From NCBI GenBank assembly GCA_017450705.1, contig JAFSTC010000073.1, positions 1-64,000 of the forward strand: 64,000 nt of DNA, given 5' to 3'. The translations under genes were made by a program, and so were the position numbers. The stretch comes from Lentisphaeria bacterium. GTDB taxonomy: Bacteria > Verrucomicrobiota > Lentisphaeria > Victivallales > Victivallaceae. Below the pieces are notes generated by a model. It was not told the origin of the DNA, made no database searches, and worked only from the letters and a program-made list of their open reading frames with translations. This document shows, in pieces, positions 1-64,000 of this stretch (the first letter of the stretch is position 1; every line of letters begins with the position of its first letter).

Positions 1-1510
1 CGATCCCGAATTCTGCATCATCAACCACCCCGCGTGGGATGAAAAGGGCATTTACGGTCTGGACAAGGGCAAATACTACGCGCTGTATCCCCGCACGGAC
101 CGGAACACGACGAAGATCTGCGTCGGGAAACTCCCGCAGGGAATCGCCGTCAAGAGCTACTACGAAATGCCCGAATACGCCTGGCTGGAACTGGATTCCG
201 CCGACAGGGACAAAGAGTACGAGATCCGCGTCAAAGCCGACGGGAAATTCAAAAAGGTCCTCGTGAACGGAGAGGAAAAGGACTGCACTGCCGACTTCAC
301 GATCCGGAGCAGGATGCCGCTTGCGGCCTGTTTCTTCACGGGGAAGGAGGTCCCGCCCCGGGAGATCATCTTCGTCAACGCCGGCACCGGCCAGCGCGAA
401 GGCGGGATCCGCCGCCTGCCCGCCCCCCGGAAGATCATGGGCAAGGAGATGTATTCCATCGGCGCCGCCAAGAAAATGACGGTCAACATGCTGATGAAGG
501 TGCCCGCCGCGGATTCCGCCGTGGAGCTCTCGCTGATCAATCTGCAGAAGGTCTACGGTGACGGCTCGATCGTCGAGCTTTTCCTCAACGGGAAACTGAT
601 CAAGTCCTTCGACTGCGCCCGGTGGTCCGGCAAGGGCCGGAGAGATGAAAATCACAACATCTTCGACAACCGGATGCGGACGTGGCAAGTCCCCGTGGGA
701 AAATACGCCGGGAAATTCATCTTCGTCACCGTCGCCGTCGACTTCAAAAACGGCAGCAATGCCGATCAGCAGTTCGTCACCATGCCCCGTTTCGTCCGGC
801 AGCCTGCCCAGAAACTGCAGGAAAAGATCCTTTCCCTCGTCGACAGGAAAAGCTCCCGCCCCGCGGGAAAGCCCCTCGAAGAGATCAAGGTCCAGTGGAA
901 GAAGTCCGACGGCACGAAGCAGAAGGGACACATCTTCTCGTCATTCTTCGAGCTGGATCCCGCGAAGTGTTATTATCTTTCCGGCAAGTTCAGAAGTCTG
1001 GACGGCAAAAAATACCGTGTGAGCCTCGGCATGGTGCAGTATGACGCCAAAGGCCGGATCCACGGCGTGCACGTCAACACCGCGCCCGGAAGCTGCTCCA
1101 TGCTCTCCCACGTGGCGAAAAAGGGCGATAAATACCTGCTCGTCTTCGACGCCTCCAAATGGGGACCCAAGGGCATGGTGGCGATCAACGCGGCCAAAGA
1201 CGACTCCGACTTGCCCAACCGCGACCTGATCGGCCCCGTCACGGCGGTCAAGCTCATTGGCGGCGACTACCGGGTCGATCTGGCCTCTCCGCTCAAAAAG
1301 GAGATCCCCTCGGAAACCCTTGTCCGCCTGCACTGGCCCCGGGACACCTTCGAAAACGTCAAGGCCGTTTACGCGGGCACGGAGCCCGTGACGGCCGGCG
1401 GCACCATCGACGTTCTGCCCAAGGCAAAAAAGGCCACGCTGGTCATCGCCTCCACCGGCCCTGTCGCCTTCGAGGACATCAAAATACTGGCGTATCCGGC
1501 GCAGAAATGA
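1..1510 (+). CDS. Large beta-rich protein, C-terminal part (5' end outside window)
   Basis: The frame is open from base 2, so the gene starts upstream of the window and only its last 502 residues are visible. They read as alternating beta-type segments with many Lys, Gly and aromatic residues. The region around nucleotides 900-1180 (an FELDPAKCYYLSGKF-type stretch) resembles carbohydrate-binding or jelly-roll modules at the end of secreted glycoside hydrolases. I see no catalytic motif in the visible part and do not recognise a family. The next gene starts 37 bases downstream in the same direction with its own ribosome site, so the two are probably co-transcribed. An internal ATG at 167 is not the start, because the coding frame continues unbroken upstream of it. 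Confidence 0.75.
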   Translation, partial: DPEFCIINHPAWDEKGIYGLDKGKYYALYPRTDRNTTKICVGKLPQGIAVKSYYEMPEYAWLELDSADRDKEYEIRVKADGKFKKVLVNGEEKDCTADFTIRSRMPLAACFFTGKEVPPREIIFVNAGTGQREGGIRRLPAPRKIMGKEMYSIGAAKKMTVNMLMKVPAADSAVELSLINLQKVYGDGSIVELFLNGKLIKSFDCARWSGKGRRDENHNIFDNRMRTWQVPVGKYAGKFIFVTVAVDFKNGSNADQQFVTMPRFVRQPAQKLQEKILSLVDRKSSRPAGKPLEEIKVQWKKSDGTKQKGHIFSSFFELDPAKCYYLSGKFRSLDGKKYRVSLGMVQYDAKGRIHGVHVNTAPGSCSMLSHVAKKGDKYLLVFDASKWGPKGMVAINAAKDDSDLPNRDLIGPVTAVKLIGGDYRVDLASPLKKEIPSETLVRLHWPRDTFENVKAVYAGTEPVTAGGTIDVLPKAKKATLVIASTGPVAFEDIKILAYPAQK

Positions 1511-1547
1511 CCGCAGGATCGCCTGACAGGATAAGGAAGTGTTGTTC

Positions 1548-2840
1548 ATGAAGATCGCTTGGTTCAAAAAAATCATCTCCCCCGAGATCGGAGCCTACAT
1601 CGCCGGTTACAGCCTCAAGGACAAATCCGTCGCCAAACTGGACGACCTTTACATGACCGGTCTCTGCGCCGACGACGGAAAAAACAAAGTTCTGATCGTG
1701 AGTTTCGACCTCATCGGACTGGACGAGTTCTTCACCCGCGACATCCGCCGCGCCTGCGCGGAGATCCTCGGCATCGAGGAGTGCGCGGTGATGTTTTCCT
1801 GCACCCACACCCACACCGGGCCCGAGTGCCGGGCCCTGGCGAAAGCCCCTCAGCAGCTGAACAAGCCCTATCTCGAACAATTGAAGACGTGGATCCTCGA
1901 CGAAGTCCGCAATCTCAAGGATTTCCGCGAGTGCTCCGTCTTTTTCTACTCCTCGAAGTGCGACGAAAACCGCAGCCGCCGCTACGTCACGGCATGCAAT
2001 CACGCAAGCTTCACTCCCCACCGCCGGGAGGTCGTCCCCACCGTGTCGGAATACGCCGACAAGGAGCTGGGGCAGCTTTGCTTCATCGACAAGGAAACGG
2101 GGCTCCCCCTCTATCTTGTCGGCAACTACGCGGCCCATCCGCTGGCCGGACACGCCCCCGGTCTGGGCGGCCGCCGGATCTCCGCCGACTTCCCCGGCGC
2201 CTTCCGGCGCTACGTCACCTCCGAGACGGGCGCGGAAAGCATGTTCATCTCCGGCGCCGCCGGAGATCTCGTCCCCAAAGAGGATGAACTGGGAGCCGAC
2301 GCCATCGACAGAATGGGGAAAAATCTGGCCAAAGCCGCCATCGGCGGTCTGGTCGACTGCACCCGGAACCCCGCCCGCTTCCGCATGGACGACGCCAAAG
2401 TCGGCGCCGTCAGCAAGTTCGTCACCGTCCCCCTGCGCAAGCACAAGATCGGCACCATCCCGGCCTTCTACGACGGAAAAACCGCCATCGATCTCGAGAT
2501 CCAGGCCGTCTCCATCGGCGACGTGTGCTTCGTCGGCGTCCCCGGAGAACTCTGCTGCGAACTGGGACAGGAGATCAAGTGGCACAGCCCCTTCCGCCGC
2601 ACCTGGATCGCCTACGTTTCGACCGCCTACCTGAGCTACCTCGTCCCCGCCAATCTCATGGTGGCCGGAGGCTACGAGGGAGGCGCCCAGCGCTTCACCG
2701 CCCGCTGCGGTCTGATGCTGCTCAACACCGCCGCCGACGCCATGTTCGAACTCCGGGAAAAAATCTTTCCTCAGGAGGGCGGTGAAATCTACCCCGACTG
2801 CCTCCAGCCCCCCCTCGTGAACATCCCCGCCAACCGCTGA
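1548..2840 (+). CDS. Neutral/alkaline ceramidase-like hydrolase, N-terminal-domain-only form
   Basis: A 430-residue protein resembling the N-terminal catalytic domain of neutral/alkaline non-lysosomal ceramidases. The clearest mark is SCTHTHTGPE near residue 85, matching the metal-binding THTH(S/T)GP motif of that family, followed later by NYAAHPLAG. Family members that act on ceramide are usually about 650-750 residues with a C-terminal Ig-like domain, which is absent here. There is no signal peptide, so a cytoplasmic role is likely. The ATG at 1548 is chosen because AAGGAAG at 1533-1539 lies 8 bases upstream; a GTG at 1539 overlaps that site. The true substrate is unknown; amidase or esterase activity on a sugar derivative is as plausible as ceramide. 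Confidence 0.7.
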   Translation: MKIAWFKKIISPEIGAYIAGYSLKDKSVAKLDDLYMTGLCADDGKNKVLIVSFDLIGLDEFFTRDIRRACAEILGIEECAVMFSCTHTHTGPECRALAKAPQQLNKPYLEQLKTWILDEVRNLKDFRECSVFFYSSKCDENRSRRYVTACNHASFTPHRREVVPTVSEYADKELGQLCFIDKETGLPLYLVGNYAAHPLAGHAPGLGGRRISADFPGAFRRYVTSETGAESMFISGAAGDLVPKEDELGADAIDRMGKNLAKAAIGGLVDCTRNPARFRMDDAKVGAVSKFVTVPLRKHKIGTIPAFYDGKTAIDLEIQAVSIGDVCFVGVPGELCCELGQEIKWHSPFRRTWIAYVSTAYLSYLVPANLMVAGGYEGGAQRFTARCGLMLLNTAADAMFELREKIFPQEGGEIYPDCLQPPLVNIPANR

Positions 2841-2860
2841 CGCGGTTTCGGAGCGGTCGT

Positions 2861-2965
2861 CCGGGGGAAGGAAAAAACTTTTTTTCACGTGAAAAAAAGT
2901 TTTTCCCTTCCCCCGGGCCCCCATCCTTTTTCAAAAAAAGCGAGATATTTTGGGAGACGGACGAA
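2861..2965. repeat. Intergenic hairpin repeat element, copy 1
   Basis: Bases 2861-2916 form a 56-base inverted repeat centred on CACGTG (2886-2891); the 28-base arms differ at one position. A short TTTTTC/AAAAAAG stem follows, then the block GCGAGATATTTTGGGAGACGG. The same order of parts in the same orientation recurs at 4150-4260. The hairpin is followed by C-rich rather than T-rich sequence, so it is not a standard terminator, although it may stabilise the upstream 3' end. Two direct CGAAGCCGCC units (2962 and 2982) follow it. Confidence 0.8.
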
Positions 2966-3011
2966 GCCGCCCGCAGCTGTCCGAAGCCGCCTGTCCCGGA
3001 AATGGCCGTTC

Positions 3012-3039
3012 TTGACAAGAAGGGCGGATGTGGTATATT
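3012..3039 (+). promoter_or_regulatory. Sigma-70-type promoter for the zinc dehydrogenase
   Basis: TTGACA at 3012-3017, a 16-base spacer and TATATT at 3034-3039. The start codon lies about 50 bases past the expected transcription start. This placement argues against an upstream in-frame ATG at 3028, which lies inside the promoter. Confidence 0.7.
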
Positions 3040-3096
3040 ATCGGCGAGCCCCCGGCAGTCGGGCCGGGGAGGAAACGGTACAGGCGGAGGCGGCCC

Positions 3097-4128
3097 ATGA
3101 AAACGAAATCCCTTTTCGGCAAGAAATATCTCGACATCGAAACCCGTGAACTGGAGCTTTCCCCCGGACCCTGCGACGTGATCGTCAAGGTCCTCGCCTG
3201 CGGCGTGTGCGGCACCGATCTCAACTTTCTGCGCGACTACGACGAGGACTGTATGCCCCTCGGCCACGAGATCGCGGGCGAAGTGGTCCTGTGCGGCAGC
3301 GAAGTGAAGAACATTTCCCCCGGCATGACCGTCACCGTGGAGGACTGCTCCATGTGCGGCAACTGTCTCGACTGCAAGAGCGGCCGCCCCGAGTTCTGCC
3401 GGAACATGCACACCCTCAACGGCTTCCCTGGCATGGGCCAGTATGTCATGGTCGACGCCGGCAACCTCAATGTCTACACGGGACTCGACCCCGTCCACGC
3501 CTGTCTCACCGAACCCCTGGCCGTGGCCCTCGCGGCGGTCAGCAAAGCCGACATCCCTCTCGACGGCAGCGTCATGATCTTCGGCGCGGGTCCCATCGGA
3601 CTCCTCACCGCCGCCCTCGCCCGCAAACGCGGCGCGGGATTCGTCGGCATCTCCGCCCGCTCCGACGAAAGCCCCATGAATCAGGCCCGCCTCGCCCTCG
3701 CCGGGAAACTGGGCTGCGACCTCATCGTCGTCACGAAAAAACAGGACCTCGTCGGCGAAGTCCGGAAAAAATTTCCCAAAGGCGTGGACCGCGTCATCGT
3801 CACCAGTCCCCCCGCCAGCGCCGTGGACGCTTTCAAAATCATCCGCTTCGGCGGCGCGATCTCCCTGCTGGGCCTGAGCTTCAAAGACGACCACGTCATC
3901 CCTCTGGACGTCAATGCCGCCATCTTCAACAAGACCTCGATCAACACCGTCTTCGCCGAACCCGCCATCGGCTTCGCCGCCGCCACGAACCTCATCCGCA
4001 GCGGCGCCATCGACGCCTCGCTCTTCCAAACCCATACCTTCGGCTTTGACGACGCTCAAAAGATCCTCTCCGCCAACCTCTCCGGCTCCCTCCCCGTCAT
4101 CAAAAGCGTCTTCACCCCCTTTGCCTGA
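3097..4128 (+). CDS. Zinc-containing medium-chain alcohol/polyol dehydrogenase
   Basis: A 343-residue medium-chain dehydrogenase that should oxidise a sugar alcohol, sugar or amino-alcohol with NAD(P). Catalytic zinc ligands are likely in CGVCGTD (Cys35) and GHE (His57, Glu58). The structural zinc set is complete at Cys87, Cys90, Cys93 and Cys101. A dinucleotide-binding GAGPIG lies near residue 163. Length and motif order match threonine/sorbitol dehydrogenase-type enzymes; the substrate cannot be read from sequence. The ATG at 3097 has GGAGG 6 bases upstream. The gene has its own promoter and sits between two copies of the same hairpin repeat. No signal peptide, so cytoplasmic. Confidence 0.85.
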   Translation: MKTKSLFGKKYLDIETRELELSPGPCDVIVKVLACGVCGTDLNFLRDYDEDCMPLGHEIAGEVVLCGSEVKNISPGMTVTVEDCSMCGNCLDCKSGRPEFCRNMHTLNGFPGMGQYVMVDAGNLNVYTGLDPVHACLTEPLAVALAAVSKADIPLDGSVMIFGAGPIGLLTAALARKRGAGFVGISARSDESPMNQARLALAGKLGCDLIVVTKKQDLVGEVRKKFPKGVDRVIVTSPPASAVDAFKIIRFGGAISLLGLSFKDDHVIPLDVNAAIFNKTSINTVFAEPAIGFAAATNLIRSGAIDASLFQTHTFGFDDAQKILSANLSGSLPVIKSVFTPFA

Positions 4129-4149
4129 AAAGGGGCGGGTGTGAGGGAG

Positions 4150-4260
4150 TCGAGGGAGGGGGAAAACTTCTTTTCGCGTGAAAAGAAGTTTTCCCCCTCC
4201 CCCGAGCCCCCCTTCCCTTTTCAAGAAAAGCGAGGTGTTTTGGGGGGACAGGCGAGACCG
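4150..4260. repeat. Intergenic hairpin repeat element, copy 2
   Basis: Bases 4150-4205 are an inverted repeat with a GCGT centre and long arms carrying one internal mismatch. It is followed by the palindrome CTTTTCAAGAAAAG and by GCGAGGTGTTTTGGGGGGAC. This matches copy 1 at 2861 in architecture and orientation, while the arm bases have changed in step so that the stem is kept. Paired changes of this kind suggest selection for the hairpin. The stop codon of the minus-strand GH127 gene lies inside this element. Confidence 0.8.
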
Positions 4261-6167
4261 CCGGGGCCGTCCGTGATTGTCCGTGTTCGTCCGTGTTCAC
4301 ACCCTGCCGCTGACGGAGGCGGTTCCTTTTCGTAACGGACCCGGTTCCAGACGCACATGCTGGTCCGCCCCCGGTTCTGCCACAGGGCGTAGGGGATCGC
4401 GGTGAAACGCGTCTCCTCGTACCGGGGCGCGCCGACGGCGTAGAGGCCGCTCCCCGAAAAGATCTCCCGCAGGGCCGTTCCCCGGAGGGCGGGCGTCCCG
4501 GCGGGGAGCCCCGGCGCGGCTCCGACCGTCACGGGACGGTCCGCGCAAAGGACGAGTTCCCGCACGGGGCAGGTCTGATCTATTTCTTCCAGCGCGTACA
4601 CCACGGGGCCCCGGCGCAGGGCGGCGCGCCCCAGATTGCCGGTCACCCGCGGATCGCTGTGGAGGAAGTCCGCAGGCATGTCCAGATCCAGCTCCACGGC
4701 TTCCCCCGCCTGCCAGTTTTTCGTTATGACGGGCTCCGTGTACGCTTTTCCCCCGGCGGCGAGACGCCACGCGCGGCACCAGCCGGGAATGCGCAGACGC
4801 AAGGTGAAAGCGCCGGCAGTTTCCACGACGATCCGCACCTTGCCCGAATAGGGGTAATCGCCCTCGATTTTGAGTTTGACGGTCCTGTCGGCAAGTTTCA
4901 GTTCCGCCGTGTTGGCCGCGGGGATGTTGACGGCGATCTCGCCGTCGCCGAGGGAGTAGATGAAGCGGCCCATCTGAGGCAGAAAACGGCAGAAGCTGGT
5001 GGGACAGCAGGAACAGCTGAACCACTTCTGACGCACGGGGGAACCGCTGTTGTAGCAGACGAGATTTTCGTCCACTTCGAGGTAGTTGGTGTAGAAGAAA
5101 TCGTCCCCGGCCAGACTGATGCCCGAGAGCACGCCGTTGTAGAGCGCGGTCTCCAGCACGTCCATGTACAGGGTCTTCCCGGTCATGTCGAAGAGCCGCG
5201 AGGCCAGCTGGCAGAGGCCCATGGCGGCGCAGCTTTCGGCGTACATGAGACTGCCGTTGGCCAGATCGTAGCCGCGGGTGAAACGCTCGCCCTGGAAACT
5301 GGATCCGATGCCTCCCGTGACGTACATTTTCCGGGAACAGATGCTGTCGAAGAGTTTTTCGCAGACGTTCAAAAGGCCGGCGTCGTCCGTCTCGCGGGCG
5401 AGATCGGCCATGCCTGTGTAAAGATAGACCGCCCGCACGGCGTGGCCGCAGGCTTCGGTCATTTCCCGGACGGGCCTGTCGGCCTGCACATTGACGAGGA
5501 AGGGCTCGGTAATGCCCTCCTCCGCTTCGAAGACGTTGGGAAGACTCCCCCGGTCGTCGATGAAATAAGCCGCCTGATCGAGATAGCGGCGGTTTCCCGT
5601 GGCCCGGTAAAGTTTGACGAGGGCCAGTTCGATCTCCTCGTGTCCGGGCCAGCCCCGACGCTGATTTTTTCCCCGTCCGAAGGTGTCGCAGATGAGGTCG
5701 GCGTACCGGCATACGGCGTCGAAAAACGCCTTGCCGCCGGGGAGATCCCGCCCCGCGACGGCGGCCTCCATCAGGTGCCCCGCGCAGTAAAGTTCGTGCT
5801 GGGTGCTGAGGGTCTTCCACCGTTCTCCCGGCTTGACGGCGGTGAAATAGCTGTTGAGATAACCGTCGGGGCATTGACAGGAGACGATCTTCTTCGTCCA
5901 TGCCTCGAAGAGCGCGGCGAGTTTTTCGTCGGGCCGGAGCCGGAGGGCATAGGCGATCCCCTCCAGAATCTTCGCCACATCGGAATCCCAGTAGATGTGC
6001 CGCTCCCCGTGGTAATGATCGAGATCGAAGGCGGCGATCCTCCCGGTCTCCACGGCCCGGGCCGCGGAAGAGGGGATGGTTTTTTCGATACAGCTTGCGA
6101 TGCGTCCGGCGAGGACGGGATCGGCCGGTCTCACATCGGAAAAGGCCGGACTCTCATACATGTTCAT
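4221..6167 (-). CDS. GH127-family enzyme (beta-L-arabinofuranosidase-like, DUF1680)
   Basis: A 648-residue protein with the landmarks of GH127: QCPDGYLNSYF near residue 97, an AESCAAMG block near 310 carrying a conserved Glu, and CSCCP near 381, matching the cysteine cluster that holds zinc and the catalytic Cys in this family. It should release terminal beta-L-arabinofuranose or a related sugar; the substrate is inferred. No signal peptide is seen, so it probably acts on imported oligosaccharides. The canonical family ending (ALWQNRG..CVWNRV) is followed by about 35 extra residues encoded by the 10-base tandem units and the hairpin repeat, where the stop lies. The start is the first ATG, with GGGAG 8 bases upstream. 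It is divergent from an AraC regulator, its likely controller. Confidence 0.88.
   Translation of the reverse strand: MNMYESPAFSDVRPADPVLAGRIASCIEKTIPSSAARAVETGRIAAFDLDHYHGERHIYWDSDVAKILEGIAYALRLRPDEKLAALFEAWTKKIVSCQCPDGYLNSYFTAVKPGERWKTLSTQHELYCAGHLMEAAVAGRDLPGGKAFFDAVCRYADLICDTFGRGKNQRRGWPGHEEIELALVKLYRATGNRRYLDQAAYFIDDRGSLPNVFEAEEGITEPFLVNVQADRPVREMTEACGHAVRAVYLYTGMADLARETDDAGLLNVCEKLFDSICSRKMYVTGGIGSSFQGERFTRGYDLANGSLMYAESCAAMGLCQLASRLFDMTGKTLYMDVLETALYNGVLSGISLAGDDFFYTNYLEVDENLVCYNSGSPVRQKWFSCSCCPTSFCRFLPQMGRFIYSLGDGEIAVNIPAANTAELKLADRTVKLKIEGDYPYSGKVRIVVETAGAFTLRLRIPGWCRAWRLAAGGKAYTEPVITKNWQAGEAVELDLDMPADFLHSDPRVTGNLGRAALRRGPVVYALEEIDQTCPVRELVLCADRPVTVGAAPGLPAGTPALRGTALREIFSGSGLYAVGAPRYEETRFTAIPYALWQNRGRTSMCVWNRVRYEKEPPPSAAGCEHGRTRTITDGPGGLACPPKTPRFS
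4270..4299. repeat. Three tandem 10-base units
   Basis: TCCGTGATTG (4270), TCCGTGTTCG (4280) and TCCGTGTTCA (4290) are head-to-tail copies of one 10-base unit. They overlap the 3' end of the minus-strand GH127 gene and encode part of its unusual tail. Three units without unique spacers are not a CRISPR array. Confidence 0.85.
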
Positions 6168-6212
6168 GACGGGATCTCCCGAAAAAAGGCAAAATCAAAA
6201 TGTTCCACCCTT

Positions 6213-6240
6213 AATATAGCCCGCGAAACGGATTTGTAAA
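6213..6240 (-). promoter_or_regulatory. Promoter of the GH127 gene
   Basis: On the minus strand: TTTACA (6240-6235), a 16-base spacer and TATATT (6218-6213) followed by A. Its -35 shares bases with the -35 of the divergent AraC promoter in the near-palindrome ATTTGTAAAT. Confidence 0.7.
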
Positions 6241-6262
6241 TCTCCGGGGCAATGACTATATT
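6234..6262 (+). promoter_or_regulatory. Promoter of the AraC regulator at 6286
   Basis: TTGTAA at 6234-6239, a 17-base spacer and TATATT at 6257-6262 followed by AA. The -35 hexamer overlaps that of the divergent GH127 promoter, so polymerase binding at the two should be mutually exclusive. Confidence 0.65.
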
Positions 6263-6285
6263 AAACAAAAAGGAGACAAAAGCGC

Positions 6286-7062
6286 ATGTCGGTCAAGGCA
6301 CTGTTCGCAGGCAAGTTCATCTGCGCGGGGAACGGACGTCACGTGACGCGGGTCATCAAGAGCGACGAACTCATCGTCGTCCTGCAGGGAGAACTCGAGA
6401 TGTTCGAGGAGGACCGGCAATTCCGCGTCCGGCCGGGGGAGTGGCTCCTCCTGAAGCGGGGGCGGCGGCACGGCGGCCTTGCGCCCTACCCCGGCAACCT
6501 CTCCTTCTTCTGGTTCCACTTCATGGACGACGGCTCCGTCATGGAGACGCTGCCCCGGCACGGCGTCCTGCGGGAGCCCGAAGACTTCTCGACCTACGCC
6601 CAGTCCTTCCTCACGGAGCAGAGCCGTCTGGAACCCGACAGGGACATCCTGGACTTGCTTCTGGCCCTGATGATCCAGGAGATGCGCCGCCCCTCCCCGA
6701 CGCGTCGGGATCAGGCACTGGCGACGCCGCTGGCCGTGGCGGCGCAGAAATTCATCGGCACGCACTTCTTCGAGGACCTCACGCTGGAGAGCATCAGCGG
6801 TCATCTGCACTGCAACGCCCAGTATTTGAGCCGGCTCTACCGCAAGGCATTCGGAGAGACGCTGATCGAGGCGCTGAACAAGATGCGCATCTCCCGGGCC
6901 AAGTGGTATCTGGCCACAGGCAGTCTCTCCATCAAGGAGGTCGCCCGCTGCTGCGGCTTCAACGACATGGCCTATTTCCGGAGACAGTTCCGCCGCTACT
7001 GCAGCATGACCCCCGGCGCGTACCGCCGCCAGCGGCTCCCGGGCACGTGGAACACCCAGTAG
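6286..7062 (+). CDS. AraC-family transcriptional regulator
   Basis: A 258-residue regulator with a cupin-like sensor domain (about residues 10-110, with RVRPGEWLLLKRG and HGG typical of the sugar-binding pocket) and two helix-turn-helix units (about 160-258: LTLESISGHLHCNAQYLSRLYRKAFG, here in part, and IKEVARCCGFNDMAYFRRQFRR in part). These should bind DNA near the divergent promoters at 6213-6262 and respond to a sugar. AGGAG lies 10 bases before the ATG. The gene faces away from the GH127 gene and precedes the DUF4838 locus, so it probably controls one or both. A weak terminator-like hairpin and a fresh promoter separate it from the next gene. Confidence 0.9.
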   Translation: MSVKALFAGKFICAGNGRHVTRVIKSDELIVVLQGELEMFEEDRQFRVRPGEWLLLKRGRRHGGLAPYPGNLSFFWFHFMDDGSVMETLPRHGVLREPEDFSTYAQSFLTEQSRLEPDRDILDLLLALMIQEMRRPSPTRRDQALATPLAVAAQKFIGTHFFEDLTLESISGHLHCNAQYLSRLYRKAFGETLIEALNKMRISRAKWYLATGSLSIKEVARCCGFNDMAYFRRQFRRYCSMTPGAYRRQRLPGTWNTQ

Positions 7063-7077
7063 ACCGCCCTCCCGCCC

Positions 7078-7110
7078 CCCCCCGGAACGCCGGAGACCGG
7101 GGGGATGTAC
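7078..7110 (+). terminator. Weak terminator-like hairpin after the AraC gene
   Basis: CCCCCCGG (7078-7085) pairs with CCGGGGGG (7097-7104) across an 11-base loop. The T-run (GTTTTTG at 7111-7117) is offset by several bases, so termination efficiency is doubtful. Confidence 0.4.
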
Positions 7111-7154
7111 GTTTTTGTCTCCTTCTTGTGCAACATCGTCACCTGCGCCGGGTA

Positions 7155-7183
7155 TTCCCAAACACCGGGTCCCGTGGTATATT
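7155..7183 (+). promoter_or_regulatory. Promoter of the DUF4838 operon
   Basis: A good -10, TATATT at 7178-7183 followed by A, lies 17 bases after a poor -35 (TTCCCA at 7155). A weak -35 fits control by an activator such as the neighbouring AraC protein. Confidence 0.5.
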
Positions 7184-7193
7184 AAGCCATAGA

Positions 7194-7217
7194 TCGCCGG
7201 GGATGAGCCCCGGGCGA
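7194..7217 (+). promoter_or_regulatory. 5' untranslated stem-loop before the DUF4838 gene
   Basis: A 9-base-pair stem with one bulged G closes a 5-base ATGAG loop, almost at the predicted transcription start. Such 5' hairpins can protect mRNA from decay; here that role is an inference. Confidence 0.45.
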
Positions 7218-7245
7218 CGGATCCGAAAATACGGGGGATTGGTCC

Positions 7246-9507
7246 ATGAAATTTCCGCATCGTTTTTCCATTTTGACCGCCTTTTTTCTGGCGGCGGCGG
7301 CCGTCGCCTTCGAGCCGGAGAAGATCGTTCTGCCGGAGGATCCGTCCCCCGTCGAACAATATGCCGCCGAAACCCTTGCGAAATATATCGATCTTGCTTC
7401 CGGGCGAAAGCTCGCCGTTGTGAAGTCCGCCGCTCCCGTGAAAGGCGGCATCTGCGTCGGCCCCGAACTTGCGGCAAAGGGTCTGGGCAATCTCCCCGCC
7501 CTCACGGAGGAGGAATCCCTCGGGCGGAGCCGGGACAACACGCTCTTTCTCACCGGCGCGGGCAAAAGTTCCCGGGGGACGCTTTACGCCGCGTACGAGT
7601 TTCTGGAGCGGGAGCTGGGTGTGCGGTTTTACACCCCCCTCGCAGAGGAGGTCCCGCACAGGGAAAAACTGGATCTGAGAAACGTCGATTTCCGTTTTGC
7701 CCCCGCCTTTCCGCTGGGCCGGAACATCCTCCGCCTGACGGCGCCGGAGGGGATGAGCGAAGAAGAGTACAATGACTTCCTTTCCAAATCCCGCATCAAC
7801 ACCGTGTACGGTTTCGGCAAGGTCGACGCCAAGTTCGGCCCCGTCTGGCGCTCCGTGCCCGAAGACGGCGACTCCATGTATCTTTTCGTCCCGGCCTCCA
7901 AGTATTACAAGGACCATCCGGAATTCTTCGCGCTGCGGAACGGCAAACGCCAGAACGCCGCCGGCCGCGGCGGCATGGCCCAGCCTCAGGTGTGCTTCTC
8001 AAACCCCGAACTGCGAAAGACGCTCCTCGCGGAGGTCAGAGCCTACTGGAAAAAACGCGGCGCGCCCAAAGACGCCTTTCTGCGCATCACCAACAACGAC
8101 AACGACAGGATCTGCCAGTGCGAAGCGTGCGCGGCCGTCAACAAGGAGGAGGGCAGTCACGCGGGCATCTATCTGCGGGTGATCAACTGGATCGCCTCAG
8201 AGATGAGCAAGGAGTACCCCGACATCAAAATCCTCGCCAACGCCTACTGGACCACCCGGAGGACGCCGCAGAAGACCCGCCCCGCGGCCAATGTCTATCT
8301 GAAATTCTGCGACATCGAGGGGACTTTCAGCCGCAGACTGGACGACCCCGTCGATCCCGTCAACAAGGGGATCTTCAGGGACATCAACAACTGGGGGAAG
8401 ATCGGCGGCAAACTTTACGCGACGACCTACACCACGGATTTCACCCGCTTCCTCTACCCCATCAACGATTACGACACCTTCCCCTACAACCTGCGGCTCT
8501 ATCACAAGCACGGGGCGCAGGCATTTCAGGACCACAGCTCATGGCACGTGCGGGGCGTGGATTTCGAAGCGTGGCGCTATTATCTTGCCGCGCGGCTGAT
8601 GCGGGATCCCGCCTTCGACGAGAAAACCGGACGCCGGGAGTTTTTCCGCTTCTACTTCGGTCCGGCGGAAGGGGCCATGAACGACTATTACGAACTCATC
8701 CGGAACGCCGCGAAAAAGCACAATTACCAGACGGGATGCTTCTTCCTCTTCCCCTCCTTCTACGACCGGGATTTCCAGGAGAAGGCCGCGGAGATCTTCG
8801 ACCGGGCCGGGAAGCTCTGCGGCGGCAAGGAACCCTACGCCTCCCGGACGGCCAGGGAGCGGGTCTCCCTGCGCTTCATGGAGGCAAGCAGCGGAGCGCT
8901 GTTTTCCTCCTATCCCGCGGAAAAGCAGAAAGCCCTTCTCCATGAACTGGCCGCCTCCTGCCGCCGTTTCGGCGTCACCAAGCGCTCCAACGTCCGCGGC
9001 GACACCATGGAAAAATGGATCAAGGAGCGTCTCGCGGCGGCGAAACAGGTCATCATCGAGCCCGGTGTGCCCTTCCTCGTCCCGCCCGATCTTGTGAGCG
9101 GCGGCAAAAAGCTGACTGAGAACAATGAGAGCGTCGTCGAAATGACCCGCCCGGAAAAGCAGAGGATCCTCCGGAGCTACTCGGCACAGTACTATACGGC
9201 CGATCCCGGCATGCGCTACGACGTTTCCGTGCGGGTCAAGGCCGAATTCGCTCCCGGCGCGGCCAAAGCGGGGCATGCCTTCGCCGCGGGGTGGGAGCCG
9301 GGCTTCCGCAATCAGCCCGACGGCATGGAAAAGGGCATCGTCTGCCGGGACCTGCCGGAGGGGAAATACGCGGACATCCCCATCGCAAAAGCCGTCCACG
9401 CCCGCACGGCCTATTCCTACTTCTACCTCAAACCCGTGTTCACCGAAAAATCGGGTCTCAAATCCCTCCGTTTCGCGGGATTTGTCCTGACCCCGGTCAA
9501 AAAGTAA
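7246..9507 (+). CDS. Secreted DUF4838 protein (alpha-glucuronidase/GH20-like N-fold)
   Basis: A 753-residue protein with a clear signal peptide (about 21 residues, ending AAAVAF). Residues about 25-130 resemble the accessory alpha/beta domain found before GH20 and GH67 catalytic domains ([12 protein letters not shown], then [20 protein letters not shown] in part). The DUF4838 domain follows, with [15 protein letters not shown], a C-x-C-x2-C motif near residue 288. The last 150 residues are beta-rich and may bind carbohydrate. The activity is not established for the family; a glycoside hydrolase barrel is likely. It has its own promoter and leads an operon with a pseudopilin 28 bases downstream and two more genes. 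Confidence 0.8.
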
Positions 9508-9535
9508 CTTCCAACAACCAGAAAGGAGACAAAAT

Positions 9536-10339
9536 ATGAGTCAACAGTTTTCCCGTTCCGTCCGTTGCCGGGGCAAGGTCTTCCCCGCATGCCGTTTCAC
9601 GTTGATCGAGCTCCTCGTCGTGATCGCGATCATCGCGATCCTGGCCGCCATGCTCATGCCCGCTCTGCAGCAGGCCCGGGAGCGGGGCCGCGACGCGTCG
9701 TGCAAAAACAATCTCAAGGCGATCGGCATGGCACAAACCTTCTACGTGGACGAGTGCGGCTGGTGTCTGATGGACGTCTCCCGCAAACACCCCAGCTACC
9801 CCGGAACCAGCACGACCCAGAATTACTGGGTCGATATCCTGCTCAAAAATCTCATAGCCGGCAAAATGGTCTACGCCTGCCCCTCGGACACGGCGGCCGC
9901 AAAGGCCATCGCCTGGAAGGGCTCCGCGGGACAGCACGTCGTGGATCCGTCGTACGTGAGCTACGGGATCAACGCCGAAGGGATCCGGCTCACCAAGAAG
10001 GGCTCGGGCGACATGGACGAAAGTCTGCGCATCAAGCCGTCGATGATCAAGTACCCATCGCGGTTCTACTCCTTCATGGACAGCGCCAGCTGTTCGAAGC
10101 CGACGACGAACAGTTACTTTTTCGTCCGGGCGGCCATGCCGAGCAGCCCCTCTTATCAGGGCATGCCCAACTTGATCCGCCACGGCGGTTCGGGCAACAT
10201 CGTGTTTTTCGACGCTCACATCGGCTCGGTCAAGTCCACGCTGTTTCTGGATCCCTGGAACGACAGCGCCTTCGGCAGCCGCAACGAGGGTTCCGCCAAA
10301 CTGCCCAGCTGGACCTACGACGGGAAAAAGGCGCTGTAG
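9536..10339 (+). CDS. Pseudopilin-like protein with prepilin N-terminus and H-x9-D motif (1 of 5)
   Basis: A 267-residue protein. After 20 basic residues comes the class III signal-type segment [20 protein letters not shown], then ALQQARERG and a variable domain. Shared landmarks of the group are present: CPSD near residue 119, [10 protein letters not shown] near 180 and [13 protein letters not shown] near 221, the last being an H-x9-DG motif with Ala for Gly. Proteins of this build (DUF1559-like, pre_pil_HX9DG) are abundant in PVC bacteria and have no settled function. The residue before the mature Phe is Arg, not the usual Gly. AGGAG lies 7 bases before the ATG. It lies between two carbohydrate-active genes in one operon. 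Confidence 0.9.
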
Positions 10340-10355
10340 AGAGGAGGGGAACATC

Positions 10356-11696
10356 ATGGCCGACGTATTCCGCGTCTCGAACGTCCCGGAAAAATCGAAG
10401 GCGCGCTTTGCGGGCAAACCCGATCATCTTGCGATCTGCTTCTGGATGTGGGCGCTGTTCAACGCCCCCTCGGACGAGGATTATCCGGCCTACGCCGAAA
10501 AAGTCCTGGGCGAGATCGCCGAGCGCGGCTTCAACTGCGTCCGCATGGATGACGGCGCGGGACTGTTCTGCGATATCCGCGGCGTCCCCCGGGGTCCGGT
10601 CCGCTGGCACCGCTATGCCCGGCCTTATCAGGCGACGCGTCAGACCTCCGAAGACGGATGCGGGCTGATCCCGAAACGGCTCCTGATCTTCTGCCGGGCC
10701 GCCGCGAGGCACGGGATCCGGCTGATCCTCTCCAGCTGGTACTACATGCACACGAACTGGTATCTGGAGGAGTCCGTCAACGCGGAGCTTTTCGAGGGGC
10801 TCCCCACCGTCGCCGGGAGGATCGCCTACTTCACGGAAGAGCACAACAGGATCCTGCGGCTTTTGCGGGAGAACGGTCTGCTCCACGTGGTTGCATTTGT
10901 CGAGCTCTTCAACGAATTCGAAAATCTGAAATACACCCTGACCCCAGAGGCGGGGAAGATCACGCCGGAGGAAGCCGCGGCATGGCGCCCCCTGCTGGAA
11001 GACGCCTACGCGTGCCTCAAGCGCGAAAATCCGGAAATCCTGTTCGCCTGGGACAGTTCCACGCCGTGGATGAGGAAAGACCTGATCCCCCGCAACGCGG
11101 ATGTTCTGAACTACCATCACTACTACATGTGGGGCGCGCTGTACGGCTGGCTCGACAGATCCCTCGCCACCGGGCGTCTGAAAGACACGGAGTTCCCGCC
11201 GGAGATCGCCTGTTTTCTGCGGAAAGACCGCCCGAGCCGTGAAGACATCGTCCGGGCGCGGTCCCGCTGGGGGAAGATCCGCGCCGGCTTCGAGTGGACG
11301 CCCCGCATGATGCTTTTCAACGGGCTGGATCCGGCAAAGATCCCGGAAGTGGAAAAGCGCATCGCCGATTCTTTCGACGAAAACCGCGCCTCCTTCATGG
11401 GGAAACTCAAGGAGGGGCTGGATATCGTGATGAAGATCCGCGACGAGATCCTGCCGGGGGCCCCCGTCGTCATGGGCGAAGGAACGTCGTGCTGCACCTG
11501 CGACAAAATTCTTTTCGAAGAGCACAGCGACGCGTTCTGGAAGATGCTGGAGGAACAAGCGCTTCTGCTGCGGGGAAACGGGCTCTGGGGCACGGTGGTG
11601 CGCACGGGCAGCGCCCCCGTGGATATCTCATGGAACATGAGGGCGGAATCCTTCCGGAAAGTCAATCTGCTGTTCCTGAACGGCGCGGAAGGGTAA
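10356..11696 (+). CDS. Clan GH-A-like glycoside hydrolase (cellulase/GH5-like)
   Basis: A 446-residue protein that reads as a (beta/alpha)8 barrel hydrolase. VELFNEFEN near residue 188 fits the NE acid/base motif at strand 4, and VVMGEGT near 372 fits the nucleophile Glu at strand 7 of clan GH-A enzymes. The exact family and substrate cannot be assigned. No signal peptide, so it is expected in the cytoplasm, unlike its neighbours. GAGGAGG precedes the ATG at 10356, and only 16 bases separate it from the pseudopilin, so it is co-transcribed. The first 30 residues include a WMWALFNAPSDEDY stretch typical of the first barrel strand. Confidence 0.7.
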   Translation: MADVFRVSNVPEKSKARFAGKPDHLAICFWMWALFNAPSDEDYPAYAEKVLGEIAERGFNCVRMDDGAGLFCDIRGVPRGPVRWHRYARPYQATRQTSEDGCGLIPKRLLIFCRAAARHGIRLILSSWYYMHTNWYLEESVNAELFEGLPTVAGRIAYFTEEHNRILRLLRENGLLHVVAFVELFNEFENLKYTLTPEAGKITPEEAAAWRPLLEDAYACLKRENPEILFAWDSSTPWMRKDLIPRNADVLNYHHYYMWGALYGWLDRSLATGRLKDTEFPPEIACFLRKDRPSREDIVRARSRWGKIRAGFEWTPRMMLFNGLDPAKIPEVEKRIADSFDENRASFMGKLKEGLDIVMKIRDEILPGAPVVMGEGTSCCTCDKILFEEHSDAFWKMLEEQALLLRGNGLWGTVVRTGSAPVDISWNMRAESFRKVNLLFLNGAEG

Positions 11697-11735
11697 GGCC
11701 CGCACATAAAGCAATATCAAGAAAGGAAGCATTCC

Positions 11736-12389
11736 ATGAAAAAGTTTTTTGCCCTGTTGTCGGCCGCCGTGCTGGGAAACGTGTTTGCAGTTGAATATGA
11801 CGTGAAGCAGCTGACCCTCTGCGAGGGCGCGGCTGTCGAAAACGGCGTCCTCGTGCTGGACGGGAAAAAGGCCTATGCGACGATCCCCGGCACGGAGGAT
11901 GTGGCCATTGCCGCCCCGGGCGTGACCTTTTCCTGCGCCGTGAAGCCTAAATTCGACGCCCGCAAGGGGAAAGACGGGGAGATCATGGACTCTTATTTCT
12001 CCAAGAAAGGAGCGCCCTTCACTCTCTGCCGCTGGGCCGGGATCCTCTCCGCCCGCGTCATGGACGCGGGAACGAAAAAGTACCACGTCGAAAGATGCTG
12101 GGCATTGCCCAAAGCCGGAGAGTGGACCCATCTGGCCTTCGTCTTCGAACCGGCAATCGATAAGGGAAATGCCTGGATCCAGCGCATCTACGTCAACGGG
12201 AAACTGGTCCATGAAAAAACCGCGGAGGGGCTCTCTCCCGCCGCCGGCAAGGGCCCCGTGGAGCTGGGCAAGGGCTGGGGCGGTCCATGGATGTTCACGG
12301 GGGAAATGGCCGATATCGTCATCGAACGCAAGGCGCTGACCGCCGCCGAAGCGGCCGCCCTCTCCGCCAAAAGCCGGGCCGGGAAATAA
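11736..12389 (+). CDS. Secreted LamG/concanavalin-like lectin-fold protein
   Basis: A 217-residue exported protein with an 18-residue signal peptide (MKKFFALLSAAVLGNVFA) followed by one LamG-type jelly roll. Diagnostic pieces are EWTHLAFVFEP and IYVNGKLV, then FTGEMADIVIERKALTAAEA near the C-terminus, the usual last strand of such domains. No catalytic module is attached, so it probably binds a glycan at the cell surface or in the periplasm. It is the last gene of the DUF4838-pseudopilin-hydrolase operon, 39 bases after the hydrolase, with AAGAAAGGAAG before the ATG. The next gene converges on it from the other strand 41 bases away, with no clear terminator between. Confidence 0.78.
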   Translation: MKKFFALLSAAVLGNVFAVEYDVKQLTLCEGAAVENGVLVLDGKKAYATIPGTEDVAIAAPGVTFSCAVKPKFDARKGKDGEIMDSYFSKKGAPFTLCRWAGILSARVMDAGTKKYHVERCWALPKAGEWTHLAFVFEPAIDKGNAWIQRIYVNGKLVHEKTAEGLSPAAGKGPVELGKGWGGPWMFTGEMADIVIERKALTAAEAAALSAKSRAGK

Positions 12390-12430
12390 ACCCGTTCCGC
12401 AAAAAACACTTCCCCCCCGGCTGCGCCCGG

Positions 12431-14278
12431 TCAGCCGTTTTTGCTGTCCGGGGAGCGCTCGGGGGGATATGCCGTTTCCCCGGCGCGTTGCTCGGAAAGG
12501 ATGAGCCCGCACATCATGGCCGCAAGCAGAAGCGGCTTGACGATGACGGCGATCCGGATCTCCGGATAACAGCCGAACTGGTAGAAATTCAACGGGATCA
12601 GCAGCAGAACGGATCCCGCCGTCCAAAGCGCGTCATATCGCGAGCCCCCGCCGCGGAAAATGAAGAAAAGAAGCGGTATCAGAAGGTGCATCAGCGTGTA
12701 ATCGAAGGAAAAGTGGGGCAACAGCAGAAAACAGCCGATCAGCAGGAACAGCCGCTTCCAGTACGCCCTGACGCGGAAGACGACCGCCGCGGCGACTGCG
12801 GAAAAAATGACGACCGCCGCGGCCGTGAAGACGCCCTGCAGTTCGCCTCCCCGTTCCGCGGGGAATCCGAACAGTCCCAGCCCCAGCGCCCGCGCCGCCC
12901 CGTAGAGGGTGTGGTTGAAACTGATGCCGTTGTATGAAGCCGAAGCAAACGCGTTGAACTGGCGCAGATTCTCCAGCAGCAGCGGCAGCGACCCCCGGAC
13001 GACGGCAAAACTCCCCAGAAAGATCAGCAGGGAAAAGAGCGCGGTCAACGCGGCTTCACGCCAGCGGCGGTCCGCCAGAAACAGGACGCCCAGCACGCCG
13101 GGATAGAGTTTGCAGTTGATCGCCATCGCCAGCAGCAGCGCCGCCGCGGTGTAATGCTTTCTGTCGTAGGAGAAGGCGAACAGCGCGACAAGGGCGTAGA
13201 CGATCAGCTCCAGATTGCCCCGGTCGATGGCGAACTGCACCGGATAGGCCGCGCAGAGCAGCACCGCCAGCCAGACGCGGCGGCCGCCGGAAATGGAAAA
13301 CGCGCAATAGGGAAAGAGAAGATAAAACGCCGCTCCCAGAAGAAGATAGAGCAGGAGCGCATCGGTTTGGGCCAGCAAGGAAAAGGGGACGAGCAGACAG
13401 TAGATCAGCGGGAAGTAGTTCCCGCCGCGGACGTCGGGCAGATAGACATTCAGCTTCGGCGAGACACGGGCGAAAACGTCGTAAAAATCCCCGAACCGGA
13501 CCTCGGGCCAGTAGAGATAGGTGCCGTAGGGGTATCCCGTGCGCCCGCAGCACCGGTGAAACAGCACGACGGCCAGGGCGGCGAAAAGTCCGCAGACGAT
13601 CAGGGAGGCGGCCGTCTTCAGTCTGCGCGACGCCGGATCGTTTTCGGTTTTCCATGTGCGCCGCAGAAAGACGTATTCCTCGCAGCCGAGCCAGAACAGG
13701 ACCGCCGCGCCCCCGAGGATCAGCAGCAGCGGCGAATAGCGGACACAGGCCGCCTCAAGTCCCATCAGAGTGCAGTTCTGCCGGAAGCAGAGCAGATAAA
13801 ACGGGGAAGAGGGCCTTTCCGGAAGCGTCATTTTCACGATCATCGTCCTGTCGCTGTCTTCCGGTCTGAGCATGACGTGAAACAGGCGGTCCCGCTGCAG
13901 AAGGGAAAGGTGCCACGCGCCGCCGGGTCTCTGCGCCGGATAAAAACCGGGACCCGCCTTCGAGCTGAGGGCAAGCCCCTCCCGGCGTCCGTGCAGTGCG
14001 AAGAGCGGGGCAGTCTCCCCGCCGCGGACGACGGCCAGGAGTTCGCCCGTGCGCTGCGGCGTGAATTTCAGACGCACCCGGGCCGGATTGCCGAGATTTC
14101 CGCCGATCGGTTCCGAGTAAAGCTCCCACGAGTCGCAGTCGGGAAAAAGCTCCCCCGCGGGGGACACGCAGGGACGGCGGCCGTCCTGAAGCAGAAATAT
14201 ACCGATGAACAGCCAAAAGGCGGCCGTGCAGCCCCGTACCCACACGATCATGCTCGCTTTTACCGAAGAGACTTTCAT
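12431..14278 (-). CDS. Polytopic membrane protein, GT87/DUF2029-like glycosyltransferase
   Basis: A 615-residue integral membrane protein with about ten hydrophobic segments. A soluble, beta-rich loop (about residues 40-170) follows the first segment. The signature region is FAIDRGNLELIVYALVALFA (in part) followed by AMAINCKLYPG, typical of polyprenol-phosphate-mannose-dependent GT87 mannosyltransferases (DUF2029). Donor and acceptor are unknown. I chose the ATG at 14278 because it directly precedes the first membrane segment; the frame is open for 33 more codons upstream, but these are Arg-rich and lie near the promoter at 14369-14397. The gene lies downstream of hisC and the solute-binding gene on the same strand. 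Confidence 0.7.
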   Translation of the reverse strand: MKVSSVKASMIVWVRGCTAAFWLFIGIFLLQDGRRPCVSPAGELFPDCDSWELYSEPIGGNLGNPARVRLKFTPQRTGELLAVVRGGETAPLFALHGRREGLALSSKAGPGFYPAQRPGGAWHLSLLQRDRLFHVMLRPEDSDRTMIVKMTLPERPSSPFYLLCFRQNCTLMGLEAACVRYSPLLLILGGAAVLFWLGCEEYVFLRRTWKTENDPASRRLKTAASLIVCGLFAALAVVLFHRCCGRTGYPYGTYLYWPEVRFGDFYDVFARVSPKLNVYLPDVRGGNYFPLIYCLLVPFSLLAQTDALLLYLLLGAAFYLLFPYCAFSISGGRRVWLAVLLCAAYPVQFAIDRGNLELIVYALVALFAFSYDRKHYTAAALLLAMAINCKLYPGVLGVLFLADRRWREAALTALFSLLIFLGSFAVVRGSLPLLLENLRQFNAFASASYNGISFNHTLYGAARALGLGLFGFPAERGGELQGVFTAAAVVIFSAVAAAVVFRVRAYWKRLFLLIGCFLLLPHFSFDYTLMHLLIPLLFFIFRGGGSRYDALWTAGSVLLLIPLNFYQFGCYPEIRIAVIVKPLLLAAMMCGLILSEQRAGETAYPPERSPDSKNG

Positions 14279-14368
14279 TTTCCCGCTGGCTTTCTTTCCC
14301 GTCCGGGTGTGCCGCACCGGTTTTCGGCCGTTCCCGTACGGCCCGGCCGCGCGCGGCCGACGCCTTCT

Positions 14369-14397
14369 AAGGTACATCCTCTTACGCGCAAATGCAA
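14369..14397 (-). promoter_or_regulatory. Promoter of the GT87-like gene
   Basis: On the minus strand: TTGCAT (14397-14392), a 17-base spacer and TACCTT (14374-14369), leaving a leader of about 80 bases before the ATG at 14278. Confidence 0.5.
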
Positions 14398-14423
14398 GCC
14401 GCCGGACGAAAAACCGGATCTCC

Positions 14424-15212
14424 TTACAGCGGGAGGAACCCGACGTTCTCCAGCTCCCTGTAAAAGGAAGCGGACTTCATTTCGTCGAGAAAACGCCGCG
14501 CCGCGGACGTCGGACTGCCGGGCGCGAGGACGTAATAACGCCAGCAGAGAAGATACTTCCCCGATGCGACGTTCCCGGGCGTCGGCGGCACGCCGTTGAC
14601 CTCGAGGATCTTGACGCCGGCGGGAACATTCGGCGTCAGCAGACCGAAGCCGAAGGCCTCGGGATCGCCCCCCGCCATCAGGACCACCTGCGCCGTGGAG
14701 CTGACGCAGAAAATATCCTTGGCGAGCTCCTCGACGCCGAGGAGACTCTCCGCAAGACCGTGTCCCGGAGCCCGGGACTTGAGTCCGTAACGGTGGATGT
14801 CGGTGTTTTTCACGGGGTAGTACGGCCGCCAGTTGGGCCGGGGAGAGGTCAGGAGCGCTTTGAGATCCCGCAGTTCGACGGAGACGATCCCGTTGGAAGC
14901 GTTCACGCAGAGCGCCAGCACCTCGGCGGCGAACATCCGGCACAGCGGGGGCCGCGCGGCGGGAAGATTGCCGTGCTCCAGCACGACGAGATCGGCCCGG
15001 CCCGCGGCGAGGCGCGACTTGGCCTCGTCGGGCGTCACCCGGTCGATGATGACGCTCCAGTTCTCCCTGAGCGCCAGCGGCAAAGCCAGGGCGTTGAGGG
15101 CGGGGATCCCGGCGCGGGAGGCGTCCGCGATCCGCAGAGCCCCCCCCGCGAAGAGCGGAGAAAAGAGCCCCGCCAGCAGAAGCGCCGTCAGGATTTTAAG
15201 AGAATATCTCAT
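14424..15212 (-). CDS. Periplasmic solute-binding protein (PstS-like fold)
   Basis: A 262-residue exported protein with a signal peptide (MRYSLKILTALLLAGLFSPL, then FAGG). The mature part resembles type-2 periplasmic binding proteins of the phosphate-binding type: RIADASRAGIPALNALA near the start, GRADLVVLEHGN, and a C-terminal lobe with GNVASGKYLLCWRYYVLAP. It is short for PstS, and no ABC permease or ATPase is nearby, so it may be a solute sensor or an orphan receptor. The ATG at 15212 lies inside the end of hisC (17-base overlap), and the cleavable signal starts exactly there, so translation is probably coupled to hisC. The ligand is unknown. Confidence 0.65.
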   Translation of the reverse strand: MRYSLKILTALLLAGLFSPLFAGGALRIADASRAGIPALNALALPLALRENWSVIIDRVTPDEAKSRLAAGRADLVVLEHGNLPAARPPLCRMFAAEVLALCVNASNGIVSVELRDLKALLTSPRPNWRPYYPVKNTDIHRYGLKSRAPGHGLAESLLGVEELAKDIFCVSSTAQVVLMAGGDPEAFGFGLLTPNVPAGVKILEVNGVPPTPGNVASGKYLLCWRYYVLAPGSPTSAARRFLDEMKSASFYRELENVGFLPL

Positions 15213-16251
15213 CGATCGCGGCGAGCAGTCGGGCATTTTCCGCGGGGGTTCCCACGGTGATGCGCAGATAGGCTGCGGTGACGGGCGCGGAAAAATAGCG
15301 CACGATGACGGCCCGGCGGCGCAATTCGTCGAAAACGCGTCTGGCGTCGCCTCCCGGGGGGGAGACGAAGAGGAAGTTGCTGGCCGAGTCGGCGACGAAG
15401 AAGTTCCGTTTCCTCAGCTCCCCTGCCAGCGCTTCCCGCATGGAAACGACCTCGTTCCGCCGGGCGGTGAAGTACTTTTCGTCGCGGAAAGCGGCCAGTC
15501 CCGCCGTCTGGGTGAGCATATCGAGGTTGTAGGAGTCCTTGAGCTTCATGAGGCCCGTGATGATTTCCTCCGCCGCGATGCCGTACCCGAGGCGGATCCC
15601 AGCCATGGAGTAACTCTTGGAAAAGGTCCTGATGACGATGACGTTGGGCAGCTCCCGTGCAAAGTCCACGCAGTTGTCGGGAGCGAAATCGGCGTAGGCC
15701 TCGTCGATGACGACGATGCCGTCGAAGTTTTCGCAGATGCCCTTGACTGTCTCCCGGGGGAAAAGGGTCCCCGTGGGCGCGTTGGGGCGCACGATCATAA
15801 GCAGATTGGCGGGGGCGGCCTGTTCGAGGAGATCCGCAGGCAGGGCAAAGGTGCGCGGTTCGAGTCCGATGCGGATGACGGGAGCGCCCTGCATGGCGGC
15901 CAGTTCCTGATAGAGGGAGTAGCTGGGATCCAGCACGGCGACGGGGCGGTCGGGCGAAGAAAAGGCCCGGAAGATCATGGTCAAAAGATCGTCGGAACCG
16001 TTGCCCGCGATGACATTGGCGCGGGAAACGCCCCACCGGGAGGCGAAAGCGTCGCGCAGGGCGTCGGCCATGGGGTCGGGGTAGCGGCGGAGCCGGGAAC
16101 AGTCGAAGGCGCGCAAAACCTTTTCCACCTCCGGACTGGGCGGAAAGGGGTTCTCGTTGGTGTTGAGTTTGACGAGGTCGGCCATCTTGGGCTGTTCACC
16201 GGGAACATACCCCGCCATGGCGTCGATCTCCGGACGGAAATAGGACTTCAT
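15196..16251 (-). CDS. hisC: Histidinol-phosphate aminotransferase
   Basis: A 351-residue class I/II PLP-dependent aminotransferase that converts imidazole-acetol phosphate and glutamate to histidinol phosphate and 2-oxoglutarate. Diagnostic motifs are KLNTNENPFPPSP near the N-terminus, RPNAPTG, VIDEAYADFA and TFSKSYSMAGIRLGYG, where the first Lys binds PLP (about residue 211). A related aminotransferase specificity is possible because no other his genes are present. The ATG at 16251 has GCGGAG just upstream. In-frame ATGs at 16293 and 16281 are rejected: the first touches the -10 of the gene's own promoter and the second lies too near the predicted transcript start. The gene is divergent from rpsD. 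Confidence 0.88.
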   Translation of the reverse strand: MKSYFRPEIDAMAGYVPGEQPKMADLVKLNTNENPFPPSPEVEKVLRAFDCSRLRRYPDPMADALRDAFASRWGVSRANVIAGNGSDDLLTMIFRAFSSPDRPVAVLDPSYSLYQELAAMQGAPVIRIGLEPRTFALPADLLEQAAPANLLMIVRPNAPTGTLFPRETVKGICENFDGIVVIDEAYADFAPDNCVDFARELPNVIVIRTFSKSYSMAGIRLGYGIAAEEIITGLMKLKDSYNLDMLTQTAGLAAFRDEKYFTARRNEVVSMREALAGELRKRNFFVADSASNFLFVSPPGGDARRVFDELRRRAVIVRYFSAPVTAAYLRITVGTPAENARLLAAIDEIFS

Positions 16252-16294
16252 TTTCTCCGCGGCTCCATTTGCTTTTCTCATCGATTTCGTCATT

Positions 16295-16323
16295 AATATA
16301 GCCGTCCGGAACGACTTTTGCCA
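16295..16323 (-). promoter_or_regulatory. Promoter of hisC
   Basis: On the minus strand TATATT (16300-16295) is followed by A. The -35 17 bases upstream is weak (TGGCAA, 16323-16318). Confidence 0.55.
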
Positions 16324-16332
16324 GTTCCGCGC

Positions 16333-16361
16333 TTGAAAAATCGCCGTCCCGGGGTTATATT
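16333..16361 (+). promoter_or_regulatory. Promoter of rpsD
   Basis: TTGAAA at 16333-16338, a 17-base spacer and TATATT at 16356-16361 followed by A. The leader to the ATG is about 90 bases, long enough to hold the structured element at 16375-16421. Confidence 0.75.
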
Positions 16362-16374
16362 AGTCGAACGTCAT

Positions 16375-16421
16375 CGCGGAACGGGCCCCAGAAGAGATTC
16401 AGGCTTGACACCCGGTCCGCG
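16375..16421 (+). promoter_or_regulatory. Structured rpsD leader, candidate S4 autoregulatory RNA
   Basis: CGCGGAACGGG (16375-16385) pairs with CCCGGTCCGCG (16411-16421), 10 of 11 positions, around a 25-base loop. It lies wholly in the untranslated leader, between the promoter and the ribosome site. S4 is a known translational autoregulator in other bacteria, so this is a reasonable candidate; the stem itself is seen, the role is inferred. Confidence 0.5.
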
Positions 16422-16458
16422 GAAAAAAACAGAAAAACATAAGGAAAGGGATCAGGTT

Positions 16459-17061
16459 ATGCCTACCGCAAGTCAAGCGAAACACAAGTTCTGCCGCCGG
16501 ATCGGCCAGTGCCTCTGGGGCGATCCGAAATGTCCGAGCGTCAAGCGTCCGTATCCTGCCGGACCTCACGGCAAGGGCCGCCGCGCCAAGCTCTCCACCT
16601 ACGGGGAACTGCAGCTCGAAAAACAGAAACTCCGCTACTACTACGCCATCAGCGAGAAGCAGCTCCGGATCGCCTACGCCAAAGCCAAGGCCGGAACGGG
16701 CCAGACCCATGAGAAACTTTTCCGCAGCCTCGAGCAGCGTCTCGACGCCATGGTCTTCCGCGCGGGATTCGCGCCGACGATCTTCGCCGCCAAGCAGATC
16801 GTGAACCACGGTCACGTGTACGTCAACGGCAAGCGCGTCGACCGGTCCAGCTGCATCGTGAAGGAGGGGTCCGTGATCTCCATCGACGCGGAGAAGTCCC
16901 CCGCCATCGCCGAACTGGCCAAGAAGAACAACACCAATCCCCCGCCTTATATGGAAGTCGATCTCGACAACCTCAAGGCGACCTTGGTCCGCGCTCCCCA
17001 GGTCGAGGAGATCCCGGTCCAGGTCAAGATCATGAGCGTGATCGAGTACTACGCGCGTTAA
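16459..17061 (+). CDS. rpsD: 30S ribosomal protein S4
   Basis: A 200-residue primary rRNA-binding protein of the small subunit body. Family motifs are KRPYPAGPHGKGRRAKLSTYG, in part, near residue 30; LEKQKLRYYYAISEKQ; then the S4 RNA-binding domain with EQRLDAMVFRAGFAPT and QIVNHGHVYVNGKRVD. The N-terminus has Cys12, Cys18 and Cys25 plus His9, an altered version of the four-Cys zinc site of many S4 proteins. AAGGAAAGG precedes the ATG by about 9 bases. The gene stands alone, with its own promoter, leader stem and strong terminator, rather than in the rpsK-rpsD-rpoA arrangement of many bacteria. Confidence 0.97.
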   Translation: MPTASQAKHKFCRRIGQCLWGDPKCPSVKRPYPAGPHGKGRRAKLSTYGELQLEKQKLRYYYAISEKQLRIAYAKAKAGTGQTHEKLFRSLEQRLDAMVFRAGFAPTIFAAKQIVNHGHVYVNGKRVDRSSCIVKEGSVISIDAEKSPAIAELAKKNNTNPPPYMEVDLDNLKATLVRAPQVEEIPVQVKIMSVIEYYAR

Positions 17062-17082
17062 GTTCTACGCAAGCGTCATCTC

Positions 17083-17120
17083 AAAAAGAGCCGCCGCCCT
17101 TCCGCGACGGCTCTTTTTTT
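17083..17120 (+). terminator. Strong intrinsic terminator of rpsD
   Basis: AAAAAGAGCCG (17083-17093) pairs with CGGCTCTTTTT (17108-17118) around a 14-base loop, ending in a run of seven T. It is the clearest factor-independent terminator in the window and lies between convergent rpsD and the AraC gene, so it may serve both strands. Confidence 0.9.
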
Positions 17121-17144
17121 GGCTCCTTTCTCGGAGAGGAGACT

Positions 17145-18005
17145 TCAGCGGGTGTTGTTTTTCAGCCAGTCTCGGGGAACATCACCCGTGTATTTGTGGA
17201 AGAACCGGGTAAAATATTTCGTGTCGCGAAAATCCATGAGCTGCGCCAGTTCTCCGATCCGGACGTCGGAATACAACAGCAGATCTTTCATGATTTTGAC
17301 ACGTTCCTGATCGATGAAGTTTTTTGTACTGCGCCCCGTGAGATTGCGGACGAGCGTCCGCAGATGCCCCGCCGAACACCCCAGGTGTTCCGCAACCTCC
17401 TCCACCGTAACGGGTTTGCCGTTGTGCAGGTAGATAAACTCCGAGATTTTTTTGAGAAGCGTATCTTCCTCGTGTTTCCCGCCGTGAGAATCTTCCCCTA
17501 GAATGTAATAGCAGGCAATTCCGTAGAGCAGCTCCTCCAAAATACGGATACCCGCAAAACTTCTGCTGATGGAGAACGGCAGATTCATGCTCAGCAATTT
17601 TTCGGGGCAGAAGCCGTAAAGACAACTCCTGACGGCTTCGAGCATCCCCAGGCGCGCGTTCAGTCCCTCCGGCTCGCCAATGTAAATCGAACTTCCCGGC
17701 AGATTTTCCAGGCCGGGAATATCCATTTTGAAGGAATAACAGCTGAAAGGCTCCCGCCCGTAAATGAAACGGTGTTCTTTCCCGGGAGCGATCAGCATGA
17801 TATCACCCCTCTTGACGTTACAGAGACGTTTTTCCAGCTCGACTTTTCCGATGCCGCCGCTGCAGAAATCCATACTCCAGAAATTGTGCGAGTGGCGCAC
17901 GAGGGGACGCTTCCAACCGGGAGGCTGATTATTGAATCCGGCCTGCCGCAGAATCAGGCGGCGCACTCTCATCTGGGGTAAAATTAATGTTTTTTCATCC
18001 ACCAT
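17145..18005 (-). CDS. AraC-family transcriptional regulator
   Basis: A 286-residue regulator. The N-terminal cupin-like sensor has LVRHSHNFWSMDFCSGG and VKRGDIMLIAPGKEHRF, typical of ligand-binding AraC proteins. The C-terminus has the two helix-turn-helix units (VTVEEVAEHLGCSAGHLRTL, and IGELAQLMDFRDTKYFTRFF). The ATG at 18005 is preferred over one at 18074 because the promoter at 18033-18061 lies between them, and GAGGA precedes 18005. The gene is visibly less G+C-rich than its neighbours, which may mean later acquisition. It is divergent from the oxidoreductase-symporter locus, which it probably controls in response to an imported sugar. Confidence 0.9.
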   Translation of the reverse strand: MVDEKTLILPQMRVRRLILRQAGFNNQPPGWKRPLVRHSHNFWSMDFCSGGIGKVELEKRLCNVKRGDIMLIAPGKEHRFIYGREPFSCYSFKMDIPGLENLPGSSIYIGEPEGLNARLGMLEAVRSCLYGFCPEKLLSMNLPFSISRSFAGIRILEELLYGIACYYILGEDSHGGKHEEDTLLKKISEFIYLHNGKPVTVEEVAEHLGCSAGHLRTLVRNLTGRSTKNFIDQERVKIMKDLLLYSDVRIGELAQLMDFRDTKYFTRFFHKYTGDVPRDWLKNNTR

Positions 18006-18032
18006 TTTTGAAAAATCCTCTGTTTTTTCCCT

Positions 18033-18061
18033 AATATATGCGATTTTTACCCTTTTTTCAA
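18033..18061 (-). promoter_or_regulatory. Promoter of the AraC gene at 18005
   Basis: On the minus strand: TTGAAA (18061-18056), a 17-base spacer and TATATT (18038-18033) followed by AG. It fixes the start codon at 18005. Confidence 0.75.
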
Positions 18062-18073
18062 ACAAATCGGACA

Positions 18074-18101
18074 TTGATTTTCGTTTTTTTGAAGCTACAT
18101 T
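18074..18101 (+). promoter_or_regulatory. Promoter of the oxidoreductase-symporter locus
   Basis: TTGATT at 18074-18079, a 16-base spacer and TACATT at 18096-18101. It begins 13 bases from the divergent AraC promoter, so one bound regulator could affect both. Confidence 0.55.
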
Positions 18102-18150
18102 AGTTGGCAGAGTATGAAATCAACAATCAGGGCGCGCGGACAGTTTCACC

Positions 18151-19302
18151 ATGAGAAAAGCCTCCCTTGCAGTCGTCGGTTGCGGCAAATTGGCGCAAAA
18201 CCAGCATATCTCTAACATCATCAAGAGCAAAAATGCCCGTCTGCACACCTTTTGCGACCTCGATCCGAAGGTCCTGGAAGATCTGACGAAACGTTTCCCG
18301 GGAACGGCCGCCTGTACGGATGTCCGGCGGGTTCTGACCGATCCGGAAATAGACGGCGTCGTCATCGCGACCCGGGAGGATATGCACGTTCCCCTTGCCG
18401 TCGAGGCCCTGGCGGCGGGCAAGTATGTCTATGTGGAAAAGCCCCTGGCGGAAACACCCGAAGAATGTGAAAAAGTCATCACTGCAGAGAAGGTTTCCGG
18501 AAAAAAACTTTTGGTCGGCATGAACCGCCGCATGGCCCCCGCCTACAGAAACGCGAGAGAAATTCTCAACCGCAACGGCGGCGCCAGAGCGATTTTCTAC
18601 CGTATCGCCGACGCCTACGCCATCGACTGGGGAAAAAATTTCGGTCCCGGCAAACGTCTGCTTCACGAAGTGTGCCATATTTTCGACATTTGCCGCTTTC
18701 TGACAGGCTCCGATGTCCGGAGCGTCTACTGTCTGAGTACACGCCGCGACGAGGAAAATATCGTTCTGGAGTTCGAGTCCGGAGCGACGGCCATGATCCT
18801 GAGCTCGGGATACGCCCCGTGGGAGACCCCAAAGGAACATCTCGAAGCCGTGGCGGAAGTCGGCGTATTGACCGTGGACGAATTCTGCGAACTCAACACT
18901 TACGGGATGCCTGGCGAGGTCCCGAACAAAAAATATCCCGGTCACAGTCATGTCGAAAAGGAACAGTCTCACGTAAGCTGGATCGCCGATGCGGGTCTTG
19001 CCGGAATCGTCGGTCTGCGCCGGATGCTTGCCGACCGTCAGCGCAAGGTCGAGGCGCTGGATCATGATTCCGAAGAATACCGGAACGGACGGGACTTTCT
19101 GGATCACCGTCTGCCTCATATAAATTACAGCGTCGACAAAGGATGGCTCGGCGCGATCGAGCACTTTGCGGATGTGATCCTCGACGGCGTTCCAGTCGAG
19201 GCCGCGACCGCCGAAGACGCCCTCGCGGCGGCCCGCATCACCCGGGCCGCCGTGATCAGCCGGGCGGAAAAGCGCATCGTCGCCATGAAAGACGTCGATT
19301 GA
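18151..19302 (+). CDS. Gfo/Idh/MocA-family oxidoreductase
   Basis: A 383-residue NAD(P)-dependent oxidoreductase. The N-terminal Rossmann fold begins with LAVVGCGKLAQNQH, and the cofactor/substrate motif VEKPLAE lies near residue 98. The C-terminal alpha/beta domain ends in AIEHFADVILDG and AAARITRAAVISR, as in this superfamily. Members oxidise, reduce or epimerise sugars, inositols and amino sugars; a glycosidase-like NAD-dependent mechanism is also known in relatives. It is followed after one base by a sodium:solute symporter, so its substrate is probably the sugar that transporter brings in. Cytoplasmic, no signal peptide. It is the first gene of the locus controlled from 18033-18101. Confidence 0.9.
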   Translation: MRKASLAVVGCGKLAQNQHISNIIKSKNARLHTFCDLDPKVLEDLTKRFPGTAACTDVRRVLTDPEIDGVVIATREDMHVPLAVEALAAGKYVYVEKPLAETPEECEKVITAEKVSGKKLLVGMNRRMAPAYRNAREILNRNGGARAIFYRIADAYAIDWGKNFGPGKRLLHEVCHIFDICRFLTGSDVRSVYCLSTRRDEENIVLEFESGATAMILSSGYAPWETPKEHLEAVAEVGVLTVDEFCELNTYGMPGEVPNKKYPGHSHVEKEQSHVSWIADAGLAGIVGLRRMLADRQRKVEALDHDSEEYRNGRDFLDHRLPHINYSVDKGWLGAIEHFADVILDGVPVEAATAEDALAAARITRAAVISRAEKRIVAMKDVD

Positions 19303-19303
19303 C

Positions 19304-21562
19304 ATGACTGTTGCGGATTACCTCATCATCGCATTGCCGCTGGCATTCGTCTTCGGCATGACCCTGCGTTCGCGGCGTTATGTCAAGGGCGTGGCAAACT
19401 ACCTCGCCGCCGGGCGCGTGGCGGGCAGATACGCCATCGCCGTCGGCGATATTCAGGCGGGCTTGAGCGTGATCACACTTGTCGCCCTCGTCGAAGTCAA
19501 GTACCAGACCGGATTTGCCTTGGGCTTTTGGGAAAATATCATCGCCCCCGTGAGCATCGTCATCGCCCTGACCGGATACTGCGTCTACCGCTGGCGGGAA
19601 ACGAAGGCCCTCTCGATGGGACAGTTTCTTGAAATGCGTTACAACAAGACGCTGAGGATCGTCTGCGCAACTCTGCGGACACTCTCGGAGATGCTCGCCA
19701 ATTCCATCGGTCCGGCCATTGCCGCGAATTTCTTCATCTATTTTCTGGGACTGCCCAGAAGCGTGCAAGTATGCGGGATCGCGGTACCCAGTTTTTCCAT
19801 TCTGCTGTTCATACTTCTTTGCGCGGCGGTATTCATCATCTGGAACGGCGGCAGGATCGCGCTGGTCATAACAGATTGTCTCCAGGGATTGATCAGTTTT
19901 CCCATATTCGTTCTGCTTACGGGGTATGTTCTTTTCCGTTTCAGCTGGGAAAATGAGATCTCTCCCGTGATGCTCGATCGGGTGTCGGGGCAGAACTTTC
20001 TCAATCCCTTCGATATCGAGGCGTTGAGAGATTTCAATATCTTCGCTCTGGTCGTGATGATCACCGGCTCCATTCTCAACCGGGCAAGCTGGCTCGGCAA
20101 TGACTCGAGCAATGCGGGACGCAATGCCCACGAGCAGAAGATGGCCGGCTTGCTCGGCGCGCTGCGCGGCAGCATCGCGCCTCTGATGTGCACGCTTTTT
20201 GCCGTGATGGTCATCACGGTGATGAACCATCGGAATTACGCCGAAAAAGCCCACGCCGTCCGGCAGGATCTCTCCGGCAGAGTGGCCGAAGAACTGTTTT
20301 CCGGTCCCGAAAAACGGCGTCTGAAGGAGGCGGTCGCGACCCTTCCTGTCCAGCGTCACGTTATCGGTCGGGACGCGCCACTGTCGGATAAAAAGAACAT
20401 GGAAACACTCTATTTCGATACCGTCAGAAGGACGCTGGGGAATGATGCCCGCGGAAATTTTCTCTTCCAGCGGTTCCGCAGCGTTTACCAGCAGATGATG
20501 CTTCCCGTGGTCATGCGTCACCTGCTGCCGGCGGGATTGACCGGCATTTTGTGTCTGCTGATGGTCATGCTGCTGATATCCACCGACGACAGCCGGATCT
20601 TCAACGCCTCCTCGACGATAATCCAGGACGTCGTCCTGCCCTTCTGCAGAAAGCCTCTGACGCCCGAAAAGCATGTGCTGTACCTGAAACTCGCCACGGT
20701 CGGCGTGGCGGTCTTTTTTCTGACGAGCTCCCTCTTCCTCGTGCATCTGGACTACCTCAACATGTTCACCACGATCATGACGTCGCTGTGGCTGGGCGGC
20801 GCTGGGCCGATCATGCTCTTCGGTTTGTACAGCCGTTTCGGCAATACGGTCGGTGCATTCTGTTCGCTGATATTCGGTTCGGGATTTTCGCTTACCGGCT
20901 TCTGTCTGCAGCGCAACTGGGCCGAAACGGTCTATCCCTTTCTTGCCCGCTGCGGCCTTGCCGAACCGATCGGCGGTTTTCTCGAAACGGTCTCCTCTCC
21001 GTTCAATCCGTGGATATGCTGGAAAATGGACCCGGTCAAGTTCCCCGTCAACTCCATGGAAATATATTTTCTGTCCATGATGATCGGCATTGCCGCCTAC
21101 TGTATCGGCTCGCTGCTCACCGGCCGGGCTCCGTTCGATCTGGACAAGATGCTGCACAGGGGAAAATACGCGGAACCGGGAAAGATCGAATTGCGGACCC
21201 GGTGGACTCTGCGGAATATCTTCGGCAAACTGATCGGCATCACGCCGGAATATACCCGGGGCGACAAAATCATCGCGTGGAGCGTGTTCCTTTACGCTTT
21301 CGTCTACAACATCGTTCTCTGCTTTTTCGGCGTGCTGATCTGGAACTTGTTTTCTCCATGGCCAGCGGAGTGGTGGAGCAAGTACTTTTTCTTCACTTCT
21401 CTGGTGGTGGGAGCGGTTGTCGGGATCGTTTCATCCGTCTGGTTCTTCTGGGGCGGCGTCGTGGATTTGCGCCGGCTGTTTCATGACCTCGAGCTGAGCC
21501 GCAACGATCCCACTGACGACGGAAGGGTTTTCAAGGATACGCGTGACGCTCATCCGCAATAG
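19304..21562 (+). CDS. Sodium:solute symporter (SSS family), enlarged
   Basis: A 752-residue membrane transporter with the SSS pattern: a first segment, YLAAGRVAGRYAIAVGDIQAG (split over two lines of the fold), GFALGFWENI, and MVMLLISTDDSRIFNASSTI near residue 430, the conserved helix-8-like region with Ser/Thr sodium ligands. It should import a sugar or sugar acid with sodium. It is much longer than usual (about 500-550). A charged, non-membrane insert of about 90 residues (RNYAEKAHAV to FLFQRFRSV, near residues 307-400) and a C-terminal tail account for the excess. One base separates it from the oxidoreductase stop, and it overlaps no other gene. Substrate unknown. Confidence 0.88.
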   Translation: MTVADYLIIALPLAFVFGMTLRSRRYVKGVANYLAAGRVAGRYAIAVGDIQAGLSVITLVALVEVKYQTGFALGFWENIIAPVSIVIALTGYCVYRWRETKALSMGQFLEMRYNKTLRIVCATLRTLSEMLANSIGPAIAANFFIYFLGLPRSVQVCGIAVPSFSILLFILLCAAVFIIWNGGRIALVITDCLQGLISFPIFVLLTGYVLFRFSWENEISPVMLDRVSGQNFLNPFDIEALRDFNIFALVVMITGSILNRASWLGNDSSNAGRNAHEQKMAGLLGALRGSIAPLMCTLFAVMVITVMNHRNYAEKAHAVRQDLSGRVAEELFSGPEKRRLKEAVATLPVQRHVIGRDAPLSDKKNMETLYFDTVRRTLGNDARGNFLFQRFRSVYQQMMLPVVMRHLLPAGLTGILCLLMVMLLISTDDSRIFNASSTIIQDVVLPFCRKPLTPEKHVLYLKLATVGVAVFFLTSSLFLVHLDYLNMFTTIMTSLWLGGAGPIMLFGLYSRFGNTVGAFCSLIFGSGFSLTGFCLQRNWAETVYPFLARCGLAEPIGGFLETVSSPFNPWICWKMDPVKFPVNSMEIYFLSMMIGIAAYCIGSLLTGRAPFDLDKMLHRGKYAEPGKIELRTRWTLRNIFGKLIGITPEYTRGDKIIAWSVFLYAFVYNIVLCFFGVLIWNLFSPWPAEWWSKYFFFTSLVVGAVVGIVSSVWFFWGGVVDLRRLFHDLELSRNDPTDDGRVFKDTRDAHPQ

Positions 21563-21575
21563 ATCAGGAGATGTC

Positions 21576-24500
21576 ATGAACTTTCACACAGAAAAAATCC
21601 GGTTCGTCTCCCTTGCGGTCATTTGCGCTTTTTCCGCCTTTTCCGGTGGGACGTGGCAGCCTGTGAAAAATGCGGAGAGATTCGTTCTTCGCAAGGGCGA
21701 TCCCGGAAAGATCGCCCTCGATGATGCGATTCCGGGAAAGCTTCTCGTCGTCGAAGGAAAAGACGGCGCGCTGACCGTTGTGTACAATGCGGCGGGGGAA
21801 CTGCGCCTGAAATCCGTCATTCACGCCCCCGGTACGGAAACGACATTCACCATCCGCCGGTTCGAGCAGAAGGGGTTTTCCAAAACCGGACGGGTGCGTT
21901 TTCTCTGCAGCGACGAAGCGGGGAAAATGAATTTCGGATTCTGCGTCAGTCCTGAAAACTATTACATCCACACGCAGTTCGACCGTTTCCGTCAACTGAC
22001 CGGACGTCCGCCGGAAAGCAGGCCATGGCAATTTCACTTCGTCAGGACAAGCTGTGACGAATATCTCTGCACGACGCTCAAACGGCATTTCAAGGAGATC
22101 AAGGTCCCTGCGGAGAAAACATTTCCATCGTTTTCCCTGCGTTTCGACTGGTGGCAGAAACAGCAGACCGGACTGCTGGAACTGGAGCCGGTCAGATCCG
22201 CGCCCATTCCACGACCGCCGGCAAAACCGGACGTGAAAGATTTCCCCAGGGGCGTTTACGCGAATGCCATGTGCTGTTTCATCCCCGGATTTGTTCCGCA
22301 CTATCAGGGGAAATATTACGGCAACGCGCCGCTGATCCCCGACGCCCCCGGGAATTTTCCTCAGAACGATTTCGGAACGGTCGCGGCTCAGGTGCAGTTT
22401 TTCAAGGACATGAAGCAAAGCGGCGTGGATGCCGTGGTTTTCTGTATGTTCGACAATTTCGGAACCTCCCACCTGTGGAACAACTGCGAGGCGGCCCGGC
22501 TCAGCGGGACCGGCATCAAGGTCGGCATCTTCTTCGACAACATCAAGGCCGAACACGCGACTTACCTGCGGGATGCCTGGTATGACAAAAGCGTTCTGGA
22601 TCACCCCAACTATCTCAAGGTCGGCCGCTGTCCCGTCGTATTCATCTCCCCCGAAAGAGGCGTGCGGGGCACTCTCTGCCGGGTCGAGGAGTGGAAGAAA
22701 GCCATCGAAACTTATCATCGCGTCGGCGCGGAATACGTGCTTCTGACCGGCATTCAGGCACGGGGCATGATGACGGAACTGGATTTTTACCGCCCGGCGG
22801 CACGGCCGTTGTGCGACATCACCGACGGCATGTACTTCTTCAACAGCCATTCGACGATCTGGCGCGGCCGCCGCGGTTCCGGCATCTGCCCGGCGCTGCT
22901 GGATTTCAGAAACTCTTTCGGGAAGCCGAAACTCCTGGGCGCCGGCATCGCGCCGGGATATGTCGGCGTCGGCCGGTGCGGAACGCTTCTCTCCCAACGG
23001 GGGACGCTGGCACTCCGCTATGCGTGGATGGACGTGATCAACACGGGCCGCTTCGATTTCGTCCACCTGACGACGATGAACGATTACACAGAAACCGAAA
23101 TGGAAGTGACCTCGAACTCCACGTTCAGTTTCATCGACCTGAACTGGTATTTCGGCACCCGGTGGAAACAAGGCCGATGGCCCGCGACAAAGAAAGACAT
23201 GGCCTTTTTGAGTTACCGGAAGATCTTGAGTCACAGAGAACCCCTCGAAGCGGAACTGGTCCTGCTGACGCCCGACGCAACTTCCGAAGACCTCTCCCGG
23301 TACACCGCGGCATGCCGCGTCGAAGTCAATGGAGAAAAAAACATCGATTTGCCGCCGGTTCAGGCTGAATTCCTGCCCGGTCATCTGGTCTGGAATTTCA
23401 AAGGTCCTGCCCTGACGGGGCTTTCCGGAACCGCAGAGTTTTATGTCGTTCTGAAAAAGGACGGCAAAGTGATCCCGCTTCCCGCCGGACGTACCGCTCC
23501 CTTTGCCGTCGTGGATGACGGGGAAAGCCTTTCGCGGAAATATCTGCACGTGCCCCTGCACCGGCTGAGAAATGAGACTGCGGAGGTAGCCGTCGAATAC
23601 GCCCCCTCCGGCGACATGCCCCGCCGCGTCCGGCTGGTCAACACGAGCCATGACCGGGAAATCACCGGCGGGATCATCGAACGGGCCGGTCATCCCTTCA
23701 GAAGCAGCATGCCGTTTTCCACGCTCAGGGACGGTTCCCTCGACGATTTTCTGAGCGATTACTCCAGTTTCAGCGTTTACCGGTTCGGCAACCTCTGGAT
23801 CAAGCGCTGTTACGCCGACAAGGCAGACCGTTATACCGCGGTGATCCGCTACCGTGACGACACCATCGGATTTGCCCGCCCGGCGGTGGTTCCCGCGCCG
23901 CGCCCGGATGCGTCGATCGTGACGGATCTTCTTATCTCGCCTCGATCCGCCGGCCTGAACGGCAGAGGGGGCCCCGCGCAGCTGCCGGATATGGGTCCGC
24001 TGCGCCTGCACTGGCCTCTGCCCGTCAAACCGGAGGAAAGGCCGAAGATCCTGAAGGATGCTCCGGACGGGTGGTATTATCTTCGTTTCGACGGCGTCCG
24101 CAACCGTCTGGTCCGGGGCTGTCTGACCTCTCCGCCCGGACCGGCAACGCTCGAAATGCTGATACGTCCTCTGGAAGCGGGACGGCAGCAGACGATCATG
24201 GATATGTGGGGCGCCGCTTTCAGCCTCGGTCTGGACAAAGACGGACGGCTGAGTCTTCTCCGGGAGGACCGGGAACGCTCCGGCGTCTGGCTCTCGGGCA
24301 AAACCCCTTTGGGAAAAGACCGCTTCCACCATGTCGCCGCCGTTTTCGACGGAACACACCTGAAGCTTTATCTCAACGGCAGTTTCGAAAGCAGTGCTCC
24401 CTGCATCGGTTTGAGGAGCAACGAAAAAATGACGCTGGGCGTCAACTGCGGCGTCACGGAGCCCTATACAGGGCGAAGGGACGCATGGGACAAAGCCTTC

Positions 24501-24605
24501 AAAGGAGATGTCGCCATGTTCCGGCTGTTGGAAAGACCTTTCTCCCCGGATGAAGTCAAAAGAAGGGCGGAGCAGAGTCTTCGATGCATGAATCGTGAAA
24601 AATAA
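21576..24605 (+). CDS. Secreted GH99/GH71-like protein with C-terminal LamG domain
   Basis: A 1009-residue exported protein. A signal peptide (about 24 residues, to AFSGG) is followed by a beta-rich domain. A barrel-like domain spans about residues 230-530, beginning FPRGVYANAMCCFIPGFVPH and including TVAAQVQFFKDMKQSGVDAV and LTTMNDYTETEM, in the position of the catalytic acidic residues of GH71/GH99-like enzymes. A linker domain is followed by a LamG domain (residues about 850-1000: HHVAAVFDGTHLKLYLNGSF). The ATG at 21576 follows AGGAG by 5 bases; an in-frame ATG at 21543 lies within the symporter gene. The enzyme family is inferred from fold-type motifs, not proven. It probably cuts the polymer whose product the symporter imports. 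Confidence 0.68.
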   Translation: MNFHTEKIRFVSLAVICAFSAFSGGTWQPVKNAERFVLRKGDPGKIALDDAIPGKLLVVEGKDGALTVVYNAAGELRLKSVIHAPGTETTFTIRRFEQKGFSKTGRVRFLCSDEAGKMNFGFCVSPENYYIHTQFDRFRQLTGRPPESRPWQFHFVRTSCDEYLCTTLKRHFKEIKVPAEKTFPSFSLRFDWWQKQQTGLLELEPVRSAPIPRPPAKPDVKDFPRGVYANAMCCFIPGFVPHYQGKYYGNAPLIPDAPGNFPQNDFGTVAAQVQFFKDMKQSGVDAVVFCMFDNFGTSHLWNNCEAARLSGTGIKVGIFFDNIKAEHATYLRDAWYDKSVLDHPNYLKVGRCPVVFISPERGVRGTLCRVEEWKKAIETYHRVGAEYVLLTGIQARGMMTELDFYRPAARPLCDITDGMYFFNSHSTIWRGRRGSGICPALLDFRNSFGKPKLLGAGIAPGYVGVGRCGTLLSQRGTLALRYAWMDVINTGRFDFVHLTTMNDYTETEMEVTSNSTFSFIDLNWYFGTRWKQGRWPATKKDMAFLSYRKILSHREPLEAELVLLTPDATSEDLSRYTAACRVEVNGEKNIDLPPVQAEFLPGHLVWNFKGPALTGLSGTAEFYVVLKKDGKVIPLPAGRTAPFAVVDDGESLSRKYLHVPLHRLRNETAEVAVEYAPSGDMPRRVRLVNTSHDREITGGIIERAGHPFRSSMPFSTLRDGSLDDFLSDYSSFSVYRFGNLWIKRCYADKADRYTAVIRYRDDTIGFARPAVVPAPRPDASIVTDLLISPRSAGLNGRGGPAQLPDMGPLRLHWPLPVKPEERPKILKDAPDGWYYLRFDGVRNRLVRGCLTSPPGPATLEMLIRPLEAGRQQTIMDMWGAAFSLGLDKDGRLSLLREDRERSGVWLSGKTPLGKDRFHHVAAVFDGTHLKLYLNGSFESSAPCIGLRSNEKMTLGVNCGVTEPYTGRRDAWDKAFKGDVAMFRLLERPFSPDEVKRRAEQSLRCMNREK

Positions 24606-24653
24606 CGGAGTATTCTCAAAAGTTCCTCAACCCCCTATTCAAGGAGCAGAAAA

Positions 24654-25472
24654 ATGAAAACGACAAAAAGAACACCGAACGCCGAAACCGCAGTCTCCAA
24701 CCGCTGTGATGTCCGTTTCCGGCCGCAGGGCTCCGGAGCCGAAGCAACCGGCCCCGGGATTTCCCGTACCTGCAAACGGACTTTCACCCTTATCGAGCTC
24801 CTGGTGGTGATCGCCATCATCGCCATTCTGGCCGCGATGCTGATGCCCGCCCTCCAGCAGGCTCGGGCACGGGCCAGAACGGCCAGCTGTTCCTCCAACT
24901 TGAAGCAGATCGGCAATTTGTGCCAGTTTTACGGCGATGCATACGGTTATCTTCCCGCCTACAGATATTACCTCTCCGATCCCAACACCACCTTCATACT
25001 GCTTCTTTCGAAAATGGGCGGCGCTTCCGGGAAAAAGGATACCGTCAACGCCAGTCTGCCTGTGTTCCGCTGTCCCAGCCAGGTGGACGATCCCCGTTCG
25101 CCCTGGACCCCCCAGAATTATCTCAACACCGGTTACGGCATAAGCGCCAGAGTTGCGCCTCCGACGTGGGGCGCGGGAAGTGTTCTTCCCTCCGAGGGGC
25201 GCTGTCTCAATTACGTCAAAGTCCCCCAGCCGGGAGCGACCCGCTACATCGCCGACTGCTGCATCTGGCCGAACGAGGTTTCCGGAGCCAATGCGACAAA
25301 GGCGATCATCTGGACCCGGACCAATGAAGATTACGGGCTTCCCCTTCTGCGGCACAACATGACGATCAACGTGCTTTTCCTGGACGGTCATGTCGCCAAC
25401 GGTTCCATCGAAAATCACAGGAACGCCACGCTCTACGCGGAAGAGAGGGAACGTTACCTCAAGGGCGTTTGA
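24654..25472 (+). CDS. Pseudopilin-like protein with prepilin N-terminus and H-x9-DG motif (2 of 5)
   Basis: A 272-residue protein with a long, polar N-terminal arm of 43 residues before the [20 protein letters not shown] segment, so it resembles a prepilin with an unusually long leader. The residue before the mature Phe is Thr. Landmarks are CPSQ near residue 136, the [11 protein letters not shown] stretch near 190 and [14 protein letters not shown] near 236, a full H-x9-DG motif. AAGGAGC lies 7 bases before the ATG. It lies 48 bases after the GH99/GH71-like gene and 27 before the beta-helix gene, so all three are probably one transcript. Function unknown; see the discussion of the five-member set. 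Confidence 0.9.
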
Positions 25473-25499
25473 CAGTTCTTCCCCCGAGGAAAACGAGAA

Positions 25500-28139
25500 A
25501 TGAAGCTCGCATCGATTTCCCTTGTCTTTCTGACCGTCTCCGCGTTGTCGGCTTCGGTCGATTCCGCGCGGTTCATCCGTCAGGAAGGCGACAAAAAGAT
25601 CTTTTCGCTGCACGACTACGTGACTGCCTGTCTGAAGGCCGGGGAGAAGGAGATCTCCCTGCCCTCGGGACGGTATCATGCCGACAGGGGTGTTTCCGTC
25701 GTCGGCGGAAAAAACTTCACGATCGCCGGTTCGGGCACCGAAAAAACGGTCATCGTTTTTCAGCACCTGAAACCGATTCTGGAAGGGAAGGAGACGAAAT
25801 CCTCCGCCCCGGCCCACGGATTTTTTCTGGACAAGTGTTCCGATTTCCGGCTCCGGGATTTCTCGGTGGATTTCGACCCCCTGCCCTTCGTGCAGGGGAC
25901 GATCACGGAAGTCCGCAAGGGCGGGAAAGAATTCGTCCTCAAGCTGCACAAGGGTTATCCGCGGGCTCATGAATTCTACACCCGGGGGAACGTCTCCGGC
26001 GTCCTGATCTTCGACGGAAAAAGCCGCAGATTCAAACCCGGAGTCTACGAGAACTATTATCGGCAGACGATCCTCGACAAAGACACTTACCTTTGCACGA
26101 ACGCGGCTTTCGCGGAGTGGAACATCGACCGCATCCGTCCCGGAGACCTTGCCGCTTTCGGCTTCCGGAGCATCTGCGCCTTCCGCATGGAGCGCTGCAG
26201 CCGCTTTCTGCTCGAAAATCTGACCGTATACTCCGCGCCGGGCATGGGGTACTACTCCATGTATTCCCGGGACCACCGTTACCGCAACATCAGGATCGTC
26301 CGCGGAAAGAAACCGGACGGCGCAACGGAGGAAAGACTTCTTTCCGCCGTCGCCGACGCCTTCACCCATCGCTACGCGTTGAACGGGCCGATTCTGGAAA
26401 ACAGCGAATTCTCCTTCATGGGGGACGATTCGGTCAATATCAGCAGTCATATCCACCCCGTTGTGAAGATCGAAGGCCGTACCGTCACCATAGCGGCCCG
26501 CTATCCGGACTGCAGACTGGAACTTCTTTCCGATGTCCTCAACACCCGAAGCACCGCCGTCTTCGCCGCGTTCGGGGACTGGGGGATCACGGCGTCCCCC
26601 CGTCTGCTGGCCGTAAGCCCCCTCCGGGGGAAAGAGCCGCCGATCTCCGAAGATTTCCGAAAACGCTGGAAGCTGCGGACGGGCGGACAGGCCTTCTATC
26701 TGCTGACGCTCGGGGAGGATCTGCCCTCCGCGGTGAAAGTCGGCGACGGCGTTTATTTTCCCGATATGAACGGCCGCGGCTACGTCATCCGGAACAATTA
26801 TTTTCACGATCACCGCGCCGTGGGACTGCGCCTTATGGGCGAAGACGGTCTGGTGGAAAACAACCGCTTCGAACACATCGCCTTCGGCGCCGTCGAACTG
26901 GCCTGTTCGATGGGCATCTGGCGGGAGTCGGGCTGGTCGAAAAATATCACGATCCGCGACAACACGATCAGGAGCGTGAACGAGCACCCCGTCCAAAACG
27001 ATCACATGGGCGCGATCGCCTCCCGGGTCGAATACCGGGGATACCGTCCCGGGAAATTTCCGCACTGCCATGAAAACATCGTCATTTCCGGGAACCGTAT
27101 CGAAAACACTTTCGCCGACGGCATTTCTCTGGTCGGCGCAAAAAATGTCCGGATCGAGAACAACACGATCGAAAACTACGATCTTGCTCCCACGGAGGCC
27201 CGGGGATACGCGGACGATCTGGTCGCGGGTTACGGTCTGTGCGTCCAGCAGTCCGGCGAGGTCCGGCTCGCGGGGAACAGGATCTCTCCCCCCGGCAGAT
27301 TTTCCCGCGGCAAAAGCGCCGTCAATCCGCCGGGCAGGAAAGAACTGGCGGCCGCCGATGCCCGCGCCCTGTGGGGGATCCCGGATGGCAAGCCGCACAA
27401 AAATCTGCTCTGTCCCCAATATGACCCCAAGGGCGGAGTGATCCTGCGTCTGGGGGACGAGGTCATTCTGAACGACGCCAACGGCATCGGCGTCCTGAAA
27501 ACCGTGCCTGCGGAACGCGGGATCGCCGGCTGGGGATATCTCGATTGGCAGAGACGGACGCCCGCCCCGCGGAAAACCGTCTCGGAAAACGGAAAAGCCG
27601 TCACCTTCTCGACGACCGACGAAAGCATGACGATCCGCAAAGTCTGCACCATGGTCTCACCCGGCGAGTTTCAGCTTGCCGTATCCGGAGAATGCAAAAC
27701 GGGAGACACCATTTCCTGGACGGCCGTTCTCCCGGAACGGGTTTATTCCAACGCGGTCATCGTCGAAAGCGACGGGAGCGGGTATCCCCTCCCGAAAATC
27801 AGTCCTCTGTCTCCGGATTGTTTCAAGGGCCGGAAATACACGCGGGACGTGCTGCGTCACCACCTCGGACGTCTGACCGTTCAACTGCCCGGAGGTCAGA
27901 GGATCCGTTTCGAACTGGAGGCGGGAATTCCGGCCGGGGAGACTCCCCGCGATCTCCATTGGTTCCTCATGGGAGGACGGGATCCCCGCACAGGACAGTC
28001 GTCGGATTTCATTTTGCGGAATCGTCTGCGTTACACGAACGGAAAAAACGCCGGCGGCAAATTCGATCTGAAATTGAAAGTTGCCGTTCTGCCTTCGGGG
28101 AAAGAAGAAAACCAGCGGGCGGAAATTCGAAATCCATGA
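25500..28139 (+). CDS. Secreted right-handed beta-helix protein (pectate-lyase/GH110-like fold)
   Basis: An 879-residue exported protein with a signal peptide of about 21 residues. Residues about 40-600 show repeated beta-helix rungs: VVGGKNFTIAGSG, FRLRDFSVDFDPLPF, ISGNRIENTFADGISLV and VRIENNTIENYD. FSFMGDDSVNIS near residue 305 provides paired Asp residues like those in polysaccharide lyases and GH28/GH110 enzymes. The last 250 residues form a beta-rich domain of unknown type. Closest general resemblance is to GH110-like galactosidases or lyases; activity is not certain. It is the last gene of the locus that starts at 18151. A 213-base gap follows, with no clear terminator. Confidence 0.75.
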   Translation: MKLASISLVFLTVSALSASVDSARFIRQEGDKKIFSLHDYVTACLKAGEKEISLPSGRYHADRGVSVVGGKNFTIAGSGTEKTVIVFQHLKPILEGKETKSSAPAHGFFLDKCSDFRLRDFSVDFDPLPFVQGTITEVRKGGKEFVLKLHKGYPRAHEFYTRGNVSGVLIFDGKSRRFKPGVYENYYRQTILDKDTYLCTNAAFAEWNIDRIRPGDLAAFGFRSICAFRMERCSRFLLENLTVYSAPGMGYYSMYSRDHRYRNIRIVRGKKPDGATEERLLSAVADAFTHRYALNGPILENSEFSFMGDDSVNISSHIHPVVKIEGRTVTIAARYPDCRLELLSDVLNTRSTAVFAAFGDWGITASPRLLAVSPLRGKEPPISEDFRKRWKLRTGGQAFYLLTLGEDLPSAVKVGDGVYFPDMNGRGYVIRNNYFHDHRAVGLRLMGEDGLVENNRFEHIAFGAVELACSMGIWRESGWSKNITIRDNTIRSVNEHPVQNDHMGAIASRVEYRGYRPGKFPHCHENIVISGNRIENTFADGISLVGAKNVRIENNTIENYDLAPTEARGYADDLVAGYGLCVQQSGEVRLAGNRISPPGRFSRGKSAVNPPGRKELAAADARALWGIPDGKPHKNLLCPQYDPKGGVILRLGDEVILNDANGIGVLKTVPAERGIAGWGYLDWQRRTPAPRKTVSENGKAVTFSTTDESMTIRKVCTMVSPGEFQLAVSGECKTGDTISWTAVLPERVYSNAVIVESDGSGYPLPKISPLSPDCFKGRKYTRDVLRHHLGRLTVQLPGGQRIRFELEAGIPAGETPRDLHWFLMGGRDPRTGQSSDFILRNRLRYTNGKNAGGKFDLKLKVAVLPSGKEENQRAEIRNP

Positions 28140-28305
28140 TCCGGGGCATCCGGGCAGTGTGCTTCTCACCTCCGAAACGCCCGAATCAGCGACCTCGAAG
28201 GTCGTCCGGGGTTTTGAAATGGAACGGCTGGACGACCGTTTTGCCCGGCTCATGACCTTTTTCAACCGCAACCCTGTATAACAGCCCCGGCCCGGCCCGC
28301 GGTCC

Positions 28306-28333
28306 TTGACTTTTCCCGGGGAGAGGATATATT
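28306..28333 (+). promoter_or_regulatory. Promoter of the membrane protein at 28353
   Basis: TTGACT at 28306-28311, a 16-base spacer and TATATT at 28328-28333 followed by AG. The expected transcript starts only about 12 bases before the TTG codon, so the leader is short but still contains GGAGGG. Confidence 0.7.
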
Positions 28334-28352
28334 AGCCGCGGGAGGGATCGCT

Positions 28353-29936
28353 TTGAAACGTCTGCTGAAGAAGATCTTCTGCCGGGATGATCCGGCGCGG
28401 GAGCTTGTCTTTGCGCTGGTGCTTCTCTTCTTCGGCAGCTGGTGCGTGTGGACCTGTACGGCCATGCTCGGGGAGTTCTCCCCCGTGCTGACGGGTTTCA
28501 TGTTTTGGACCGATTTGTGGGACCCGCATTCGCGCCTGATCTACTCGGCCAATTTCGTCCTCCCCTTCGTTTTTTTCATCTTCTTCGCTGTTCAGCTGGT
28601 CCGCACCGTCCGCGTTTACCGCAGGGAACTCCCCGGCCAGTGGCGGATCGGACTCGCCCTCCTGCCGATCGCGGCGCTGTTTCTCGCGGGCCTCTTCACG
28701 ACGGCCGCGATGCTGATCGCCTGGGACGTCTTCGACACGCGGGCGGAAAACATCTGTCTTTTTTCGGAACAGCCGTCGGTCGTCCCGGTTTACGCCGGAG
28801 CCGCCGCCGTGCCGGTGATGATACTGCTCGCCGCCAAAGCCGCGGCCGCCTTGACGGGGATTCCGTTCCGCAAGGTCTTCGGCCGCGGAACGATGGTTAT
28901 ATTGTTTCTTTTCGTCGGGCTCTATCTCTTTTCGGCGGCGTCCGCCGTCTCCGCAAGCCGGAAAACGGAAAAAAGCATCGCCGAAGCGGAAAAGTTTTTC
29001 TCTGCCCCGCTGACCGCGGAGGCTCTGAGACGCGGCTTTTACCGCGGGGAAAAACCCGACGGCAAATTCTGGAAGGAGATCGAAAAACTCAAAGGCGAGG
29101 CGGAAAAGGAGATCGGGGTCGACCGATTCCGAAAAATAACGGACTGGGAACTCAAGGCCCTGCCCGAAAAGGAAATGCAAACCTATCGGGACTTCCTCAC
29201 CCGCTCCCGCGCTCTGGAAGAGTGGGAGGCGCGCTTTGCCCGTCCCCTGCCCCCCGCGGAACGCGACTACCGGCCGGGAGGGATCGCCGGTATGCTTCTT
29301 CCGGAGTACGCCCCGTGCCGCGACTTCTGCCGTCTGCAGCTGGCGAAGATCCGCCTCGCCGTCCTCGACAAAGACCGGTCCCGCGCGCTGGAGGCGCTGC
29401 ACCGGATGGCCCCCGTCCGGGACTACCTGGGCCGCGTCCATAGCGTGCTCCCGGGACTCGTCCTGATCGGCTGCGAAAAGTGCCGCCTCGCGGGGCTGGA
29501 AACGCTTCTTGCCTCCCGTCTTCTCACCGAAGACGATCTGAAACGGGAGCGGGGATCCCTCGCGCAGGCCCTCGCGGAACTGCAAAGGGTCCACCGGCAG
29601 AGCATTTACGGCGAAGCCGTCCTCGCGCTGGACGACTGCGCTGGGGCGGCCCACGGCCGCCGGCTCGCCCCCGGAAAATACCTGCCGGGACTGTATCCCC
29701 TGCGCTGGCTCCTCCCCGCCGCGTGGGAGACCATGACCCGGAACCGGAAGTCCCTGATCGGCTATTTTCTGGTCGACGACCTGACGAAAGCCCTCCCGCC
29801 GGAGGGGATGCCCGTCCGCGAAAACAAACTCGCGCGTCTGATAATCCCCGCCCTCGCCCAGTACGGGAAACGTTTCCACGAGCTGGAAACGCGTTACCGG
29901 CTCATGCGGGAACAGATGACGCCGACGCCAAAATGA
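28353..29936 (+). CDS. Membrane protein of unknown function with large C-terminal domain
   Basis: A 527-residue protein with five likely membrane segments in its first 210 residues (LVFALVLLFFGSWCVW; FVLPFVFFIFFAVQLV; IGLALLPIAALFLAGLF; a segment at 145-165; VILFLFVGLYLFSAAS). A charged, helical C-terminal domain of about 310 residues, rich in Glu, Lys and Arg, follows and is probably coiled coil in part. I recognise no family. The start is TTG: GGAGGG lies 6 bases upstream of it and 7 bases after the promoter's expected start site, and there is no ATG nearby. It stands alone with its own promoter, followed by heptamer repeats that start at the base after its stop codon. Confidence 0.75.
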   Translation: MKRLLKKIFCRDDPARELVFALVLLFFGSWCVWTCTAMLGEFSPVLTGFMFWTDLWDPHSRLIYSANFVLPFVFFIFFAVQLVRTVRVYRRELPGQWRIGLALLPIAALFLAGLFTTAAMLIAWDVFDTRAENICLFSEQPSVVPVYAGAAAVPVMILLAAKAAAALTGIPFRKVFGRGTMVILFLFVGLYLFSAASAVSASRKTEKSIAEAEKFFSAPLTAEALRRGFYRGEKPDGKFWKEIEKLKGEAEKEIGVDRFRKITDWELKALPEKEMQTYRDFLTRSRALEEWEARFARPLPPAERDYRPGGIAGMLLPEYAPCRDFCRLQLAKIRLAVLDKDRSRALEALHRMAPVRDYLGRVHSVLPGLVLIGCEKCRLAGLETLLASRLLTEDDLKRERGSLAQALAELQRVHRQSIYGEAVLALDDCAGAAHGRRLAPGKYLPGLYPLRWLLPAAWETMTRNRKSLIGYFLVDDLTKALPPEGMPVRENKLARLIIPALAQYGKRFHELETRYRLMREQMTPTPK

Positions 29937-29985
29937 GGCAGGAGGCAGGAGGCAGGAGAGATGAGAGATGAGAGATGAGAGATGA
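29937..29985. repeat. Two adjoining heptanucleotide tandem arrays
   Basis: GGCAGGA occurs three times without a gap (29937-29957), followed directly by GAGATGA four times (29958-29985). The arrays begin at the base after the stop codon of the membrane protein. Copy number could change by slippage. The units have no spacers, so this is not a CRISPR array. Confidence 0.9.
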
Positions 29986-30154
29986 GATGGCAGGCGACGG
30001 GCCGGGGAGGAATTACCACTGCCCGCGGGCATAGAAACCGCCGAGAGGGCCGCTGTCGGACGGCCCAGCGGCAAATAAAACAACTGCGGCATGACTGTCA
30101 CCATACGGACCTCGCACGAGTAACAGAGAAGATAGGGGGTGAAGGGGGAAAGAA

Positions 30155-30263
30155 AATCGCGGAGGTACGACGCGATTGTCTTGCCCCTTCCGGCAAGCCG
30201 TTGCAAAATATGTGTGCGGTCTTTCCGCAGAAAAGCGGGAAGACCGCACATTTATTTTGCAAC
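30155..30263. repeat. Cluster of three hairpins, including a 64-base imperfect palindrome
   Basis: AATCGCG (30155-30161) pairs with CGCGATT (30171-30177); CTTGCC (30180-30185) with GGCAAG (30192-30197); and bases 30200-30228 pair with 30235-30263 at 26 of 29 positions around an AGAAAA loop. The last begins GTTGCAAAATA and ends TATTTTGCAAC. No T-run follows, so it is not a plain terminator. It could be a REP-type element or a structured RNA. Confidence 0.7.
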
Positions 30264-30421
30264 ACGTATTTCTGCCCGATGCCCGCGTGCCTCCGGCCTG
30301 CTCGCCTCCCCGTGCCACGGGGCGCCGGGGGGTGCGGGGGGCGGCGCAAGCGCCCCCGCATGACTCCACGGGCCTGCGCCGCGACTGCGAGGGGCAGGAG
30401 GAAAAAAAGAGATCGGCGTGC

Positions 30422-30427
30422 TATATT
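30422..30427 (+). promoter_or_regulatory. -10 box of the second DUF4838 gene
   Basis: TATATT followed by ATG, 36 bases before the start codon. No -35 hexamer can be seen at 16-18 bases upstream (the stretch there is purine-rich), which would fit an activated promoter. Confidence 0.45.
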
Positions 30428-30463
30428 ATGAAAACGACCGACCGGAAAGAAGGAGGCAAAAAA

Positions 30464-32197
30464 ATGAACGATCCGACGCTGGAACTGGCGCAGAACGAGA
30501 TGAAAAAATACGGTCTCAGGGGGGAACTTGTCATCGAACCGGGACTGCCCTCTTTCGAACTCCGGGGACGGCAAGGAGAGCTGGTCATCGCCGCGCCGGA
30601 CTCCCTCGAACTGCTCTACGGCGTCTACGACGCGGCGGAGCGCTTCGGCGGCTGGTGCTTTTTCGAGCCCGGACGGGACCGGTTCGACGAAAAGCGGATC
30701 GCGCCTGTTGAGGAGGGCGTCCTCTTCCCGGCCCGGCGGCCGCTGCTCAAGCGCCGGGGATTCATCCAGGAGTTCCCCTTCGACAGCGAGACGCGGGACC
30801 TCTTCGACTGGATGGCCAAAAACAAACTCAACTATCTCCTGGTGTGGATGAAGTATTACGACCACCTCTCCGACGAACTCAAGGCATACGCCCAAGTCCG
30901 GGGGATCGTCATCGAGAGCGGACACCACAACTTCAACTACTGGATCCCGGGGGAGAAGTACGCCGAGGCCCACCCCGAATTCTTCGCCGAGATCGGCGGC
31001 AAGCGGATCTCCCCCTCCATCGGGAAGAAGGAGCTTCTCCTCAGCGAACAGCTCTGCACCACCAATCCCGAACTCCGGCGGGAGATCGTCCGCAACATGC
31101 TTTCCTACTGCGAAAAGCATCCCGAGGTCAAGGTCATCTCGCTGATCCCCAACGACGGCTTCGGCTGGTGCGAGTGCGAAAACTGCTCCAAATTTTACGA
31201 CAAGTCCAAGAGGGGCGATCTCTACAGCCTGTCGGAACACGTCTACAAGGCCGACAGGATCTATCACGATCTATTGCGGGACGTCTCCGCGCAGCTGCGG
31301 CGCGTGCGGCCGGATATCTCCCTGAGCTTCTGCGCCTACTGCAACTACGGCGTCCCCTCCCCCGGTTTCCGGCTGGAGAAGGGCATGATGGTGCACGCGG
31401 CGACCTACTGGCGGTGCATCAACCACACCATCGACGACCCGAACTGCCCCTTCACCGCGCCCTACGCAGAGAACATCCGGCGCTGGGCCGAAGTGAAGCA
31501 CGGCGGCGAGATCAACATTTACGAGTACTACATGGGGGTCAACTTCTACCTCATGCTGCCCATGATCCACTTCAAAGAGATGTTCCATGAAATGAAGTGG
31601 TACGCCGACAACGGCGTGGACGGCATCCTGACCCAGTTCCACGTCTCCCACTGGAGCGTCTACGGCATGAACTACTGCCTGATGGCCCGGGCCGCCCGGG
31701 GCGAGGAGGAGGCGTCCTCCATCGACACCCTCTTTGAAATGCTCTTCGGCCCGGACGCGGAGGAGGCCAAGGCGTTTTACGGCCGGATCAAGTCGATGCT
31801 GAAAAACATGGGCCGCTGTCACATTCCCTACCCCCGGTCGCTCTTCCGCAGAACGAAGCTTGCGGACTTCCGGGCGCTGGAAGGACCGGCGCAGAGCCTC
31901 GCCGCCAAAGCGCCGCGGGACCGGTTCCGGGCCGACCTCGTCATCTGGACGCAGTACATGACGCGCTTCAAGGAGCTCTTCGACAAGGCGCAGGAAAAGC
32001 GCCTGACCGAGGAGGAGCTCCAGGCCTTTCTGGACTGGATCGGCTCCTTCGAGGACACCCGGGTCTTCGTCCGCGACCGGATCGCCATGTACTTCGAAGC
32101 CCTGCGGGAAGATCTGCGCACGGGCCGCGAGTGGATCCACTTCAATCTGGACTGGGAAGACGCCTACATCCGGCGTCACGACAAGCTGCTGGGGTAA
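30464..32197 (+). CDS. DUF4838 protein, cytoplasmic form
   Basis: A 577-residue protein sharing the DUF4838 landmarks of the secreted protein at 7246: an N-terminal half-domain with SLELLYGVYDAAERFGGWCF, and IPNDGFGWCECENCSKFY near residue 235, the C-x-C-x2-C motif. A barrel-type region with VHAATYWRCINH and GILTQFHVSHWSVYGMNY follows. It has no signal peptide, unlike the other copy, so it probably acts on imported oligosaccharides. AGGAGG lies 7 bases before the ATG at 30464. The open frame continues upstream into the repeat region, but that stretch is not protein-like. The gene on the other strand ends 4 bases after its stop. Confidence 0.8.
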   Translation: MNDPTLELAQNEMKKYGLRGELVIEPGLPSFELRGRQGELVIAAPDSLELLYGVYDAAERFGGWCFFEPGRDRFDEKRIAPVEEGVLFPARRPLLKRRGFIQEFPFDSETRDLFDWMAKNKLNYLLVWMKYYDHLSDELKAYAQVRGIVIESGHHNFNYWIPGEKYAEAHPEFFAEIGGKRISPSIGKKELLLSEQLCTTNPELRREIVRNMLSYCEKHPEVKVISLIPNDGFGWCECENCSKFYDKSKRGDLYSLSEHVYKADRIYHDLLRDVSAQLRRVRPDISLSFCAYCNYGVPSPGFRLEKGMMVHAATYWRCINHTIDDPNCPFTAPYAENIRRWAEVKHGGEINIYEYYMGVNFYLMLPMIHFKEMFHEMKWYADNGVDGILTQFHVSHWSVYGMNYCLMARAARGEEEASSIDTLFEMLFGPDAEEAKAFYGRIKSMLKNMGRCHIPYPRSLFRRTKLADFRALEGPAQSLAAKAPRDRFRADLVIWTQYMTRFKELFDKAQEKRLTEEELQAFLDWIGSFEDTRVFVRDRIAMYFEALREDLRTGREWIHFNLDWEDAYIRRHDKLLG

Positions 32198-32201
32198 GTT
32201 T

Positions 32202-35200
32202 TCACTCCGTCGTGTGCCGGATCTCCAGACTCCGCAGGAGCCCCGAGAAGCACTTCAGCTCCTTTTTATCGCGGGGATCGGTCCCGCCGAAGGTGAAGAC
32301 GCAGAGCCAGAGGGCGTATCCCGTTTGGGGGAAGTACTCCTTTTTCCCGTTCACCGCAAGCGTGAAGCCCCTGCCGTCATAGGAGAGGACGACCTTGTTC
32401 CACTCCCCGGGGACGGGGGACAACGCGCTTTTGTGGGTGTCCGTCTGGCTGTAGCGGCTCTTCATGTCGTGGGGACGGCGGTTCTTGAAGTCGATGACGA
32501 ACTTGCCGTTCTCCAGCCGGAGCTGGGCCCCGGCGAGGTACCCGGGACCGCACTGACTGAAGATCAGCTGGTCGTCGGGGGCGTCGAACTTGATTTCCGC
32601 CGATATCGAGTACCCCGCGCGCTGGGGCACGGTGGTCGGGGGGAAGGTCACGAACTGCCCCCGGCCCGGGGCGAAACGCAAGGCCCACTTGCCGTCGGGC
32701 AGTTTTTCCCAGTCCGGCCGGGGACGGCTGGGACGGTCCTTCTGCAGATCCTGAGCCAGCTGGGCTGAGAAGCTCACCGCGTTCTGAGAGTGCGCCGCGC
32801 CCTCGAAGCCCGAGGGGATGGTGCCGAGGGCCCCCAGAGCGCCGAAAAACTCCCGTCCCGCATCGCAGGAGAGCACGTCGGGCCCCAAGGCGGGATCGAA
32901 CTTGTAGACGATCCGGGGGACGCGCAGAGCATCGACTTCGAGATCGAAGGCCGCGCGGGCGGGATCGTAGACGCTGATCCGGCACCGCCGTCCCGCGGGG
33001 AGCGCGGGGGCAAAGGGCTTGCTCCACCAGACCCGGCCGTCCTTGGAAACGGCGCGGAACATCAGGATCCCCTCGGGCAGATCGTTTGCCAGCACGGTTT
33101 TGAAAGCGGCCTTTTCGCTGTCGAGGGGCAGCGGCAGGAGCTCCGGCTTGCAGGCGGTCTCCACGCCGAAGTGCAGACCGTCCTCGAAGGTCTTCATCCG
33201 GACGCCCCACGCCCCCAGCTCCCGGAGGGGGAGGCTCCACGAGAAGGGCCGCCCCTCGTCCGGGCCGCTCGTCCGGACGCCGGAAACGGTCAGGACCGCA
33301 TTCGCGACCTCTTTTGCGGGGACCGAGAACAGCGTGACGTTCTGATGGCGGCAGAAACGCGTCCGCTTCCTCGCGACCGGTTCCAGCCACGGGATCTGCC
33401 GGTACATTTTGTTGGCGACGACAAGAGAACTGTTGCGCTTGTGCCTGACCGGCTCGAAATAACAGGCTCCCGGGGCGTTGACAAGATCGAACGAGAGCGT
33501 GCCGAAATCGGTGCCGCGCTTGTTCATGTAAAGCGAGGAGATGCGGAAGAGCCGCCGGTCGGGATCGTTCTGCAGGAATTCGTTCTGCGGGTCATGGGCG
33601 AAGATCTCCATGGAGTTCTGGAGCGCCTCCACCGCGTTGAGCTTGTGCCCGGGGAACTCAAGCTCCACGTCGGCGGCGATTTTCCGGACCATGGGCTCGG
33701 CCAGGAAGCCCTCCCTGGTGAAACTGACCTTTTCCCCGGCGGGGAACATCAGGTTCCGCAGGGGGGTGCAGTACCAGCTGTAGTCCCGGCTGACCGTGGC
33801 GCGGATCACCGAGGCGGGGAGCCCCGAGTCGATCATGCGCTTCTTCCCCGCGAAGTCGATGACAAGATGGGGATACACCGCCCGGTGCGGCGCGATCTCT
33901 TCGGCGGGCAGGACGATGGTGTGGTCGGTGAGGCGCGAGGCGTCGAAATCGTACTTTTGAGAGGTAAAAAAGCATTTCCCCTCCTCGTCGAACAGCCGGA
34001 CTTCCACCGTGTAGGGGCGGCTTGCTTTCGTATCCGGCACGTTGAGGAGCTCCACCTCGAAGGGCGCGCCCAATATGGCCTGCCGCCGCTGGCTCACGAT
34101 CAGGTTGGGCAGCGAAAGATCGTCCCCCGGGAAGGGAACGGGGTCGTTCCCCCGCATGAGATCGCTGTAGTAGCGGTAGATCCGCGAGGAGGACCCGGGC
34201 TTGCACACCGTGGGGTCGATACAGGTGTCCTCGTTGGTCTCGTCCCACTCGACGCCGTGGATGAAGTCCACGTTGTGCTTGCGGCATAGTTCGAGGTAGG
34301 TGCGCAAGGTCTTCGTGCCCCGGCGGTCCAGGGTCTGGCTGCCCCAGTAATAGCTGTAGCCGGCCTGGACGCTCAAGCCGAGGATCTTGCCGCTTTTGAA
34401 CTTATCCTGAGCGCAGGCGGCGGCGTAGAGGGGCAGGAGCACTTCGTCGTAGAAGGGGGCAAAGAGGTTGCTGTCCCGGTCCGGCAGACGGTTGCGGAAC
34501 TGGATGCCCTCCCCCGCGTCCAGATAGGCGGTGAGCCGGTCGAAGCACTTGAGGATCATCACCGCGGAGACTTCGCCGTGATCGATGTAGTTGTGAAAGG
34601 GATCCCCGCCCGTCCCCCACAGGGAGCCCACGCCGTGGACGTAGGCGAGGTCGATCCCCGTCCTGGCTTTGACCTCCTTGAGCGCGGCGGCCACCCGGGA
34701 GGGGGAGTAGTTGTCGGAGTTGTAGGAAAAGGCCACGGGTTTGCCCTTGAAACGCCACGTGGGCCCCTCGGCGCAGGCTTTGATCTGCTCCATGTGGAGC
34801 GCCTGAAGTCCGTTGCGCCCGAACCAGAACACGGGGACCACTGAGGACTTTTCCCCCGCCAGCGCCCCCTGCACCGCGGCCTGACTGTAGATGATCGGGG
34901 CCCGGCCGCCGCCGATGAGGGGGGAGAATCCGTCGAACCCGGCCTGCCGCACAAGTTCGATGCTCTTGAGGAGGCTGGCCGTCTGGAACTCCTTCGGCGT
35001 ACCGTCCCACATGTCACGGGAGACGAAAATGTTGCGGTCGAACCACTTTTTGGGGCTGTAATAGAGCTTGCCCGAGCGGTAGATCACGGGCTCCGTGTAA
35101 AAGTGCCGCTTCCCGTCGGCCAGAGTCTTCTTTGCCGCGAGGCGCCGGATCTCCTTCATCAGCTCCCGGCCGAGGCGGAAGTCCTCGGGGGAGTTGGGAA

Positions 35201-35321
35201 CGACCTGCTTCGCCTTCTCGCGGAACGCCGCGAAAGGCCGGCTGTCCTTCCCCCAGGCGGTGCCGAAAGACAGTCCGGCGACGGCGGCGGCGAACAGGAG
35301 ATACCGTTTGAGTTTCATCAT
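32202..35321 (-). CDS. Secreted GH99-like protein with C-terminal LamG domain
   Basis: A 1039-residue exported protein (signal peptide to about residue 24, GTAWG). The N-terminal barrel (about residues 70-400) has SIELVRQAGFDGFSPLIGGG and ends in VEWDETNEDTCIDP, the counterpart of the WNEW-E motif of GH99/WbsX-like enzymes. FPGDDLSLPNL, shared with three other proteins here, follows. Beta-sandwich domains fill the middle, and a LamG domain (GYSISAEIKFDAPDDQLIF) forms the C-terminus. Here the motif is EWDETNEDT, not EWNEWNENT, and the YGxFQNFL signature is missing, so this is the most diverged of the set. Its ATG overlaps the GH2 stop in ATGATGA, which implies coupled translation. Confidence 0.75.
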   Translation of the reverse strand: MMKLKRYLLFAAAVAGLSFGTAWGKDSRPFAAFREKAKQVVPNSPEDFRLGRELMKEIRRLAAKKTLADGKRHFYTEPVIYRSGKLYYSPKKWFDRNIFVSRDMWDGTPKEFQTASLLKSIELVRQAGFDGFSPLIGGGRAPIIYSQAAVQGALAGEKSSVVPVFWFGRNGLQALHMEQIKACAEGPTWRFKGKPVAFSYNSDNYSPSRVAAALKEVKARTGIDLAYVHGVGSLWGTGGDPFHNYIDHGEVSAVMILKCFDRLTAYLDAGEGIQFRNRLPDRDSNLFAPFYDEVLLPLYAAACAQDKFKSGKILGLSVQAGYSYYWGSQTLDRRGTKTLRTYLELCRKHNVDFIHGVEWDETNEDTCIDPTVCKPGSSSRIYRYYSDLMRGNDPVPFPGDDLSLPNLIVSQRRQAILGAPFEVELLNVPDTKASRPYTVEVRLFDEEGKCFFTSQKYDFDASRLTDHTIVLPAEEIAPHRAVYPHLVIDFAGKKRMIDSGLPASVIRATVSRDYSWYCTPLRNLMFPAGEKVSFTREGFLAEPMVRKIAADVELEFPGHKLNAVEALQNSMEIFAHDPQNEFLQNDPDRRLFRISSLYMNKRGTDFGTLSFDLVNAPGACYFEPVRHKRNSSLVVANKMYRQIPWLEPVARKRTRFCRHQNVTLFSVPAKEVANAVLTVSGVRTSGPDEGRPFSWSLPLRELGAWGVRMKTFEDGLHFGVETACKPELLPLPLDSEKAAFKTVLANDLPEGILMFRAVSKDGRVWWSKPFAPALPAGRRCRISVYDPARAAFDLEVDALRVPRIVYKFDPALGPDVLSCDAGREFFGALGALGTIPSGFEGAAHSQNAVSFSAQLAQDLQKDRPSRPRPDWEKLPDGKWALRFAPGRGQFVTFPPTTVPQRAGYSISAEIKFDAPDDQLIFSQCGPGYLAGAQLRLENGKFVIDFKNRRPHDMKSRYSQTDTHKSALSPVPGEWNKVVLSYDGRGFTLAVNGKKEYFPQTGYALWLCVFTFGGTDPRDKKELKCFSGLLRSLEIRHTTE

Positions 35322-36934
35322 TTTTTCCCTTTCCCGAGAAGTTCAGTGACGGCGGTCCAAGCCAGTTTGGGCCGCCGGTACTCGTCGAGGATGCCCTTGT
35401 TGTTGAATCCCCGGGCCCGGCCGTAGATCTGATTGCCGCAGACGTAGGACCGGGTGTCGGCAAAGTGCCAGACGGCGACGCCGGCGCAGTCGTCGTGACC
35501 GAGGACGTACTCGAAGCACTCCCGCAGGAGTTCGGCCTGATACTCTTCGGACCAGTAGGTTTTGAGGGGATCGCGGAACCCCAGAAGCGCCTCCGCGCCG
35601 ATCTCTGAGATGAGGAAGGGCTTGTCCTTGGGCAGAAAATCCGAAAGCTCCTGCAGACGGGGCTTCACCCGGCCGTTGGTATTGATGGTCTCGGTCGTCG
35701 AATCATACCAGCCGGGATAGGGGTTCATGGAGACCACGTCGACGATGTCCGTCGTCACGTCCTTTTCGTAGCGGTTGGAGGCGAAGCTGATGAGCGCGTG
35801 CTCGTCCACGGAGCGGATTTTGTCGTACAGTGCCCGGATGACGTGACGCGTCTCCTCCACATCGCAGCGGTTCTCGTTGAGGAACGCCTTGATGACGATG
35901 CAGGGATGGTTGAAGTTCCGCAGGGTGAGCCTTTCCACCTGTTCCAGCTGCCGCGCGAGGAATTTTTCGTCGTGGAGCAGCGGCGGCTTGACGCCCCAGC
36001 CGATGGTCTCCTCCCAGACGAGGATCCCCATTTTGTCGCAGAGCTCCAGCAGCGCGGCGCGCTGGGGGTAGTGGCTGCCGCGGATGAAGTTGAAGCCGTT
36101 CTCTTTGAGGAGGCGCAGATCGGAGGCGATGAGCTGGACCGGCATGGCGGCCCCCATTTCGGGGTGGCTTTCGTGCCGGTTGAACCCCAGGAGCTTGACG
36201 GGCTTGCCGTTGAGCAAAATGCGCCGCCCCTCCGTCCGGAATTCGCGGATGCCGAAGCTCTCGATGACCTCGTCGCCGGGGATGGAGAAATCAAGGGTGT
36301 GCAAAGAGGGCTCTTCCACGCTCCACAGCCGGAAATCCGGCAGGGAAAACGTGCCGTCGTACCGGCCGTTCTCGACTTGAACGGTCTTTTCGAACCCGGT
36401 GTCGAAAACCATTTTCGCCTCGCCGGAGAAGCCGCCGGAGACGGAAGTGCGGACCCGGATGGTCCCTTTTTTGTAATCCTCGGTGGAAATGAGGACGCGC
36501 TCGATGTGGGTCGCGGGGAGAAGGGTCAGCGTCACGTCGCCGTAGATGCCGCCGTAGCCGTAGAAGTCGAAAAAGGGATCGAAGTCCTCGCAGAAGCGGT
36601 TGTCCAGCACGACGGCGAGCTCGTGGGACTTCTCCTCCCCCGCGTCGAAGACGAAGCTCTCGGGCATGTAGGCGTAGGGGGCGCTTCCCACGGGTGCGCC
36701 GTCCCAGAAGATCTCGCCTTTGATCCCCAGTCCGTCGATGAAGAGCTCTACCAACCCTCCGGCAAAAACCTTGCGTTTCACGACGGCGTATCCCCGCTTG
36801 CCGCAATGGGGCTCCATGAGATCGAAACAGCCGGGGACGGCCGTGAACTCCCGCGTCCCGAAGGGGGGAACGGGCTTTTCCGCCCCGCAGAAAGAAAACT
36901 CCCAGACGCCGTTCAAAACCTGTGTGGTACGCAT
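35318..36934 (-). CDS. GH2-family glycoside hydrolase (beta-galactosidase/beta-glucuronidase type)
   Basis: A 538-residue GH2 enzyme with a sugar-binding jelly roll (LNGVWEFSF, IYGDVTLTLL), an Ig-like middle domain and a catalytic barrel. GFNRHESHPEMG and NFIRGSHYPQ are typical of GH2. FLNENRCDVEETR holds the acid/base Glu (an NE motif), and PFLISEIGAEALLG the nucleophile Glu near residue 440. It is short for LacZ and closer in size to beta-glucuronidases. No signal peptide. The ATG at 36934 has AGGTG upstream; an earlier in-frame ATG at 37114 lies in the divergent promoter region and its first 60 residues are not GH2-like. It overlaps the following GH99-like gene by 4 bases. Confidence 0.88.
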   Translation of the reverse strand: MRTTQVLNGVWEFSFCGAEKPVPPFGTREFTAVPGCFDLMEPHCGKRGYAVVKRKVFAGGLVELFIDGLGIKGEIFWDGAPVGSAPYAYMPESFVFDAGEEKSHELAVVLDNRFCEDFDPFFDFYGYGGIYGDVTLTLLPATHIERVLISTEDYKKGTIRVRTSVSGGFSGEAKMVFDTGFEKTVQVENGRYDGTFSLPDFRLWSVEEPSLHTLDFSIPGDEVIESFGIREFRTEGRRILLNGKPVKLLGFNRHESHPEMGAAMPVQLIASDLRLLKENGFNFIRGSHYPQRAALLELCDKMGILVWEETIGWGVKPPLLHDEKFLARQLEQVERLTLRNFNHPCIVIKAFLNENRCDVEETRHVIRALYDKIRSVDEHALISFASNRYEKDVTTDIVDVVSMNPYPGWYDSTTETINTNGRVKPRLQELSDFLPKDKPFLISEIGAEALLGFRDPLKTYWSEEYQAELLRECFEYVLGHDDCAGVAVWHFADTRSYVCGNQIYGRARGFNNKGILDEYRRPKLAWTAVTELLGKGKK

Positions 36935-37063
36935 AATTTCACCTGTTCCTATTTTTGGAAAACCGAATATCCGCCGTGATAAATTAACCCCCGATCTCCC
37001 CATTTGCAAGGGGAAAAATCCGACAAAAAAGTTTTTTTGTGCGGACGGCGCTTCACCGGAGGT

Positions 37064-37092
37064 TTGATTTTTGGCGGAATCGCGGTTATATT
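37064..37092 (+). promoter_or_regulatory. Promoter of the deacetylase-like gene
   Basis: TTGATT at 37064-37069, a 17-base spacer and TATATT at 37087-37092. It marks 37135 as the start codon and lies between divergent genes; no equally clear promoter is seen for the GH2 gene. Confidence 0.65.
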
Positions 37093-37134
37093 TTCCTCCG
37101 CACGGCATATCCAAAAAAACAGGGATCCTGGAAA

Positions 37135-38325
37135 ATGGTCGAGATCACGAATTTGCGGCAGGGGGTTGTGCTCAATCACAACCACGGAGTGGAAACGGAA
37201 AACGAACTGCGCATCACCGTCGAGGGATTCTCCTCGGACGGCATGCCCGTCACTGTCAACGGCGTTCCCGCCGAAATGGACGGCCGGCGCTTCTCGGCCG
37301 GGATCGGCCTGACCAAAAAATTCAACGTCGTCAAGGCGGAAACCGTGACCCCCTTCGGCGTCTTCTCGCAGGAGATCGTCGCCGTCTGGGACAAGAAGTC
37401 CTTCAAGCGGAGCAATTTCTATATCGACGACCACAGCTTCCTCTTCACGGAGCTGGCCCGCGACCGCCCGAAGAGCGCCTTCGACCACTTCTATCTCGCG
37501 GGATTGAAGGAGATCCACAAAAACTACGGCACCAAGTTCACGCTGAACGCCTTCTATGAGAACGCCCACCACGGTTTCCTGCTCAAGGACATGCCGGACA
37601 CTTGGAAGAGCGAATTCATCGACAACTCCGACTGGCTCAAGTTCTCCTTCCATGCCCGGAGCGAATTCCCCGACCGCCTCTACGCGGAGGCCACGGCGGA
37701 GGAGTTCGGCCGCGACTGGGATCAGGTGCAGAACGAGATCGTCCGCTTCGCGGGGGAAGAGTCCTACATCGCCCCCGTGGTCATCCACTGGGCCAACATC
37801 CACCCGGCGGTGGCCCAAGAGATGATCCGCCGGGGGACCACCTGTTACTCCACGGCGCTGCGCATGCGGATCATGGGCGGCCCCAGCCTCGCCGACCGGC
37901 AGAAGGGCGGCGACATGAAGAGCGTGACGCAGCGTTCCCTCTCCGGCGCCGACAGGGACGCGGGGACGCTGGGCTTCAAGATGCACTATGACCGCATCGA
38001 GGAGACGGGGTATCTGGAGAAGCACCACTGCTACTACGATCCTTTGCTCAAACTCTTCTTCTTCCGGACCAACGGCGTCTGCTGCAACCTCGTCCCGCTG
38101 GACGAGATCGAACCCAGACTGCGCACGACCTTCGGGAACGCGGCGAAACGCGGCGTGGAGATCTTCGGGAACGCCTCCCACGAGCAGTACACCTTCCCCT
38201 GCTACCCCAACTATCTGCCGGATCACATGCAGCGGCTGGCGTGCGCCGCCCGGGTCATGCGCGAAAACGGCTGCGAGCCCGTGTTCTTCACCGAAGGCAT
38301 CCTCGGCAACACCGCCTGGGACTGA
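37135..38325 (+). CDS. Protein of unknown function, polysaccharide-deacetylase-like fold suggested
   Basis: A 396-residue cytoplasmic protein. The first 90 residues are a beta-rich domain (VVLNHNHGVETENELRITVE, in part). Then FYIDDHSFLFTELARD and GTKFTLNAFYENAHHG resemble the first strands of NodB-type polysaccharide deacetylases, where a paired Asp and later His residues bind metal. DWLKFSFHARSEFPD and IAPVVIHWANIHPA could supply His ligands. I would not assign an activity: the resemblance is local and a database search is needed. The ATG at 37135 is chosen because the -10 is at 37087; the ribosome site (AGGGA) is weak. Promoter and operator sequences of the following GntR gene begin just after its stop. 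Confidence 0.7.
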   Translation: MVEITNLRQGVVLNHNHGVETENELRITVEGFSSDGMPVTVNGVPAEMDGRRFSAGIGLTKKFNVVKAETVTPFGVFSQEIVAVWDKKSFKRSNFYIDDHSFLFTELARDRPKSAFDHFYLAGLKEIHKNYGTKFTLNAFYENAHHGFLLKDMPDTWKSEFIDNSDWLKFSFHARSEFPDRLYAEATAEEFGRDWDQVQNEIVRFAGEESYIAPVVIHWANIHPAVAQEMIRRGTTCYSTALRMRIMGGPSLADRQKGGDMKSVTQRSLSGADRDAGTLGFKMHYDRIEETGYLEKHHCYYDPLLKLFFFRTNGVCCNLVPLDEIEPRLRTTFGNAAKRGVEIFGNASHEQYTFPCYPNYLPDHMQRLACAARVMRENGCEPVFFTEGILGNTAWD

Positions 38326-38331
38326 CAAAAA

Positions 38332-38394
38332 AATCCCCTTGACAGAGAAAGGAAGGGGGATTATATTATACGCGAAACTGGTATAGTGCAGTTT
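38332..38394 (+). promoter_or_regulatory. Two inverted repeats on the promoter, candidate GntR operators
   Basis: AATCCCCTT (38332-38340) is mirrored by AAGGGGGATT (38353-38362), spanning the spacer between -35 and -10. AAACTG (38375-38380) is mirrored by CAGTTT (38389-38394), just after the expected transcription start. Both positions would block polymerase. The first could also act as a terminator stem for the gene upstream. Confidence 0.5.
38339..38367 (+). promoter_or_regulatory. Promoter of the GntR-pseudopilin-LamG-GH36 operon
   Basis: A consensus -35 (TTGACA, 38339-38344), a 17-base spacer and TATATT at 38362-38367 followed by A. It is the strongest promoter in the window by hexamer match. 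No other promoter is seen before 44079, so four genes may depend on it. Confidence 0.8.
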
Positions 38395-38416
38395 TGACGA
38401 CACAGGAGTTTTCGAG

Positions 38417-39472
38417 ATGATTTCGCGGCAAAAGGAATCGACGCTGATACAGCACGTGGCGGAGACGATCCGCCGCCGCATCGCGGAGGGCGTCTGGCCG
38501 GACGGGAAGAAACTGCCGGGAAGCGGCAAGCTGGCAGCGGAGTTCGGCGTCGCCCGGGGGACCGTGGACGCCGCGGTCGATCTGCTGGTCAAAGACCGCT
38601 GTCTGGAACGGCGGCCCCGGAGCGGGACCTACGTCCTCAAGCGGCCGCTGCGCATCCTCTACGTGTGGAACGAGGCGCAGGCCGTGTTCGACCCCGTGCA
38701 CTTCAACGAGGACATGGCCATCAACCAGCTGCTTCTCCACGGCCTCTTCGTGGAGTCCCGGGCGTTGGGGATGGAGGTCGCCAGCGAATACTCGCCGCGG
38801 AAATCCCCGGAGGAATGGGAGACGTGGTTCCGGCTCCGGGCGGTGAGGGACTTCGACGGCGTGGTCGTCCGCGGCGGGGAAGACCCCTTTTACGCGGCGC
38901 AGGGTAAGTACCGTTTCCCCTGCGCCACGTGGACCTCTCTCCACGGCCCCCGCCCGGGGTGCTCGACGGTGACCGACGACCAGACGGGACCTTTCGAAAA
39001 GATCGTTTCCCGCCTGAAGGAAAAAAAGTACGCCCGCATCGTGATCATAGCGGCGAACGTCTCCATCGGCTTTTCCGGCCGGTCCAACGCGGCCAAGATC
39101 GGGCATTTCCGCACGCTCGCCAAAAAAGGCGGCTTTTTGCGGATCGAACAAGTCGACGCTTCCGCGATCGGGGCTTCGTTTTTCGAGACCCTGACGCCGC
39201 GGGACGCCGTGTACTGCGCCTACACCGATTTCATCCCGCGGGTCTGGGCATGGTGCCGGGAAAAGGGGCTCCTCCCCGGCCGGGATTTCGGACTTTTCGG
39301 CTACGCATCGGGCATGACGTTTTCAAACCTCTATCCCGAGGTCGCCCGGGGACAGATCGACTTCTGCGCCATCGGCCGTCAGCTGTGCCGGAGTCTCAGA
39401 AAGCAGATCCTCACGGGAGAAACCGACGACGTTTTTATCGAAGGGCGTTTCGAAGAGGGGGCAAGTCTGTGA
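38417..39472 (+). CDS. GntR-type regulator with LacI-like ligand domain
   Basis: A 351-residue regulator. Residues 1-75 are a winged helix of the GntR type ([20 protein letters not shown], then [19 protein letters not shown]). Residues about 80-345 resemble the sugar-binding domain of LacI proteins ([10 protein letters not shown], then [12 protein letters not shown] and [13 protein letters not shown]), as in AraR-like repressors. It probably represses its own operon through the inverted repeats at 38332-38394 and releases on binding a sugar. AGGAG lies 8 bases before the ATG. The pseudopilin gene follows after 55 bases with no promoter between, so the regulator, pseudopilin and enzymes should be expressed together. 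Confidence 0.88.
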
Positions 39473-39527
39473 CCGTTTTCCGTCGAAGAAATTTCGGCAC
39501 CTCAAAATGAAAAAGGAAGGTATGTCC

Positions 39528-40295
39528 ATGAAAGCACGAAGATCGTCCCGCCGCCGTCACGACCGTTTCACGCTGATCGAACTCCTGGTCGTCATTGCCA
39601 TTATCGCCATCCTGGCCGCGATGCTCATGCCCGCTCTGCAGCAGGCCCGGGAGACGGCGAAGGCCTCCACATGCGCCTCGCAGCTCCGGCAGCTGGGATT
39701 CGCTGTAGCGAGCTATTACAACATCTACGACTCCTTCCCGCCCTACCGGGAGAAGCGCGGGACTTCCTGGTGCAACCACATCACCCACCTCACGGTGACG
39801 GCGGGGATCTTCAATTCGGTCACCGAAATGCTGAACAACAATCCGGGCAGCGACGCCACGACGACATGGTTCGCCAAGCAGATAAAGAAGTACACCCTCT
39901 TCATCTGCCCGTCGGAGACGCGGCTGATCATCCAGTTCAACTCCACCGGGGGGCACGCCTACACCAACTATCTGGCCAACAGCAGCATCATGGCCGACAA
40001 CATCGATGTCCTCTACGGCGTGCCGATGGTCAACATCAAGGAGCCGACCCGGACGACGTTCTTCATGGACGGCAATCCCGTCAAGGGCACGACGGTCAAC
40101 GCCACGGCGGCGGGGGTCAAGCTGGAGAGCGAAGGCGGCTCGGGACGGAACGCCTACCGCCACAACGACACGTGCAACATCCTCATGGTGGACGGGCACG
40201 TCACGAAATCCCAGCGGGCGCGCTACCCCGAGGTCGCCTGGGAGAACAAAAAGCACATCACCCGCAAGACCCAGCAGGAATGGCTCTACAAATAG
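39528..40295 (+). CDS. Pseudopilin-like protein with prepilin N-terminus and H-x9-DG motif (3 of 5)
   Basis: A 255-residue protein with a short basic leader of 12 residues ([13 protein letters not shown]) before the [20 protein letters not shown] segment; the residue before the mature Phe is Arg. Landmarks are ICPSETR near 124, [11 protein letters not shown] near 172 and [14 protein letters not shown] near 212 (H-x9-DG). The ATG at 39528 is chosen because AAGGAAGG ends 7 bases upstream; in-frame ATGs at 39507 and 39522 lie before or against that site. It lies between the GntR gene and the LamG/DUF6067-like gene, 14 bases before the latter, in one operon. Confidence 0.9.
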
Positions 40296-40309
40296 GAGAA
40301 AAAAGCCCG

Positions 40310-43300
40310 ATGAAAACGGCGAAAAAATATTCGGCGGCGCTCCTTCTGGCCGCCCTTTTCTGCGCCTGGGGACAGGAGGAGAAGGATCTGCTGCTTGCGG
40401 CCTCCTTCGACAAGTTCACGACGATCCCGGACTTTGCCGCGGGCCCTGAGACGAAGACCGAAGGGATCCACCCCGACTTGCAGCTGCGGGGATTCCCCGG
40501 GCCCGACGGGACGGGGGCCGTGGTGCTGAGCAACCGGGAGAGCATCCGCTACACTCCCCGGGGCAACATCGATCTTGCCCGGGGCAGTCTCTCGCTGTGG
40601 GTCCGGCCCCAGAACTGGAACACCTCGGACTACAAGCACTTCTGCATCTTCTTCGAGTACCGGAGCATGGATTTCAAAAACCGGTTGATCCTCTACAAGA
40701 TCAACCGGGCCGACAGCATCTGCTTCCACTGCCGGATCGGGGGGAAAGCCTTCGTTGCGGAGCACCGGGGGCGCTGGAATCCGGGCGAGTGGCACAAACT
40801 GGACGCCGTCTGGACCCCCATGGGCATCAAGCTCTACGTCGACGGACGGCCCGCGGCGGAAAAGAAGTTCCCCGAACCGCTGACCTGCCCCGCGATCCGC
40901 TGGCACGAGATGGGGCTCAACCTCTGCGACCGGGGCTGGGAAAAACTCGTCGTCCCCGGGTGGCAGACGGCCTATGACGGCTTGAAGATATGGCGCCGCC
41001 CCCGCTCGGCGGAGGAGATCGCACAAGACTACGAAAAGGTGCGGCCCCCAAAAGCCGTGAAGCGGGCGCTCCGTGTCACCGCCCCCGCGACGGTCCCCGT
41101 TGCTGTGCCCGCGTACAACAACAAATGGACCGCGCCCTCGAATTCCCGGGTCGCGATCAGCTGCGACGACAAAAAACTTTATCTGGACTATTTCGTGGAC
41201 AACCCCGGCGCCCGCTGCCGGTACACCCGCCGGGACGGGGAGATCTATCTGGACGACGCCGCGGAGTTCCACGTGCTGGGCCGGGACGGCCGCCGGAGGC
41301 AGTTCATCGTCAACCCCGCGGGGGCGGTGTACGACGCCCTCGAGGGCGACGCGAAATGGAACTCCGGCATCGAAACGGAAGTCTCCCGCGGCAAGGGCTT
41401 CTGGCGGGCAAAACTTGCGATCCCTTTTTCCGACATCGACGTCGGGAAAAGTTTCAAGGCCAATTTCTGCATCTCCGACAAGCGGGGGGAGAACCGGAAC
41501 TACTCCTGGGGCTACATCGCCGGGAAAGCCGGTTTCGCGGGCAAGGACTATTTCGGCACCGTCGAGCTGGCCGGGGGGCCTCAGGTCGAGCTGACTTCTC
41601 TGGGCGACCTCCGCGCGGGGAAACCGGACATCAAACTTGCCGCACCGCCCGACGTGAAGACCGATATCCGGATCGCGTGCGCCGACGGGCGGACCGTCGC
41701 CGCCGCCCGGGCCCAGCTCCCCGCGGGGAACGCGGAACTGCGGATCACGGGGCACCGGGGGAAGAAGAAGGTCTTCGATTTCAGCTGTCCCTTCTCCGTC
41801 AATCCGCCGCTTGTGATGGAGTCCCGCATCTACCCCCGGGAGAAGACCGTCGGGATCGGCATCGATTTTTCGGGCATGGGCCGCCCGGAAAAACCCGTGA
41901 CGATCACCCTTACGGAGGAGAAGACGGGGAAAGTCCTTTACCGGGGAGACTTCCCCGTGCCGGGGGTCTTCGGCAATTTCACGATCCCCCTGCCCGGACT
42001 GACGCCCCTTGCGCGGTACAAGCTGACCGCCGCCTGTCAGGGGAACAGCGTCGAAGACGCTTTCCGGGTCCCGGACCTGAATTTTCTCGACACCCGCACA
42101 GCCGTGGACCACACCGTCCCCGCGCCGTGGAAGCCCGTGGTGCGCAAGGGCGATACAGTGGAGGTGCTTGACCGCGTCTACACCTTTGCCGCGGGTCCCC
42201 TGCCGGACCGAATCGTTTCCCGGGGGAAGGAGCTCCTCATCGCCCCGCCGCGCTTCCTGCTGAACGGGGAGCCGGTCGCGTGGGGCCCCGTGAAGTGGGG
42301 GAAAAATCACGGCGACTATATCGAACTTGCCTCCGAAGGGAAATTTGCCGGAGGCCGGGCCGAAATAAAAGGGGAGCTCTGGTTCGACGGCATGTACAAG
42401 TTCGATCTCGCCCTCGCGCCCGACAAAGAGCTTGCGGTCCGTTCGCTCGTCCTCGGCTGGACGATGCCCGAGGCGCAGACGAAGTATCCCCTGCTCCCCG
42501 CCTGGACGCCGTGGCAGGGAGACGTGCTCAAACAGAAGTGGGACACCCGGGAATACCATTCCCTCTTCTGGCTCACGGGACCCGAGGCGGGCCTCGCCTG
42601 GTGGTGCGAATCCGACGCCAACTGGGTCATCGACCCCAACAAAGAAAACATCGTCGCCCGCCGGGACGGGGGCAATACTTCCGTCGAGATCAGCCTCTTC
42701 GCCAGGCCCGCCGTGCTGAAGACGAAGGCAAATTACACCATGGTCTTTCAGGCGACGCCGCCCCGGCGGCCCCGGAACGACTTCCGGGAATACGCCTTCA
42801 GCCAGCGTTCCCGGTTCGAGAAGAAACAATATATGCGCATGACCCACGTGGACGTCAACGACGGGACGCCTTCCGGCTACGTCAACGACCACAGCATCAA
42901 AAACTGGGTCAGCCTCGTCCCCGTCGATCCCGTCAAATTCCGCAAATACACCGATTGGGCGGCGGAAAAGCGAAACTGGAAGAGCTTCATGTACGCCATG
43001 CCGGCGCACCTGTCGACGCTGGATGACGAATACAAATACTTCTACCCCTCCTTCGCCACCTTGCCCGCCATCGGCTGGGAGGCCTTCGACGGCGTGACGA
43101 AACAGAAGCACACCTGCGTCGGGACGTGCATGCATCTGCCCATCGCCGATCTCCACGCAAAAAGGATCGACGCCCTCTACCGGGACAATCCCCATCTGGG
43201 CGGGCTGTACTTCGACCTCATGCACTGCCGGGACTGCGGGAACACCCGCCACGGCTGCGGGGGAACCGACGCCTTCGGCAAAAGCTTCAGGACCTCTCAG

Positions 43301-44068
43301 GCGCTGCACATCCGCAGTTACGTGCTGCGCGTGCTCAAGCTCCACCGCAGATACGCCCGGCTCTTCGGACTGCACGCCCACAACGCCTACTTCCCCTTCG
43401 TCCACGACATGGGGGACTTCTGGATGCCCGGAGAAGAGATGTTCATCCACGTGGCCGGCGATCCGGAATGGTGCTACCACGAAAAGATCGCACCCGAAGC
43501 GTGGCAGTCCGCCTGGAACAGCGTCGTCCGCGGCGTGCCGCTCAACATCATCGGCCAGCACGAGCGGGTGGCCCGCTCCCTCCCCGGCCTCTCCGAGGCG
43601 AGAAAGAAATACCTGCGGCAGTTCGTTTTCGCCGAAAGGATGGTTGCCGCGCTCTTCCTCTACGACCTGACGGCGCGGACCTTCTGCTCCGAAGAGAAGG
43701 GCCACCCGATCTTCCGCTCCTTCGATCTGAGGCAGGATCTACACTTCGCCTCGGCCGATTTCCACCCCTACTGGCGTGAGAGCGTCTGCACCGCGGCGGA
43801 CCCCGTCAAGGTCTCGTGGTACACCTGGGAGAAACCGTCGCCTTACGGCTTTTTGCTCTGCGCCGTCAACATCGGCCGGGAGCCGGTCAAAAGCCGGCTC
43901 GCCGTGGATTGGAAGAGACTTGCCGCCTCCCCCGGTCCCCTGCTGGATCTCTGGAGCGGTAAAACCTATACCGAACAGGGACTGGCCGAAGCCGTCATCC
44001 CCGGTCAGGGCATGATGCTTCTGGTGAAAAAACAGCCCGGCCCCGCGGGACCGGCAAAGGAGAAATGA
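40310..44068 (+). CDS. Large secreted LamG - CBM9-like - DUF6067-like glycoside hydrolase
   Basis: A 1252-residue exported protein (signal peptide about 21 residues, to CAWGQ). Domains in order: LamG (about 30-240: RGSLSLWVRPQNW, EWHKLDAVWTPMGIKLYVDG); a CBM9-like sandwich (about 255-425: DDAAEFHVLG, FWRAKLAIPFSDIDV); Ig-like domains; and a DUF6067-type region (about 600-1150) with LWFDGMYKFDLAL, GLAWWCESDANW, GGLYFDLMHCRDCGN and FPFVHDMGDFWMPGEEMF. DUF6067 proteins are thought to be glycoside hydrolases; the Asp/Glu-rich motif HDMGDFWMPGEE is a candidate active-site segment. The ATG at 40310 follows TAGGAG, which overlaps the pseudopilin stop. A paralog with the same core lies at 52665. Confidence 0.78.
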   Translation: MKTAKKYSAALLLAALFCAWGQEEKDLLLAASFDKFTTIPDFAAGPETKTEGIHPDLQLRGFPGPDGTGAVVLSNRESIRYTPRGNIDLARGSLSLWVRPQNWNTSDYKHFCIFFEYRSMDFKNRLILYKINRADSICFHCRIGGKAFVAEHRGRWNPGEWHKLDAVWTPMGIKLYVDGRPAAEKKFPEPLTCPAIRWHEMGLNLCDRGWEKLVVPGWQTAYDGLKIWRRPRSAEEIAQDYEKVRPPKAVKRALRVTAPATVPVAVPAYNNKWTAPSNSRVAISCDDKKLYLDYFVDNPGARCRYTRRDGEIYLDDAAEFHVLGRDGRRRQFIVNPAGAVYDALEGDAKWNSGIETEVSRGKGFWRAKLAIPFSDIDVGKSFKANFCISDKRGENRNYSWGYIAGKAGFAGKDYFGTVELAGGPQVELTSLGDLRAGKPDIKLAAPPDVKTDIRIACADGRTVAAARAQLPAGNAELRITGHRGKKKVFDFSCPFSVNPPLVMESRIYPREKTVGIGIDFSGMGRPEKPVTITLTEEKTGKVLYRGDFPVPGVFGNFTIPLPGLTPLARYKLTAACQGNSVEDAFRVPDLNFLDTRTAVDHTVPAPWKPVVRKGDTVEVLDRVYTFAAGPLPDRIVSRGKELLIAPPRFLLNGEPVAWGPVKWGKNHGDYIELASEGKFAGGRAEIKGELWFDGMYKFDLALAPDKELAVRSLVLGWTMPEAQTKYPLLPAWTPWQGDVLKQKWDTREYHSLFWLTGPEAGLAWWCESDANWVIDPNKENIVARRDGGNTSVEISLFARPAVLKTKANYTMVFQATPPRRPRNDFREYAFSQRSRFEKKQYMRMTHVDVNDGTPSGYVNDHSIKNWVSLVPVDPVKFRKYTDWAAEKRNWKSFMYAMPAHLSTLDDEYKYFYPSFATLPAIGWEAFDGVTKQKHTCVGTCMHLPIADLHAKRIDALYRDNPHLGGLYFDLMHCRDCGNTRHGCGGTDAFGKSFRTSQALHIRSYVLRVLKLHRRYARLFGLHAHNAYFPFVHDMGDFWMPGEEMFIHVAGDPEWCYHEKIAPEAWQSAWNSVVRGVPLNIIGQHERVARSLPGLSEARKKYLRQFVFAERMVAALFLYDLTARTFCSEEKGHPIFRSFDLRQDLHFASADFHPYWRESVCTAADPVKVSWYTWEKPSPYGFLLCAVNIGREPVKSRLAVDWKRLAASPGPLLDLWSGKTYTEQGLAEAVIPGQGMMLLVKKQPGPAGPAKEK

Positions 44069-44078
44069 GGGATCGTCT

Positions 44079-45917
44079 ATGAATGCAATTCTTCCGTGGT
44101 CGAAGGAAAAGATCGGGGGACTGGCGCTGGCCCGGGCGGAATCCTCCGTGGAGATCGACGGCGTCGAATCCGCCATCCTCTGGCGTCGGGAGGGCGACGC
44201 TTTTTCGGGGGAAGCCCCCGGCGTGCATCTCTCGTGCCGCGTCGAAAAGGCCGCGGGCGGCATCAGGATCGGCTGCCGCGTTTTTCTCGAAAAGCCCGTC
44301 GAACGGTTCCGGCTTGACCTGCTGCGGTTCCCCGCGCTGACGATCGACCACTACGCCGGATGCGGCGAAAAGATGGGCCGCGCGCAGCTTGTCCGCTTCC
44401 CGGCGGCCGAAACGCCTCTGCGCAGCTGCGGCACCTGCGTCCTCACCTCGGGCGGTACAAGCGTCGTCCTCTCCACGCCCCTGCATCAGAAATTCGACAA
44501 TTTCTTCACGGGACGGGCCTCGGGGGAATTCCTGCTGAACTTCCGCCTGACGTGGGAGCTCAGGCACTGCAGTCTCACCGATCTGGAGCTGGACCCCGTG
44601 ACCATCGCCGCGGGGGACCCCGTCCGCCTGCTGCGGGACTATGCGAAGAACAACGCCGAACAGGCAAAAGATTTTTCCGCGCCTCCCGTGTACGGCTGGA
44701 ACTCGTGGGACAACTACCGCTGGACCATCACCGAAGACGAAGTGATCAGGAACGCCGAATTCATCGCCGCGGATCCGGTTTTGAGCCGTCACGTCAGGCG
44801 CATCATCGTCGACGACGGCTGGCAGTACTGTTACGGCGAATGGGAGCCCAACAGCCTCTTCCCCTCCGGCATGAAGCGTCTGGCGGAGCGTCTGGAAAAG
44901 ATGGACTTCACTCCCGGGTTGTGGCTGGCTCCCGCCATCATCGAGCCCCAAAGCCGCATCGCCCAGCTGGAGGCCGATATGCTGGCCATGTCCTGCGGAG
45001 GACAGCCCTGCCTTGCCTTCGAGTGCATGAAACGGCACGGCTTCATCCTCGACCCCACCGTGCAAAAGTCCCAAGAATTCCTCGAAAAACTTTTCGACCG
45101 CTACGCCGCCATGGGGTACCGGTATTTCAAACTCGACTTCCTCGCGGGACTTTTGAACGCCGAGCGCTTCCACGACACAAGCGTCCCCCGCTGCCGCCTC
45201 ATCGGCAAACTGCTGGAGAGTGTCCGCGCCGGGATCGCGGGCCGGGCGGAGATCCTGGGGTGCAATTACCCCTTTGCCTGCGGGAACGTGCCAGTTGCCG
45301 CCGTCCGGACCGGCTCAGACATCCAGGCGGCATGGGATTGCATCAAGCGCAACGCCCGGTCCGTCGCCTACATGTTCTGGGCGGGGAAGACCCTGTGGCT
45401 GAACGACCCCGATTTCGCCCTCTGCCGGGGGCCGGAGACCTCGAACGATCCCGATCTGGGCCGCCTCGCCCCCCGGCACGTCTTCGTCCGGCCCGACGCG
45501 CCCTGCACACCGTTTTTGAGCTCTCCGCTGGCCCAGATGAGTCTCGACGAGGCCCGGGTTCTGCTCTCCGTCGTGCTCATGGCCGCGGGCGCGGTCAACC
45601 TCTCGGATAAGATGTATCTGCTCAACGACGCGGGGCTGGATCTGGCCCGCCGCGTGGTCTCGGCGCCCTCCGGTCAGCCCGCCGTGCCGCTGGATCTCTT
45701 CGAGAGCGAGCACCCCGCGGTCTTCCTTCAGGAAACGGCGACGGGCCGCCGCCTGCTCCTCGTCAACTGGCAGGACGAACCGAAAAGGATCTCCGTCCCG
45801 TGGGACCGCTGCGGCGGACGCCCCACTGAAGTCAGGGACTTCTGGACCGACGCCGTCTCGGCTTCTCCCGAAGCGGTCGACCTTGCGCCCCGCACCTGCC
45901 GCCTGTGGGAGTTTTAG
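44079..45917 (+). CDS. GH36/GH-D-clan alpha-galactosidase-like enzyme
   Basis: A 612-residue enzyme with a beta-sandwich N-terminus (about 1-200) and a barrel beginning VYGWNSWDNYRWTITEDEV near residue 205. IIVDDGWQYCYGEWEP is typical of clan GH-D. The nucleophile is the Asp in YRYFKLDFLAG (near residue 353), and the acid/base is probably the Asp in VRTGSDIQAAW (near 412). A C-terminal sandwich follows. Family members remove alpha-linked galactose or N-acetylgalactosamine; related ones transfer galactose. No signal peptide, so it likely acts after uptake. It lies 10 bases after the LamG/DUF6067-like gene with GAGGGATC before the ATG, and ends the operon that starts with the GntR gene. Confidence 0.85.
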   Translation: MNAILPWSKEKIGGLALARAESSVEIDGVESAILWRREGDAFSGEAPGVHLSCRVEKAAGGIRIGCRVFLEKPVERFRLDLLRFPALTIDHYAGCGEKMGRAQLVRFPAAETPLRSCGTCVLTSGGTSVVLSTPLHQKFDNFFTGRASGEFLLNFRLTWELRHCSLTDLELDPVTIAAGDPVRLLRDYAKNNAEQAKDFSAPPVYGWNSWDNYRWTITEDEVIRNAEFIAADPVLSRHVRRIIVDDGWQYCYGEWEPNSLFPSGMKRLAERLEKMDFTPGLWLAPAIIEPQSRIAQLEADMLAMSCGGQPCLAFECMKRHGFILDPTVQKSQEFLEKLFDRYAAMGYRYFKLDFLAGLLNAERFHDTSVPRCRLIGKLLESVRAGIAGRAEILGCNYPFACGNVPVAAVRTGSDIQAAWDCIKRNARSVAYMFWAGKTLWLNDPDFALCRGPETSNDPDLGRLAPRHVFVRPDAPCTPFLSSPLAQMSLDEARVLLSVVLMAAGAVNLSDKMYLLNDAGLDLARRVVSAPSGQPAVPLDLFESEHPAVFLQETATGRRLLLVNWQDEPKRISVPWDRCGGRPTEVRDFWTDAVSASPEAVDLAPRTCRLWEF

Positions 45918-45939
45918 AAAGCGAAGGGCACGCCCCGGA

Positions 45940-46953
45940 TCATTCGGCGATCCGGAAAGTGGAGCGCATCCAGTTGTATTCGGGGACGAGGCTCGTCTCC
46001 ATCTCGATCCGTCCCTCCCTGAGGAGATTCTCCATGGTGCGGTAGGTCGAAATGGCGCAGCACTGCATGACGCCTTTGGGGAAAAGCGGTTTCAGACCCT
46101 GATCGCAGATCTGAGCCAGATTGGCCGGCTGGATCCGGGCAAGCGTCTGCAAAAACTGCCGCTCAAGTCCCTCCGGGATGGTCTCGTCCACGACGTAGCG
46201 GTCCGAGAGTTTTCTGATGACGCACTCGTCGGGGGAGATCATGCCGCAGGAGTTCACCGGCAGCTGGTGGAAGCGGCGGTCCGGGAATGCGGCGCTGCTC
46301 ACCGAGAGCACGATGCCGTCCCGGTCCCGGGCGGCCGCCACCGACTGGTTGGTCGTGGCGTAGAAGATCTTCCCCGGATGCTTCCGGAAGATCACGATGC
46401 TGGAGGCCTCCTCGGGCAGCTCGCTCAGCGCCTTCTGCACCGCATCCAGCGGGGCCATGCCCTGCGCAAAAAAGTACGCGATGGTGTTGCAGACGATCTC
46501 CGAAACGTGGACGTTGAACTTGCCGAAAAGCAGCGGATATTTGCCGCTGGGGTCCTCCGTTTTAGCGCTGGGGAAACGCCACGATTTCTCATAGAGCATC
46601 TCCCCGTACCGGATGAAGCTCTTCTGCGGTTCCCCCGCGAACACGCCGGAGTGGCCCTGCGAGACAAGGGCGACTTCGCCGTCGGAGCTCGTGAAGGGAT
46701 GCGCCCGGTCATCGTCTCCGAAACCGCCCGTGCGGCTGTGCCACAAGCCCGTGGTCCCCGGAAAATCCTCGAGCTTGAAGCGCTTCTCCCAGTCGAGGGT
46801 GGTTCCCCGCAGTTTGGCGCAGTGCAGACCGGCATCGTCCAGCGTCACCATTCCCGTGAAGATCCCGCTCCACAGGCCCTCGATCCTTTTGCCGCTCTCC
46901 CAGAGCACGGGGGCCGCCGGACGGGCTCCCGTGTAAGCACACCAGGTACACAT
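45940..46953 (-). CDS. Stand-alone class II glutamine amidotransferase-like protein (Ntn hydrolase)
   Basis: A 337-residue protein starting Met-Cys, so Met removal exposes an N-terminal Cys as nucleophile, as in class II amidotransferases. GTTGLWHSRTGGFGDDDRAHPF (split here over the line of the GHTRWATHG..HPH motif) lies near residue 68, and VALVSQGHSGVF near 95 corresponds to the HNG oxyanion motif, with Gln in place of Asn. There is no synthase, isomerase or phosphoribosyltransferase domain, so it cannot be GlmS or PurF. It may be an amidase or a subunit that works with another protein. The start is fixed by Cys2. It lies 38 bases after a secreted GH99-like gene on the same strand. Confidence 0.72.
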   Translation of the reverse strand: MCTWCAYTGARPAAPVLWESGKRIEGLWSGIFTGMVTLDDAGLHCAKLRGTTLDWEKRFKLEDFPGTTGLWHSRTGGFGDDDRAHPFTSSDGEVALVSQGHSGVFAGEPQKSFIRYGEMLYEKSWRFPSAKTEDPSGKYPLLFGKFNVHVSEIVCNTIAYFFAQGMAPLDAVQKALSELPEEASSIVIFRKHPGKIFYATTNQSVAAARDRDGIVLSVSSAAFPDRRFHQLPVNSCGMISPDECVIRKLSDRYVVDETIPEGLERQFLQTLARIQPANLAQICDQGLKPLFPKGVMQCCAISTYRTMENLLREGRIEMETSLVPEYNWMRSTFRIAE

Positions 46954-46991
46954 AACACAACTTCCTTTCCCTAATGAATCCGGATGCCGGA

Positions 46992-49892
46992 TCAGTTTTT
47001 TTCTTTCGCCGCCGTGTGATCGATGGATATCGCCGCCAGTTTCCCGCGGAACATCTCAGCTCCGGAAGGCAGACCGAACTCATGCTTGACGTGTCCCCCG
47101 AAGACCGCCGGTTTGAAGTACAGCGCCAGGTGCTTCGGGAAAGCGAAACGTTTTTCCTTGCCGTTCACCTTGAAAACCAGTTCATCGAGGTCGTAGCGTA
47201 TCTCGACGTCGGACCATTTGCCCGGTTCCAGCGGCAGCCCGGTCGCGAATTTGGAGGTTTTGAGTTTCCGGTCGCCGAAAGTAAAGCAGAGCCGGTCGTT
47301 TTGGGCATACACGGTCACCGAGCCGAGGATCCGGTCGAAGTGCCGGAAGAGCGTGTAGACACCTGTATCGGGAAGCGGTTCCGGCTTGATCCGGAACTTC
47401 AGCGTGAAACAGCCGCGGGGGAAAGTCTCCTGCGGGAAGTGGAGATAACTTTTGCCGTCGAAATCCAGCACGTTTTTCCCGTCTTCCACGATCCAGCGCG
47501 GGGCGTGGCGTCCATCGGGGAGTTTGAAGTTGTGCATCGCGCCCGCGTACTCGTATCCGCCGCCCAGATCGCAGATGAAATAAGGATCGAACCCGTTGAG
47601 CGGCATCGCATCTCCCGGCGCCGGATCGAATTTCCACGCAAGGCGGGGCACAAGGGCGCTGTACACGGGGACGGGAAAAACGGCATCATACGTTTCGCTG
47701 TGCAGCGGAAGCTCTTCCATCTTCGGAGGGATCGCTTTGGGAAGCACCGGGGTCGAACGGAAGATCTTTCCCGATACGGTGACCGCGCGCATCTGGCAAA
47801 TGGGATAACGCCGCTCAGAGCGGAGTTTCGCCGAAAAAGACGCCCGGTCGCTGTCCAGCGGGAACGGGATATCCAGCAGTTTCCGGTCGTCCGAAAGTTT
47901 CAGACGGCACCTGGGGAAAGCGTGGGCCACGCTGCCGTATTTGAGGACGTCCGCGACGGAAGACGTGAAGGTCTCTCCGTCGACGGTGACGCGGATCTGC
48001 GCCTTTTCCGCATTCGCCCGGGGGATGGAAAGGATGAAGCGGCTTACGGCGCGCCAGACGAGGGAGCGGCTTTTCACGGCGTCGCCGGTACGGGTGAACG
48101 CCCCCAGCGTGACATTGGGGAAGCCCCACTCGCGGGACTTCCAGTCTCCCCCTTCAGGAACTTCGATCCGGATCGGACGGAAACCGCTGCGGTCGGTCGA
48201 AAACGCTCCCGTGATATTGACATATTTTTCCGGGTCGAACTCCCGCTGCGGATCGACGGCGAAGACTTCCCGTCCGAAATCGGTCACTTCGAGAGAGGCG
48301 AGTTTTTCCCCGGCGTCCACGGAGCCCGTCAGCTGCACCGTGCCGTCGGCATTCATTTTCGCGTCGAACTCCCAGCGAAGGGGGGAGAGCAAGTCGCGCA
48401 GACTCTGACGCACCGATTTGTAGTTGTAGCAGAACGTCGGCAGCAGCCGCACGTACTGCAGATTTTCGTAAGTCAGCTTTTTCCCGTCGGCGCCCGTCAC
48501 GGTCAGGCGCGGCGTCAGCACGACGTGCCGGCTGAGTTTTTCGCTGGGCACGCGGAACGTCACGGCGCGGAGAGAATCGCGGTCGAACTTTTCCGCGGGG
48601 AGACGGAGCAGCGTCTTTCCCGCGAGATCGCGGACTTCAAGCTCCGCCGTGTAGGTCCCGGAAGTGCCGTCGGGGATGTTCAGCAGTTCGAAGTCCAGAC
48701 TTTCGCCCAGTTTCAGCGTCTCCCGGTACGAAAGCGCCATGGGCGGGACGTTGAGATCGTCGCCGGGATTCGGAGAAGGTTTTTCCTTGCGCATCACGCT
48801 GGCATAATAACGGACGAGACGCTGCAGAACGAGGGAATTGTACAGCGTCGGCTGCCAGCAGGTGTTTTCGTTGAACTCGTTCCACTCGAAGAAAAAGACC
48901 ATGTCGGGATCGAAGACGAGCAGGCGGTTGAGGATCTCGCGGGCGCTCCCCGTGCCGTCTTCGGTAAAGTTGACCCCGCTCATATGGTTGATGTAGCCGT
49001 GCTGCGCGACCCCGGCGACGAGTTTGCCGCGGTTTTCGGGTTTGGAGAGTTCCTCGAGCAGAAGCGGCGCGATCTCCTCATCCCAGAGCCGGCAATCCAA
49101 AATCTGCATGTAACCGGCCTCAAAACGGCGGGTGCCCGGATGGAGCTGGATCGCGCCGTAGACGCGCAGGATGTCGGCGATGCGTTTCCGGTATTTGGCC
49201 CGCATCGCGTCGTCCCACTTGCCCGTTTTGTAATAGACGCCGGTGTCGGCGGGGTCGATCACCAGACTGCCGAAGACCGCAAAGGTGTCTCCGAACTCCT
49301 TTTTGAGGTCGTTCAGAAACTTCTCCATCACGGAAAGCGAAACGCGCCTGCTGTTGTAGGTGGAAATGGGGATGCGGCCGTCGATCCTCGGCGAGTACGG
49401 CGAGGCGAGGGCCTGTTTCAGCACGTCGCGGGCATTGCTTCCTTTTACGGTCAGACGCTGCCCGTCGCCGAAGGAGAACTGGAGGAATTCCTTGTAATCC
49501 TTCAGTTGCGGGGCGCGGGCGATATATTCCAGGGCCTGCGCGCGGTTTTTGCTTTTGGAGGTCCCGCCGACGAAACTCAAACTGCCGCCGCCGTCGAACC
49601 CGTAGCGCAGCCGGATCAGACTGTCGCGGAGAAAGGACTCTTCGGTGATGAAGGCGAAATCCGTCTTGTACCGCGTATTGCGGTCGAAAAAGAGCGGGCG
49701 GTCGATGTAGCCGCCGAGAAAATTCTGGAACAAACCGTACTTGTACTGGATCTCCGGGTACATCAGCGTGCGCTCGGCGACGCGCCGCCTTTTTGCGGCG
49801 GGCAGCGGAGAACTCCCGGTGCGGGTAAACGGAATGGTCTCCGCACTCAGCGAAAACAGCAGAAAAGGCAAAGCCAGCAGCAGTTTTTTCAT
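46992..49892 (-). CDS. Secreted GH99-like protein with C-terminal LamG domain
   Basis: A 966-residue exported protein with a signal peptide of about 17 residues. The barrel domain (about 45-400) opens with YKYGLFQNFLGGYIDRPLFF and carries HGYINHMSGVNFTEDGTG and FFEWNEFNENTCWQP near residue 325, the predicted catalytic acidic motif. NPGDDLNVPPMALS follows, as in the other three copies. Beta-sandwich domains fill the middle, and a LamG domain (FPRGCFTLKFRIKPEPLPD) forms the C-terminus. The ATG at 49892 has GGAGA 5 bases upstream. A promoter at 49923-49951 drives it, overlapping the end of the AraC gene upstream. It should cut an extracellular glycan; the substrate is unknown. Confidence 0.78.
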   Translation of the reverse strand: MKKLLLALPFLLFSLSAETIPFTRTGSSPLPAAKRRRVAERTLMYPEIQYKYGLFQNFLGGYIDRPLFFDRNTRYKTDFAFITEESFLRDSLIRLRYGFDGGGSLSFVGGTSKSKNRAQALEYIARAPQLKDYKEFLQFSFGDGQRLTVKGSNARDVLKQALASPYSPRIDGRIPISTYNSRRVSLSVMEKFLNDLKKEFGDTFAVFGSLVIDPADTGVYYKTGKWDDAMRAKYRKRIADILRVYGAIQLHPGTRRFEAGYMQILDCRLWDEEIAPLLLEELSKPENRGKLVAGVAQHGYINHMSGVNFTEDGTGSAREILNRLLVFDPDMVFFFEWNEFNENTCWQPTLYNSLVLQRLVRYYASVMRKEKPSPNPGDDLNVPPMALSYRETLKLGESLDFELLNIPDGTSGTYTAELEVRDLAGKTLLRLPAEKFDRDSLRAVTFRVPSEKLSRHVVLTPRLTVTGADGKKLTYENLQYVRLLPTFCYNYKSVRQSLRDLLSPLRWEFDAKMNADGTVQLTGSVDAGEKLASLEVTDFGREVFAVDPQREFDPEKYVNITGAFSTDRSGFRPIRIEVPEGGDWKSREWGFPNVTLGAFTRTGDAVKSRSLVWRAVSRFILSIPRANAEKAQIRVTVDGETFTSSVADVLKYGSVAHAFPRCRLKLSDDRKLLDIPFPLDSDRASFSAKLRSERRYPICQMRAVTVSGKIFRSTPVLPKAIPPKMEELPLHSETYDAVFPVPVYSALVPRLAWKFDPAPGDAMPLNGFDPYFICDLGGGYEYAGAMHNFKLPDGRHAPRWIVEDGKNVLDFDGKSYLHFPQETFPRGCFTLKFRIKPEPLPDTGVYTLFRHFDRILGSVTVYAQNDRLCFTFGDRKLKTSKFATGLPLEPGKWSDVEIRYDLDELVFKVNGKEKRFAFPKHLALYFKPAVFGGHVKHEFGLPSGAEMFRGKLAAISIDHTAAKEKN

Positions 49893-49922
49893 ACATCTCT
49901 CCATGATTTCGAACGGTCCCGT

Positions 49923-49951
49923 ATTATACCACCGAAACAGCCGGGATTCAA
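49923..49951 (-). promoter_or_regulatory. Promoter of the GH99-like gene at 49892
   Basis: On the minus strand: TTGAAT (49951-49946), a 17-base spacer and TATAAT (49928-49923), the only near-consensus TATAAT with good spacing in the window. Its -35 overlaps the stop codon of the upstream AraC gene. Confidence 0.7.
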
Positions 49952-50406
49952 GCGGCGCGGATGGAATAGTTTTGCCAAATCATGGGATGGTGCGGCTTTT
50001 TTCCGCTTCCCTCCCCGCCGACGATCCCCTGCCCGCGGCGCTTCTGATACGCCCTCGGGGAGACGCCGTAGCATTTTTTGAAATCCGTCGCCAGGTACTG
50101 GGGGGAAGCGTAGCCGAGATGGGCGGCGACCTCCTTGACGGAATACTCCGGCATGCCGAGCAGTTCGGCCGCGGACTCCAGACGCTTTTTGCGGATGTAC
50201 TCCCCCGGCGTCGTACCCAGATGCACCGAAAAAAGCCGGATGACGGTCACGACGGTCGTCCCGGAGAGGGACGCCAGCGTCTCCAGCGTGATGCGCTGCC
50301 CGGGATGGGAGGAGATGTAATCCAGCATCCGCAGCAGGGCGTCGGGCATCCGGCTCTCGCGGAGCGCCCGGGAGACCATCATCATCACCTTGAGGGTGAA
50401 GAGCAC
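49948..50406 (-). CDS. AraC-type DNA-binding protein, apparently N-terminally truncated
   Basis: About 152 residues that consist mainly of the two AraC helix-turn-helix units (ITLETLASLSGTTVVTVIRL and VKEVAAHLGYASPQYLATDF). No complete sensor domain fits in the space before the divergent GntR gene. The GTG at 50406 is the best start, with AGAGGG 8 bases upstream. The frame stays open further, and about 45 codons before it (LAEALQQEAAELF and nearby) look protein-like, so a TTG at 50550 is an alternative. It may be a natural DNA-binding-only form or a decayed regulator. It lies directly upstream of the GH99-like and amidotransferase genes on the same strand. Confidence 0.65.
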   Translation of the reverse strand: MLFTLKVMMMVSRALRESRMPDALLRMLDYISSHPGQRITLETLASLSGTTVVTVIRLFSVHLGTTPGEYIRKKRLESAAELLGMPEYSVKEVAAHLGYASPQYLATDFKKCYGVSPRAYQKRRGQGIVGGEGSGKKPHHPMIWQNYSIRAA

Positions 50407-50617
50407 GTTCTTTTCCCTCTGTTCCCCGGTGTTGCCCGGGAAGAGTTCAGCGGCCTCCTGCTGGAGCGCTTCGGCCAGATCGTGGGATCCGCTGCTGAAA
50501 TGCTTGCGGCCAGCGTCTCCTCTCCTCCCGCCCTCCGCGGGTAGACGCAAACAACGGCGCGACGGGGGGCGCCGGACCGTCTCAGAGGCGAAAAAGAAAC
50601 TTTTTTCCGAACACCTC

Positions 50618-50646
50618 TTGACAAAGCATGATTCCTGGTGTATCTT
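50618..50646 (+). promoter_or_regulatory. Promoter of the second GntR-pseudopilin operon
   Basis: TTGACA at 50618-50623, a 17-base spacer and TATCTT at 50641-50646. The leader to the ATG at 50686 is about 35 bases. Confidence 0.7.
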
Positions 50647-50685
50647 TAGCAACGAAGGACTAACCACATCATCAAACCATATAAA

Positions 50686-51786
50686 ATGAATACGAAGCGG
50701 GTCAAGACGAAAGCGGAAACGATCACCGACCAGCTGCGCGGCGAGATCGTCGGGGGCGAGTTCGCCGAGGGGCAGCTCCCGTCGAAGCTGGATCTTGCGG
50801 CGCACTTCGGCGTCAGTCACCGCACGATGGAGACGGTGCTCAACCGCCTCCGCGAAGAAGGCCTCATCCGCTGTGTTCGAGGAACGGGGATATTCGTCAA
50901 TACCGTTGTCAAGGATGTCCACAATCTCACGCCGCGCCTTGTGCTGACGCTGATGCCGGCGTGCTCGATCTTCGAGGATGAACCCTACAACACGCTGCGG
51001 CTGGAAGCGTTCCGCCGCGGACTTATTCCGATTAATCTGCCCATGCCGGACAGATATGTGAAGCTCTCCCTGCTCGAAAAAACGACCCTGACGCAAATTT
51101 TGCGCGCTCCCATCCGCGGTGTAATCTACAACGGCCGCGGGTATCGGACCGAACCTTTTCTCGACAACTGGCGCAATCTGCGGTCGGTGGCGCTGGGAAA
51201 TTTCGACAGTGAATCCGATCCGCCCGGCAGTTCCGTCCTGAGGGACCACGAGGCAGGGGCGGAAAAACTGGCGCGGCACTTCATCGAAAAAGGCTGCCGC
51301 CGTCTGGCCGTTCTGGGAAGCTACCTTCCGCCGGACGTCCCGAGAAACGAAAAATATTGGAAAAACCACGTTTCGACCCAGTGTCTGAATGGTGTCTCCC
51401 GTGCGACGCAAGAGGCGGGACTTCCCCCCCCGGAACGGCACTTCATGCAGAACCCGCCGAATATGGGCGAACCGCTCTCGCGGGAAACTCAGGAGGAGTT
51501 GACAAGCCTCATCACCCGATATGACGGAATCATCTGCACCGTGGACTTTTTCGCATATACGCTGATCAGGTTCGCCGGTACGCTGGGCGTGCGTGTTCCG
51601 GAAGACCTGCTGGTATCCGGAGAAGGCGACACCCCCTGGTGTTCGCGGTTCGAAACGAAGATCACGACGATGTCCCTGATGGCCGACGAACTCTGTGCCC
51701 GGGCCTTCCGGATCATCGAGGAAGGCGGCATTCATCATGAAAAGGTCGTCCCGAATATCATATACAGAAACAGTACCGACAGATAA
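50686..51786 (+). CDS. GntR-type regulator with LacI-like ligand domain
   Basis: A 366-residue regulator with an N-terminal GntR winged helix ([49 protein letters not shown]) and a LacI-like sugar-binding domain ([54 protein letters not shown]). It is the counterpart of the protein at 38417 in a second operon of the same plan. No Shine-Dalgarno site lies near its ATG (the leader is A- and C-rich), so it may be translated poorly, which fits a repressor. A pseudopilin gene follows after 28 bases and has a good ribosome site. Confidence 0.88.
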
Positions 51787-51814
51787 CAATCCCCGCAACA
51801 GAAAGGATTTTTGT

Positions 51815-52642
51815 ATGAAGGCCGAAACTCTTTTTTCCATTTCGGAGCAGCGGAAAGCATCGATCGAATATTCTGACGGCCCCATCCGCCGGGATCGCAA
51901 TCCGGGCGGCAGGATGCGGTCCCCCGAACGCCCCGGCAAATCCCTCGTTGTCCTGCCCGCCCGTTTCACGCTCATAGAACTTTTGGTCGTCATTGCGATC
52001 ATCGCCATTCTGGCCGCGATGCTGATGCCTGCCCTGCAGCAGGCGCGGGAGCGGGGACGGACCATCAGCTGTGCAAGCAATCTCAGGCAGATCGGGACGG
52101 CGTACGGCATGTACAACACGACTTTCGAGGGGTGGCTTTACGCCGGGGACCGTTCGGCCCATCGCACGGCCTTCTGGCACCAGCTCTGCGGCTATCTTAA
52201 TCTGGAGGGCAAAAAAATCGCGGGGACTTCTTTCAACGGGGTGCCCAGAGGAACGCTCAGGTGTCCGACCTCGGTGGAAGCGGCCGTATGGACTTCGGTC
52301 CTGACCGACTACGGCCCCAACCTGTGTCTGGGAAAAAACGGCATTTACGCCCCCTGGTCGCGGCTGAACGACGGACAGTTCCACACGGCGCGGATGAAAT
52401 GGCCTTCGCGCATCCTCTATTTTTCGGAGATCAAACGGTTTTACGAGGGAGGCGGTTCGTGCAATCCCGACTGGGGCGGCGACCGGGAGGGCAATCATGA
52501 CCCGCGCCACGCCTCCGGAACATCCATCAACGCCGTTCTGGTCGACGGTCATGTGGAGAATTTTCATGCCGAACGGTTCGTCTCGCGCTACAAAGGCTAC
52601 CGTTACAGATACACCGCGACGGATACCGTGGGCGAAAGATAA
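51815..52642 (+). CDS. Pseudopilin-like protein with prepilin N-terminus (4 of 5; H-x11-DG)
   Basis: A 275-residue protein with a long 50-residue polar leader before [20 protein letters not shown]; the residue before the mature Phe is Arg. RCPTSVE near 148 and [12 protein letters not shown] near 200 match the group landmarks. The terminal motif is [16 protein letters not shown], so His and Asp-Gly are 11 apart rather than 9, a two-residue insertion. AAAGGA lies 7 bases before the ATG at 51815; open frame upstream belongs to the regulator's end read in another frame. It sits between the GntR gene and the LamG/DUF6067-like gene, 22 bases before the latter. Confidence 0.9.
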
Positions 52643-52664
52643 ATTTTTCTTGCGGAGGAAAACG

Positions 52665-55600
52665 ATGAAGAAACGTCTGTCCCTTGCCGTCGCGGCACTT
52701 CTTGCGGCGGCGGTTCCCGCTGTGGAATACAAAACTCTGAGCTATAAAGAAAAATTGCAGCGCTTCACCGAAGCGGGCGGCTTCGACGACGCAAAACTCT
52801 TCGGTGTGACTTTCGACAGACTCCATCTCAACTCCGACTGGTGCCGGGGGCGGGGCCGGGCGCAGGGCGTCAGGGACATCAATCTGGCCCTGCGGGGGCT
52901 GCGGGGCTTCGACACCCTCGGCGCCTACCGGGCGGAACCCGACGAAAACCTCAAATATTCCGCGTTGGGCAACGTCGATCCGCACGAAGGGACCATGATC
53001 TTCTGGGCGGCGGGACTGGATCACAATCCCGGCGACCGGCTCACAGACGGAAAGAAGCGGACCAATATCGCCCTCTCCGAACTGCGGTTCGGCAACGGCA
53101 AAGATCACATTTCCATAAAAGTCTACGAGTACAACGGCGGCCTCAGCGCTCTGTGGAGCAGTTCCGCCGCGCCCGAAATAAAGGGGTTGGCCGCCATCGC
53201 CGTATGCGACACGAGGATCGACTTCGTCCGCGGCCAGTGGTATCAGGTCGCCGTCACCTGGACGCCGACACATATCGCCCTCTACGTCAACGGCAAGCTC
53301 CGGGCCAGATCCGGCATGCCGGCGAAACACCGTCTCACGGCCGGTCTCCGCATGAAACAGGAGGATTCCTTCATCGGCATCCGCAGCAAATTCTACGACG
53401 ACGATCACAGGTACGCCGCGGGCATCGACGATTACGTGCTCCTCAAGCGGGCGCTCACGGATATCGAGATCGCCAACAGTTACGCAAAACTCGTCAAGGG
53501 CGGCGGCGTGGAACTGCGTCCCTTCACCGTCAATTTCAACGGCGTCGACACGGGCGAAAAAAAGATCGACAAGCTGGAGGCCGTCTTCGACCTCTCCGGT
53601 CTCGAAAACGAAGAACGGACACAGCTGAACGAAGGAAAACTGCCGATCCATTGCGTCCTCACCGGGCCCGACGGCAAAGTGGTGAGTTCGCGGAAACTTG
53701 ACATCCGCCGCACCGGCGCAAGTCACATTTTCGAAGGCGTGGACAGGCCCGGCAAATACACGCTCGCCGTCACGGTGGGAAATCACAAGGGCTCCTTCTC
53801 CGTGGTCCGTCCCGATTTTACATTTCTGGGCAACGGCATCGGCGAAGAGGAGACCGTCCCCGAAATTTTCAAAGGCTTCCGGCCCGAAGGACGCAAGGTC
53901 CACCTGTGGAACAGAGTGTATGTTTTCGGGGACGGTCCTCTGCCGGAGCACATCGAGGCATACGGGAAACCCCTTCTGACTCAGGCTCCCGTGCTCTCGC
54001 TGGACGGCCGGAAGATCGTCTGGCGCGCAGAAGAGACCGTCACCGCCCCCTGCTCCGTCACCTATACGGGAACGGGGACGGCAGAAGACTGCACCATCCG
54101 CTACCGGACGAAGGTGGAATACGACGGGCTCATCGACCTCTCTTTCTCCATCGGCGGGCAGCCGCAGGTTCGCTCCATGCGTCTTGACTGGCAAGTCCGC
54201 AAGGATGCCGCGGAGTTCCTGCTGACGCCACAGCTCAAGCCGGCGGGAGCCTGCGCCTTTCCCTTCCCCATAAGCAAACTCGACAGTCAGCTGTGGCTGG
54301 CCGGAGAAGGAACGGGCGGCTTCTGCTGGACGGCCGAAAACGACGCAAACTGGGTGTACGGCGACCGCGAAAAAGTTCTTTTCGGCGACACGGATTCCGG
54401 CAAGTGCTCGGTACGGATGATAACCCGGCAGGTGAAACTGCCGGAGGATGTGACCTACACCTCTCTTTTTATCGCTACGCCGACCCGGCCGCTGAAAGTC
54501 CGCAAGCGCTTCAACGCTTTCGGAGGCGCGCCCCGCTATCCTCAGTCCATCAACTACACGGGAGCCGATCAGTCGTCGGGGGCCTATACGGGAGTCTTCG
54601 ATCTGCGTCCCGGAAAAAACGCCGGAAGATTCTGGGACAAGGCCCGACCCCGCAGTCTGCGCCCCTACAACGCGGCGGACTCCGGAAGCGACGTCATGCC
54701 CGAAGCGCTCTATCTGCGCAAATACGCGGAGATCCCCGGTGAATACAGCTACCGCATGCCCTACTGGCGCGTCGTTGACGCTTCCGGCAAACAGGTCCGG
54801 GAATATCAGAATTCCATTTCGTTCTGCAACGGCACGTTCATTACCGACTACCTCATGCGCAACAACAAGATACTGCTGGACTCCAAGTACGGCGGCAAGA
54901 TCGGCCAGCTCAATTACGATCTGGCCCACAACACATTGTGCGGCAATCCGCTGCACAAATGCGCCTTCAGGGACCGGTTCGGACGGCTCATCAAGACATT
55001 CGTCGTCCTCAAAAAACGCAGACTTTTCGAACGGACCATCCGTCTGTGTCATTCCCGCGGCATCACGCTGTCGCTCCACGCACAGGACCGTTTCTGCCCC
55101 GTTCTCCACGGTCTGGGCGACCTCTGGCAGCCGGGAGAACAGCATTGCGCCGTCCTCAAGGACAACCCCTTCGCCTTGATCGACGGGACGGTGAACGAAC
55201 GGCTGTTCCGCTCGGAATACAACCGCGACGTCATCGGGACCGGTCTTGAAATGAGTCTGGCGCTGGCCCAGCTCAACCGCAAAAATTACGATATTCCCGA
55301 AGCGACCATCGCGTCGATGACCATGATGCTGCTCTACGACATCGACTTCTCCCGGGGATGGACCGCGTGGAGGCAGACTTTCCGGCTGTGGGATATTTTT
55401 CAGAACTACGATTTCGGTTCTCCGGAAGTCGAGTCACACAAGTTTTACCGCCAGAAGGAGGTGACGAGCGACAACCCCCATGTTCAGATCACCTGGTACG
55501 ACTGCCCCCGGGGCCGCAAACTTTTCGCCCTGTGCAACCGCACGAAGGAGCCGCAGAAGGCGGTGATAAACTTTGGCGGAACGATCCCGCAAAACCTCTC

Positions 55601-55712
55601 CGCGAGGGAGGAATTCTACAAAAAAGACGTGAGCATCTCCGGGGGAAAAACGGAAGTCGTCGTCCCGCCCCGGGCTTTTCTCCTGATCGGAACGCCGGAG
55701 AAAGCGCGCTGA
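52665..55712 (+). CDS. Large secreted LamG - DUF6067-like glycoside hydrolase
   Basis: A 1015-residue exported protein with a signal peptide of about 20 residues. A LamG domain (about 90-290: EGTMIFWAAGLDH; QWYQVAVTWTPTHIALYVNG) is followed by Ig-like domains and a DUF6067-type core (about 450-900). The core has VEYDGLIDLSFSI, GGFCWTAENDANWVYGD, IGQLNYDLAHNTLCGN and VLHGLGDLWQPGEQH, matching the paralog at 40310 block by block, including the G-D-[FL]-W-x-P-G-E string. It lacks the CBM9-like domain of that paralog. GGAGG lies 6 bases before the ATG at 52665. The next gene begins 45 bases after its stop. Confidence 0.78.
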   Translation: MKKRLSLAVAALLAAAVPAVEYKTLSYKEKLQRFTEAGGFDDAKLFGVTFDRLHLNSDWCRGRGRAQGVRDINLALRGLRGFDTLGAYRAEPDENLKYSALGNVDPHEGTMIFWAAGLDHNPGDRLTDGKKRTNIALSELRFGNGKDHISIKVYEYNGGLSALWSSSAAPEIKGLAAIAVCDTRIDFVRGQWYQVAVTWTPTHIALYVNGKLRARSGMPAKHRLTAGLRMKQEDSFIGIRSKFYDDDHRYAAGIDDYVLLKRALTDIEIANSYAKLVKGGGVELRPFTVNFNGVDTGEKKIDKLEAVFDLSGLENEERTQLNEGKLPIHCVLTGPDGKVVSSRKLDIRRTGASHIFEGVDRPGKYTLAVTVGNHKGSFSVVRPDFTFLGNGIGEEETVPEIFKGFRPEGRKVHLWNRVYVFGDGPLPEHIEAYGKPLLTQAPVLSLDGRKIVWRAEETVTAPCSVTYTGTGTAEDCTIRYRTKVEYDGLIDLSFSIGGQPQVRSMRLDWQVRKDAAEFLLTPQLKPAGACAFPFPISKLDSQLWLAGEGTGGFCWTAENDANWVYGDREKVLFGDTDSGKCSVRMITRQVKLPEDVTYTSLFIATPTRPLKVRKRFNAFGGAPRYPQSINYTGADQSSGAYTGVFDLRPGKNAGRFWDKARPRSLRPYNAADSGSDVMPEALYLRKYAEIPGEYSYRMPYWRVVDASGKQVREYQNSISFCNGTFITDYLMRNNKILLDSKYGGKIGQLNYDLAHNTLCGNPLHKCAFRDRFGRLIKTFVVLKKRRLFERTIRLCHSRGITLSLHAQDRFCPVLHGLGDLWQPGEQHCAVLKDNPFALIDGTVNERLFRSEYNRDVIGTGLEMSLALAQLNRKNYDIPEATIASMTMMLLYDIDFSRGWTAWRQTFRLWDIFQNYDFGSPEVESHKFYRQKEVTSDNPHVQITWYDCPRGRKLFALCNRTKEPQKAVINFGGTIPQNLSAREEFYKKDVSISGGKTEVVVPPRAFLLIGTPEKAR

Positions 55713-55757
55713 CATTTTCAAATGTGTATGCACAACGTGTGTTTCCGAAAACATGAA

Positions 55758-56606
55758 ATGAAAAGAATTCTTTTGTTGACTGCCGCATTCACCGTGATTT
55801 CGGCCTTCGCGGAACTCCCGCAGTCGATCACCGTCGAATCCGGCAATATCAGGATCCGTCTCGACGCAAAAAAGCGCTGGAACATCAACCGGATCGAATG
55901 GAAAAACACTCTCTGCGGCGTCGATACGCCCGGCGCCCATTACGGGGCAGTCTACCGTCCGATCGACAGCAGATTCCCCATCGGGACCGGACACGACGAA
56001 TCGGGCGTCGGCGAAAAACTGCTGTCCCTGAAAATTTACGCCGACGGCAAAGAATTCATTCCTTCCGACAAGGTCATACGGGGGAATCAAATAAAGATCG
56101 AGCGGATCTCCGACATTGCGGATCTTTCGTCGCAAACGACCGCCATCATCGAAAACGACGTCATTCGGGAAAAAACGCAGATCACGGCGAAAAAAACCGT
56201 AAAACTGGATCATCTTTACGTTTTCATGCACCCGTGGTCCCCGCGATTCGACCGGTTCCGCGCAGTCGGGGCGGACGGGGAAACGCTGGATGTGACGTTC
56301 AAGTCCGATAACTCCTTCCCCAACAGAAAATTCGTTCCGTCCGCAGCATGGTACGATTCAAAAACGGGGATCGGCGTTGCGACCTTCATCAGAAACATCG
56401 AAGGGAAAAAAGCCCCCATGCGCTACCTGTGGGACCGCCGCAGTTACCGCAAAGACTATCTGTGCGACTATTATCACGCCGAATTTCCAGCGGGGCAGAC
56501 CGTCGCGTGGGAAGCCGTCACCGGATTCTTTCAACAGTCCCCCGGCGGCAGGTGGGGCGCCGACGCGGATCTCCTGCTGAAAAAGCTGGCCGTTCCCCGC
56601 GACTGA
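55758..56606 (+). CDS. Secreted protein of unknown function
   Basis: A 282-residue exported protein with a signal peptide (MKRILLLTAAFTVISAFA). The mature part is beta-rich (ITVESGNIRIRLDAKKRWNI; LYVFMHPWSPRFDRFR; WYDSKTGIGVATFIRN), which suggests a beta-sandwich such as those of sugar mutarotase-like proteins; I do not recognise a family. The ATG at 55758 starts the signal peptide; in-frame ATGs at 55722 and 55728 would add a Cys- and His-containing stretch. None has a good ribosome site, so translation may depend on reinitiation after the upstream gene. A small palindrome ACATTTTCAAATGT lies between the genes. It ends the operon that starts at 50686. Confidence 0.7.
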   Translation: MKRILLLTAAFTVISAFAELPQSITVESGNIRIRLDAKKRWNINRIEWKNTLCGVDTPGAHYGAVYRPIDSRFPIGTGHDESGVGEKLLSLKIYADGKEFIPSDKVIRGNQIKIERISDIADLSSQTTAIIENDVIREKTQITAKKTVKLDHLYVFMHPWSPRFDRFRAVGADGETLDVTFKSDNSFPNRKFVPSAAWYDSKTGIGVATFIRNIEGKKAPMRYLWDRRSYRKDYLCDYYHAEFPAGQTVAWEAVTGFFQQSPGGRWGADADLLLKKLAVPRD

Positions 56607-56679
56607 CCGCGTCCGCCGGATGACTGCCGCAAATTCATCCGGCCGCGTTTTCGAGACCGCCCTTCCCCGGAAAAGGGAT

Positions 56680-56708
56680 TTGTATTTCGAGGGATGGGCG
56701 GTTATATT
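56680..56708 (+). promoter_or_regulatory. Promoter of the AraC gene at 56750
   Basis: TTGTAT at 56680-56685, a 17-base spacer and TATATT at 56703-56708 followed by T. It excludes an in-frame ATG at 56711 as the start. Confidence 0.65.
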
Positions 56709-56749
56709 TTTTGGCAGTCAAATGGAACATCACGGGAACGGGAGGAAAA

Positions 56750-57646
56750 ATGCCCCGCAAGACGCTGCTGCAGGAACTTGAGGAGAGCCGGATCGATCTC
56801 GAAACGCGGCCCGTCAGTTTTCACTCGGGCGGGCTGGAGGATCCCTGCCGGATCGAACCCGTGAACATCATCGCCTTTTTCTCCGCGGAACTCCCGGTGA
56901 AGGAGGCCGACAAAGGGCATAAATGGTACCACCAGCGCTACCAGATCAAGTGCAATCTGGCGGACACGGCGTTCCTCGGGCTGGACGAGCTGAAATTCCA
57001 GCTCCCGACCCAGTGCGGGATCGTGATCTTCCCCTTTCAGGTCCATTACGTCGATCTCGCCGCGCCCCGCTCCTCCCGTTTCTACCTCACGATCACCTTC
57101 AGCGACCGGGGCAACGGCCGGGACTCCCTGCTGCCGCTGATGAACCAGCCTTTCAGGATCGGCGGGGAGGATATCCCCCTCCTCAAAACCATCGTCTGCG
57201 CCTATCAGAAGAAGCCGGGATACGAACCGGAGGACGCCGTCTGCGCCCTGCGGCTCTTCCTGAGCCGGAAACTGCGGCAGGCCCCCCGGGCCTCCGAGGC
57301 GATCCCCTTCAGCAGTCCTTTCATCGACGAGATCATGCGTCTGGTCAGGGACAACCCGGACAGTTCTTTGAGCATCAAGGATCTGGCCGGGCTGATGTCC
57401 ATTTCGGAGTCCCACCTGCGACTGAAATTCAGGGAGCAGCTGCAGGGGATCTCCCTCGGGAAGTTCCTCCATCATCTACGCTTTTACCGGGCCTACGAAC
57501 TGGTCGGGCACACCGATCTGCCGATCCAGACCATCGCCCGCAAATGCGGGTACGGCGACGTCTGCGCCTTCAGCCGTTCTTTCAAGAAAGACTCCGGCCT
57601 CGCGCCCACCGCCTTCCGCAGACGGGTCCGCCAGCCCGCGGGGTGA
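56750..57646 (+). CDS. AraC-family transcriptional regulator
   Basis: A 298-residue regulator. The N-terminal cupin-like part has GHKWYHQRYQIKCNL and LPTQCGIVIFPFQVHYVDL; residues about 195-298 carry two helix-turn-helix units (LSIKDLAGLMSISESHLRLK; IQTIARKCGYGDVCAFSRSF). The ATG at 56750 has GGGAGG 5 bases upstream, with the promoter just before. It precedes a pseudopilin, two GH99-like genes and an amidohydrolase on the same strand. A separate TATAAT box lies before the pseudopilin, so it probably activates or represses that promoter rather than being in the same transcript. Confidence 0.9.
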   Translation: MPRKTLLQELEESRIDLETRPVSFHSGGLEDPCRIEPVNIIAFFSAELPVKEADKGHKWYHQRYQIKCNLADTAFLGLDELKFQLPTQCGIVIFPFQVHYVDLAAPRSSRFYLTITFSDRGNGRDSLLPLMNQPFRIGGEDIPLLKTIVCAYQKKPGYEPEDAVCALRLFLSRKLRQAPRASEAIPFSSPFIDEIMRLVRDNPDSSLSIKDLAGLMSISESHLRLKFREQLQGISLGKFLHHLRFYRAYELVGHTDLPIQTIARKCGYGDVCAFSRSFKKDSGLAPTAFRRRVRQPAG

Positions 57647-57715
57647 TCCCCCCGGATAATCGGTTTTATCAAATAAAAACAGTTTTTGACTATTCCTTTT
57701 TTACCCGGGGACGGG

Positions 57716-57721
57716 TATAAT
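57716..57721 (+). promoter_or_regulatory. -10 box before the pseudopilin at 57807
   Basis: TATAAT with a poor -35 at 17 bases (TTCCTT). A TTGACT at 57686 is too far away (24 bases). ACCCG/CGGGT (57703-57707 and 57712-57716) forms an inverted repeat touching the box, a possible operator for the AraC protein. Confidence 0.45.
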
Positions 57722-57806
57722 ATGCCGTAAACGTGACCTGGTTCCCGGCGGCGCCGGGGGGCGAAAAACGAAACACTGCGGGAAATCAATGGGAAGGGAG
57801 AGGATC

Positions 57807-58589
57807 ATGAGATATCGGGATACGGTCCAACCTCATGCGACGCAAAATTTTACGCTGATCGAGCTTCTGGTCGTGATCGCCATCATCGCCATTTTGGCCG
57901 CCATGCTCATGCCCGCGCTCCAGCAGGCCCGGGAGTCGGGCCGCGCGGCGTCGTGCACGGCCAATCTGAAACAGCTCGGCGGGGGGATCCATCAGTACTC
58001 CATGGAATACTACGATTTCCTGCTGCCGCAGTACTGCCTGAACAAAGACGGCACGGGCAACCAGTACTGGCACAACTTCAATTCGTGGCTTCAGGGGCGG
58101 CTGGCGCCGGGAGTCACTCAGGAAAAGTGGAATGCCGGAGAGTCCTTCAACGGCTGCCCCTCCCGGTCCTACCGCTGGCGCTCCGCGGACGCTTCTCTGC
58201 TTTCCTCCCGCAAGCCCAAGGCGTGGAGCTATGCGCAGAACAGCATCGTCATGGGAGCGGGCGAAGCGGCGAAGCCGGGAAAATACTACAAGATCACGGC
58301 GATCCGCCGTCCGTCGCGCCTGGCGGGATTCTACGATTCCGAACTGTGGACGTCGGGATCCGCGGGAAATCTGCGGAAATGCCCCGAGAACGGCACGGCC
58401 GAGGTCGAATACCTGTCTTTCCGCCACAACAGCCGCATGGGGTTCGTCTGTCTTGACGGCCACACGGAGTTCATCGGCGGCAAGGAGGCGTTCATATCGA
58501 CGGCCGATGCGAAGTATCCCCCCATCGACATGCGTTTCGCCCCGTCCTGGTTCTACAACAAGCCGGACGGGGAACCTGCGTACAAATGA
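57807..58589 (+). CDS. Pseudopilin-like protein with prepilin N-terminus and H-x9-DG motif (5 of 5)
   Basis: A 260-residue protein with a 14-residue leader before [20 protein letters not shown]; the residue before the mature Phe is Asn. Landmarks are [10 protein letters not shown] near 112, [13 protein letters not shown] near 172 and [14 protein letters not shown] near 208 (H-x9-DG). The ATG at 57807 is chosen over 57789 because GGGAGAGGA lies between them, ending about 5 bases upstream of 57807. It follows the AraC gene by 160 bases and precedes the first of two GH99-like genes by 205 bases. Confidence 0.9.
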
Positions 58590-58639
58590 CGCCGCGGAGA
58601 CCGGCAACCTTTACCGGATGGGAATGCCGATAAAACAAA

Positions 58640-58740
58640 GCCGATTGCGATCGGCGGGGGGATTTATGCCCCGAAACATGGTTTTTCGTGACTTTTCCGG
58701 GGAAAAATCACAGTCGATGCGTCAAAAACATTTCGACGCA
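58640..58740 (+). promoter_or_regulatory. Three inverted repeats before the GH99-like gene
   Basis: GCCGAT/ATCGGC (58640-58655), a 24-base near-palindrome at 58688-58711 (11 of 12 pairs, reading GTGACTTTTCC and GGAAAAATCAC about a GG centre), and TGCGTC/GACGCA (58718-58740). No TATATT-type box is nearby. The middle one is A/T-rich and symmetric enough to be a protein-binding site; the others may form RNA hairpins. Confidence 0.5.
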
Positions 58741-58794
58741 AAAGTGCAACGGTGACGCGGCGGAGACCCCGATCCGCTTTATGAAGGAGGAACA

Positions 58795-61695
58795 ATGACG
58801 ATGAAACACTTTCTGCTGGCCGCCGCCCTGTTCGCGGCAGTGACGGCGCCCGCGCTGGAGATCGCCCGGCGTCCCGGCAAGGCGACGAAGGACATTCTGG
58901 TCTTCTCCCAGTGGCAGATGCAGTACGGGACGTTCCAGAATTTCCTCCATTACTGGAAGGACCGGCCCCTGTACGTCAACCCGGCCCACCGCTACGAGGG
59001 CAACGATTTCGACTACGTCACCGATCCCAGCATGCAGAAAAACATCGAGCTGGCCAAGTCCTACAACATCGCCGGGCTCTCCCCGCTGGGGGGCATCCGG
59101 AACATGGGCCGCCTGATGGATCTGGCCGAGAAGACCGACGTGCAGGGATTCAAGGTCATGCCCGGGGTCTATCTGCCCGGGATCGCCTACTCCAGCGCGG
59201 CCACTTTCAAGACGTTCCACGCCATCCTCGAGCGTGCGATGAAGTCGAACAAGGTCTTCCGGATCAACGGCAAAGTCGTGATCAACTCCTACGAATCCGC
59301 CAGCCGGGTCCTCACACCGGAGCGGCTGAAGACCATCCTCGACGGGGCCCGCAAGGCCAAGGGCGACGGCTTCCTCTTCATCGCCGACATGAAGATCCCC
59401 GGTCAGTACTATTATCGTCACTACGACGGTTCCAAGGGCAACCCCGATCCGGCGGAAACGAAAAAATTCGTCGACGAGATGCAGGCCTATCTCGACGTCA
59501 GCGACGGGCTCTATCTCTACACCATCGGCAAGAAAACCGTCGGCGCCGAGGGCGGGGAGTACGGGACTTGCTGGGATCAGGCGTTCTTCGATCACGTCAA
59601 ACCCCTGATCCTCGAACTCTTTGCCCGGCCCCGGAACAAGGGCAAGATCATGGGAGCGGTCTGCCAGCTGGGGTATGTCAACCACTTCAGCGGCATGATC
59701 AACTGTCAGGAGTACGGCAGCGAGACGTTCCGCAAGAACTTCGAGTCGGTCCTCTCGCTCAACCCCGATTTCATCGTGACCTTCGAGTGGAACGAGTGGA
59801 ACGAAAACACGTGTTTCTGCCCCTCCGTCTACAAGGGCTCCGGCTACCGCAGGATGCTCCGCTATTACCAGAGCCTCATCGACGGCAAAAAACTCGTTCC
59901 CCTGCCCGGGGACGATCTTAGCGTACCCAATCTGCTGCTGAGTTACCGGTATGCCTGCAAACTGGGCGATGTGATGCGCTTCGAACTCCTGAACATCCCC
60001 GACGGCGGACCCACCGGCGCGTACAAGGCGCAGATCACGCTCAAGGACGTGAAGGGCAAAGTCGTCCACACCTTCGACGAAGTCGCCCTCGACGGCAAGG
60101 TGATGCAGGCGGTGACGCAAACGCTGCCCAGCGAGAAATTCACGACACAGCAGGTGCTTCTCCCCGAATTGACCGTGACGGACGAAAAGGGACGCAAAAC
60201 GGTCTATGCCGACAACCTGTACATCCGCCTGACGGCGACGGAAAACCGGATCTTCCAGTACGTCCGGACGGCGTTGCGGGAGGCGGCGAAGGTGAAGGTC
60301 GAAAAGTTCACCGTTTCTCCCGAAGCCGACGGCTCCTGGCGGGTCCGGGGCCGGGTGAGCGCCGACGCGCCGATGGCCTCCGTGGAACTGCTGGACAACC
60401 GGGACGAGATGCGGGCGCTGGGCGAGGACAAACCCGAATTCGATCAGAACGAAACGGTCATCATCCAGATGACCACCCACGCCGCCCTCAACTCCAAGAC
60501 CGCCCCGAAACTGGTCGGGCCCGTGGAGATGCGGAACGTCTCCCGCTGTCAGGCCCGCAGCGTCAAGCAGGACGGGAACAACGAGAACTTCAGGTTCGAC
60601 GTCACGAAATTCGGGATCAAGTACCGGGGGCAGGTCATCGGCAAAGGGACCCGCAAGGTGTTCTTCGCCATCCCCCGCAAGGAGGCGGATAAGGCGGTGC
60701 TGGAGGGTGCTCTCAACGTCGGCAAATTTGCCGTCCCCGTGGCGGACATCATGAAGTACGGCTCCGTCGCGCGGGAGTTCGAGCCCTGCGTCTTCTTCCG
60801 CTTCGACCGTTTCGAGGTCCAGCCGGACATCCCCGTGCGCCTGAACAAGAAGACCGCAACTTTCGACGTCCGGGTGTTCTCGGAGTTCGAGTTCCCCGTC
60901 TTCCACCTGCGGGTCATCATGGATGACGGAAAACTCTTCCGCTCCAAGCCGATCCAGACGAAATCCGCCAAGGGGAAGATGGTTTCCCTCCCGCTGTGGT
61001 CCGAGACCGAGCGAAAACTCGTGAAAGTGCAAGTCGCCGCGGACCGGATCCCCGACGCCCGCTACATCTTCGACCCGAAGCCCGTCGGGATCCTGCGGAA
61101 CACCCGGGCCCCCCGTTTCGACGGGGAGATCGGCGGCGGCTACCGCTACGCCCAGCCCTTCTCCGGGCACAAGCTCGTCGTCAAAGGTGCGAAGACCGCC
61201 GCCGCCCAGTGGCGCAAGGACGAGACCGGCCGGGACATCCTGCACTTCGACGGCGTCATGAGCAACATCTCCTTCGAACCCGAGGTCTTCCCCCGGGGCG
61301 CCTTCACCTTCGAGTGCGAGTTCCGTCCGGAGACGGCGGATGATATGGCCATCTTCCGCCACAGCAGTTCCAACCCCGGGTCGCTGGGGGTCTTCATCCG
61401 CGGCGGAAAACTCTTCCTCAACTTCATGAAGCCCTCCACCGCGTTCCGCTATCTGCCCACTAAACTTGCCGTCAAAACGGGTGAGTGGAACACGCTCAAG
61501 ATCGTCTCCGACATCAAGCAATTGACGGTCACGCTCAACGGCAAAACGCAGACCTTCGACAACATCGGCCTGGGCGGCATGTTCCGGGCCTCGTGCTTCG
61601 GCGGCCCCGTCGGGAACTACGGCACGCCCGCCGGTGCGAAAATGTTCCGGGGCGATCTGCGGAGCCTTCGGATCTTCCACAACGCCGAAAAATAG
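58795..61695 (+). CDS. Secreted GH99-like protein with C-terminal LamG domain
   Basis: A 966-residue exported protein (signal peptide to about residue 22). The barrel domain opens with QMQYGTFQNFLHYWKDRPLY, then LGYVNHFSGMINCQEYG and FEWNEWNENTCFCPSVYKG near residue 330, the closest of the set to the WNEW-E motif of GH99/WbsX-like enzymes. LPGDDLSVPNLLLS follows. Beta-sandwich domains and a C-terminal LamG domain (FPRGAFTFECEFRPETADD) complete it. AAGGAGGA lies 5 bases before the ATG. The closest relative in the window is the partial gene at 62614; an amidohydrolase lies between them. Probably an extracellular or periplasmic endo-glycosidase; substrate unknown. Confidence 0.8.
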   Translation: MTMKHFLLAAALFAAVTAPALEIARRPGKATKDILVFSQWQMQYGTFQNFLHYWKDRPLYVNPAHRYEGNDFDYVTDPSMQKNIELAKSYNIAGLSPLGGIRNMGRLMDLAEKTDVQGFKVMPGVYLPGIAYSSAATFKTFHAILERAMKSNKVFRINGKVVINSYESASRVLTPERLKTILDGARKAKGDGFLFIADMKIPGQYYYRHYDGSKGNPDPAETKKFVDEMQAYLDVSDGLYLYTIGKKTVGAEGGEYGTCWDQAFFDHVKPLILELFARPRNKGKIMGAVCQLGYVNHFSGMINCQEYGSETFRKNFESVLSLNPDFIVTFEWNEWNENTCFCPSVYKGSGYRRMLRYYQSLIDGKKLVPLPGDDLSVPNLLLSYRYACKLGDVMRFELLNIPDGGPTGAYKAQITLKDVKGKVVHTFDEVALDGKVMQAVTQTLPSEKFTTQQVLLPELTVTDEKGRKTVYADNLYIRLTATENRIFQYVRTALREAAKVKVEKFTVSPEADGSWRVRGRVSADAPMASVELLDNRDEMRALGEDKPEFDQNETVIIQMTTHAALNSKTAPKLVGPVEMRNVSRCQARSVKQDGNNENFRFDVTKFGIKYRGQVIGKGTRKVFFAIPRKEADKAVLEGALNVGKFAVPVADIMKYGSVAREFEPCVFFRFDRFEVQPDIPVRLNKKTATFDVRVFSEFEFPVFHLRVIMDDGKLFRSKPIQTKSAKGKMVSLPLWSETERKLVKVQVAADRIPDARYIFDPKPVGILRNTRAPRFDGEIGGGYRYAQPFSGHKLVVKGAKTAAAQWRKDETGRDILHFDGVMSNISFEPEVFPRGAFTFECEFRPETADDMAIFRHSSSNPGSLGVFIRGGKLFLNFMKPSTAFRYLPTKLAVKTGEWNTLKIVSDIKQLTVTLNGKTQTFDNIGLGGMFRASCFGGPVGNYGTPAGAKMFRGDLRSLRIFHNAEK

Positions 61696-61718
61696 AGAAA
61701 AAAGGACGAAAAAGAGTT

Positions 61719-62531
61719 ATGGATCTTGATTTTCACGCGCATTTCAATTCGGACGATCCCGAACTGGTGAAAAAATTCGTCGCCAACTGCGAGAAGAACG
61801 GCTGCCGCGCGGCCATGTCCGGAGGACTCCATTACGGCGGTCACGACATGGTCCCCAACGACAAGGTGATCGACTTCTGCAAGCAGTATTCCGACTGGCT
61901 CATCCCCCTCGTCAAGGTCGAACTGTGGGACACGCCTCCGGACTTGGCCGCTTTGCGACGCTGGCGGGATATGGGGGCCAAGGGCGTCAAGTGCATCTAC
62001 CCCTATTACCCCTACGACCACGATCTTTATATGCCGCTCTATGAGGAGTGCGAGAAACTGGAGATGCCCATGCTGTTCCACACGGGCAACTACCGGCCCA
62101 ACGCGGAGGATATGCGGGCCCGGCGGCCCACCCTCAAAAACATGGATCCCCTCAATCTCGACCGGCCCGCGCGTTCCTTCCAGAAACTCAAAATCGTCGT
62201 CGCCCATCTGGGGACGGGGTTCTGGCGCCTTCAGGCGGCGGAGCTCATCAAGATGCACGCCAACGTCTACGCCGATCTGGCCGGGTCCGGCAGCTGGATG
62301 GGGCTCTCCGCCGAGAAGCTGGCGGAGCTTCTCCACCCGTGGGTCCTGCTCTGCCAGGATCCGCAGAAGCATTTTGCGAAACTGGTCTTCGGCTCCGACT
62401 GCTACGTCAAACTGCCTGAGATCCAGACCGACGGCAAGCTCCACTACGAGCAGATCCTGCGCAAGATCGGCGCGACGCAGGAGCTTCGCGACGCGGTCAT
62501 GGGCGGAACCGTCTCCTCCTGGCTCAAGTAA
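61719..62531 (+). CDS. Amidohydrolase-2-family metal-dependent hydrolase
   Basis: A 270-residue barrel hydrolase of the amidohydrolase-2 type. MDLDFHAHFN supplies the HxH metal pair, MLFHTGNYR a third His, KIVVAHLGTGFW a fourth, and LVFGSDCYV the catalytic Asp. Members of this group hydrolyse lactones or amides or decarboxylate aromatic acids; the substrate here is unknown, and lactone hydrolysis in sugar acid breakdown would fit the surroundings. No signal peptide, so cytoplasmic. It starts 23 bases after the GH99-like gene; the open frame further upstream is that gene read in another frame. The second GH99-like gene follows after 82 bases. Confidence 0.85.
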   Translation: MDLDFHAHFNSDDPELVKKFVANCEKNGCRAAMSGGLHYGGHDMVPNDKVIDFCKQYSDWLIPLVKVELWDTPPDLAALRRWRDMGAKGVKCIYPYYPYDHDLYMPLYEECEKLEMPMLFHTGNYRPNAEDMRARRPTLKNMDPLNLDRPARSFQKLKIVVAHLGTGFWRLQAAELIKMHANVYADLAGSGSWMGLSAEKLAELLHPWVLLCQDPQKHFAKLVFGSDCYVKLPEIQTDGKLHYEQILRKIGATQELRDAVMGGTVSSWLK

Positions 62532-62613
62532 GACGCCGGCCGTCCCGAAGACGATACAAGCGAACGAAAATATCCGATCGGAAGAAAAAGACAAAACAGG
62601 AGAGGAAAGACTC

Positions 62614-64000
62614 ATGTGCATCGATTTTTGCGCCCCGAAAACGAAAAAAACGCTTTTTCTTCTCTTCTTCTTCGCCTCGCTGTTCTCCGCCGGGGCGGCG
62701 GAGATCCCCCGGCGTCCCGGAAAAGTCACGAAGACCATCGCCATCTTTCCGGAGCTTGAGGTGCAGTACGGCACGTTCCAGAATTTCCTCCACTACTGGA
62801 ACGACCGCCCGCTCTACGTGGACCGCGCCCACAGGTATTTTGGCAACAAGTTCGTCTACAACAACGACGCAAGTCTCTTCACCGATATCAGGATCGCCCG
62901 GCGCTACGGCATTTCCGGGCTCTGCCCGCTGGCCCGGTACGCCGTCCTCAAACTGGTGCTGGACGCGGCGGACAACCATTACACGCCCGAGTTCCGCGTC
63001 CTGCCCGGGGTCTACCTCGTCAAGCGCGGCAACGTGGACAAGATGAACGCCTCCGAAAAGGAGAACTTTTTCAAGATCATCGAGGCGGCGGTCAAGTCCA
63101 AAAGCGCCTGGCGGGTCAACGGCAAAGCGGTCATCAACAGCTACGAGGCGACGTATCTCGCCCCCGCGGGGCTGAAGGAGGTCCTGGAGGAGGCACGCCA
63201 AAAATTCGGCGACACCTTCCTCTTCTCGGCCTGCATGAAGATCCCGGGCCAGCGGCTCTACGCCCGGTTCCTCCGCAACGGCCGCAAACTCAAGGAGGAG
63301 GACGTCAAGTGGTACACCGACACCGTGCAGTCCTATCTCGACGTCTGCGGCGGCGTGTACCTCTACGGGCTGGGACGGTGCTACGACTACGACGGCGAGT
63401 ACGGGAGTAAAATCGACGCCGAATTTTTCCATAAGCACTACCGCCCGCTGGCGTGGAAGATCATGACCGATCCCCGCAACAAGGGGAAGATCTTCGGCAT
63501 CCTCTGCGCCCTCGGCTACGTCAACAACTTTTCGGGAAGAGTCAATGCGGGGGAATACGGCACCGAAACGCTCCGGGAGAGTTTCGACGAGTGCCTCTCT
63601 CTCGATCCCGACTACATCGTCCCCTTCGAGTGGAACGAGTGGAACGAAAACACCTGTTTCATGCCGACGATCTACAAGGGCAGCTGCATCGAGCGCTTGA
63701 TGAGGTACTTCAACTCCCGGATCACGGGCAAGGCGCTGGAGCCCCGCGAGGGCGACGATCTTTCGCTGCCCAACGCCGTTCTGAGCTACCGTTACCAGCT
63801 CAAGCTGGGGGAGATCCTCCGCTTCGAACTGCTGACGATCCCGGACGGTTCACCCGCCTTCACGGGCAAAGCCGAACTCGTCCTCAAAGACGGCGCGACG
63901 GGGCAAGTCGTAAAGACGATCCCCTTCCGTTTCCGCAACGGAGAGTACAAGGCCCAGACCGTGGAACTTGCGACCGAGAAGCTCGCCCCCTATCAGGTCC
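62614..64000 (+). CDS. Secreted GH99-like protein, 3' end outside window
   Basis: The first 462 residues of an exported protein that runs off the right edge. After a signal peptide of about 28 residues (hydrophobic FLLFFFASLFSA) comes the same barrel as at 58795: EVQYGTFQNFLHYWNDRPLY, LGYVNNFSGRVNAGEYG, FEWNEWNENTCFMPTIYKG near residue 340 and REGDDLSLPNAVLS. The beginning of the beta-sandwich region is visible (ELLTIPDGSPAFTGK). A C-terminal LamG domain is expected from the paralogs but not seen. AGGAGAGGAAAGA precedes the ATG. It is close to the protein at 58795 over the whole visible length, so the pair arose by duplication around the amidohydrolase gene. Confidence 0.8.
   Translation, partial: MCIDFCAPKTKKTLFLLFFFASLFSAGAAEIPRRPGKVTKTIAIFPELEVQYGTFQNFLHYWNDRPLYVDRAHRYFGNKFVYNNDASLFTDIRIARRYGISGLCPLARYAVLKLVLDAADNHYTPEFRVLPGVYLVKRGNVDKMNASEKENFFKIIEAAVKSKSAWRVNGKAVINSYEATYLAPAGLKEVLEEARQKFGDTFLFSACMKIPGQRLYARFLRNGRKLKEEDVKWYTDTVQSYLDVCGGVYLYGLGRCYDYDGEYGSKIDAEFFHKHYRPLAWKIMTDPRNKGKIFGILCALGYVNNFSGRVNAGEYGTETLRESFDECLSLDPDYIVPFEWNEWNENTCFMPTIYKGSCIERLMRYFNSRITGKALEPREGDDLSLPNAVLSYRYQLKLGEILRFELLTIPDGSPAFTGKAELVLKDGATGQVVKTIPFRFRNGEYKAQTVELATEKLAPYQV

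Follow-up and report, generated by a model that had tools for sequence, protein, structure and literature searches.

The window, the whole stretch of DNA analyzed here, comprises 64,000 nucleotides (positions 1 to 64,000) of contig JAFSTC010000073.1 from a Lentisphaeria bacterium (GCA_017450705.1). The genome is a draft of 3.97 Mb in 117 contigs, listed as 97.4% complete, and its relatives are uncultured Lentisphaeria/Victivallales, many of them from ruminant guts. A GH127 gene and a dehydrogenase gene converge on one copy of a dispersed repeat element, and the following features were recognized:

2863 to 2971, plus strand: the window's other copy of the element, lying 22 nt past the stop of a gene at 1539-2840.
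3097 to 4128, plus strand: zinc-dependent dehydrogenase gene (PF08240 and PF00107), converging on the GH127 gene.
4126 to 4151, plus strand: left arm of the element, with the dehydrogenase TGA inside it; pairs with 4214-4222 in the predicted fold.
4152 to 4261, plus strand: whole match to the R1 repeat model (117.2 bits).
4152 to 4201, plus strand: principal hairpin of the element, formed by arms at about 4152-4175 and 4180-4201 around a GCGT loop.
4207 to 4230, plus strand: second module (putative third strand), a mirror image of the hairpin right arm; its complement holds the GH127 TGA.
4221 to 6167, minus strand: GH127 gene (beta-L-arabinofuranosidase-like/aceric acid hydrolase-like; ORF 6167 to 4221), 648 aa including the C-terminal tail.
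4221 to 4265, minus strand: distal part of the element, read as PGGLACPPKTPRFS plus TGA (residues 635-648 and stop).
4266 to 4298, minus strand: 10-base tandem units (GTCCGTGNNN on the plus strand), read as EHGRTRTITDG (residues 624-634).
4299 to 4337, minus strand: first 13 extra codons, RYEKEPPPSAAGC (residues 611-623); 39 nt without detectable repeat match.
4338 to 4352, minus strand: codons for VWNRV, the usual C-terminus of the family (residues 606-610).

Based on Pfam matches, the catalytic, middle and C-terminal GH127 domains are all present and over cut-off (PF07944, 290.4 bits; PF20736, 48.6 bits; PF20737, 67.1 bits), and the final domain stops at residue 608. Alignment with six distinct solved GH127 sequences reaches residues 608-611 of the window protein. 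The aceric acid hydrolase model NF049879 gave 314.7 bits against a cut-off of 950, and the activity is given only as putatively beta-L-arabinofuranosidase-like or aceric acid hydrolase-like. VWNRV occupies residues 606-610 of 648 and is followed by 38 further residues and the TGA at 4223-4221.

In 50 of 52 related loci the stop lies 4-12 residues after the conserved VW, compared with 41 in the window protein. Forty-eight of the ends were measured by script (46 with 4-12 residues after VW, two with 28), and the remaining four (L067, and L087, L115 and L116, which were read by eye) have 4 residues after VW or its equivalent; two of the 52, L102 and L116, are partial genes. The nearest relatives end in VWNRILRAAY (82% identity) and VWNRYQTAR (73%), with the stop 4-8 codons after VW. 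As the preliminary description had anticipated, in loci without the tail the coding sequence ends immediately behind VWNR or its counterpart, and the tail itself was found in none of the 52. Judging from ortholog lengths, the ancestral stop was probably located in the first few of the 13 extra codons. Two near-identical Verrucomicrobia relatives (L103 and L104) carry a 28-residue tail of their own, which is unrelated in sequence.

The tail comprises 13 residues without a repeat match, about 11 from the 10-base units (the tandem array is located at 4268-4298) and 14 from the element, which also supplies the TGA; this stop falls within the short palindrome CTTTTCAAGAAAAG. The course first described for the tail, through the 10-base units into the hairpin repeat and ending at a TGA in a short palindrome, was confirmed from the ORF and the coordinates. 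The number of repeat-encoded residues, given as about 35, had to be changed: 38 residues follow VWNRV and, as 13 of them are without a repeat match, about 25 are repeat-encoded. The DNA of residues 611-623 had no clear match in nine element copies or in the downstream DNA of genome G005; its best match (C64:82442) had a score which was reached in 7 of 300 shuffles.

The codon usage of the tail is non-coding-like. Its codon score was -11.8; native 38-codon windows of the same gene averaged 13.9 and never scored below 1.6. An AlphaFold2 model (38-sequence alignment) had a mean pLDDT of 91.8, its last strand lying at residues 608-611, and residues 615-648 fell below 50; the alignment held no homologs of the tail, so that low confidence there is expected either way. 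The tail is predicted to be disordered over 615-648 and, if translated, is probably tolerated rather than useful.

The dehydrogenase TGA (4126-4128) lies in the left arm, so that both converging genes end within one element. The fold z-score of 4126-4262 was -5.55, and the dehydrogenase gene is flanked by the two element copies of the window. No Rfam family matched in the window at gathering thresholds. A simple intrinsic terminator was considered and rejected, as a pattern scan of 2700-4500 (one consensus, G+C-rich stem followed directly by a U run) reported neither element hairpin. A good sigma-70-like promoter match (11/12) was observed at 3012-3039, between the first element copy, which it follows closely, and the dehydrogenase gene.

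A covariance model was built from 21 copies. With 150 of 3358 candidates scored, the matches collapse to 102 places, which is a lower bound, and the element is therefore present in at least 102 places of the genome. The second module was not recognizable in nine of these, leaving 93 anchored copies, and some other copies are without the main hairpin (e.g. C62:20656, C64:75658 and C15:23995). Two-sided changes that preserve the hairpin were found in 12 of 22 pairs, and 140 cells were counted against a shuffled mean of 43.6 (77 copies), in an alignment fitted to the model's own structure. The element was detected in 26 of 34 genomes of the genus, the window genome included (E 0.001 or better), and at 1e-6 or better in 33 of the 120 genomes sampled from the order, including 27 from the same family. 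Several draft contigs begin or end inside element copies (e.g. C7, C64, C68, C85 and C98), as expected if the repeat breaks assembly.

The 10-base unit GTCCGTGNNNGTCCGTG gave 11 matches at 8 places, six of which adjoin an element copy on the same side, with no element near the other two; a reversed control pattern had no match in the genome. Judged by this placement, the 10-base units belong with the element. Another tandem unit of the window, the 9-base CGAGTGGAA, occurs in 2.3 copies at 59784-59804 and at 63627-63647, about 3.8 kb apart.

Palindromic repeats near gene 3' ends are also known from the REP/BIME families with their RAYT transposases. The window element shares this location and the palindromic form; it differs in being larger and in having a mirror module, and no match to PF01797 (Y1_Tnp) was found in the genome (E 0.001), while 5 of 14 control genomes were matched.

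With respect to genes, most testable copies of the element share one position and orientation. Among 80 copies with enough left flank, 57 begin at a distance of 1-49 nt downstream of a credible stop whose gene is read towards the hairpin; when the test was moved by 300-900 nt to six other positions, this held for only 0-2 of 78-97. Genes were called with a codon-usage script of our own rather than by a standard gene finder. Of the 76 copies with a left gene called within 400 nt, 65 have the nearest such gene reading towards the hairpin, and between co-directional genes 20 copies have one orientation and 8 the opposite. Near the far end of the element, the stop of a converging gene was seen in 29/97. 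With up to 4 mismatches allowed, the left-arm motif TTCCCGATAAGGG was present in 38 of 83 copies, compared with 69 of 1182 control pieces. The left arm contains the stop of 12 genes, as the TAA of this motif in six and as a TGA of the same arm in six. A converging gene ending inside the core was seen in one of the 93 anchored copies, that of GH127. The repeat is an oriented 3'-end element, consisting of a hairpin and a mirror-image third module of the intrastrand-triplex kind, and it may be able to fold into a triplex.

A second gene of this genome has a comparable ending. A melibiase-like gene (contig C87; L154, around 1502-1538) continues for 19 residues past the codon at which its G005 and G031 orthologs stop and runs into the hairpin of its own element, a TAA ending the extension; in the G005 ortholog the element lies just after an intact stop. 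The comparison rests on G005 and G031, since 9 of 11 orthologs are unaligned this far, and on these sequences the C87 gene repeats the GH127 pattern. Nine upstream genes were compared by eye with G005. A same-orientation element was found in four (C90, C87, C67 and C37), while at C75, C42 and C78 the gap element has opposite orientations in the two genomes (G005 loci L203, L195 and L194); the comparison showed no element for C49 and, for C7, only a hairpin-like remnant directly downstream. Some element sites are therefore common to both genomes and others are not, an observation that bears on whether the element might be a MITE; the G005 set consists of 40 contigs chosen for holding elements plus locus L071, and no rate of presence or absence can be derived from it.

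An ancestral version of this very site was seen in no closely related genome; the nearest ortholog, L071, is only 82% identical and has an intact stop at 5843. Its downstream DNA is unaligned until a degenerate element remnant in the same orientation at 5933-6016, about 87 nt downstream of the stop. The model score of this remnant is weak (R1, 18.8 bits; E 0.0093 over 450,657 bases); against the element consensus it reached a local score of 45, whereas 2000 shuffles gave no more than 31 and the 19 other orthologs tested no more than 21. The element was therefore probably present before the two lineages split. The intact stop and the remnant in L071, together with the 39 nt of unmatched spacer in the window, fit a loss of the stop better than an insertion, and we consider it rather probable that the GH127 stop was lost beside a resident element, with read-through into it. 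By this account, a copy of the dispersed repeat would already have been present in the gap downstream of GH127, and the native stop would have been lost in the window lineage through a small local change. Translation would then cross 39 nt that used to be intergenic and continue through the 10-base units into the distal element, to be ended by an in-frame TGA on the complement of the second module. A very similar footprint would be expected if the element had been inserted along with a small deletion, or if element copies had recombined.

In the preliminary description, the element was thought to have inserted at or near the original stop and to have replaced it. Those parts of the interpretation concerning the relatives (stop after VWNR), the origin of most of the tail in the repeat and the stop in the palindrome were upheld; insertion with replacement of the stop is unsupported as it was stated. 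That the element removed the stop on insertion and supplied both tail and new stop is, on present evidence, unlikely. The overlap of the opposite, left end of the element with the stops of the 12 genes mentioned above makes insertion over a stop possible for this family, and HisA (L171, C25:8981) ends in a left arm with CARSR*, its G005 ortholog ending CAHAKG* with no element within 60 nt after the stop. However, L071 has its remnant well past an intact stop, 39 nt without a repeat match separate VWNRV from the first repeat codon, and GH127 meets the element at its far end, at which a gene ends inside the core in this one anchored copy alone.

Recombination between two element copies could have joined the 3' end of GH127 to the dehydrogenase gene, the junction removing the stop. 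The AraC gene, which neighbors GH127 opposite the dehydrogenase gene, is conserved among the nearest relatives (91% in L071), while the dehydrogenase gene went unmatched in the flanking DNA available for the 52 related loci (tblastn, 1e-5), and on this basis the neighborhood may have undergone rearrangement. Two copies flank the dehydrogenase gene in the window, and triplex motifs of E. coli mark rearranged sites (PMC4666352). The flanks of some of the 52 loci are short (contig ends), so that a missing neighbor there is no proof of absence, and a junction inside the element would leave a stop about 100 nt away untouched. We regard this origin of the extension as improbable.

An error of sequencing or assembly in this single draft genome is a still more doubtful explanation of the missing stop. 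One substitution in the first codons after VWNRV would suffice, the draft is divided into 117 contigs of which several end inside element copies, and one published putative gene fusion proved to be the product of replicated assembly errors (PMC4494051). A single-base indel after VWNRV, however, gives no short end, as the other two frames are open for at least 12 codons, and a second gene of the genome has the same pattern. An ancient, conserved origin of the tail within the protein can practically be dismissed: no supporting point was found, and the tail is absent from all 52 related loci, non-coding-like in codon use and disordered in the model.

Repeat-derived C-terminal tails, stop-loss extensions and intrastrand triplex repeats are already published. 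Among repeats of the RU-1/ERIC type, an RU-1 repeat lengthens an Erwinia amidase, apparently eliminating its stop (Delihas 2007, PMC2759123; review PMC2229807); this amidase, ECA3499, ends at 496 and its relatives at 461 (PMC2759123). As in that case, an enzyme gene carries at its 3' end a small, dispersed repeat which adds a tail past the conserved domain and provides the stop. In contrast to RU-1, the GH127 repeat is taken to be of another family, comes from another phylum, has a mirror-repeat module, and apparently was resident beside the stop that was lost. C-terminal extensions by stop loss have been described in yeast and fly (Andreatta et al. 2015, PMC4494051), where, as in GH127, non-coding 3' DNA turned coding once the stop was gone; in GH127 the recruited DNA differs in being mostly a dispersed repeat. 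The GH127 tail offers a clean example, on a small scale, of how non-coding repeat DNA would become protein after stop loss. By itself it is of modest interest, and the element family matters more.

The relation between the second module and the hairpin was examined copy by copy. For the 71 of 102 own copies that could be parsed (31 could not), the mirror relation had a mean score of 27.7, compared with 11.8-15.7 for the other relations and 8.7 for shuffled modules; when modules were swapped between copies, the mean was 21.9 and the maximum 23.0 in 200 rounds. In a set of 176 copies from 17 genomes, 130 were parsed and 46 were not (G005 contributed 34 copies, of which 20 were parsed). The lower stem scored 18.38 in this set against a swapped mean of 14.99; with 117 distinct pairs and swaps within a genome only, the values were 18.39 and 16.22, and for 33 distinct pairs from 15 other species 20.61 and 16.07. 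The upper stem gave 12.95 against 10.12 when swapped. In each of these latter mirror tests the observed value was reached by 0 of 500 swaps. A cruder count of features gave a less clear-cut picture: an arm with G-A-G was accompanied by a module with C-T-C in 25 of the 117 pairs, G-A-G occurred alone in 23 and C-T-C alone in 8, and 61 pairs had neither. Duplication as the origin of the second module was rejected, the direct and inverted relations scoring far below the mirror relation.

Linked subtypes were noticed by eye (A1, A3): where the variable base of the hairpin reads TTC/TTT, CTC, the module tends to have AAG/AAA, GAG. They persist even where the small palindrome's own pairing breaks, an observation for which the upper-stem swap test is relevant.

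Minus-strand purine-motif runs (at most one mismatch) of at least 8 were found in 118 of the 130 parsed copies, and of at least 10 in 94. The corresponding counts were 75 and 18 for shuffled thirds (one round), and on average 110.4 and 53.65 for swapped ones (20 rounds); the swapped control being near the observed count at 8, discrimination comes only from the longer runs. With a run of just 8, the copy beside GH127 is a weak example. A hairpin with a third block mirroring one arm is present, as is a triad-compatible third strand of at least 6-8 nt with no more than one mismatch. The ITxF rule of 1-6 nt loops between the three blocks was judged by eye: the loop is short only if the whole 24-bp stem is counted, and if the G/C-rich lower stem is taken alone, the upper stem becomes an overlong loop.

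Mirror matching of module to stem, copy by copy, is what an intrastrand triplex predicts, and the structure is regarded as a putative triplex. Shared ancestry of a few subfamilies, which the swap tests remove only partly, can explain part of the association; it explains less readily why the changes match rather than clash. It is conceivable, though we advance it tentatively, that a triple-helix element is kept at gene ends by the genus and family, its third strand matched copy by copy and species by species, and that the triplex forms and matters in cells, as a boundary of replication or transcription or as an mRNA end. Within this tentative proposal the element, because it hugs stop codons, would also be a reservoir of backup stops and new tails. 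With about 100 copies whose third strand changes in step with the stem and which are mostly oriented after stops, the family would offer evolutionary evidence and a test system for the role of triplexes in bacteria.

Intrastrand triplex repeats have been described from a wide range of bacteria (Holder et al. 2015, PMC4666352). For E. coli, that paper reports a motif with no strand bias and no fixed distance to genes, more often upstream of them, and with no promoter or terminator activity. "Victivallis" and "Lentisphaer" are absent from the main text of the paper, and among open-access papers none on point was found for a repeat of Lentisphaerae or Victivallis. Compared with BoxC/PIT, the window element is likewise a multi-copy intergenic repeat in which a hairpin is joined by a third block mirroring one arm, and purine-motif triads are possible on one strand. 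It differs in its stem, which is about 24 bp long and has an A/T-rich upper part at which a third strand would change motif, and in that most testable copies are located just after stop codons in a fixed orientation. Orientation after stops and a longer, two-part stem would thus set this putative triplex apart from the known repeats. By eye only, the E. coli third strand GGGTGAGGG resembles the complements of copies in the window genome.
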